Part shown: positions 1-34,128 of the stretch, one piece after another | Layout of the letters: each line of letters opens with the position of its first letter | How positions within the stretch are numbered: the stretch's first letter is position 1 | Assembly: GCA_937138675.1 (NCBI GenBank) | Contig: CAKZPG010000011.1 | Location: 1-34,128 of the forward strand | Origin: an uncultured archaeon | GTDB lineage: Archaea; Halobacteriota; Halobacteria; Halobacteriales; Haloferacaceae | Reading direction: 5' to 3' | DNA: 34,128 nt | Program-made: the position numbers and the translations under genes | Notes under the pieces: generated by a model | Seen by the model: only the letters and a program-made list of their open reading frames with translations | The model's database searches: none | Told to the model about the DNA's origin: nothing

Positions 1-1847
1 AGCGCGACATCGTCCCCGTGATGTCCTCGACGAACCATCCGTTCATGCGCTCGCCCGGACAGGCGATCCCGCTCATCGCCGTAGAGACGGAGCCGGACGG
101 AGTCTGTCTCGTTACCGAGGATACGGAAGTCGAACTCCGTGAGGAGCCGATCAGCGGCTTCGAAAAGGCCGGCGGCGGGATCACCTATGAGGATATCGGC
201 GGTCTTCAAAGCGAGATCCAGCGGGTCCGGGAGATGGTCGAACTGCCGATGAAGCACCCGCAGATATTCAAGAAGCTGGGGATCGAGCCCCCGCAGGGCG
301 TCCTGCTTCACGGCCCGCCTGGGACGGGCAAGACGTTGCTCGCGAAGGCCGTCGCCAATGAGACGTCGGCGAGTTTCTTCTCCATCGCCGGCCCGGAGAT
401 CATCTCGAAATACTACGGCGAGTCCGAACAGCAGCTTCGCGAGATATTCGAGGACGCAAAAGAGGAGTCGCCCTCGATCATCTTTATCGACGAGCTTGAC
501 TCCATCGCGCCGAAGCGCGAGGACGTCACCGGTGAGGTCGAACGCCGGGTCGTCGCCCAACTCCTGACGATGATGGACGGTCTTGAGACGCGCGGACAAG
601 TCATTGTCATTGCGGCGACGAACCGTGTCGACAGCGTCGACCCCGCGCTCCGCCGTCCCGGCCGATTCGACCGTGAGATCGAGATTGCCGTCCCCGACGA
701 GGTGGGCCGGAAGGAGATCCTTCAGATCCACACCCGCGGGATGCCGCTCTCTGACGACGTCGACTTGGACCTGCTCGCAGACGGGACTCACGGCTTCGTC
801 GGCGCGGATATCGAGAGCCTGACGAAAGAGGCCGCCATGAAGGCGCTCCGGCGATACCTACCAGAGATCGACCTAGACGAGGAGGATATCCCACCGTCGC
901 TCATCGACCGGATGATCGTCAAGCGCGGCGACTTCCGGGATGCGCTTGGCGAGGTCGAACCCTCCGCGATGCGCGAGGTCCTCGTCGAACTCCCGAAGAT
1001 CACGTGGGATGACGTCGGTGGTCTCGAGTCTGCCCAGCAACAAGTCGAGGAGGCCGTCGAGTGGCCGCTCACCTCGCCCGAGAAGTTCGGGCGGATGGGG
1101 ATCGAACCGCCGAAAGGCGTCCTGCTATACGGCCCGCCCGGAACGGGCAAAACGCTGATGGCAAAAGCAGTCGCGAACGAGACGAACGCTAACTTCATCT
1201 CCGTGAAGGGGCCCCAGCTCCTGTCGAAGTGGGTTGGCGAGTCCGAGAAGGCCATTCGCGAGACGTTCCGAAAGGCCCGGCAGGTGTCGCCGACAGTCAT
1301 CTTCTTCGACGAACTTGACTCGCTCGCGCCCTCGCGCGGGCAGGAAATGGGCAACAACGTCTCTGAGCGGATGGTCAACCAGCTGCTCACCGAACTTGAC
1401 GGGTTAGAGGAGATGGGCAATGTAATGGTCATCGGCGCGACCAACCGCCCGGATATGATAGACCCGGCCCTCCTTCGCTCGGGCCGGTTCGACCGTCTTG
1501 TGATGGTCGGCGAACCCAACGTTGGCGGTCGGGAACAGATCCTTAAGATTCACACCCGAGACACACCGCTCGCGCCGGACGTGAGCCTGCGCGAGGTGGC
1601 CGAAATAACCGACGGCTACGTCGGCAGCGATCTCGAGTCCATCGGCCGCGAGGCCGCGATGGAGGCGCTACGCGAGAGCAATGCCGCCGACGAGGTCGAG
1701 ATGCGTCACTTCCGGTTGGCGATAGAGGCTGTACGCCCGACAATCAACGACGACCTGATGAGCTACTACGAGCAGATCGAAGAGGAGTTCAGAGGCGGCG
1801 CGCGCGATCGGATCGACACCGGAAGTGGTCGGATCGGATTCCAATAA
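1..1847 (+). CDS. cdc48: Cdc48/VCP-type AAA+ ATPase, 5' end outside window
   Basis: Hexameric AAA+ unfoldase of the Cdc48/p97 family, which in archaea extracts and unfolds proteins, probably feeding the proteasome. The reading frame is open from base 3, before the first ATG at 21, and the first residues read like the end of the family N-domain, so the start lies upstream of the window. About 615 residues are present; haloarchaeal members have about 740. Two AAA modules are visible. D1 has Walker A GPPGTGKT (bases 312-335) and Walker B IIFIDEL (477-497). D2 has Walker A GPPGTGKT (1131-1154) and Walker B VIFFDEL (1296-1316). Each has a GRFDR second region of homology with arginine-finger candidates. 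The tail is acidic and ends in a short polar segment. Nothing looks damaged. Family is certain; the exact cellular substrate cannot be told. Confidence 0.96.
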
Positions 1848-1933
1848 CTGCCTCCTTGGTGTGAACGGCGGGAGGCTCTGGTTGAGTCAGAGAGCGCCGA
1901 CGGCTCTTTCCCCACAGCCCCCCCAAACTCATT

Positions 1934-3022
1934 GTGGACCGGAGACGGCTCCTCGCCGCGCTTGGAACGGTTGGTATCGCCTCGCTCGCGGGCTGTGACG
2001 CTGTCACCCCGTCACCAGAGCCCGCTCCCGACGAGCCGCCGCCCGAGCGGTCGGGAACGTCCCTATCATCGCCGTCGACGCCTGTCTCCCTCCCCTACGA
2101 GGGTGACCCGCCCCGGACGCTTCTCGGCTCGCCCCGGGGTGTCCTGCTTCGCAACGCAACAGGCGCCGCACAGTTCGTGACACTCGCAGTGGACCACGCC
2201 GACCGCGAGGTGTTTCTCGACAACCGCGAGGTACCGCCCGCAACCGTGGTGCGGTACGACGGACTTGTCCGCCGCCGTACCGACTACCGTGTCGTTGCCG
2301 AGACGGCCGCGGGCGCGCGCCACGTGCGGACCTGGCGGCCAACGGGGCGCACGGGCGACCTTCTCGTAACGATGGACGACGAAGTGACGAGTCGTGCGAC
2401 GACGGCCTGTCTCAAGGCGTGTGGCCCTGAGGCGCCGTCCGCCGACCGCACCCTCCACCTCGACAACGGCGCCGAGGCCCCAACGACCGCGCAGGTCCGC
2501 CTAGGGCCGTCGTGGAACCTCGACCGCGACCTGTCGATCCGGGTGCCCGGACTCGGACGGGCCGTCGTTCCCGTTCCCGAGTGGACCTCGGACTACCCGC
2601 TCCGGGTTGCGTACGGCGACCGCGAGGTCCGATGGGAATGGCGCATTTCCGACGGCCAGAACCTATTTGTCTCTGTTGACGGCCCGCCGCGGGTGCGGTG
2701 TTCGAATACTGTCCGGGAACTGGTGGTGGTGAACCGACCCGACCGGGACCGAGTGCTTGACCTCGCCATCGACGCGGACGGCCAGCGGGCAGTCGAGCGG
2801 TCGATCACCGTCCCGGCGAGCGGCGAGCGGTCGTTCTCGAACACGGTCCCGCCAGCGGGTCAGTACAGCTTTGCGATCAGGACCGATGACGGAGTCGACC
2901 GGTCGTTCAAGACGGCTATCTGTCCGGCAGCGGGGCCGCTTCTAGTGATACTGGACGAGGAGAACGCCGTCGTGACGATCCGCGGCGAGCGTCGCGAAAC
3001 GACCGTAGACGGGCGGGCCTGA
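1934..3022 (+). CDS. Tat-exported lipoprotein of unknown function
   Basis: A 362-residue secreted protein. The N-terminus has an RRR-L-L twin-arginine-like start (residues 3-7), a short hydrophobic stretch and an LAGC lipobox with Cys21 as the likely lipidated residue, followed by a Pro/Glu-rich linker (about 25-45). This is the usual architecture of haloarchaeal Tat lipoproteins anchored outside the membrane. The rest is beta-rich with no enzyme motif that I recognise and could be tandem immunoglobulin-like domains; that is inference. The GTG at 1934 is chosen because it places the signal sequence exactly at the N-terminus. It follows cdc48 by 86 bp and is convergent with phoU. Family not recognised. 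Confidence 0.75.
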   Translation: MDRRRLLAALGTVGIASLAGCDAVTPSPEPAPDEPPPERSGTSLSSPSTPVSLPYEGDPPRTLLGSPRGVLLRNATGAAQFVTLAVDHADREVFLDNREVPPATVVRYDGLVRRRTDYRVVAETAAGARHVRTWRPTGRTGDLLVTMDDEVTSRATTACLKACGPEAPSADRTLHLDNGAEAPTTAQVRLGPSWNLDRDLSIRVPGLGRAVVPVPEWTSDYPLRVAYGDREVRWEWRISDGQNLFVSVDGPPRVRCSNTVRELVVVNRPDRDRVLDLAIDADGQRAVERSITVPASGERSFSNTVPPAGQYSFAIRTDDGVDRSFKTAICPAAGPLLVILDEENAVVTIRGERRETTVDGRA

Positions 3023-3069
3023 TCACAGAGAGCTGAGGAGAAATCTCACGGTGGTAGTCGTGGGAGAGC

Positions 3070-3741
3070 TTACTCTAACAGTTCGTCGTCGTTCTCGACC
3101 ATGTAGAGCGCCCGGGCGGCGATGTTAACCGTGTGGTCGCCGACGCGCTCGAGATCCCGGATCGTCAGCAGTAGCCAGCGGACCTCGGGCATAATGGCCT
3201 CTATCTCCGTTTCGGTTAGGTCCACGGAGCTAATGAGTCTTCGGACGATGGAGTTGCTCACCTTCTCGCACATATCGTCGAGTTCGTCGTCGCGTCGGGC
3301 GACCGCCCAGCAGAGGTCGACGTCTGCGTCCTCGTAGGCGGCCGTCGCCGCATCAAGCATTGCGAGCGTCGTGGAGCCAATCTGCTGAACCTCGACGTCG
3401 GAGAACACGTCTCTCTCTGACTCTTTTGCGTACGCAGCCAGATTCGTTGCGAGATCACCGATCCGTTCGAGATCGGTAAGGATCTTGAACGACGCGGCAA
3501 TGAAGCGGAGGTCGCCTGCAACCGGCTGCTGGCGTGCGATGAGGGTAACGCATTCGGCCTCCAATTCCAGATACTGCCTGTTGATTGTCTCGTCGCCATC
3601 TATCACCTCGCGCGCCACCGCCGTGTCCTTCCGAGAGAGCGCGTCTAGCGCACGTCTCAGTCGGTTGCCGACCAGTTCGCCCATATAGAGGATATCGGCT
3701 CGGAGGTCCTCGAGCCTATCCCGATACTGTTCTCGCGTCAT
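3070..3741 (-). CDS. phoU: Phosphate signalling protein PhoU
   Basis: Cytoplasmic PhoU: two copies of a three-helix PhoU repeat in 223 residues, the normal family size. The repeat signature appears as LTDLERIGDLATN (residues about 88-100) and again as IRDLERVGDHTVN (about 193-205), each with the acidic and polar residues that bind metal in characterised PhoU proteins. PhoU represses or tunes the Pst transporter and phosphate signalling in bacteria; in archaea, which lack PhoR/PhoB, its partner is not known from this sequence. It is the last gene of the pst operon, 61 bp after pstB on the same strand. ATG 3741 gives the standard N-terminus. Confidence 0.95.
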   Translation of the reverse strand: MTREQYRDRLEDLRADILYMGELVGNRLRRALDALSRKDTAVAREVIDGDETINRQYLELEAECVTLIARQQPVAGDLRFIAASFKILTDLERIGDLATNLAAYAKESERDVFSDVEVQQIGSTTLAMLDAATAAYEDADVDLCWAVARRDDELDDMCEKVSNSIVRRLISSVDLTETEIEAIMPEVRWLLLTIRDLERVGDHTVNIAARALYMVENDDELLE

Positions 3742-3802
3742 GTCTTGATATCGATCCTGTTGAGTGTTAACGATTCCTCCGAATTGGGCCCGAAAAGGCG
3801 AA

Positions 3803-4717
3803 TCAGCCGAACTTCCCGGTAACGTAATCCTCGACTCGGTCGCTCTCGGGATCTTCGAAGATTTTGTTCGTGTCGTCGTACTCGACGAGCTTCCCGCCGG
3901 TGAGGAAGACGGCGGTCTGGTCGGAGATGCGCGCTGCCTGCTGCATGTTGTGGGTGACGATGACGACGGTGTAATCTTCGCTCAGGTCGTGAATCAACTC
4001 TTCGATCTTTGACGTGGCAATCGGGTCAAGCGCGGAGGCCGGCTCGTCCATCAGAAGAACGTCTGGGTCTGTTGCGAGCGCGCGGGCGATACAGAGACGC
4101 TGCTGTTGCCCGCCAGAGAGGCCGAGGGCGTTGTCATCAAGGCGGTCCGCCACCTCGTCCCAGATCGCGGCCTGTCGGAGCGAGCGCTCAACTAGCGCTT
4201 CCTGTTTGTCAGTTTCGTCTTTGCCGAGTGCGCGCGGAAGCAGACCCGTGCGGATATCACCGTGCTTGCGCGGGCCGTAGGAGACGTTGTTGCGGATCGA
4301 CTTCGGGAACGGGTTTGGTTGCTGAAACACCATTCCGATACGCTTGCGCAACTCGACGAGGTTGACGCCGTCTTGGTAGATCTCCTGCCCGTCAACGGTG
4401 ACCGACCCCTCTATTCGGGCGACATCGATCCGGTCGTTCATCCGGTTGAGACACCGGAGAAACGTCGACTTGCCACAGCCAGACGGCCCAATGAGCGCGG
4501 TGACGCTCTTTTCGGGAATCTCCATCGAGATATCCTTGAGCGCATGGTCGTCGCCGTAGTAAACATTCAGGTCTTCGGTGACGATCTGTGCTTCGTCATC
4601 GAATTGGTAGTCAGTCCAGGACTCCTGAAGCTGCTCATCGCTCTCGGCGGCCGTTGTCAGTGATTGTTCGGTCTGTGCCCCCCTGTTTTCGTCCGTGGTT
4701 TCTATTGTCTCGCTCAT
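3803..4717 (-). CDS. pstB: Phosphate ABC transporter ATP-binding protein PstB
   Basis: Cytoplasmic ATPase of the high-affinity phosphate importer. The protein has 304 residues from ATG 4717: an acidic tail of about 45 residues, then the ABC domain with Walker [10 protein letters not shown] (77-85), Q-loop region FQQPNPFP (131-138), signature LSGGQQQRL (200-208), Walker B LLMDEP (221-226) and switch His257. The FQQPNPFP Q-loop is typical of PstB. The frame is open 31 codons further upstream, but ATG 4717 overlaps the pstA stop as ATGA, the usual arrangement of translationally coupled genes, so I chose it. The acidic N-terminal extension is longer than in bacterial PstB and is common in haloarchaea. 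Confidence 0.97.
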
Positions 4718-6339
4718 CTCTTGAGTCTCCGTTGGAAGTAGTACCGCGTCGCGATCCCAACCGCGTAGAACGACAGAACGACGACAAGCAAAACAAGAGC
4801 CGTTCCCCATGCGAACTGTTGGGCGTTGCCAATCTGCTGTCCGCCCACACCGGCCGTGATGAGCGCGTACAGCTGGTACGGCAGCGCGCTTGTCGCCTGC
4901 AGCAGGACCTCGTTGGAGACGAACGGCGGCGTTGCAGTGAACTGGAACCCTCCGATCACGTCAACCGTCTGCCCGCCGGGGACGAAGGTGCCGCCGGCCA
5001 TTGTCAGTAGGATAGGGGCGGTTTCGCCGGCGATCCGGCCGACGCCAAGGATCACGCCCGTGGCGACGCCCGGGAGCGCAGCCGGCAGGACGACACTTCG
5101 GATTGTTTGCCACTTACTAACACCGAGGGCGGCACTCGCGTCACGGTATTCGTCTGGCACGGCTAACATTGCCTCTCTGCTAGTGATGACCACTAACGGC
5201 AGTAACATGAATCCGAGGGTGAGCATCCCGGCGAGCAGAGATTTCGTCCCGCCGAACCGCGGGATTAGGAAGGCGGCCCCGAACAGGCCGAAGACGATGC
5301 TCGGCGTCGACCAGAGCCCGTTCGTGACAATTTCGACGATCGAAGTGAACCGCCCTTGGGGGGCGTACTCGGAGAGGTAGACCGCTGCGCCCACGCCGAG
5401 GGGAACCGCCAGACAGACGGCGCCGATGACCAGCCAGATCGTGCCGGCGATGGCCGGCAGGACGCCGTCAACATCAACCATTAGCGCGACACCGTTCATC
5501 ACGAACGGCCAGTTGAGCGGCAGGGAGAACGTGATGCCGACGAGCGTCACCTCCGGGCCGACCCCGGGGCCAACAGCGATGTCACGGGACGCTCCGGGCA
5601 GGCCTTTACTCACCACGAAGGCGACAAGGCCGAACAGAACGGCGATGATCGACGCGGCGTTCAGGTAGATGAGCAGGTGTGCGCCCAGGTGGCGCCCGCG
5701 GGCGCCAAACCCGCCGTAGGCCTTTGCAGCCGACCAGGCGACGACTAGCGCGCAAAGCGCGACGATGGCGGGGACGCTCAGTGACGCTAAGAACGTCACC
5801 GCGTTGCTCGACGGGAAGACCGCGGGCGTCCACGACCACGAGGGGCCGATCAGGCCGGACAGAAAGACGAGCCCAATAAAGAGGGCGAACGCCCCCGCTG
5901 GGATCGTCGAGCCGATATCCTCGCGGGTGAGCGCCGTCACGACGAACGCGACGCCGCCACCGATGATACCGAAGCCGGCCCCCGCGACCAGCCCGAGGCC
6001 GAGAGCGTACGCGCCGACGAGTGTCCCTGTGATGAACCAGACAAGCGAGAACGCCGTCCCGGCGACGAGTCCGGCGCTGCGCTCCGGGTCGGTGCCGGTG
6101 AGGTCTAACCTGGAGACGACGCCGAAGCCGACAACGCCGAGGCCAGCGAGGATGAGGAGGCCGCCGAGGAGCGCCACGACGGGCACCCCGGCGACGGGCT
6201 CAGTGATCGAGATGAGTTCGAACAGCGCAGCGGTCGCGAGAAGAAAGAGGAGCGCGGCGAGCGCCGCTGTCCCCCCGGCAAGCGCCTGAAAGCCGCTGGT
6301 TTCCTCGCTGACAAGCTCTGTCTGGGTAACCTTACTCAT
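4714..6339 (-). CDS. pstA: Phosphate ABC transporter permease PstA, with long N-terminal membrane extension
   Basis: Membrane permease of the phosphate importer, 541 residues. The C-terminal part from about residue 295 is the binding-protein-dependent transport permease core, with the EAA-loop sequence that contacts PstB at about 398-424 (YRDASAALG ... LPAALPG). The first 245 residues add roughly six to seven hydrophobic segments (about 20-45, 50-75, 95-138, 148-165, 180-203, 222-245) that bacterial PstA of about 290 residues lacks; long PstA proteins are known in haloarchaea. Start and stop are both fused to neighbours through 4-bp ATGA overlaps (pstC stop with pstA ATG at 6336-6339; pstA stop with pstB ATG at 4714-4717), so stoichiometric translation is likely. 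Confidence 0.95.
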
Positions 6340-7469
6340 CCACTTTCTCCCCCAAGTTTGCGCTCCATCCGTCGTTCGATGAGCTGTGACCCGACGCTCA
6401 GGAACAACACAGTGATGAAGAGTACGACACCGGCTGCGAACAGCGCGCTCAGCTGGAAGCCGTCCGCCTCGCCGTAGTTCGCGGCGATCAGCGACGTGAG
6501 CGTCTCGTAGCCATAGAAGGCGTTATACAGCGGCTCCGGGAACTGTGGGCTGTTCCGCAGCATCACGGTCGCGGCCATCGTTTCTCCAATAGCGCGGCCG
6601 ACCCCGAGTAGGACTGCTGCCGAGACGCCCGAAAACGCCGCCGGCAGCGTGATGGTAGTCATCGTCTGCCAGTCGGTCGTTCCGAGCGCGAGTGACCCGC
6701 TCTTCATCGACTCCGGGACGCTCGCAAGCGCGTCTTCCGCAACGGAGACGACCGTCGGGAGCGCCATCAGGCCGACGACCACCCCGACGAACAGGTATGT
6801 GCCCTGCCCAACAATGCCGAATTGCTCGCTCGCCCACGGGCTCAGCACGGTAAAGCCAATAAACCCGTAGACGATAGAGGGGATACCCGCGAGGATCTCG
6901 ACGCCGGGCTTGACCAGCTCGCGGACCGTTTTCGGTGCGATCTCGGAGATGAACAGCGCGGCGGCGACACCGAGCGGTCCGGCCACAGCGGTAGCGACGA
7001 GTGTGACCATCACCGTTCCGTGGATCATCGGGACGAGCGAGTAAACCTCGCCTGAGACCGGGGACCACTCGAACGCCGTGAACAGCCGGAGTCCGGGAAC
7101 GGTCACGCCGAATACCGTACCGCTGGCGTACTGGAAGACGGGCCACGCCTCAATGAAGATGAAGACGAGAATAAGCCCAAGAACCAGGATAGACACGATC
7201 GTCATCGCGAGACTTACTGCCCGCGCAGTGAGCTCCTGGTGGTACACCCATCCGTAGCCGGTCGCGGCTACAAACAGGACGAACGGGACAGCGGTCAGAT
7301 CGGAGACGAGAAGGAAGCCTCCGAACGCGGCGAGAAGCGAGAGCCCACCGACCACCAACGCCACGAGCGCGTCAGGATCTGTTTCCTCGACGAAATCGCG
7401 TGCTGCGGCTAGTTGACTCTCGACCCACCGCAGATTGTCGGTAAAGGACTGCGCGCCCACAAAAGACAT
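6336..7469 (-). CDS. pstC: Phosphate ABC transporter permease PstC
   Basis: Second membrane permease of the phosphate importer, 377 residues. An N-terminal soluble stretch (1-45) is followed by two to three hydrophobic segments (about 47-120) and then the MetI-like permease core (about 150-370). The EAA-loop region reads ALGTTDWQTM ... LPAAFSG, followed by GVGRAIGET, all characteristic of PstC. ATG 7469 is the only good start near the end of pstS (18 bp gap), consistent with one transcript from the pstS promoter. The stop overlaps the pstA ATG as ATGA. No damage seen. Confidence 0.96.
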   Translation of the reverse strand: MSFVGAQSFTDNLRWVESQLAAARDFVEETDPDALVALVVGGLSLLAAFGGFLLVSDLTAVPFVLFVAATGYGWVYHQELTARAVSLAMTIVSILVLGLILVFIFIEAWPVFQYASGTVFGVTVPGLRLFTAFEWSPVSGEVYSLVPMIHGTVMVTLVATAVAGPLGVAAALFISEIAPKTVRELVKPGVEILAGIPSIVYGFIGFTVLSPWASEQFGIVGQGTYLFVGVVVGLMALPTVVSVAEDALASVPESMKSGSLALGTTDWQTMTTITLPAAFSGVSAAVLLGVGRAIGETMAATVMLRNSPQFPEPLYNAFYGYETLTSLIAANYGEADGFQLSALFAAGVVLFITVLFLSVGSQLIERRMERKLGGESG

Positions 7470-7487
7470 GTTGGATGTGGACCCCAG

Positions 7488-8729
7488 TTAGAAGGCTGGG
7501 TTCTGGTCCGGAAGTTTCTCGAACTCGGACTCGATGTCCTTCGTCGGGAGGGGGATATACTCGACACCCTCGACGAATAGCTGCTGCCCGAAGTCGGTCA
7601 GGAACATATTGAGGAACGCGGCCTCCCGCATGTCCGTCCCCTGTGGGGTCTCGTCGGTGATGGTCGTGTACATGTGGAGGTCCCGGTTGAGCGGGTAGTC
7701 GCTGTCGAAGATGGTGTTCGCTGCGTCCGGGCTGGGCTTGTAGACCGTCCCCTCGAAGTTGATCGCGACCGGCTGGATGCCCGACGCTTGGAACGCCAGT
7801 GCCATGTAGCCGATAGCGCCGTCGTTCTGCTGGAGGACTGTCTGGACCTGCTGGTTCTGGCCTTTCCGAGTATCGACCTGCATCGGCGCGTCAGCGCCAC
7901 CGAGCATGTTGAGACGGAATGAGGTGTCCGTCCCGGACCCCTCGGCACGGCCCACCACGTAGATCTCTTGATCGGGGCCGCCAACCTCGCTCCAGTTGTT
8001 GATCTCGCCCTGATAGATGCCGCGGACCTCATCCCCGGTCAACTCCTGAACGCCCGCGTCGTAGACGTTCTGACTGACGAAGACGGGCTGACCGTCGCGG
8101 CCAACGACATGGTCGACGTAGCGCTCGTTCGCCTCGGACTCACTGAGGCCAAGTTCGGCCGTGATTGGCCCCGAGGAGTTCCCGATGTCGACGAGACCGT
8201 CAGTAACCGCCTTACAGCCCGTCCCCGAGTGGCTCAGGCCGATACTGGTCGGGAACGGCGGGCTCGACCGCTGCTCGGTCGGCTCGAAGCCGTAGAGTCC
8301 CGCAAAGTAGTCTGCGAGCAGCATGCCCTCGGCACTGTTCTCACCGCTCGTCAGCTGGTCCCAGCCGGGAACCGTTCCCTCGCTCGACGACCCCCAGTAC
8401 TCGCCGTCGCTCGGGGGCGCGTTCGAGTTCCAATATGAACTGCCCGTGTTCGAGATGGGGTAGACCGTTGAGGAACCCTCGGCAGTGAGCATCGAGCTGT
8501 CCATGCCGCCAGAACTCCCGGAGTCGCCCGAGCTGCTCGGCGTCTCCGTCTCCATCGGAGTATTATCGCTGGAGCCACCGGAGTCGCCCTCGCTCTCGCC
8601 CTCCCCCTCCCCGGAGCCACCAGAGCCACCGGAACACCCTGCCAGACCCGCGAGCCCCACAGCAGCACCGGAGGTAACCACGAATTTACGTCGCGACACA
8701 CGTCCGCTCAAACGCTTATCATCTGCCAT
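7488..8729 (-). CDS. pstS: Phosphate-binding Tat lipoprotein PstS
   Basis: Extracellular phosphate receptor of the Pst importer, 413 residues. Residues 12-16 are SRRKF, a twin-arginine motif, followed by a hydrophobic stretch and the lipobox LAGC with Cys32, so it is probably exported folded and lipid-anchored. A linker rich in Gly, Ser and Glu (33-75) spaces the domain from the membrane. The PstS fold begins at AEGSSTVYPI, whose Ser/Thr residues contact phosphate in the family, and a second phosphate-contacting segment is AEGSGTDTSF. It is the first gene of pstSCAB-phoU. A TATA-like element 27 bp upstream of ATG 8729 fits a leaderless mRNA. Confidence 0.96.
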   Translation of the reverse strand: MADDKRLSGRVSRRKFVVTSGAAVGLAGLAGCSGGSGGSGEGEGESEGDSGGSSDNTPMETETPSSSGDSGSSGGMDSSMLTAEGSSTVYPISNTGSSYWNSNAPPSDGEYWGSSSEGTVPGWDQLTSGENSAEGMLLADYFAGLYGFEPTEQRSSPPFPTSIGLSHSGTGCKAVTDGLVDIGNSSGPITAELGLSESEANERYVDHVVGRDGQPVFVSQNVYDAGVQELTGDEVRGIYQGEINNWSEVGGPDQEIYVVGRAEGSGTDTSFRLNMLGGADAPMQVDTRKGQNQQVQTVLQQNDGAIGYMALAFQASGIQPVAINFEGTVYKPSPDAANTIFDSDYPLNRDLHMYTTITDETPQGTDMREAAFLNMFLTDFGQQLFVEGVEYIPLPTKDIESEFEKLPDQNPAF

Positions 8730-8750
8730 CGATATACACCATCGCTGTCG

Positions 8751-8760
8751 GCATAAAGTG
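8751..8760 (-). promoter_or_regulatory. TATA-like box of the pst operon
   Basis: On the minus strand this reads CACTTTATGC, centred about 27 bp upstream of the pstS ATG, with a purine-rich GAAACC just upstream where a BRE would sit. Spacing fits a leaderless transcript. Confidence 0.5.
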
Positions 8761-8780
8761 GGTTTCTATGAGGGGTAGGT

Positions 8781-8800
8781 TGTACTATATATCTCTATCT
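8781..8800. promoter_or_regulatory. AT-rich element between the divergent pstS and helical-protein promoters
   Basis: An AT-rich island in GC-rich DNA containing TATATATC (8786-8793). It lies 52-71 bp upstream of pstS and about 60-80 bp upstream of the plus-strand gene at 8861, outside both predicted TATA positions. The same 8-mer occurs in front of the AbrB-PhoU regulator gene (9874-9881). A phosphate-responsive operator is possible; regulation of haloarchaeal pst promoters by phosphate is known, but I cannot match a published box from memory. Confidence 0.4.
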
Positions 8801-8826
8801 GACACTCTGATTTGCCGCCGAGACAA

Positions 8827-8837
8827 CAACATATAGG
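8827..8837 (+). promoter_or_regulatory. TATA-like box for the 8861 gene
   Basis: Sequence CAACATATAGG centred about 28 bp upstream of GTG 8861. It supports that GTG as the start of a leaderless transcript over the out-of-frame ATG at 8845. Confidence 0.45.
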
Positions 8838-8860
8838 AGACCCGATGGTGAGTCTGGACC

Positions 8861-9808
8861 GTGACCGACACGGAGACGCCCCGGGTGTTCGGCCGGCCGG
8901 TCGAAGACGCCGCAGCGGCGCTTGCGGCGGCGACGGACCGGGACGCGGACACGGTGGCGGACGATCTCTCGCTGTTCGTCGTCGACGGGACCGTGAGCCG
9001 TGACCGGGTTGACGACGCACTTGCAGGCCTTTCGAAGGTTGTTTCGACACCGGAGACGCGGCTTGAGCTCGCCGCTCGCGAGGTCGAGCGCGCACACGAT
9101 GTAGCGGCCGGTGTGGCGGACCTCGACACCGTGACTCACCGTCTCGATGGCTTAGATGACCGCCTCGCGGCGGTCGAGTCTGAAGTCGCCACACTCGGTA
9201 ACCGCCTCACCGGGCTCCTTGACCAAGCTGGTGATCCCGCCGCGGCCACCGATGTGGCCCGCGGAGTCGAGGCGCTAACCGACGACGCGAACATCGTTCA
9301 GGCCGCCGCGGACGACCTTCGCGGGGACGCGGAGGCGACGAAGCGATGGGCCGAGGACCCCGAAACCCGCAGCCAGGAGTTCGGTGAGGACGTCGACGCA
9401 GTTGCCGCCTCCGTCGACAGGACGGCCGACGCCGCCGGTTGGTTGACCGGCGAGGCAGACGACCTACCAGAGTGGCGTTCGACTGACGACCCCGGCGTCG
9501 TCTGGGCGGAGGCGCGCACTAGCGCGCATGTCGCGGACCTTCTCGTCGCGGATCTCCGGGCCGAACTCGCCGACCTACGGACCTGGGCGGCGCGTGAGGG
9601 CACTGACCCCGGACTCGCTGACGACGCGGCCCGCGTCGAGGACCTTGCGGCGCGGCGGGACCACATCGCCGACCGACTTGACGACGCCGCGCGGCCGGCG
9701 TGGCGTGAGGCACATGCCGATCGGGTGGGTCACGCAATTGAGGCTCTCGCCACGTTCGACCCACCAGTTGCGTGGGGGGCCGTCCGGGCGGCGCTAGACG
9801 AGTTATAG
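8861..9808 (+). CDS. Haloarchaeal helical protein, 'halo transducer'-like, divergent from pstS
   Basis: A 315-residue, very acidic, almost wholly helical soluble protein with no signal peptide and no membrane segment. Heptad-like stretches rich in Ala, Asp, Leu and Arg run through about residues 60-130 and 210-290, so coiled-coil or helical-bundle structure is likely. Proteins of this appearance near pst genes have, as I recall, been labelled 'halo transducer protein' in haloarchaeal genomes; it lacks the transmembrane and conserved hairpin signalling region of a real chemotaxis transducer, so the label should not be taken as function. It is divergent from pstS across 131 bp and followed after 130 bp by the AbrB-PhoU gene. 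A role in phosphate control is an inference from position only. Confidence 0.75.
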   Translation: MTDTETPRVFGRPVEDAAAALAAATDRDADTVADDLSLFVVDGTVSRDRVDDALAGLSKVVSTPETRLELAAREVERAHDVAAGVADLDTVTHRLDGLDDRLAAVESEVATLGNRLTGLLDQAGDPAAATDVARGVEALTDDANIVQAAADDLRGDAEATKRWAEDPETRSQEFGEDVDAVAASVDRTADAAGWLTGEADDLPEWRSTDDPGVVWAEARTSAHVADLLVADLRAELADLRTWAAREGTDPGLADDAARVEDLAARRDHIADRLDDAARPAWREAHADRVGHAIEALATFDPPVAWGAVRAALDEL

Positions 9809-9870
9809 TTGGCCGTAAACTTGCGTTTTCGACCACGAGAACGCACCGATATCAGGGCCGTCACAGGCTC

Positions 9871-9903
9871 TTATATATATCAAATTAGTATATAGATATA
9901 GGA
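9871..9903. promoter_or_regulatory. AT-rich palindrome-like operator candidate upstream of the AbrB-PhoU gene
   Basis: A 30-bp AT-only tract with one imperfect dyad: TATATC (9876-9881) faces GATATA (9895-9900) across 13 bp. It contains TATATATC, also present upstream of pstS. It lies about 36-68 bp upstream of ATG 9939, just above the predicted TATA box, a position where archaeal activators or repressors bind. Confidence 0.4.
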
Positions 9904-9907
9904 CCAG

Positions 9908-9917
9908 ATTTATATTC
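9908..9917 (+). promoter_or_regulatory. TATA box of the AbrB-PhoU gene
   Basis: ATTTATATTC, centred 27 bp upstream of ATG 9939. The spacing favours ATG 9939 over the upstream in-frame GTG at 9927. Confidence 0.55.
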
Positions 9918-9938
9918 ACCTGTGGTGTGAACAGAACT

Positions 9939-10940
9939 ATGGTTGAGACCCGGAAGGTGCAGGTTACGGGGGGATCGACGTATACGGTCTCGATTCCAAA
10001 GGGCTGGGCGACAGAGAACGGGGTTAGTGCGGGCAGCGAGGTGGAGTTCTACCCCGAAGACGATTCCCTGTTCCTGACCCCGCGGACTGGTGACGAACAC
10101 AGCGAAGGTACTCTCGACATCAGCGACCTCTCAGGCGAGGAACTCCGGCGCGCGGTGATGACGATGTACGTAAGTGGGTTCGACATCATCGGCCTGGAGA
10201 GTGGGCGAATCGCCACCGAGCAGCGCCGGACGATCCGCGAGTCGACACAGGGGTTGGTTGGCCTTGAGGTTCTGGAGGAGACCCGCGACCGGGTGGTGAT
10301 TAGGGACCTGCTCGACTCGTCGGAGCTCTCGATCCACAACGCAGTGACGCGGATGCGCCTCATTGCGATGTCGATGCTCGAGGACGCTATTGCCGCGCTG
10401 GTCGAAGAAGACACGGACCTCGCGAACGACGTGATCCAGCGCGACGATGACGTCGACCGCCTCTGGCTCGTGGTCTCGCGCATCTTCCGGGCGACGATCC
10501 GGACCCCAAAGGCCGCGGAGGAACTGGGCGTCCCCCGCGAGGTGTGTTTCGACTACCATTCCGCGGCCCGACAGTTGGAGCGTATCGCCGACCATGCGAC
10601 GAAAATCGCGCATCTCACCCGGGAGTTCGATGGCCTCCCCTCAGAGGACGTTGTCGGCGCCCTCCGCGAACTCCACACCGAGGCAGTCGAGGTGGTCGAG
10701 ACGGGAATGGACGCGCTGTTCGTCGAGGACAGCACTGAGGCGACCCGGCTCGCTAACGACGCGCGCGAGGCCGTCCCGGGCATCGACGAGCGTGCCCGCA
10801 AGATCGACGAACTCTTGAGAAACCTTGACCCGGCGCGGGCGCAACTACTCGGCCTCGTCGTGGACTCGCTCTCGCGAAGCGCCGACTACGGCGGTAATAT
10901 CGCCGAGACGGCGCTCCAGAAGGCGGCGCCAACACCGTAG
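9939..10940 (+). CDS. AbrB-PhoU fusion, phosphate uptake regulator
   Basis: A 333-residue two-part protein. Residues 1-50 form a SpoVT/AbrB-type swapped-hairpin DNA-binding domain (TRKVQVTGGSTYTVSIPKGW ... GSEVEFYPEDD). The remaining part has two PhoU repeats: the second contains RQLERIADHATKIAH (about 205-219), the PhoU signature with the acidic and His residues expected, and the end has SRSADYGGNIAETAL. AbrB-PhoU fusions are archaeal and are usually annotated as phosphate uptake regulators; direct DNA binding coupled to a PhoU sensor is a reasonable inference. ATG 9939 is preferred over GTG 9927 because of the TATA spacing and because family members start at this METRK-like sequence. Position beside pst supports the role. 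Confidence 0.9.
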   Translation: MVETRKVQVTGGSTYTVSIPKGWATENGVSAGSEVEFYPEDDSLFLTPRTGDEHSEGTLDISDLSGEELRRAVMTMYVSGFDIIGLESGRIATEQRRTIRESTQGLVGLEVLEETRDRVVIRDLLDSSELSIHNAVTRMRLIAMSMLEDAIAALVEEDTDLANDVIQRDDDVDRLWLVVSRIFRATIRTPKAAEELGVPREVCFDYHSAARQLERIADHATKIAHLTREFDGLPSEDVVGALRELHTEAVEVVETGMDALFVEDSTEATRLANDAREAVPGIDERARKIDELLRNLDPARAQLLGLVVDSLSRSADYGGNIAETALQKAAPTP

Positions 10941-11082
10941 GCGCACCCCCAAATACGTCAAGCGCACTCGAGACGACGCGGAGAGGCGCGATTAAATGGG
11001 TGCCTGCGAAGCCAAGGTAGCAACGTAGGCTCCGGTCGGCGCTCCAGCTGCCGAGAACCGCTCCCCGAGAGATTGACCTCAG

Positions 11083-11457
11083 TTAATCGTTGGTGACGAC
11101 TGCGTTGACCTGCCCGGTCTGCCCCGGGCGGGATGTGACGCGGGCCGTCCCAGCGCTTGTCTCAATAAGCGCGCCTTTCGTGACGATGTTCCGCCGGACA
11201 TAGTTCGGGTTGGCGGGGTTCTCGACGACGTTCTCGATTGTTGCCTCGGCTGTCTCGCCGTCGTCGGCAACGTGGGCAACGTCGGTCGAGAGCGCACGGA
11301 CCTTCTCAGTGTTTCCGCGGGAGTCGACGACCTGAAATCGTGGCTCGCCGACGGTCGTCTCCGCCGGGTCGCGGCCGAGCTGGTGGCGCTTCTTCTTTCG
11401 CGAGCGCACACGGCGCCCGCCAGTTCGCTTCCGGGGCGATGGACCCTGATCTTTCAT
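11083..11457 (-). CDS. rps8e: 30S ribosomal protein S8e
   Basis: Small-subunit ribosomal protein of archaea and eukaryotes, 124 residues, the normal archaeal length. The basic N-terminus (KRTGGRRVRSRKKKRHQLGR, residues 11-30 or so) contacts rRNA. The segment NPANPNYVRRNIVTKGA (about 81-97) is the conserved core, and RPGQTGQVNAV ends the protein. The frame is open far upstream of 11457, but ATG 11457 gives the exact family N-terminus (MKDQGPSPRKRTGG). It is monocistronic here, divergent from the DUF2240 gene across 84 bp. About 140 bp between its stop and the AbrB-PhoU gene hold nothing I can identify. Confidence 0.97.
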   Translation of the reverse strand: MKDQGPSPRKRTGGRRVRSRKKKRHQLGRDPAETTVGEPRFQVVDSRGNTEKVRALSTDVAHVADDGETAEATIENVVENPANPNYVRRNIVTKGALIETSAGTARVTSRPGQTGQVNAVVTND

Positions 11458-11510
11458 AGCTTTCAGTGCCGCGGGCGCACACTTGAAGCGCTCGGATTGG
11501 CTTCGCCGGG

Positions 11511-11520
11511 TTTGAATACC
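11511..11520 (+). promoter_or_regulatory. TATA-like box for the DUF2240 gene
   Basis: TTTGAATACC, centred about 27 bp upstream of GTG 11542. It supports that start against the much longer open frame, which runs back through rps8e. Confidence 0.45.
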
Positions 11521-11541
11521 TCCCCGCCGCCACGGCTCTTC

Positions 11542-12000
11542 GTGAGTCTGGACGCTGCGGTTGCCGTCCCGTTCCGTGACGCGGGGCGCGACCGGGTAGG
11601 TGAGGGCGCGTTCGTGGTCGCCCTGTCGCTCGACCGGGACTGGTTCTCGCCGGACCAGGCGAAACGGGTCGTCGATGTAGCGGCCGGCCGTGGGCTGATC
11701 GAACGCGACGGCAACGACGTGATCGCCCAGTTCGACCCGACGGAGGTCGCAGTTTCGGAGGATTTTGCGCCCGACGAGTCGGTGCTGCGCGAGCAATCGG
11801 TGTTCGAACGCGTTCTCGAAGCCGTCGTCGCGGCGGGTGTTGAGAAGCAGGTGGCGGTCGCTGCGATCAACGACCGCCAGCGCGAACTTGGGGTGACGCT
11901 TGAGGCGGCGGCGGTACTCTATGCCCGGCGCCAGGGTGTCGACGTAAGCGAGGCCGCCGAGCGCGTAGCGCGCGACCTGCGCGAGGCTGGCGTCGACTGA
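11542..12000 (+). CDS. DUF2240 family protein
   Basis: A 152-residue archaeal protein of the DUF2240 family, function unknown. The family signature is visible near the N-terminus: VALSLDRDWFSPDQAKRVVD (about 26-45) followed by GRGLIERDGNDVIAQFDP. The C-terminal half is helical and ends with a region that looks like a UBA or helical hairpin repeat (GVTLEAAAVLYARRQGVDVS). Start GTG 11542 gives the conserved beginning (SLDAAVAVPF) and matches the TATA spacing. It sits 29 bp before nurA on the same strand, probably one transcript; a link with DNA repair is inference from that alone. Confidence 0.85.
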   Translation: MSLDAAVAVPFRDAGRDRVGEGAFVVALSLDRDWFSPDQAKRVVDVAAGRGLIERDGNDVIAQFDPTEVAVSEDFAPDESVLREQSVFERVLEAVVAAGVEKQVAVAAINDRQRELGVTLEAAAVLYARRQGVDVSEAAERVARDLREAGVD

Positions 12001-12029
12001 TTTTTGACTTAGCCGCCCGCAGATAGAGT

Positions 12030-13256
12030 GTGACGCTTGATCCCGTCCACGTCGAGGGGATCGCCGACCTGGCAAGCGCAATCGCGCGCACGGTCGACGA
12101 CACGGATCACCCCGACCTCGCACAGACGGTCTGGGAGGAGTATCTCCCACTCTACGACGATGGCCCCGTCGTTGAGCCGCTCGGCGAGAAGCGTCTGCGC
12201 GCCGCCGACGTGGAGGACGCCGCGCTCTCCGAGCCTCCGTTCCCGACTGTCCACGGTGTCGACTCCGGAACGATCAATCCGACGACGTTCCAGAACGGCC
12301 TCGTCATCGACGTTGCACAGGCTGCGATGGCTGCCGTCCCCTCAGATTTAGATCTTCACCGCTCACGGCATCTTGTTGCGACGGTCCACGCGAGCGACAC
12401 GACCATCAGCTTTCCCGAGGACTGGACGACTTACGACGACGGCTACAGCCGACAGCGCGTCCTCCACGCGCCGCGGGTCGACCGCTACGCCGAGGGCGTG
12501 GTCCACGCGCTCTCGCTTTACCTTGCAGAGTCAACCCACGCGCGCTACCACGCGAACGTTGTCTCCGATCTTCTAATCCTCGATGGTCCGCTCTACCCGA
12601 CCGAACTGTTGTCGTGGCGCGAGCGCGACCAGCCGCTCGCAGAACTCGCCGCCGAGGCCACACCCCGTGCTGTCGTCGAGAGCTACGTCCGCCTTGTCGA
12701 AGAGTTTGTCGAGCGCGGCGTGCCCATTATTGGCTTCGTCAAGAGCCCCTCGGGTGGGACGCTCACCCGCGCGCTCCGTTCGCGTGGCGTTCGCTCGCCG
12801 TGGCCCGACGATACCGCGCTCTTCCGTCGGCTCCTTGCGCGCAGCAAGGACGATAAGCGGGTGACGGACCAGCTCACCTTCACTTCGTGGCTCGTCTCCC
12901 GCGGCGGGACAGACGGGGCCCTCGCGGCCGACGGCGACGCGTTCGGTCTCGAACGAGCCCTCGCTCCCGAAGCCTACGAGGTGACGACGATGTACGTCTA
13001 CGACCCGCGTGTCGACATATGCTACCGTATCGAGGCCCCATACGCCGCGGTCGAGGATTCGGACGATCGGGACGCGTTAACGCGACAGGTCGTCCACGAC
13101 GTGGCGGTGGGGCGCGGGCCACCGCCCGCCGTAAAGAAGGCGGACGAACTGGCCCGGATCGGTCGCCCGGAGAAGGCGTCGCTCCGCCGGAAGTTCGAAC
13201 ACCGACTCGACAGTGAGCGGGTGCGGACGTACGACGAGGTTCGATGGGAGGAGTAG
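12030..13256 (+). CDS. nurA: NurA 5'-3' nuclease
   Basis: Archaeal DNA nuclease NurA, partner of the HerA translocase in processing double-strand ends with Mre11-Rad50. The protein has 408 residues. Two conserved acidic sites of the family are visible: Asp78 in VHGVDSG and Asp185 in LLILDGPLYP, both expected to bind the catalytic manganese. Later conserved pieces are GFVKSP (about 235-240) and the MYVYDPR segment in the C-terminal third, followed by the basic end. GTG 12030 is the first start after the DUF2240 stop and gives a full N-terminus. herA follows on the same strand after 541 bp that contain an antisense gene, so the two are neighbours but not tightly coupled. mre11/rad50 are not in this window. 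Confidence 0.9.
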   Translation: MTLDPVHVEGIADLASAIARTVDDTDHPDLAQTVWEEYLPLYDDGPVVEPLGEKRLRAADVEDAALSEPPFPTVHGVDSGTINPTTFQNGLVIDVAQAAMAAVPSDLDLHRSRHLVATVHASDTTISFPEDWTTYDDGYSRQRVLHAPRVDRYAEGVVHALSLYLAESTHARYHANVVSDLLILDGPLYPTELLSWRERDQPLAELAAEATPRAVVESYVRLVEEFVERGVPIIGFVKSPSGGTLTRALRSRGVRSPWPDDTALFRRLLARSKDDKRVTDQLTFTSWLVSRGGTDGALAADGDAFGLERALAPEAYEVTTMYVYDPRVDICYRIEAPYAAVEDSDDRDALTRQVVHDVAVGRGPPPAVKKADELARIGRPEKASLRRKFEHRLDSERVRTYDEVRWEE

Positions 13257-13360
13257 GCCAAAGTACGAACGAACGGGTGGAGTGAGAATGTGGGTGGACG
13301 TCCTGCGGCACCGACCACGGCGGTCGAAGCGGGCCGCGGGAGACGCGTGGCCGGGGCTTC

Positions 13361-13741
13361 TCAGGCAGTCCCTGCGTCCGATCCGTCGTCCACTCGTTCC
13401 TCTTCGACCCGGACCGCGTCACTTGGGACGCCGACCCGCGCGAACTGCGTCCGAACGTGGTCGCGCGCGGCCGCCAGTGCGTCCTCGCGCGTCTCAAATC
13501 CGCGTGGCATCGGTGTCTCGAAGGCCAGCCGAAGCTCTCTGCCGTCTATCTCGGCGACTGACCCGCCGCTCTCTACCTCGTAGAACTCGTCGCAGATCCA
13601 GACGTACGGCGCGTCCTCCTCGGGCGCGCCTTTGAACCGAGGCGGCTCCTCGCCACGCTCGAACACCGTGCCGGTGAGTGCCGTGCCCCCGCCATGTCCG
13701 CGGACCAGTATCACGGTCGATCCGGGGAGCGCGGCGCGCAT
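13361..13741 (-). CDS. Small conserved haloarchaeal protein, probably DUF7113 family
   Basis: A 126-residue acidic soluble protein lying antisense between nurA and herA. Its composition and codon use look like a real gene: LVRGHGGG, then FERGEEPPRFKGAPEEDAPYVWICDEFYEVESGG, then MPRGFETREDALAAARDHVRTQFARVGV, a pattern I associate with the Halobacteria-only family DUF7113. The part from 12 to 90 is probably beta-rich and the end helical. Two starts are possible: ATG 13741, which sits directly after a hairpin, or GTG 13714, which begins at VILVRGHGGG and looks closer to the family start. No motif suggests a catalytic function. Confidence 0.75.
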   Translation of the reverse strand: MRAALPGSTVILVRGHGGGTALTGTVFERGEEPPRFKGAPEEDAPYVWICDEFYEVESGGSVAEIDGRELRLAFETPMPRGFETREDALAAARDHVRTQFARVGVPSDAVRVEEERVDDGSDAGTA

Positions 13742-13762
13742 GAACTCCCCGCCTCAGCGGGG
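13742..13762. repeat. GC hairpin next to a TGAACT motif
   Basis: CCCCGC (13747-13752), CTCA loop, GCGGGG (13757-13762): a perfect 6-bp stem directly flanked by TGAACT. On the minus strand it ends GCGGGGAGTTCA just before the ATG of the 13361-13741 gene. The TnpB right end at the end of the window ends GGGTAGTTCAC, so this could be a leftover IS200/IS605-type end; a plain 5' UTR hairpin is equally possible. Confidence 0.35.
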
Positions 13763-13797
13763 AAAGGCATAGGACAGTGCGGGCGAGTGAAAGACCT

Positions 13798-15588
13798 ATG
13801 TCAGACCTCGGCGACTTCACGGAGTTTGGCGGGACCGACGAGACGGGCGACGACGATGATGACCCCGTGTCGACCCCGACCGACAGCCCCTTCGACCCCT
13901 ACGACATCGACACTGTGGGCGAGGACCGCGGCCTCGGCGCTGTCTCGGTCTCCGAGGGCCTTCGAGTCGCCGAGGACGGCGAGGACACCCGGCTCCGCGC
14001 GTTCGTCACCGTCGGCAACCGCGAACGAGTCCGTCTTGGAAAGTATCTTGTCGTCCCATACCCGGACGACGAGGTGCTGTTCTCGCGTATCACCGCGCTT
14101 GAGTACGCCCAGGAGTTCCGCTCCGACGACGCCACGGAGATTCATGCCCGTCGCGCGATGCGCCGGTCGGGCGTCGAAGAGCGCGACTACAAGTTTGTCA
14201 CAACGCTTGACCCCGTCGCCGTCCTGTCGGGGACAAAGGATCTGACGCGACGCTCGACCGACCGGGTGCCTAAGCCAGGCGCGATCGTCCGCGAGGCGGC
14301 CGACCCAGCGACGATCAAGACCGGCCTGAACATTCCCGAAACGGGCGTGTTCCTCGGGCATCTCTCAGTTGGCGGCGAACGCGTCCGCACCGGCGCCGAC
14401 CCGCCGACCGTCGACTACCGCCTCGACGACGATCACACGGCCGGCGACCCGCTTGTCTTCCGGCATACGCTTGTCGCCGGCGGCACCGGGTCGGGCAAGA
14501 CTCACGCCGCAAAGAACGTTCTCCGGCAGTTCCTCGACCCGGACCGGACGTATCCGATGGATGACGGCCGCGAGGTGCGGCCCGCGGTTGTCCAGTTCGA
14601 CCCGCAGGACGAGTACGCCCAGATGCACGACGACAATCCGGACCTCTCTGCGGAGTACGCCCGCCGTCTTGAGCGCGAGGAAGTCGCCCACGGCGGGCAC
14701 GACGACACACTCGCGATGGTGCCGAAGGTGCGAGGCCGGAGCTACCCGGGCGAAGGCCACCGCGCCGAACAACAGCAGTTCACAGTCCCGTTCTCGATGG
14801 CGCGCACCCGCCCGTGGCTTGTTGCGGGCGCCAGCCTCAACGACAATCAGTACGGCGGGCTCACTCATCTTATCTCCCGCTTCTTCCGCAAGGAGGGCCC
14901 GGGTAGCACATACCAGGACTTCCTCTCCTTTCTCGACGACTCCGCTCTCCGCGACGAACTTGACAAGACGGGACGGGTCCATGAGGCCACCTTCGACGCC
15001 GTGAAGCGTCGGGTCCACGCCGCCCCTGGACAGGTGTTCGACACTGACGCGACGCCGGTGACGGAGGCGGTCCACGACCTCGTACGCCCTGGCGGCCTGA
15101 CGGTCGTGCCCACCTACCACCTGACGAACTCCCGCGCGGCCGAGACGGTGGTACTTGCCGTGGCTTCCCTGCTCGTTGACGAGAAGCTCTCGAACGACCC
15201 GCAGTTCCCACGAATCGACGAGACGCCCGTGATTCTCGGGATGGACGAGGCACACAACTTCCTCGCCGACGCCGACAGCGTCCAGGCTCGACAGGTGGTC
15301 GGAAAGTTCACCGAGGCCGCAAAGCAGGGCCGCAAGGAGCGCCTCGGCCTCTTTCTCATCACGCAGGACCCGCAGGATATCGCCGAACCGGTGTTCAAGC
15401 AGGTAAACACGCGAATCGTGTTGAATCTCGGCGACGAGGACGCTATCAGGTCGGTGAACGTCCCCGCCGAACTGGAGCGGAAGGTCCCGTATATGCAGCG
15501 CGGACGGATGGTTGTCTACTCGCCGGACAACTCAGAACCGGTTGAGGTGACCGGCCTGCCCGTCTGTCTCACCCGACACGGCGACTGA
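13798..15588 (+). CDS. herA: HerA DNA translocase (bipolar helicase)
   Basis: Hexameric FtsK/HerA-superfamily ATPase that pumps DNA and works with NurA in end resection. 596 residues from ATG 13798. An acidic, disordered tail (1-45) precedes the HAS-barrel region (about 50-130). The ATPase domain has Walker A GGTGSGKT (228-235), a Walker B-type strand ending in VILGMDEAHNF (Asp483-Glu484), and the late KEGLFLITQDPQDI-like sensor segment (RLGLFLITQDPQDI). The end carries the RGRMVVYSPD strand seen in HerA. ATG 13798 is chosen since the frame opens only seven codons earlier, and a weak TATA-like GCATAG lies 24-30 bp upstream. It follows nurA in the same direction. Confidence 0.9.
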   Translation: MSDLGDFTEFGGTDETGDDDDDPVSTPTDSPFDPYDIDTVGEDRGLGAVSVSEGLRVAEDGEDTRLRAFVTVGNRERVRLGKYLVVPYPDDEVLFSRITALEYAQEFRSDDATEIHARRAMRRSGVEERDYKFVTTLDPVAVLSGTKDLTRRSTDRVPKPGAIVREAADPATIKTGLNIPETGVFLGHLSVGGERVRTGADPPTVDYRLDDDHTAGDPLVFRHTLVAGGTGSGKTHAAKNVLRQFLDPDRTYPMDDGREVRPAVVQFDPQDEYAQMHDDNPDLSAEYARRLEREEVAHGGHDDTLAMVPKVRGRSYPGEGHRAEQQQFTVPFSMARTRPWLVAGASLNDNQYGGLTHLISRFFRKEGPGSTYQDFLSFLDDSALRDELDKTGRVHEATFDAVKRRVHAAPGQVFDTDATPVTEAVHDLVRPGGLTVVPTYHLTNSRAAETVVLAVASLLVDEKLSNDPQFPRIDETPVILGMDEAHNFLADADSVQARQVVGKFTEAAKQGRKERLGLFLITQDPQDIAEPVFKQVNTRIVLNLGDEDAIRSVNVPAELERKVPYMQRGRMVVYSPDNSEPVEVTGLPVCLTRHGD

Positions 15589-15635
15589 CCGGTCGGCACG
15601 ACGCCTTTTCCACCCCGGCTCGCGTACGTCAGATT

Positions 15636-16052
15636 ATGTCACGAATCGTGCTGGTCGCAGTCGATGGCTCTCCAGCCTCGGAGGCGGCCGTCGAGTTCGT
15701 CGCCAGGGAGTGGCCATCGACGACAGTCGTCCTCCTCCACGTCGTCGACCCGTCGCGTGTCGGCTATCGGGCTGTCGCTACGACCGCCGAGACGTGGTAC
15801 CAGCAGGAACGCGACCGTGCCGAGCAGTTGCTTGAGGAGGCAGAAGAGCCGTTTCCGGAGACCACCGCTGTGGAACATCTCGTAGAGGTGGGTCGCCCGG
15901 CCGCTACGATCGTCGATGTCGCCCAACGTGAGGGCGTCGACCACGTCGTCCTCGGCAGCCATGGCCGCGCGGGGATGTCCCGGGTGCTGCTCGGAAGCGT
16001 CGCCGAATCGGTCGTGCGACGCTCGCCGGCTCCGGTGACGGTCGCCCGATAG
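15636..16052 (+). CDS. Universal stress protein (UspA family)
   Basis: A 138-residue cytoplasmic Usp-domain protein of the usual size. The first strand IVLVAVDGSPAS (4-15) and the late motif GSHGRAGMSRVLLGSVAES give the G-2x-G-9x-GS ATP-binding signature of the MJ0577-like, nucleotide-binding class. It is probably an ATP-binding stress factor; partner unknown. ATG 15636 starts 47 bp after the herA stop. Haloarchaea carry dozens of these genes, so context says little. Confidence 0.93.
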   Translation: MSRIVLVAVDGSPASEAAVEFVAREWPSTTVVLLHVVDPSRVGYRAVATTAETWYQQERDRAEQLLEEAEEPFPETTAVEHLVEVGRPAATIVDVAQREGVDHVVLGSHGRAGMSRVLLGSVAESVVRRSPAPVTVAR

Positions 16053-16454
16053 CATCACGGGCGGGTCGAAACACCTGAGCACTTCAACACTCGCTACGGC
16101 CCATCACCCCCCGTGCGTACCGTCGGGCAGAACGGCCCGCGACACTGGCTGCCCCGAACCGACCGCGCTTCAACGCGTTCGCCTGCCGGTCGATGTTGAT
16201 GTAGACATGGCGCTCGTGCCATGCCGGCGCGCGCGAGAAAACTAAAAACCCGACCGCCGTCTTCCTCTCCTGACGGTTCGTCGACCTTGCCGTCGATCTC
16301 GGCGAGGGTTTGCCTGAACCAGTCCATGTCACTCACGCGCTCTTGAGCCTCCGGTTGGCGAGCGACTCTTCCACGAAACTGTCTGGGCGCAGTGAGGTGT
16401 TCAAGCTTGGCCGGCCTCGCGAGCCTTTTTATGACCGACGGCGAAGCGCGGGAT
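16053..16454. other. About 400 bp without a convincing gene; possible decayed minus-strand ORF
   Basis: Minus-strand reading from ATG 16327 gives a good-looking start (MDWFRQTLAEIDGKVDEPSGE), then loses sense near 16255-16265; a neighbouring frame continues as TAVGFLVFSRAPAWHERHVYINIDRQ and so on to 16084. This pattern fits a frameshifted remnant of a small gene, but I recognise no family. GC is normal. The plus strand holds the nadK TATA box at the right end. Confidence 0.35.
16426..16433 (+). promoter_or_regulatory. TATA box of the NAD kinase gene
   Basis: TTTTTATG, centred 25 bp upstream of ATG 16455. It covers the alternative in-frame ATG at 16431, which argues for 16455 as the start. 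Confidence 0.5.
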
Positions 16455-17285
16455 ATGGAGGTCGGGATTGTTGCCCAGCACGACAACGACCGGGCGGCTC
16501 GGCTCGCGGGTGCCATGCGCGCATCACTCCGACGCCGTGGCGTCGACGTCCGTGTCGACAGGGCGACTGCACGTACGCTGGGCGACGGTGACGGGGCCGC
16601 AGTGGCGGACTACCACGAGTGCGAGCTCATCGTCTCGGTCGGGGGCGACGGAACCTTTCTGTTCGCGGCGCGGGGCGCCGGCGAGACGCCTATCATCGGG
16701 GTGAACCTCGGCGAGGTAGGCTTTCTCAACGCTACCGGTCCCGATGATGCCGTAGAGGCCGTTGGCGCGCAGGTGTCGTCGTTCGAAGACGGGTCACTCG
16801 TCACCCGAGAGATGCCACGCCTTGCCGTCAGCTCCGAGACGGCCGCGCTTGACCTCGACCCGGCCGTGAACGAAGCCGTCGTCGCCGGCCCAAGACGGGG
16901 CCGGGGCGGCGGTGTCGACGCCGCGGTGTCGGTCGACGGCTCGCGCTACGCGGCCGGCGACGCGGACGGCGTCATTGTCGCAACCCCGACCGGGTCGACG
17001 GCGTACAACCTGTCTGAGTATGGGCCGCTGGTACATCATGACGTCGACGGCCTGATCCTCAACCAGATGGCCCCGGCGGAGCCCATGCCGCCGCTCGTCG
17101 TCGACGTCGACAGCGAGGTGGTCGTCCGTGTCCGTGGAGATCGTCCTGCGACCGTGGTCTGTGACGGCCGTCGTAGCGACCCGCTCGACCCGCCAGTCGA
17201 GGTTCGGATCGCCCGGGCTGGCCCGCCGGTCCGCATCGCCGGGCCGAGCGCCGACTTCTTTTCGGCGCTCGACAAACTCAACTGA
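16455..17285 (+). CDS. nadK: NAD kinase
   Basis: Phosphorylates NAD to NADP with ATP or polyphosphate; cytoplasmic. 276 residues from ATG 16455. Family motifs in order: GGDGT (63-67, with the catalytic Asp), NLGEVGFL (84-91), the NE pair (139-140) before the AVVAGPRRG strand, and DGVIVATPTGSTAY (171-184), which binds the NAD ribose. The frame opens back to 16392, but 16455 fits the TATA spacing and the family N-terminus MxVGIVAQ. It is convergent with the HD-domain gene across 18 bp. Confidence 0.96.
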   Translation: MEVGIVAQHDNDRAARLAGAMRASLRRRGVDVRVDRATARTLGDGDGAAVADYHECELIVSVGGDGTFLFAARGAGETPIIGVNLGEVGFLNATGPDDAVEAVGAQVSSFEDGSLVTREMPRLAVSSETAALDLDPAVNEAVVAGPRRGRGGGVDAAVSVDGSRYAAGDADGVIVATPTGSTAYNLSEYGPLVHHDVDGLILNQMAPAEPMPPLVVDVDSEVVVRVRGDRPATVVCDGRRSDPLDPPVEVRIARAGPPVRIAGPSADFFSALDKLN

Positions 17286-17303
17286 GGCGTTGCCCTGGCC
17301 GGG

Positions 17304-17855
17304 CTACCTCTCACTGCGTGCCCGAATCAGGCGTGCCGCCACCCGGTCGGCTCGGGTAACGATCTCTGCCTCGACCGTCTGAGGCTCAACGTCTGTCCGC
17401 TGCGAGTGTGCCAGCACGACGTGGAGTACCGCGGGCGGCAGGCCCGCCCGCGCCGCCGGGACGACCCCGTAGTTCGGATGGCCGAGCAGGTCGTGGATCG
17501 CCGTTGCCTCGCCGTCTGGTGGCGCGAACTCGTAGAGCTTCGAGATGTCGTGGACGAGCGCCCCCGAACGCACAAGATCCGTCGAGAGCTGCGCGCCGCG
17601 CTCCGCCATCGCCGCCGCCAGCGCCTCGCTCGCAGCCACCACGTCCCGCACGTGCGGGACGGTCCGTTCGTTCGGCAGGCCCCACTCCTCCTGGAGTGGC
17701 GGGAACCACGGGACTTCTGCGAGGTCCCACCCGGTCTCTGTGAGCGCTATCGTCCATGCCTCAACAACACCCGCGCGCAGGTCGTCGTCTGCGATGCGCT
17801 CGACCGCGGGGAACGTCTCGCGCACGAGCATCTTGCTGTCGGCCTCGTCTGCCAT
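17304..17855 (-). CDS. HD-domain phosphohydrolase-like protein
   Basis: A 183-residue cytoplasmic protein with an HD fold: His68 in VPHVRDVV, the HD pair 102-103 in GALVHDISKLYEF, and later His126, His145 and His150 placed where HD proteins have their further metal ligands. Members hydrolyse phosphate esters of nucleotides, but the substrate cannot be read from sequence. ATG 17855 is chosen because the longer open frame upstream has a poor composition and covers the maeB promoter region. It is convergent with nadK and divergent from the malic enzyme gene. Confidence 0.85.
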   Translation of the reverse strand: MADEADSKMLVRETFPAVERIADDDLRAGVVEAWTIALTETGWDLAEVPWFPPLQEEWGLPNERTVPHVRDVVAASEALAAAMAERGAQLSTDLVRSGALVHDISKLYEFAPPDGEATAIHDLLGHPNYGVVPAARAGLPPAVLHVVLAHSQRTDVEPQTVEAEIVTRADRVAARLIRARSER

Positions 17856-17954
17856 GGCTGACGCCCGCGGCCGGTAATAAAAAGCGTTCGTCCGGTCCTG
17901 GCCGTGACGAATCGACCCCGGTCGGTGTCGTAGCCGGTCGGGTGAACCCGGGCT

Positions 17955-17975
17955 GTGTGCCACACCCGTTGTGTG
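17955..17975. promoter_or_regulatory. Alternating GTGTG/CACAC inverted repeats upstream of the malic enzyme gene
   Basis: GTGTG (17955-17959), C, CACAC (17961-17965), five bases, GTGTG (17971-17975). Two overlapping dyads lie about 55-75 bp upstream of ATG 18030 and just above the TATA box. This is a good place and shape for an operator, but no regulator is identified. Confidence 0.35.
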
Positions 17976-17999
17976 TTGGGCAAACGGATGTAGCGCGTC

Positions 18000-18007
18000 T
18001 TTTATTC
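18000..18007 (+). promoter_or_regulatory. TATA box of the malic enzyme gene
   Basis: TTTTATTC, centred about 27 bp upstream of ATG 18030, which supports that start against GTG 18024. Confidence 0.55.
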
Positions 18008-18029
18008 GCCGCCCTCATGCCTCGTGGCC

Positions 18030-20291
18030 ATGGGACTCGACGAGGACGCACTTGACTATCACCGCCGCGACCCGCCCGGCAAGTTCGCCATCAAGACGAC
18101 AAAGCCAACAAGCACGCAACGTGACCTCAGCCTCGCGTACTCGCCTGGTGTGGCCGCCCCGTGTCGCGCCATCGCCGACGACCCGACCGACGCCTACGAT
18201 TACACGGCGAAGGGTAACCTTGTGGGGATGGTGTCGAACGGCACCGCCGTCCTCGGTCTCGGAGATATCGGCGCGCAGGCGTCAAAGCCAGTTATCGAGG
18301 GCAATGGTGTCCTACTCAAGCGCTTCGCCGACATCGATGTGTTCGATCTTGAACTCGACACCCACGACCCCGACGCGATCGTCGAGACCGTCGCGCTGAC
18401 CGAACCGTCGTTCGGCGGGATCCATCTGGAGGATATCGCCGCGCCTGCCTGTTTCGCAGTCGAAGAACGCCTGCGCGAGCGGATGGATATCCCCGTCTAC
18501 CACGACGACCAGCATGGCACCGCCATCGTCTCGGGCGCGGCGTTGCTCAACGCAGTGGACATTCTCGAGAAGGATCTTGAGTCGCTTGAGGTGGCCTTCG
18601 CCGGCGCGGGCGCGAGCGCCCTGGCCACAGCCGAGTTTTACGTCTCGCTCGGCGTGCCACGCGAGAATCTCACGCTGGTGGACACGGGTGGCATTGTCTC
18701 GGACGCCCGCGCCGAGGCAGGCGATATAAACGAGTACAAAACACGGTTCGCTGCGGGCCGGCCCGATGGTGACCTCGCTGACGCTATCAAGGGTGCAGAC
18801 GTGTTCGTCGGACTTGCGGTCGGGAGTATCGTCACGCCGGAGATGGTGCGCTCGATGGCCGACGACCCGATTGTCTTTGCGATGGCCAACCCTGACCCCG
18901 AGGTTGGCTACCACGAGGCAAAAGATGCCCGCGAGGACACCGTCATCGCCGCCACGGGTCGGTCTGACTTCCCGAATCAGGTCAACAATGTTCTGTGTTT
19001 CCCCTACGTCTTTCGCGGAGCGCTTGACGTGCGCGCGACAGAAATAAACGAGGAGATGAAGGTCGCGGCTGCTCACGCGCTGGCGGCTCTTGCCCGTGAG
19101 GACGTGCCTGACGCGGTGGCGAAGGCCTACGGCGATGACCGACTCCGGTACGGCCCCGAGTATCTCATTCCGAAGCCGCTCGACCCCCGAGTGTTGTTCG
19201 AGGTGGCGCCCGCCGTCGCGCGAGCGGCCGTCGAGAGCGGCGTCGCCAGCATCGACATCGATCTGGACGACTACCTCGAAGAGCTGGAGGCCCGGCTGGG
19301 CAAGGACCGTGAGATGATGCGGATCGTCCTCAACAAGGCCAAGACCGACCCCAAGCTTGTCGCGCTCGCGGAAGGGGAGAACCCCACGACGGTTCGCGCC
19401 GCCGCCAGGATGCGCGAGGAGGGGGTCGCCGACCCACTCCTGATCGGCGACCGGGCGACAATCGAGTCGCGGGTGGCCTCGCTCGGTCTCGACTTTGACC
19501 CCGAGGTCGTCGACCCCGCCGAGGTCGACATTGACGAGTATGCCGACACGCTGTATCGCGCCCGCCAGCGAAAGGGGCTCACCCGCGTCGAGGCGAAAGA
19601 TCGTGTCCGGACCGATGCCGACTACCTCGGGAGCGTGATGGTCGATCGGGGCGACGCCGACGCCCTGCTAACTGGCCTCACTCACCACTATCCGTCGGCG
19701 CTCCGCCCACCGCTTCAGGTGATCGGGACGGCTCCAGACGCCGACTACGTAGCCGGGGTCTATATGCTGGCGTTCCGCAACCGTGTGGTGTTCGTCGCCG
19801 ACACGACGGTCAACCAGGACCCCGGTGCGGACGTACTTGCAGAGATCGGCCGTCACACGGCCGACCTCGCGCGTCGGTTCAACATTGACCCGCGGGTCGC
19901 CTTTCTCTCGTACTCGAACTTTGGGAGCGTCGACAACAGGGGCACGCGCAAGCCTCGGCGCGCGGCAGAGCTGCTCCGGGCGAACGACGAGGTCACGTTC
20001 CCGGTTGACGGCGAGATGCAGGCCGATACCGCCGTCGTCGAGGAGATACTCGCCGGCACGTACGGGTTCAGTGAGCTTGATGCACCCGCAAACGTGTTGA
20101 TCTTCCCTACTCTGGAGGCCGGGAACATCGGCTACAAGCTACTCCAGCGGCTGGGCGGTGCCGACGCTGTCGGGCCGATGCTAGTCGGGATGGACAAGCC
20201 GGTCCACGTTCTCCAGCGCGGCGACGAGGTGAGCGATATCGTCAACCTCGCTGGCGTTGCGGTTGTAGACGCACAGGAACAAGATAGCTGA
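18030..20291 (+). CDS. maeB: Malic enzyme fused to a phosphotransacetylase-like domain (MaeB type)
   Basis: Converts malate to pyruvate and CO2 with reduction of NAD(P). 753 residues, the usual MaeB size. The malic domain has LAYSPGVA (35-42, catalytic Tyr37), then KPVIEG, FGGIHLEDI (128-136) with metal-binding acids, and YHDDQHGTA (157-165). The Rossmann part starts at FAGAGASALA (190-199). From about residue 430 a phosphotransacetylase (PTA) domain follows, starting near KTDPKLVALAEGENP and containing SYSNFGSVDNR and QADTAVV. In characterised bacterial fusions this domain is regulatory, binding acetyl-CoA, rather than an active PTA; assumed here too. Cofactor preference for NADP is family knowledge, not seen. 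Confidence 0.94.
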   Translation: MGLDEDALDYHRRDPPGKFAIKTTKPTSTQRDLSLAYSPGVAAPCRAIADDPTDAYDYTAKGNLVGMVSNGTAVLGLGDIGAQASKPVIEGNGVLLKRFADIDVFDLELDTHDPDAIVETVALTEPSFGGIHLEDIAAPACFAVEERLRERMDIPVYHDDQHGTAIVSGAALLNAVDILEKDLESLEVAFAGAGASALATAEFYVSLGVPRENLTLVDTGGIVSDARAEAGDINEYKTRFAAGRPDGDLADAIKGADVFVGLAVGSIVTPEMVRSMADDPIVFAMANPDPEVGYHEAKDAREDTVIAATGRSDFPNQVNNVLCFPYVFRGALDVRATEINEEMKVAAAHALAALAREDVPDAVAKAYGDDRLRYGPEYLIPKPLDPRVLFEVAPAVARAAVESGVASIDIDLDDYLEELEARLGKDREMMRIVLNKAKTDPKLVALAEGENPTTVRAAARMREEGVADPLLIGDRATIESRVASLGLDFDPEVVDPAEVDIDEYADTLYRARQRKGLTRVEAKDRVRTDADYLGSVMVDRGDADALLTGLTHHYPSALRPPLQVIGTAPDADYVAGVYMLAFRNRVVFVADTTVNQDPGADVLAEIGRHTADLARRFNIDPRVAFLSYSNFGSVDNRGTRKPRRAAELLRANDEVTFPVDGEMQADTAVVEEILAGTYGFSELDAPANVLIFPTLEAGNIGYKLLQRLGGADAVGPMLVGMDKPVHVLQRGDEVSDIVNLAGVAVVDAQEQDS

Positions 20292-20306
20292 CCGACCTCG
20301 GCTGAC

Positions 20307-23300
20307 CTACGCGCCCCAGCGGGCGTCGCGCCGCGGGTGGTCCTGAACCGCCTTGACCGCCAACGGCTCCTCCTTCGTCGCCAGCGCGTCAAGCGTCGCG
20401 TGGGCGCTTGCAGCTGTTGAGAAGTAAGTCACCGACTCTTCGACTGCGACCTCCAGCGGGCCGCGTGCCCGGGAGACGATGAAGTCGATCTCACCCTCGC
20501 GGATAGCCTCGGAGAACGCCGCCTCGGTCTCGAAGTCGACGAGGTCGTAGTGCTCGGCGAACCGCTCGCGTAGTTCCTGTCCCGCCTCGCTGTGGGGGTT
20601 CGGGAACTCCTCGGCAGAGAGGTCTACCACAGCGGTTCCAGCCTCTGGAATACCCTTTCCGACGGCGTCTTGGGCCTTGTCGTAGGCCTCTCCGAACGTC
20701 GGTGCGGTGCCCATCACCTCACCCGTAGACTTCATCTCGGGGCCAAGACGCGGGTCGGAGTTTGGCAGGCGGTCAAACGGCAGGACAACCTCCTTCACGC
20801 TCGCCCACTCGGGAATCGACTCGGTCGCGTCAAGATCAGCGAGTGTCTGGCCGGCCATCACCTTCGCCGCCAGCTTCGCGATGGGGACGCCCGTCGCTTT
20901 TGAGACGAACGGTACCGTGCGCGAGGAGCGTGGGTTCGCCTCCAGCACATACACTTCGGAGTCGGCGTTCTCGTCGTGGACGCCGGTCACAGCTAGCTGG
21001 ACGTTCAGTAGACCGACAGTGCCGAGTTCGACCGCGATCTTCTCGACAACCTTGCGAACCCGCGCCATCGTCGCGTCGCCGAGCGATCGTGGCGGAATGA
21101 CGCAGGCGGAGTCACCGGAGTGGACGCCCGCGCTCTCGACGTGTTCCATCACACCGCCGATGAGGACGTCATCGCCGTCCGCGACCGCATCGACGTCAAG
21201 TTCGACCGCGTCGGCGAGGAACTCGTCGATCAGAATTGGCTTGTCCGGCGCGACACGGACTGCCTCTTGGATATACTTTTTCAACTCATCGTCGCTGTGG
21301 ACGACCCGCATCGCGCGCCCGCCGAGGACGTACGACGGCCGGACGAGGACGGGGTAGCCCACGTCACGCGCGAGCTCCAGCGCCTCTGCCTCGCTCGTCG
21401 CGGTGCCGCCAATCGCCTGCGCGATATCGAGGTCGTTCATCAGGGCGTTAAACCGTTCTCTGTCTTCGGCGAGGTCCATCGCCTCAACGCTGGTGCCGAG
21501 AACCGCACAGTCCAGCCCGCGGCGCTCGATCTCCGCCTGGAGCGGGTCGGCGATATTCACCGAGGTCTGCCCGCCGAACTGGAGCATCACACCGTCGGCG
21601 TCGGCCGCCTCAGCAACGTCGGCCACCTCCTCGGCCGTGATGGGCTCGAAGAACAGGCCATCGGACGTGTCGTAGTCGGTCGAGACCGTCTCGGGATTGT
21701 TGTTGACGACGTGGGCGTCGACACCATCTTCGCGGAGGGAACGCACGGCGTGAACCGAGCAGTAGTCGAACTCGACACCCTGCCCGATACGGATGGGGCC
21801 GCCCCCGACGACGATGACAGACTCGGTGTCGCGGTCGACCTCTAACTCCCCTGCTGCCGCGTCGCCCTCGTACGGACCGCGAAGCCACTCGGGCTTGCGC
21901 GAGGAGTAGTAGTACGGCGTCTGGGCCGCGAACTCGCCGGCGCAGGTGTCGACCTGCTTGTATGTCCGGCCGGGGACGTCGGCCTCGATATCATCGACGC
22001 TCGGGCCGCCGTCGCTCCGAGTCTCCTCCGCCGGGAGCCACGACGAGTGGCGGTCGCTAAAGCCGCCGCCGGTCAGCGCCTCCACCTCGTGGTTGGTGAA
22101 ACCGATGCGCGCCGCGTCGGCGAAGTCGCCGGTCGGCGCGTCACGCGCCGCCTCAACGATCCGCCCGTAGCGCTCGAGATACCACTCTTTGATCCCGGTG
22201 AGTTCTGCGATCTCGTCGAGGTCGTAGCCTCGGTCGAACGCCTCGAAGATGGCGAACGTGCGTTCAGGCCGGGGTGTCGCGAGGTAGTTCTCCGCCAGTT
22301 CCTTGTCGTCGACCGTCGTCCAGTCGGCCGCGGGGGTGTACTCAGTTGAGCGAAGCGCCTTGAGCATCGACTCTTCGAACGTCCGGCCGATGGCCATCGC
22401 CTCGCCCGTGGACTTCATCGCCGTCGAGAGCTCAAAATCCACCTCGTCGAACTTGTCGACGGGCCAGCGTGGGATCTTCGTCACCACGTAGTCGATGGCG
22501 GGTTCGAACGCCGCCGTTGTCTCGCCCGTAATTTCGTTTTCGATCTCGTGAAGTCGCTCGCCCATTGCGACCTTTGCGGTGACGCGGGCGATGGGGTAGC
22601 CGGTCGCCTTCGAGGCGAGCGCGGAGGAGCGCGAGACGCGCGGATTGACCTCTACGACCCGGTACTCGCCGCCGGGCGTGCCGTCGTCGTGCCACGCGAA
22701 CTGTATGTTACAGCCGCCCTGGATACCAAGTTCACGGATGACGTCGAGCGCGGCGTCCCGCATCACCTGGTGGCCTCTGTCCGGGATCACCTGCGACGGG
22801 GTGACGACGATGGACTCGCCGGTGTGGATCCCCATCGGGTCGATATTCTCCATATTACAGATGATGATACAGGAGCCGCCGGCGTCCCGCATCACCTCGT
22901 ACTCCAGCTCGACCCAGCCGTCGATAGATTCGGTGATCATCACCTCACCGTTGCGCGAGAGGCGCAGGCCGCGACGCACCATCTCCATCAGCTCATCGCG
23001 GTCGGAGACGACGCCCGAGCCCTGTCCGCCGAGCGTGTACGTCGTGCGGACGATTGCGGGGAGTCCGCCAACCTCCGCGACAGCGTCGTCGACCTGGTCA
23101 CGCCCGTCGATCGTCACCGAGCGCGGCACCGGCTCGCCGATAGAGCGCATCCGGTCGCGGAACAGCTCCCGGTCCTCTGTTGCGTAGATCGTGTCGAGTG
23201 GTGTGCCCATCACGTCGACGTCGTACTCCTCGAGGACGCCCTGCTCCGCGAGTTCGGCCGTGACGTTCAGTCCCGTCTGGCCGCCCAGCCCGGCGATTAC

Positions 23301-23549
23301 CCCATCTGGGTCCTCCTTGCGGATGATCTCAGCGATCGCGTCGGTGGTGATCGGCTCGATATACACCCGGTCTGCCATCTCCGGGTCGGTCATGATCGTC
23401 GCTGGGTTAGAGTTGACCAGCACCACCCGCGCTCCTTCCTCTTCGAGGGCTCGACAGGCCTGTGCGCCGGAGTAGTCGAACTCGGCCGCTTGGCCGATAC
23501 GTATCGGACCGCTTCCGATGAGAAGGATAGTTCGGTCCTCGTTGGTCAT
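20307..23549 (-). CDS. carB: Carbamoyl-phosphate synthase large subunit
   Basis: Makes carbamoyl phosphate for arginine and pyrimidine synthesis from ammonia supplied by CarA, bicarbonate and two ATP. 1080 residues, normal length. The two homologous halves each begin with the synthetase signature: GSGPIRIGQAAEFDYSG near the start and GGGPIRIGQGVEFDYCS in the middle. Each has an ATP-grasp domain (for example VRPSYVLGGRAM in the second half) and the C-terminal MGS-like allosteric domain lies in about the last 130 residues. ATG 23549 is chosen: the open frame extends 17 codons further but covers the TATA box, and MTNEDRTILLIGSGP is the family start. carA is not in the window. The stop lies 15 bp from the convergent maeB stop. 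Confidence 0.97.
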   Translation of the reverse strand: MTNEDRTILLIGSGPIRIGQAAEFDYSGAQACRALEEEGARVVLVNSNPATIMTDPEMADRVYIEPITTDAIAEIIRKEDPDGVIAGLGGQTGLNVTAELAEQGVLEEYDVDVMGTPLDTIYATEDRELFRDRMRSIGEPVPRSVTIDGRDQVDDAVAEVGGLPAIVRTTYTLGGQGSGVVSDRDELMEMVRRGLRLSRNGEVMITESIDGWVELEYEVMRDAGGSCIIICNMENIDPMGIHTGESIVVTPSQVIPDRGHQVMRDAALDVIRELGIQGGCNIQFAWHDDGTPGGEYRVVEVNPRVSRSSALASKATGYPIARVTAKVAMGERLHEIENEITGETTAAFEPAIDYVVTKIPRWPVDKFDEVDFELSTAMKSTGEAMAIGRTFEESMLKALRSTEYTPAADWTTVDDKELAENYLATPRPERTFAIFEAFDRGYDLDEIAELTGIKEWYLERYGRIVEAARDAPTGDFADAARIGFTNHEVEALTGGGFSDRHSSWLPAEETRSDGGPSVDDIEADVPGRTYKQVDTCAGEFAAQTPYYYSSRKPEWLRGPYEGDAAAGELEVDRDTESVIVVGGGPIRIGQGVEFDYCSVHAVRSLREDGVDAHVVNNNPETVSTDYDTSDGLFFEPITAEEVADVAEAADADGVMLQFGGQTSVNIADPLQAEIERRGLDCAVLGTSVEAMDLAEDRERFNALMNDLDIAQAIGGTATSEAEALELARDVGYPVLVRPSYVLGGRAMRVVHSDDELKKYIQEAVRVAPDKPILIDEFLADAVELDVDAVADGDDVLIGGVMEHVESAGVHSGDSACVIPPRSLGDATMARVRKVVEKIAVELGTVGLLNVQLAVTGVHDENADSEVYVLEANPRSSRTVPFVSKATGVPIAKLAAKVMAGQTLADLDATESIPEWASVKEVVLPFDRLPNSDPRLGPEMKSTGEVMGTAPTFGEAYDKAQDAVGKGIPEAGTAVVDLSAEEFPNPHSEAGQELRERFAEHYDLVDFETEAAFSEAIREGEIDFIVSRARGPLEVAVEESVTYFSTAASAHATLDALATKEEPLAVKAVQDHPRRDARWGA

Positions 23550-23570
23550 CGTCGGAGGCAGAACGAACGG

Positions 23571-23580
23571 GCTAATAAGC
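23571..23580 (-). promoter_or_regulatory. TATA-like palindrome of carB
   Basis: GCTTATTAGC on the minus strand, centred 27 bp upstream of ATG 23549. Nearly palindromic. Confidence 0.5.
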
Positions 23581-23640
23581 CCAGCGGAAGGGGGCGACAC
23601 AGCCGCTCTTCGGACCGACCCTCACGCTGGAGTGTCCCCT

Positions 23641-23859
23641 TCAGGTGTTCAGTCGATAGCGGTACGGAGAGTCCTGCACCACCTCGACGTCGCCACGGTC
23701 GGCATAGCGTCCGAGGACAGTTGCAACGCGGTGGGGATTATCGAAGCTGTCGGTTTCCTCGTCGTCGAGGAGCGCGAGAATCTCCTGTGCGGTGAGCGGT
23801 TCGTCGGCCTGCGAGAGGACTCCACGTAGACGTTCGAACTCGTGGCTGCGGGGACGCAT
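23641..23859 (-). CDS. Small haloarchaeal protein, winged-helix-like
   Basis: A 72-residue acidic soluble protein. Two helices with the pattern LRGVLSQADEPLTAQEILALL, then a third helix (NPHRVATVLGRYADRG), then a short beta pair (DVEVVQDSPYRYRLNT) match the topology of a minimal winged helix. No DNA-contact residues can be assigned, and the charge is negative, so it may bind protein instead. It lies 91 bp upstream of carB, same strand. Family not recognised. ATG 23859 is the only start. Confidence 0.7.
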   Translation of the reverse strand: MRPRSHEFERLRGVLSQADEPLTAQEILALLDDEETDSFDNPHRVATVLGRYADRGDVEVVQDSPYRYRLNT

Positions 23860-23951
23860 TGCTATGTCTTACACAGAGGGCGTGGGAACTTATCATTCAG
23901 TGAGACAGCCGTCGTACGGGCGTCAGACAGGCGCTTGTGGTGGTTGCAGGC

Positions 23952-24482
23952 TCAGACCCGCACGTCGTCTGCCGAGAGATCCCGCTCCGCGCGATAGCGC
24001 TCAACGAACTCGCTCACATCGAAGTCGAGCATCGACGACTCGAACTCCTGGACGGCGTTGTCGTCCTCTGCGTGGCTCACCGCGTGTTCCATCAGTTCGA
24101 CCACGAGTTCGACGATCGTCTCGTGGAGCGTCTGCGAGTCGAAATCGGTCACCCACAGCAGTGCGTAGCCTAGGTCCGGGTCGTCTGTCACGTCCGTACT
24201 CGCCACCTCGCCCGGAAACTCCTCGACAACGAGGCCGAGGAGGTGTGGCGTACCGAACTCCGGCATCTCCTCGCTCGTGGTCTCGACGGCCTCGCGGAGC
24301 GTCTCGACGACCACGCCCGGAAGGAACCGTTCTGAGGGGTGAGCATCCGTGACGACCGCGTGGCGCGCGCCACAGGCGCAGTCGTACTCACGCATCCCGA
24401 GGTCGAACGCGCGGGCACTGACGCGCTCTCCGCACGGCAACTCGACGGTCACCCCGTCCATATCATCGCCCGATGCGTCCAT
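23952..24482 (-). CDS. DUF5815-like haloarchaeal protein
   Basis: A 176-residue, strongly acidic soluble protein. The N-terminal third has a small Cys/His cluster, CGERVSA ... YDCACGARHAVVTDAHPSERFLPG (about 17-56), possibly a zinc or other metal site. The centre (LPGVVVETLREAVET ... LGYALLWVTDFDSQTLHETIVELVVELMEHAVSH) is helical, and a Leu/Glu-rich end follows. I associate the whole pattern with the Halobacteria-only family DUF5815, function unknown. ATG 24482 is the first start and gives a sensible protein; Met8 is an alternative. Confidence 0.75.
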   Translation of the reverse strand: MDASGDDMDGVTVELPCGERVSARAFDLGMREYDCACGARHAVVTDAHPSERFLPGVVVETLREAVETTSEEMPEFGTPHLLGLVVEEFPGEVASTDVTDDPDLGYALLWVTDFDSQTLHETIVELVVELMEHAVSHAEDDNAVQEFESSMLDFDVSEFVERYRAERDLSADDVRV

Positions 24483-24534
24483 ACCTCGCGTAGCGCACCC
24501 GTCGGGTTAAGAGACGCGGGTCTGGCCGGAGCCG

Positions 24535-24783
24535 TCAGCGCTCGGTGACGTAGAGAATCGGCCCGACGACGAGGAGCGCCATCCCCAGAAAGAGATACAC
24601 ACTTGGCATCAGCTCTACCGGCGTCAGCATGAACAGAAGTCCAAACACGACGGTGTTGATCGCGATGAGTCGCCGCGAGCCCAGCGGAACCGCTCCGAGG
24701 GTAGTCACCACGAGCCCAAGAACGAGCACGTGACCAAAGTGGTAGTCCAGGAGGAAGCTGTCGATGACCTGGAGCGGTATCAT
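24535..24783 (-). CDS. Small membrane protein, three hydrophobic segments
   Basis: 82 residues. Hydrophobic segments lie at about 17-33, 39-54 and 62-79, with a short basic turn (GSRR) after the first, so it is a small integral membrane protein. No family recognised. The frame is open far upstream, but that part reads as shadow of the preceding gene; ATG 24783 gives a membrane protein with a normal start, and TTGAATATC (24805-24813, minus) is centred 26 bp upstream as a TATA candidate overlapping the end of the previous gene. It may thus have its own promoter as well as read-through. Confidence 0.65.
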   Translation of the reverse strand: MIPLQVIDSFLLDYHFGHVLVLGLVVTTLGAVPLGSRRLIAINTVVFGLLFMLTPVELMPSVYLFLGMALLVVGPILYVTER

Positions 24784-24809
24784 GACCGCTGATGACCCAC
24801 TAGCGATAT

Positions 24810-25097
24810 TCAAGGTTGTGTCTCCTCCTCGTTCTCCTCGACGTCGGTCAGCCCACGCGACGGCCCCCCAATGTCGAGCGGGCGAATCCAGCCGAACCAA
24901 ACGACGACCACCGTGCCGCCGTAGCCGAGGGTCCAGACGACCACCCCCAGATCGTTCAGACCGGCCTCGCCAAGCAGCCGCCGGAGGACACCAGTTCCGG
25001 CGATACCGACGATCAACACCGTCGCCAGTAGGAGGGCGCTGCGGCTGAACAACCACTCCTCGTCATTGTCTTTACTCTCGTCTCCGTCCTCGCTCAT
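24810..25097 (-). CDS. Small membrane protein, two hydrophobic segments
   Basis: 95 residues. An acidic N-terminus (SEDGDESKDNDEEW) precedes two transmembrane segments, about 20-40 (ALLLATVLIVGIAGTGVL) and 52-74 (VVVWTLGYGGTVVVVWFGWI), and an acidic C-terminus. ATG 25097 is chosen over the upstream extension, which starts with a poor sequence. The stop is 26 bp from the next membrane-protein gene on the same strand, so the two probably form a pair. Function unknown. Confidence 0.65.
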   Translation of the reverse strand: MSEDGDESKDNDEEWLFSRSALLLATVLIVGIAGTGVLRRLLGEAGLNDLGVVVWTLGYGGTVVVVWFGWIRPLDIGGPSRGLTDVEENEEETQP

Positions 25098-25357
25098 AAC
25101 CACAGTCGAAGCCGAACGGTACTCAAACACTCGATCTCTCGGTGATCATCTCTGTCGGCCCGCCCACGCCGTCCTGTGGTCCCCTTAGAAACCCCTTCGC
25201 ACTCCCGTCGCTGGCGACGAGCCAAACGCTGTTCGTATTATCTCTTTGTGTGAGCTCGTATGGGCGGTGTTGCCAGTCGATGCCTCTGTGCTAGACGTGG
25301 CGTTCTCTGTAGGTGTGGAACGACGTGAAGTGGCTGGGGAGGCGCACTGCCCGTCTC

Positions 25358-25374
25358 GTGGCGCGTAGCGCCAC
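25358..25374 (-). terminator. Perfect hairpin just downstream of tRNA-Ile
   Basis: GTGGCGC, loop GTA, GCGCCAC: a 7-bp perfect stem, eight bases past the tRNA 3' end on the minus strand. It may end or process the tRNA transcript; no T-run follows. The remaining 25098-25357 stretch holds nothing I can name. Confidence 0.3.
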
Positions 25375-25382
25375 CGGCGGGA

Positions 25383-25456
25383 TGGGCCAACGCGGATTTG
25401 AACCGCGGACCTCCCGGTTATCAGCCGAGCGCTCAACCTGACTGAGCTATTGGCCC
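25383..25456 (-). tRNA. tRNA-Ile (anticodon GAT)
   Basis: A full 74-nt cloverleaf on the minus strand: acceptor GGGCCAA/TTGGCCC with discriminator A, D arm GCTC...GAGC, anticodon arm CTCGG-CTGATAA-CCGGG with anticodon GAT, five-base variable loop AGGTC, and T arm CGCGG-TTCAAAT-CCGCG. No intron and no encoded CCA. It lies between two protein genes on the same strand. Confidence 0.97.
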
Positions 25457-25491
25457 AGGGGAGCGCGTCCCGTCGTAACCGAGTCTCGAAC

Positions 25492-25992
25492 CTAAACGTT
25501 CCCCTTTTCGCCAGCGTCATCCTCGGTGTCCCGGTAATCCTCTGGGTCTAAATCGACTGTCTGGTCCGCGCCTGGGAACCCACCGGTCCAGACGCCGCCG
25601 GTGACGAACCCCTCCACCCGGCTGTCGAGGTAGGGCACCACCAAGTAGCGCTTGAGTACCACCCTGACCGGTGCGCGCGTCGGCGGGAGCGCAAACAGGA
25701 ACCCGAGCGCGTCGGTCACGAGGCCGGGGGTCAGGAGGAAGGCACCCGCGGCGACCAGCAGTGCGCCGTCGAGAAGTTCGTCGGCGGGGGGCTGGCCTCG
25801 CTGAAGCTTCTCGCTCGCGCCCCGGAGGGCGTGGCGCCCTTCCGCGCGAACGAGAAGCATCCCGAGCAGCCCCGTCAGCACGACGAGCGCCACCGTCGCC
25901 GCCCAGCCGAGCGTGTCAGCCACGACGACCAGGAACGCAGCGTCGGCAAGCGGAATCAAGAGGAGGCCCACGAGCGTCCAGCGGAGTCGCAT
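25492..25992 (-). CDS. FxsA family membrane protein
   Basis: 166 residues with about three to four hydrophobic segments, at 5-30, 33-48 and 80-105. The region LGWAATVALVVLTGLLGMLLVRAEG (about 28-52) and the LLDGALLVAAGAFLLTPGLVTDALGF strand (about 73-98) are the FxsA signature; the acidic C-terminal tail is typical of haloarchaea. FxsA was named for suppression of phage exclusion in E. coli; its role here is unknown. Start ATG 25992 gives the family start MRLRW; the frame opens nine codons earlier. It is divergent from the DUF255 gene across 79 bp and lies 36 bp upstream of tRNA-Ile. Confidence 0.85.
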   Translation of the reverse strand: MRLRWTLVGLLLIPLADAAFLVVVADTLGWAATVALVVLTGLLGMLLVRAEGRHALRGASEKLQRGQPPADELLDGALLVAAGAFLLTPGLVTDALGFLFALPPTRAPVRVVLKRYLVVPYLDSRVEGFVTGGVWTGGFPGADQTVDLDPEDYRDTEDDAGEKGNV

Positions 25993-26071
25993 GTCAGCTA
26001 ATCCACCCGGCGCGGGCAAATGCCTTGTCGTCCCTCGTCAGGCTTACCCGGCCACGCCGCTCCGCTCCAGT

Positions 26072-27661
26072 ATGGACGAGGCGGTAGCCGAAGACGGTGC
26101 CACGACGGTGCGCTGGCGCGACTGGGGGACGGAGGCGTTTGCAGAAGCGCGTGAGCGCTCGTGCCCGGTCCTTCTGTCGCTGACCGCGACTTGGTGCCTC
26201 CCTTGTCGCGAGATGGACCGTACGACCTACGCCGACCCCCGCGTCGCGGCGGCGGTCCACGACCGATTCGTGCCGGTCCGGGTCGACGTCGACCGGCGAC
26301 CCCGCGTCCGTGAGCGCTACCACGCCGGCGGCTTTCCGACCACCGCCTTTCTCACACCCGACGGGACCGTGCTGACGAGCGCCGGCGCACTCGACGCCGA
26401 CACGCTGCGCGACGTTCTCGACCGGGTCGCGGCGACCTACGCCGACCGCGACGATGCCGGGCGGGTTCCGCGCTCACTCGCCGGCAATGTCCCACCCGCG
26501 GGAGAGGTAACCCCTGCTATTGAGGCCCACCTTGCCGGCCAGCTAGCCGCACAGTACGACGAGGACAACGGCGGGTGGGGGGCCGAAGCGAAATTCCCGC
26601 TCCCCCGAACGCTAGAGTTCGCGCTCAAGCGCGACCCGGCGCGGGCGAGTCTCGCCTTCGACGCCGTCCGCGACGGCCTGCGCGACGACAATGGCGGGTT
26701 CTTTCGTTTTGCTGCCAACCGGGACTGGACCGAACCGAGCCGCGAGAAGCCTCTCGCTGTTGAGGCCAGTCTCTGTCGCGCGTTCGCCAACGCCTATCTC
26801 CACACCGGTGACGATGGCCGGCGCGAGACGGCCACGGGGGTCGCGGCCTTTCTCGACGACCAGCTCTGGACCGGCACGGCCTTCGGTGGAAGCGTCGGCG
26901 CAGACGGGCGCCGCGACACGACCGTCTTCGCCGGTCCAAACGCCCTCGCCGCGGACGCCCTCCTCGCCCTCGCCGCCTACGTCGACGACGAGGACGCCCG
27001 CGAACGAGCGCAGACCACCCTCGAGACCGTCGACGACAGCCTCGTCGATAACGGCGCGGTCCGGCGGTACGAGGCCGATGACGCCCCGTCCGCGCCGCTC
27101 GACGACCGTGCTCACCTTGTTAGAGCGTACGCCCGCGCGGAACAGGTCCTCGGTGGCGACTGGGCTGCCCGCGCTCGCGCCGTCGCCGACGAGACGATAG
27201 CGACACTCCGGACCGATGACGGCTCGTTCCGCGATGGGCTCTCTGAGGGCGCCGGACTGCTCGACCGCCCGCTTCGACCGCTCGACGGGAACGCACACCT
27301 CGCCGGCGCGCTTCTCGATCTCGCGGCACTCACGGGCGATGAGCGGTACCGGGCGGTCGCCCGCGACGCCATCGCCGCTTTTGCCGGCGCTCACGAGCGG
27401 TTTGGGGTTCAGGTCGCGGCCTACGGGGCCGCCGCAGCCCGACTGACGGACGGCGGCGCGCCCGTCGTCGCGGTGACCGATGCACCCGGGTCGACCCTCC
27501 ATCGCGCGGCGCTCAGGGTGGCCGACCACGAGACTGTTGTCCGGCCGAACGCTGGCGGCGAGGCTGGCACCGCGCGAATTCGCACGGAGGGCGAGAAAGA
27601 GTGGTCCGCACCTGCCAGCGACCCGGAGACGCTGATGACGCGGGTGCGCGAGCGGACCTGA
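26072..27661 (+). CDS. DUF255 protein: thioredoxin-like domain plus six-hairpin helical domain
   Basis: A 529-residue cytoplasmic protein of the YyaL/spermatogenesis-associated 20 family, whose reaction is not known. The first 110 residues are a thioredoxin-like domain with WCLPC (Cys42, Cys45) and the cis-proline region GGFPTTAFL. Beyond, the helical (alpha/alpha)6-like domain has DEDNGGWGAEAKFPLP and DDNGGFFRFAANRDW, then LFDRPLRPLDGNAHLA-type segments (LLDRPLRPLDGNAHLAGALLD). This is shorter than the roughly 650-720 residues of many family members, with no sign of truncation. ATG 26072 is chosen since it begins directly before the thioredoxin part, although the open frame extends 53 codons up. 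Confidence 0.88.
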   Translation: MDEAVAEDGATTVRWRDWGTEAFAEARERSCPVLLSLTATWCLPCREMDRTTYADPRVAAAVHDRFVPVRVDVDRRPRVRERYHAGGFPTTAFLTPDGTVLTSAGALDADTLRDVLDRVAATYADRDDAGRVPRSLAGNVPPAGEVTPAIEAHLAGQLAAQYDEDNGGWGAEAKFPLPRTLEFALKRDPARASLAFDAVRDGLRDDNGGFFRFAANRDWTEPSREKPLAVEASLCRAFANAYLHTGDDGRRETATGVAAFLDDQLWTGTAFGGSVGADGRRDTTVFAGPNALAADALLALAAYVDDEDARERAQTTLETVDDSLVDNGAVRRYEADDAPSAPLDDRAHLVRAYARAEQVLGGDWAARARAVADETIATLRTDDGSFRDGLSEGAGLLDRPLRPLDGNAHLAGALLDLAALTGDERYRAVARDAIAAFAGAHERFGVQVAAYGAAAARLTDGGAPVVAVTDAPGSTLHRAALRVADHETVVRPNAGGEAGTARIRTEGEKEWSAPASDPETLMTRVRERT

Positions 27662-27665
27662 CTGG

Positions 27666-28673
27666 CTACCGGTCGCCGCTCCGCATCGCACCGTTCGTCG
27701 CGCCGTCCGTTGAAAAGGGTGTGTCGCCGTCGCCGTTCATTGCCGCGTCGCCGTTCGTCTCTGCCCTGAGTTGCCCCATCGTCAGTTCGCGCTCAGCGTG
27801 GGCGTTGTGCTGGTGGATCGACTCGTCGTTGGACTGGCGCATCCGCACCACCGCGTCGTCCGGCAGGGCCTCGAATCGTTCGACAACGTTGTCTGCAAGG
27901 GCGCGCACACAGTCCTCGACGAACCGCGCGTTCGAGTGTGAGGCGAAGGTCATGTGGTCTTCGTCCGGGCGCTTCGCAACGTTGTAGATGCGCGCGCTCA
28001 TGGAGTCACGGGCGACCTGCACGAGGTCGTGGATGTCAACGGCGGGCGAGCCCTTGGCGCCGACTGCAAGAAAGGCGTGGCCGCGCTGGGAGTGGCCAGG
28101 TTGGGGAACCCGGTCCAGAAACATCTCGGTTGTCTCGTCGTCGACGCCGAGGCCGGTCAGCACCTCCCGGGCGCGGGTCTCCGACATCCCTTGCGAGCAG
28201 GGACAGACCGTCATCCCCGTTACCTCGACGCCGATAGACTCGTCGGTGCCCTCCGCCGTTGCCGTTGCCTCGGCGACTACGCCGACGCTGTGCTGTGTTG
28301 GCAGACCACTCTCCGGGGCGTCCTCGCGAAGAATAAGATCTGCCTCCATCCGTACTTGTGCCGTCGTCGTGTAGTCGTGTTTCGCGAGCAGTCGCTCCGC
28401 TGCGGACCCACAGACACCCTCCAGTCGGGAGTCGGGGTTCGCAAGCACTGCCTCCAGCGTCTCGTCGATAACCTGCATGTTGCGACTCATGTCGATCCCC
28501 TTGCGCTCGGCGGGGAGGTCGACGTACACCTCAAAGTCGGCAGTGAACACGAGTGGCCGGTCGTCGTCGCGCGGCACCTCCACGAGCTTCTCGACGTCCG
28601 TCACCCCGACGCGGCCAAGTCCGACCGACACGTCCGGTCGCGACGCCTGGACGTCGGGCAGTTGACGCTCCAT
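27666..28673 (-). CDS. mptA: GTP cyclohydrolase MptA (type IB)
   Basis: Opens GTP to 7,8-dihydroneopterin 2',3'-cyclic phosphate, first step of tetrahydromethanopterin or pterin synthesis in archaea. 335 residues from ATG 28673. Family motifs: [12 protein letters not shown] (54-65), [14 protein letters not shown] (157-170, with metal-ligand Cys157/Cys159), and PGHSQRGHA (192-200). Only the C-terminus, rich in Asp, Gly and Asn (about the last 30), is atypical and may be disordered. TATA-like CATAATCAC lies about 27 bp upstream. It is convergent with the DUF255 gene with only 4 bp between stops. Confidence 0.93.
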
Positions 28674-28715
28674 AAAAATCACTTTCGGCGGGCTGTGATT
28701 ATGCGTTTCGATGGC

Positions 28716-29126
28716 CTACGGCCAGTCCTCGCGCTCCGCCCCATCGAACGGGTCGGCCGCCGGCGCGTCTGCGTCAAGCTCCCATCCCGCCGCCTCAGCG
28801 GCCGCTTCCACATCGAGATACTCCCAGCCGGCGTCCTCGGCGACGGCGCTGTCGTCCTCGCCCGTCCCGACGAACACGTGCCGGTCTGTCTCGAACTGCT
28901 CGCGCACCCGGTCTAAACTCTCCTCAACCCCTCGCGGTCCGGAGAAAAAGTCCTGTCGCACCCGGTGCTTTCGTGTGTAGTTCGTCACGACGTAGGTCGG
29001 CTGTTCGGAGACGACCCCGACGTACTCTGTCCACCCCCGAGCGTCCGCGAAGACCGACTCCGGGTCCGAAACCGCACGCAAGGCGTCCAACTCGATGGCG
29101 AGTGTCATCGATCCCTCGGCGTCCAT
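28716..29126 (-). CDS. DUF7124-like haloarchaeal protein
   Basis: 136 residues from ATG 29126 (130 from ATG 29108), soluble and acidic. The first part MTLAIELDALRAVSDPESVF, then DARGWTEYVGVVSEQPTYVVTNYTRKHRVRQDFFSGPRGVEESL, and later DRHVFVGTGEDDSAVAEDAGWEYLDVEAAAEAAGWEL look like an alpha/beta domain and match what I know as DUF7124 of haloarchaea; function unknown. The stop lies 42 bp from the mptA start on the same strand, and the FAD oxidoreductase gene is 37 bp upstream, so these three may be cotranscribed. Confidence 0.75.
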   Translation of the reverse strand: MDAEGSMTLAIELDALRAVSDPESVFADARGWTEYVGVVSEQPTYVVTNYTRKHRVRQDFFSGPRGVEESLDRVREQFETDRHVFVGTGEDDSAVAEDAGWEYLDVEAAAEAAGWELDADAPAADPFDGAEREDWP

Positions 29127-29163
29127 AGTCGGGGTCGGTGCCCGGCCTACAGGAACCTTGCGA

Positions 29164-30405
29164 CTACGACTGTGTCGCGGCTGCGAGCCTGTCGACGTCA
29201 ACCTGCTTCTCTAGCAGCGCATCGATCTGGTCGGTGACGACCCGCTCCTCTTTCATCAGCCGCTTGTACGCCGACTGCGCCGAGAGGTCGCCGACCAGAA
29301 CGCCACCGACAATCTTCCCGTTTTTGAACGCGACGCGGCGCCACTCGGTGTCCGAGTACTTGCGCTCCGCGTGTTCGTCTCCGATCGTCGGGTGGCCGAA
29401 CGAGAGGAATGGGAAATCGAAGTGTGTGATCGAGTAGGTTGACACCCAGCGGAACGCCTCCTCCTCGCCGTCAGCGATCATGTTGGTGGCGGCGATAGAG
29501 CCCTGCTCCTTCGCGCTGCCCCACGAGCCGTTCTGCTCACGTTCGCCCGTGATCGTGTCGTGATAGCGCGTCACGTCGCCCGCGGCGTAGATATCCTCGG
29601 CCGTCGTCTGCATGTACTCGTTGACGACGATACCGTTGTCCACCTCGATCTCCGTTCCCTGGAGCAGTTCGACGTTGAAGTCAAGCCCGATAGCGACGCC
29701 AGCCCAGTCACAAGGGTAGCGCTCGCCGGTCGGATCAACCGCGGCCTCAACGTGGCCGTCGTCGTCCACCTCGAAGTGGTCGACACCAGAGTTGAAGACC
29801 GGCTCGACACCAATGTCGCGCAAGGCGTCGTGGATAATCTCGCCGCCCTCCTGCGTCAGCGCGTAGCGCCACCAGCACTCCCCACGCATCAGGTACTTTG
29901 CGTCGACGTTCTGCGCCCCGCAGATCGCGGCGAGGTCGATACCAAGCAACCCGGCTCCGACGACGACCGCCCGTTCGCTCGCCTCGGCGTCCTCTTTGAT
30001 CCGGCGGGCGTCCTGAAACGTCCAGAAGTGGTGGATACCGTCCGCGCCGCCGTTCTCAACCGGGATCTGGGTCGGTGTCCCGCCAGTCGCAAGCAGGAGT
30101 TTGTCGTACGAGATCGTCTTGCCGTCGTGGGTCTCAATCTTGTGGTCGCCGGGACGCAGGTCCGTCACCACGGTGTTGAGTCGCAGGTCGACGTTGTTGT
30201 CCTCGTACCACGACTTGTCGTGGATCGAGATTGGGGCCTCTGGCAGTTTCCCCTTCGCATACTCCTTTATCAAAATCCGGTTGTACAGTGCCTCGCCCTC
30301 CTCGGTGAGGACGATGATTGAGGCGTCCGGGTCACGCTCGCGGAGCGTCTCTGCGGCAGAACTCCCCGCGATCCCGTCGCCAACGACAACGTACGACTCA
30401 CTCAT
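29164..30405 (-). CDS. FAD/NAD-dependent oxidoreductase (pyridine nucleotide-disulfide type)
   Basis: 413 residues, cytoplasmic. FAD-binding motif GDGIAG (9-14) at the N-terminus, NAD-binding motif VVVGAGLLGIDLAA (about 146-159), then IYAAGDV (about 272-278), the second FAD contact. There is no CxxC redox pair, so it belongs to the rubredoxin-reductase/NirB-N-terminal class rather than the disulfide class. The last 110 residues (SWGSAKEQGSIAATNMI onward) form the C-terminal domain typical of the family. Electron acceptor unknown. ATG 30405 is a clear start. It is divergent from the DUF6149-like gene across 105 bp. Confidence 0.87.
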   Translation of the reverse strand: MSESYVVVGDGIAGSSAAETLRERDPDASIIVLTEEGEALYNRILIKEYAKGKLPEAPISIHDKSWYEDNNVDLRLNTVVTDLRPGDHKIETHDGKTISYDKLLLATGGTPTQIPVENGGADGIHHFWTFQDARRIKEDAEASERAVVVGAGLLGIDLAAICGAQNVDAKYLMRGECWWRYALTQEGGEIIHDALRDIGVEPVFNSGVDHFEVDDDGHVEAAVDPTGERYPCDWAGVAIGLDFNVELLQGTEIEVDNGIVVNEYMQTTAEDIYAAGDVTRYHDTITGEREQNGSWGSAKEQGSIAATNMIADGEEEAFRWVSTYSITHFDFPFLSFGHPTIGDEHAERKYSDTEWRRVAFKNGKIVGGVLVGDLSAQSAYKRLMKEERVVTDQIDALLEKQVDVDRLAAATQS

Positions 30406-30478
30406 AGAGCGGTCTTTGGACCCGGGGGTAATGTGGATTGCCCTCTGTCCGAGCAGTTGAGAATACCGCAGGCGTGCG

Positions 30479-30488
30479 TTTCAATATG
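30479..30488 (+). promoter_or_regulatory. TATA box of the DUF6149-like gene
   Basis: TTTCAATATG, centred 27 bp upstream of ATG 30511. Confidence 0.5.
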
Positions 30489-30510
30489 GCTCGACCCGTA
30501 CGTTTGTGTG

Positions 30511-31101
30511 ATGAAGATACGGCAGAATATCAGACACTTCGCCGCCAAACAGGCGCTTACGCTCCCGGTCGTCGGGCCGCGCGTCCGCGAGCGACTCGTT
30601 GACCTCCACGTCGATATCTTCGGCGCAAAGGCCGCCGACGGCCGCCGTGAGGAGCGCGAAGACCACATGGACGCCTTCTTCGACAACACCTTCGACACGT
30701 ACGTCGCGGCGTTGGAGACGGGCTATCTAGAGGCTGAGGCCCGCGAAGTCACACATATTCAGGCCAACTTTGACTTCTACAACCACGGCTGGACAGAGAT
30801 GATGGAGTTTCCAGCCGACGAACTCGGGGACCACCGCGACCGATATGCCGACTTTTTTGACACGCACGGCATCACCGTTGACGACCCACTCGGGGAGTTC
30901 ACACGTGTTTCAGTCCCGGACGCGCCGTCGACCCCCGAGCGCATTGATGAACCCGTTCACCCGTACGCAGAGGGCGGGTTCGCCGACGACGTCTACGTCG
31001 AGACGCCCGACGGCGAGGTGATAGTTGGTGGACGCCCCGAGCCCGAGGACGTCGACCCGACGGACGCGCCGGGCGCCGACGAGGACGTCCGAGCCGACTA
31101 A
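30511..31101 (+). CDS. DUF6149-like haloarchaeal protein
   Basis: 196 residues, soluble and acidic at the end. The first half is helical (KIRQNIRHFAAKQALTLPVVG, then EREDHMDAFFDNTFDTYVAALETGY), the middle holds THIQANFDFYNHGWTEMMEFPADEL, and an acidic tail (DVYVETPDGEVIVGGRPEPEDVDPTD) follows. I match this whole pattern to DUF6149 of Halobacteria; function unknown. ATG 30511 fits the TATA spacing and the family start; the open frame upstream of it is not conserved-looking. Stop and the MBL stop overlap by 4 bp (CTAA). Confidence 0.8.
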   Translation: MKIRQNIRHFAAKQALTLPVVGPRVRERLVDLHVDIFGAKAADGRREEREDHMDAFFDNTFDTYVAALETGYLEAEAREVTHIQANFDFYNHGWTEMMEFPADELGDHRDRYADFFDTHGITVDDPLGEFTRVSVPDAPSTPERIDEPVHPYAEGGFADDVYVETPDGEVIVGGRPEPEDVDPTDAPGADEDVRAD

Positions 31102-31790
31102 CTTCGCCGCGTCGCCGCCGCTGCTAGTCGCGCGAGCGTTACGCTCCCTCCCTCTCGCACCGGGTCGCCGTGGCCCATCGCCAGCAGTTCGGCCGCTGGC
31201 GCGCGGTCCGCCAGGTCGACGATGCTCTCTGTAACCGCCTGCGTGTCGTAGCTCAGGAGCCATGGCGACACGCGCAGGCGCCCGCGTCGTTCGAGAACGA
31301 GGTCACCGACGAACAGCGCCGACCGCTCGTCGTGTTCGTAGGCGACGTGGCCCGGCGTGTGGCCCGGCGTACGGTAAGCGTCGAACGGCCCGATTCGGTC
31401 GCCATCCGCCACTCGTTCGACCCGGAGCGACGTCGTGTCGAGAAGCAGACCCATTGCACGCTGTAGCAGGCCCTTGTGATTTGTGACCGGTGGGCCGTCC
31501 GTCCCCTCCGTCCACGCTGCGTCCGGGTCGGCGGCGTACACCGGTGCGTCGAGGCCGCGGTGCTCCAGGCCGGTGAGACCGCCGACGTGGTCGAGGTCGT
31601 AGTGTGTCAGGAGGACTCGTTCGACGTCCGCGAGCGCTGCGCCTGCCCGCTTGACGCCTGTCTGAATAGCGTCTGCGTCCCACGGCGTGCCTGTGTCGAC
31701 AAGCGTCGGTCCTCCGTCGTCGGCCTCGACAAGATAGGCGTTCACGCCGTAGCCACGGAGGCGTCGAACGCCGTCTTGGAGCGCTGCCAT
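31098..31790 (-). CDS. MBL-fold metallo-hydrolase
   Basis: 230 residues. The metal motif is THYDLDHVGG (62-71): the second His of the usual HxHxDH is Asp here (H63-Y-D65-L-D67-H68), a variant that still allows binuclear metal binding. Further ligands are likely in HTPGHVAYE, GDLVLERRG and the AMGHGDPV segment near the end. Substrate unknown, possibly a glyoxalase-II-like or other thioester or phosphodiester hydrolase. ATG 31790 is chosen. The amine-oxidase-type gene is 67 bp upstream on the same strand. Confidence 0.88.
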   Translation of the reverse strand: MAALQDGVRRLRGYGVNAYLVEADDGGPTLVDTGTPWDADAIQTGVKRAGAALADVERVLLTHYDLDHVGGLTGLEHRGLDAPVYAADPDAAWTEGTDGPPVTNHKGLLQRAMGLLLDTTSLRVERVADGDRIGPFDAYRTPGHTPGHVAYEHDERSALFVGDLVLERRGRLRVSPWLLSYDTQAVTESIVDLADRAPAAELLAMGHGDPVREGGSVTLARLAAAATRRS

Positions 31791-31857
31791 GTAGGTGGCG
31801 ACGACGGCCCCGAGTAACTTGAATCAGGCGCTAACTCTCCATTCGCCGGTGCTCGGG

Positions 31858-33216
31858 TCAGTCGCTCAGGTCGGGCGACACACGAGCCTCGGGCGCGTCG
31901 GGCATCGCTCCCTTCGCGGTGATTCGGTCCGCGCACTCGAAGCCCGCGACAACCCCCCCGTCGAGGCTCCGTTCTGGATACTGCGCCGGACTCGCCATCC
32001 CCGCGTAGTAGATACCCTCCGCCAGCTCGTCGGCGAGGTTGTACGGCACCACAAGGTCGAGGTAGCCCCGTTCGTACACCGGCGCGGCGCGCGGGGCCCG
32101 GGCCAGCCTGAATTCGGAAACCACAGAGCGGTCGAACGCGGGAAACATCGACGCGATTTCCGAGAGCCACAGGTCTCGAAGCTTCGCGTCGCTCGCCTGC
32201 CAGCGCGGGTCGTCGAGGCTCTGGACGTAGCTCGCGACGTAGAGGAGATGGTCGCCGCCGTATCGCTCTGGGGGCACGAAGTTCGTGTGTTCAATCAGCG
32301 CACCGAAGGGCGCATCGTGGGCGACGTTGAGCCAGTAAGTGTCCGTGAGCGACTCCTCGAGCGTCACGACGGCACAGAGCGCGCCTTGGAAGTCGACAGC
32401 ACACTCATAGCCGGTGAGCGCCTCAAGAACGTTCGGCATCGTCGCGACAACGATCCCCTCGCTCTCCTCAACTCGCTCGTCGCCATCGTCGAGTGTCACC
32501 GTTGCCACACGGCCGTCTGTGACTCCCACTTCGGTCACACGTGTTCCCATCTGGATATGATCGTGGCCCACCGCCTCGACGAGGGTGTCGAGTAGTCGGC
32601 CGAACCCGCCCTGTAAGTAGCCGAGTACCTCGCCGCGGAGCAGATCACGCTCTCCACGGAACTTCACCCGCCCGAGGAACCACGCGGCGCTCACGTCCTT
32701 CTTTCGCTCGCCGAACTTCGCGTCGAGTAGCGGGTCGACGAACTGGTCGTACACTCCACGGGTGGTGTGATCGACAACGAACTCCTTTATCGGGACGTCC
32801 TCAAACGCCGCGAGATCGTCGTAGGTGTCGAACGACGGCCACCCCCCGCGTACGTCGATCCCGGTCGTGAGCATCCCGAGTCGGAACTTGTCGTAGAGGC
32901 TCATATGCGGATACGCGAGAATCTGCCACGGGGTGTCGAGCGGGTGGACCACCCCGTCGACGTAGTAGGCGTTTTCACCGATTCGCCACTCGATATCGTC
33001 GCCGAGGCCCAGCTCCTCGGCCAACTCGACTATCGTCTCTTCAGACTTCGAGAGGTGGTGGTAGAACTTCTCTATTTGCTCACCGCTCGTCTCGTACGTG
33101 GCCGCCAGCCCCCCGAGGTCGTCGCCAGCCTCGATTACTGTGACCTCGTGCCCCCGGTCACGCAGCCGGTAGGCCGCCGCGAGCCCCGCAATCCCGCCAC
33201 CGACGACGTGGTACAC
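31858..33216 (-). CDS. FAD-dependent amine-oxidase-type oxidoreductase
   Basis: 452 residues from GTG 33216. The N-terminus GGGIAGLAAAY (6-16) and the VIEAGDDLGG strand about 20 residues later (28-37) form the dinucleotide-binding fold of FAD amine oxidase/protoporphyrinogen oxidase/phytoene desaturase relatives. The end has GIYYAGMASPAQYPERSLDGGVVAGFECADRI, the second FAD contact. Similar haloarchaeal genes are annotated only as NAD(P)/FAD-dependent oxidoreductase; the substrate cannot be told. GTG is the first codon possible, as no in-frame ATG lies upstream. The MBL gene follows. Confidence 0.87.
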   Translation of the reverse strand: MYHVVGGGIAGLAAAYRLRDRGHEVTVIEAGDDLGGLAATYETSGEQIEKFYHHLSKSEETIVELAEELGLGDDIEWRIGENAYYVDGVVHPLDTPWQILAYPHMSLYDKFRLGMLTTGIDVRGGWPSFDTYDDLAAFEDVPIKEFVVDHTTRGVYDQFVDPLLDAKFGERKKDVSAAWFLGRVKFRGERDLLRGEVLGYLQGGFGRLLDTLVEAVGHDHIQMGTRVTEVGVTDGRVATVTLDDGDERVEESEGIVVATMPNVLEALTGYECAVDFQGALCAVVTLEESLTDTYWLNVAHDAPFGALIEHTNFVPPERYGGDHLLYVASYVQSLDDPRWQASDAKLRDLWLSEIASMFPAFDRSVVSEFRLARAPRAAPVYERGYLDLVVPYNLADELAEGIYYAGMASPAQYPERSLDGGVVAGFECADRITAKGAMPDAPEARVSPDLSD

Positions 33217-33240
33217 GCCACCTATGTCGGTGGGGCCCGG

Positions 33241-33743
33241 TCAAGTCGCTTGTGTCTCTTGTTTGGTCAGGTCTGCAACCAGCACGAAGTCGGGCGCGTC
33301 GGCGAGCCTCGCCCCGGTGTTCGCGTCGCGGTCGGGCGTCAGCGTCACGGATTGGGACTCGGTCAGCGGTTCGAACCCGGTTGAGCGCGAGAGCGTGAGG
33401 CTCGGAGTGTCCCAGCCGAAGACACAGTTGCGACAAACTGTCCCCCCTGTCGACCGGAGCCAGTCGAGTGTGGCACGTGTCAGCCGAGCGCACATTCCCT
33501 CGCCCCGAGAGCCGCGGGGGCGACCCGGAGCCCAGACGCCCAGCCCTCCGTCTCGGGGAGAATACCGTCACGAACGACCACGACCACCGTGCCGTCGGGC
33601 TCCCCGACCAGTACCCGTCGGTCCGCCCTGTCTGCCGCCTCGCGCACCCACTGCGGGTAGGTGTCGCAGACCTCGCGGTCCGGCCACGTATCGGCCGTCA
33701 GCGTGCCTACACGCGCCGTGTCGAGGTCGCGCCCGTCTCGAAT
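33241..33743 (-). pseudogene. GNAT acetyltransferase, 5' end lost to TnpB insertion and one-base frameshift
   Basis: On the minus strand the frame beginning at 33743 reads IRDGRD ... TADTWPDRE ... EGWASGLRVAP, then ends at a stop near 33480. A second frame continues as SRGEGMCARLTRATLDWLRS ... CVFGWD and stops at 33241. Together they make one GNAT protein, with the acetyl-CoA loop RGEGMC. Adding one G to the G5 run at 33516-33520 joins the two. The 5' end is replaced by the end of the TnpB element, so the start codon is gone. The gene is inactive as it stands; a sequencing error could explain the frameshift but not the missing start. Confidence 0.75.
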
Positions 33744-33745
33744 CG

Positions 33746-33763
33746 GTGAACTACCCTACCCTA
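33746..33763 (-). mobile_element. Right end of the TnpB element
   Basis: Minus strand after the tnpB stop: TAGGGTAGGGTAGTTCAC, then GNAT sequence directly. A sudden change from mobile to host coding sequence marks the boundary, though the exact base is not proven. This end of IS1341-type elements is known to overlap the guide RNA of TnpB. Confidence 0.6.
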
Positions 33764-34128
33764 CTCGCTCACGGCTGACGCCGTTCGCTCGTTGAGGGGA
33801 GGGCTTCCTGCTTCCACGACGCGCTTTGCAGATACAGGTGTATCCACAGGGAGCGCAGTCTCCACAGGCGTTGATTCGGAGTATCCCACTCCTACATCTT
33901 CGAGACCGCGAGAAAGAATGTTCCACGCCGCGTTCACGTCCCTGTCCGCCTCAAACCCACACGCCGGACAGGAGTGTTCACGGACCCACAACGGCTTCTC
34001 CGTCGAGACGCCACAGGACGCGCACTCCTTGGTCGTCCCGCGTGGATTGACCGCGACGAAGTGCGTCCCCTCTCGTTCGCACTTGTATTCGAGCATCCGG
34101 AGGAACGTCCGCCACGCGGCAGACGCCG
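33761..34128 (-). CDS. tnpB: TnpB RNA-guided endonuclease (IS1341/IS605 type), 5' part outside window
   Basis: Only the last 122 codons are in the window; the frame is open to the edge (34126 is the last complete codon). The zinc ribbon is clear: CASC (about 33983-34020 region) and HSCPAC with GF following, and the DRDVNAAWNILSRG segment holds the third RuvC acidic residue of the TnpB nuclease. The last 45 residues are a variable tail. TnpB is a small nuclease guided by an RNA made from the end of its own gene, and is the relative of Cas12. Any tnpA transposase would lie outside the window. Confidence 0.9.
   Translation of the reverse strand, partial: ASAAWRTFLRMLEYKCEREGTHFVAVNPRGTTKECASCGVSTEKPLWVREHSCPACGFEADRDVNAAWNILSRGLEDVGVGYSESTPVETALPVDTPVSAKRVVEAGSPPLNERTASAVSE

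Follow-up and report, generated by a model that had tools for sequence, protein, structure and literature searches.

An ISHma12-type IS200/IS605 element at the start of a GNAT gene in a haloarchaeal genome, and the guide RNA predicted at its right end

The window analysed here is the complete contig G000:C11 (34,128 bp) of a 1.86-Mb haloarchaeal assembly in 120 contigs, and it terminates within a tnpB gene whose stop codon lies close to GNAT-like coding sequence. This arrangement raises the question of whether a TnpB element has been inserted at the very start of the GNAT gene and whether its guide RNA would be taken from that gene and directed against the uninterrupted allele, as had been proposed in a sequence-only reading of the locus. 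Because the contig breaks in tnpB, the left end of the element lies outside the window. The tnpB codons that are present (34126-33764 on the minus strand, with a TAG stop at 33763-33761 by ORF reading) carry the Cas12f1-like_TNB domain (PF07282, E 1.1e-25) and correspond to the RuvC-III/zinc-finger end of TnpB only; RuvC-I and RuvC-II fall past the contig end and are present in relatives. The features of the locus are collected in Table 1.

Table 1. Features at the tnpB-GNAT end of the window, with the basis for each.
Feature	Position	Strand	Basis
tnpB 3' part, 121 codons and stop, truncated by contig end	33761..34128	-	ORF; PF07282
Predicted omegaRNA scaffold, ~149 nt, 5' edge TAGGAGTGGG, overlapping last ~44 tnpB codons	33746..33894	-	Fold, covariation, fourfold sites, tnpB-less copies
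Right-end hairpin	33753..33804	-	Fold; covarying pairs
Element right end, non-coding, final TTCAC	33746..33760	-	23 junctions stop at homologous base
Predicted guide, CGATTCGAGACGGGCGCGAC, initial 20 nt of the flank	33726..33745	-	Directly past right end
GNAT remnant, N-terminal part, from would-be codon 5	33480..33743	-	Homologues; stop reached after frameshift
GNAT remnant, second frame, lacking ~125 internal codons near 33293-33330	33241..33510	-	tblastn, five intact homologues
Amine oxidase-type flavoprotein gene (PF01593), next gene	31858..33216	-	After gatD and GNAT remnant in G002

Fifteen nucleotides, GGTAGGGTAGTTCAC, separate the tnpB stop from CGATTCGAGACGGG and further GNAT-like coding sequence. 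A search of the assembly with positions 33500-34128 gave 40 matches, the majority of which stopped at query base 383, corresponding to position 33746. In 20 regions that were examined, covering part of these 40 matches, 23 right-end junctions (the window counted) stop at the base homologous to 33746, and the DNA beyond differs in all 23; the junction sequence is TTCAC in 21, with single cases of CTCAC and TTTAC, and an additional copy (L019) has a small insertion at its right end. Because so many junctions stop at one homologous base, each with different DNA after it, the comparison establishes the border at 33746 as exact and real rather than a chance match, and the 15-bp element end that had been read from the window alone is borne out. 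Two further arrangements were seen among the copies: at G000:C10:5995-6551 the right end of one copy abuts a second, as if inserted in the latter's tnpB, and two copies in relatives (L182 and L185) end directly at an ATG (TTCAC/ATG), apparently just before a gene start.

On sequence comparison the element is an IS200/IS605 element of the ISHma12 type. Database records label the tnpA beside tnpB as ISHma12 family (NC_006393.1 and NZ_CP034941.1), and the ISHma12-type element of Haloarcula marismortui pNG500 (NC_006393.1) shares 92.7% DNA identity with the window over the available 383 bp; residues 293-413 of its TnpB, encoded beside an ISHma12-type tnpA, are 92.6% identical to the window fragment. 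Like the window element it has a right end in TTCAC, a left end after TTAG and 15 nt between the tnpB stop and the element end; it also has tnpA and the 5' part of tnpB, whereas the window contig ends before both. Matches were found in 142 of 170 family genomes (E <= 1e-10) and in 57 plasmid records (E <= 1e-5), and a search of a phage collection gave none. Elements of ~1.84-1.9 kb in relatives have a Y1-type tnpA frame ahead of tnpB and those of ~1.55-1.6 kb have tnpB alone; no TnpA (Y1 transposase) was found in the window's own assembly, which is 80.6% complete with repeats collapsed. The TnpB homologue at L187 matched the ISDra2 TnpB structures with an E of 5e-34, residues 4-373 being aligned. 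According to the available text of PMC8612924, the ISDra2 TnpB-reRNA system of Deinococcus likewise has tnpB at the right end, a right-end RNA and a flank-derived guide; its TAM is the left-flank target of TnpA, as would be the case here, with TTGAT there and TTAG proposed for the present element.

The left border was located on another contig. The assembly has a single close match to gatD, on contig C107, which runs for 51 nt beyond the stop codon of gatD and breaks off inside left-end sequence common to contigs C56 and C51. A reading of TTGA as the motif of the left flank, suggested by the end of C107, was dropped, as other left ends put the start of the conserved block at TTAG. Joining ...GTGGACTTAG to CGATTCGAGAC... 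gives VDLAIRDGRDLDTARVGTL, in which GTG GAC TTA G/CG ATT CGA is translated (M)DLAIRDGRDLD; relatives have MDLTLRP-type starts, for example GTG GAC CTG ACC CTC CGC. The gatD stop is retained at the joined site (TGG ACT TAG; TGG ACC TGA in relatives), and TTAG falls exactly in this stop, where gatD and the GNAT start overlap. As the joined flanks restore the GNAT start and keep the gatD stop, the insertion, judged from the joined sequence, splits GNAT in codon 4 and TTAG is host DNA; we infer this site across two separate contigs, C107 and C11, whose join is not itself assembled. Read from ATT at 33743, the frame has GNAT-like homologues in 69 of the 170 family genomes, and the homologues examined start at least two codons upstream of that position. 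Placement of the element at the very start of GNAT is therefore upheld by the restored start, and the earlier estimate that the gene resumes from codon 2-3 was corrected to codon 4 once the left flank on C107 had been located. A relative with the same left-hand sequence and no GNAT start would have spoken against this placement; the left flank proved instead to be gatD with an overlapping GNAT start.

The same tetranucleotide recurs at other insertions. When left ends were gathered by an anchor inside the element, and not on TTAG itself, TTAG preceded 41 of 48 (19/23 in the same genome, 16/17 in relatives and 6/8 in plasmid records), these counts covering recognised left ends, which leaves aside three of 20 loci in relatives and two of 10 plasmid loci; the other seven left ends follow TTAA (three), TTAC (two), TTAT (one) and TTTG (one). 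Because it stands before 41 of the 48 left ends, TTAG is likely to be the TAM. Empty alleles agree with insertion 3' of a short target without duplication. At site L178, in a genome whose inferred genus is Halorubrum, comparison with the empty allele of G154 gave 58 of 64 matching bases with exactly four nucleotides (TTAG) kept, and at most 40 matches with 0-3 or 5-8 kept. The copy on pHTUR01, compared with Haloterrigena alkaliphila and Natrinema sp. DC36, gave a gapless empty site with TTAT kept. At L173, another site in Halorubrum, TTAG stands immediately ahead of the matching right flank in two relatives and TCAG in a third; the best count of kept nucleotides is three for G159, G162 and G163 give no definite count, there are left-flank indels in the relatives, and the clean alignment is limited to TTAG and the right side. 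Tests for empty sites based on open reading frames in seven short elements were mostly uninformative, GC-rich DNA being open in many frames; only a 71-bp mini-element (L116) in another tnpB was clear, where keeping four nucleotides restores the CxxC spacing. Among plasmid searches, L193 gave a usable empty site and those with L187, L189 and L196 gave none. Overall the ends are precise, targets are not duplicated and elements lie on the 3' side of a short, fixed target, with one exception: at L176 (G192:C1, about 2.33 Mb) the frame of the interrupted gene fits five kept nucleotides, or one lost nucleotide.

The right end of the element also appears to encode an RNA. The last 160 nt (33746-33905) have a fold z of -3.54, and eight of 40 consensus pairs in 22 sequences show changes on both sides; this covariation serves also the DNA hairpins read by TnpA. 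Of these subterminal hairpins the right one was folded, and the left is known only as palindromic sequence. Selection on an RNA whose 5' edge lies at TAGGAGTGGG is indicated most strongly by synonymous sites: across 26 tnpB genes, fourfold-degenerate third positions had a mean pair identity of 0.92 in the stretch that begins at codon 369 (31 sites) and of 0.67 in codons 61-364 (148 sites; p 8e-11 by the Mann-Whitney test, only a guide as the sequences are related), with the step at TAGGAGTGGG, 149 nt before the element end. The scaffold has the same 5' edge in tnpB-less copies. Covariation and fourfold conservation together support a predicted omegaRNA scaffold that overlaps the tnpB 3' end. 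RNAs overlapping tnpB ends had been described as established in Halobacterium, which the available text of PMC12558985 confirms: it reports omegaRNAs/sotRNAs at tnpB ends, and those of H. salinarum cited there (RF02656 and RF02657) overlap the tnpB 3' end, as is predicted here. A search of the window slice against Rfam, these two sotRNA models included, gave no match with E<=1, and none reached the gathering threshold in four loci with related copies.

The predicted guide starts at 33745, in support of the proposal that it begins just past the right end. It has one exact occurrence in the assembly and three other places with three mismatches. The further proposal, that it should match the empty GNAT allele of relatives, was sustained in part, and at another site. 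No matching GNAT allele was found in the relatives examined, the best ungapped match within +-60 nt being 10-14 of 20 bases (29 loci). A DNA search of 60 relatives gave short matches only, the best of them in the neighbouring amine oxidase gene; a scan of relatives' contigs with the GNAT piece matched no relative; and a protein search found GNAT homologues, but these were too diverged for a guide match. At L178, by contrast, the guide matches the G154 empty allele at 19 of 20 bases, including all of the first 12, with CTAG rather than TTAG at the TAM position. At the window the guide is thus identical by construction to the right flank of its empty target beside the TAM, and at L178 the identity holds for 19 of 20 bases.

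Taken whole, an ISHma12-type insertion 3' of TTAG, with a GNAT-derived guide and retention by TnpB, is very probably the best explanation of the locus. The element would have entered the gatD/GNAT overlap without target duplication, and the last ~149 nt of the tnpB region, the 15-nt end included, would double as the omegaRNA scaffold. The RNA would extend beyond the element and into GNAT, which would make the right half of the empty site its guide and the TTAG on the left its TAM. Following TnpA excision, or on arrival of an empty allele, TnpB would cleave TTAG/CGATTCGAGACGGGCGCGAC, after which an occupied copy would serve as repair template and bring the element back (peel, paste and copy). 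Sequence comparison shows the two borders of the element, the restored frame, the rule of TTAG at the target, the constraint at the RNA level and, at another site, an empty allele that fits the guide. Transcription, RNA processing, cleavage and repair at the window locus are proposed by analogy with known systems, as follows from the available text of four papers. ISDra2 is excised 3' of TTGAT and makes a right-end RNA with a ~16-nt 3' end from the flank, and the donor joint is cleaved and repair reinstates the element (PMC8612924); TnpA and TnpB use the same TAM (PMC10278001); and gene-drive behaviour is described in plasmids (PMC11870625). No report of a TTAG or TTTAG TAM was found in the portions of the literature available. 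The mechanism is an ordinary one, known for such elements, and is well documented here.

GNAT, however, may not have been a working target. This copy has three lesions, namely the insertion, a frameshift near 33507-33516 and the ~125-codon deletion (tblastn). GNAT has nearly disappeared from G002, a genome of the same genus, in which the amine oxidase gene comes almost straight after gatD. The two lesions besides the insertion make the present copy a pseudogene, in a gene under relaxed selection, and since it is decaying for other reasons too, the insertion is probably near neutral. It is reasonably probable that GNAT was already dead, or never a working target, and that the element is a neutral passenger whose position reflects the TTAG exactly in the gatD stop at the gatD/GNAT overlap. 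The order of the lesions is undatable and the frameshift could be an assembly error, which is unlikely for the deletion; such a history is in any case compatible with TnpB retention. The earlier description of the locus as a live example of homing is weakened by the two further lesions.

Another reading would be that the element is real but inert, with tnpB or tnpA dead, the right end a mere landmark for TnpA and no guide RNA acting. This we consider unlikely. The failure to find a Y1 transposase in the assembly would fit it, as would the many short or tnpB-less copies in the same genome and, in the available text of PMC12558985, the report that TnpB was hardly detected in Halobacterium; against it, the tnpB fragment of 121 codons is an intact open frame, conservation of fourfold sites within the omegaRNA part is strong across the 26 tnpB genes, and the genome has several right ends with 98-100% identity, which implies recent movement. 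That C107 and C11 carry the ends of two different elements, the GNAT start being a coincidence of frame, is very improbable: the contigs are not physically joined and several copies have the same ends, but 27 of the 29 homologous loci examined in detail have gatD ahead of GNAT and the join yields the right frame, length and gatD stop simultaneously.

More unusual than the insertion in the window are elements that lack tnpB and keep the scaffold. Eight copies in the same genome (L014, L016, L017, L026, L027, L028, L083 and L084, on contigs C45, C21, C17, C112, C14, C84, C81 and C61) keep the ~149-nt omegaRNA scaffold and the right end, with private guides. Those on C112, C14, C84, C61 and C81 form a family marked by a spacer that is not related to the transposon, a stretch of ~170 nt shared by several copies; the C112 and C14 copies start at a contig end and may extend further. 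The scaffold is joined by three different upstream contexts at or near the same edge. In structurally different elements the 5' edge of the kept block coincides with the edge of synonymous-site constraint in tnpB. Stronger constraint in the omegaRNA than in other parts of the tnpB-less copies was sought by eye and none was evident. Mini-elements of 69-86 bp (L110, L115, L116, L118, L100 and L107) consist of fused left and right ends only. Stand-alone omegaRNAs are said to have been described for IscB by Altae-Tran and colleagues in 2021. Short transposase-free elements with IS605 ends are known from Haloquadratum walsbyi as PATEs and HqIRS71, and one H. walsbyi element has an extended terminal segment that includes C-terminal tnpB sequence, like the tnpB-less copies here (available text of PMC3119063).

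A few TnpB proteins could be shared in trans by the tnpB-less scaffold-keeping elements, each with its own guide, a suggestion that we make tentatively and hold to be doubtful; if true, one nuclease would protect many short non-autonomous insertions in trans. For the family itself, a haloarchaeal IS605 group now has sequence-defined ends, a likely TAM (TTAG) and an omegaRNA edge supported by constraint, and natural pairs of occupied and empty alleles are available for it. With closely related elements in culturable halophiles (Haloarcula and Halorubrum), TnpB retention is directly testable.
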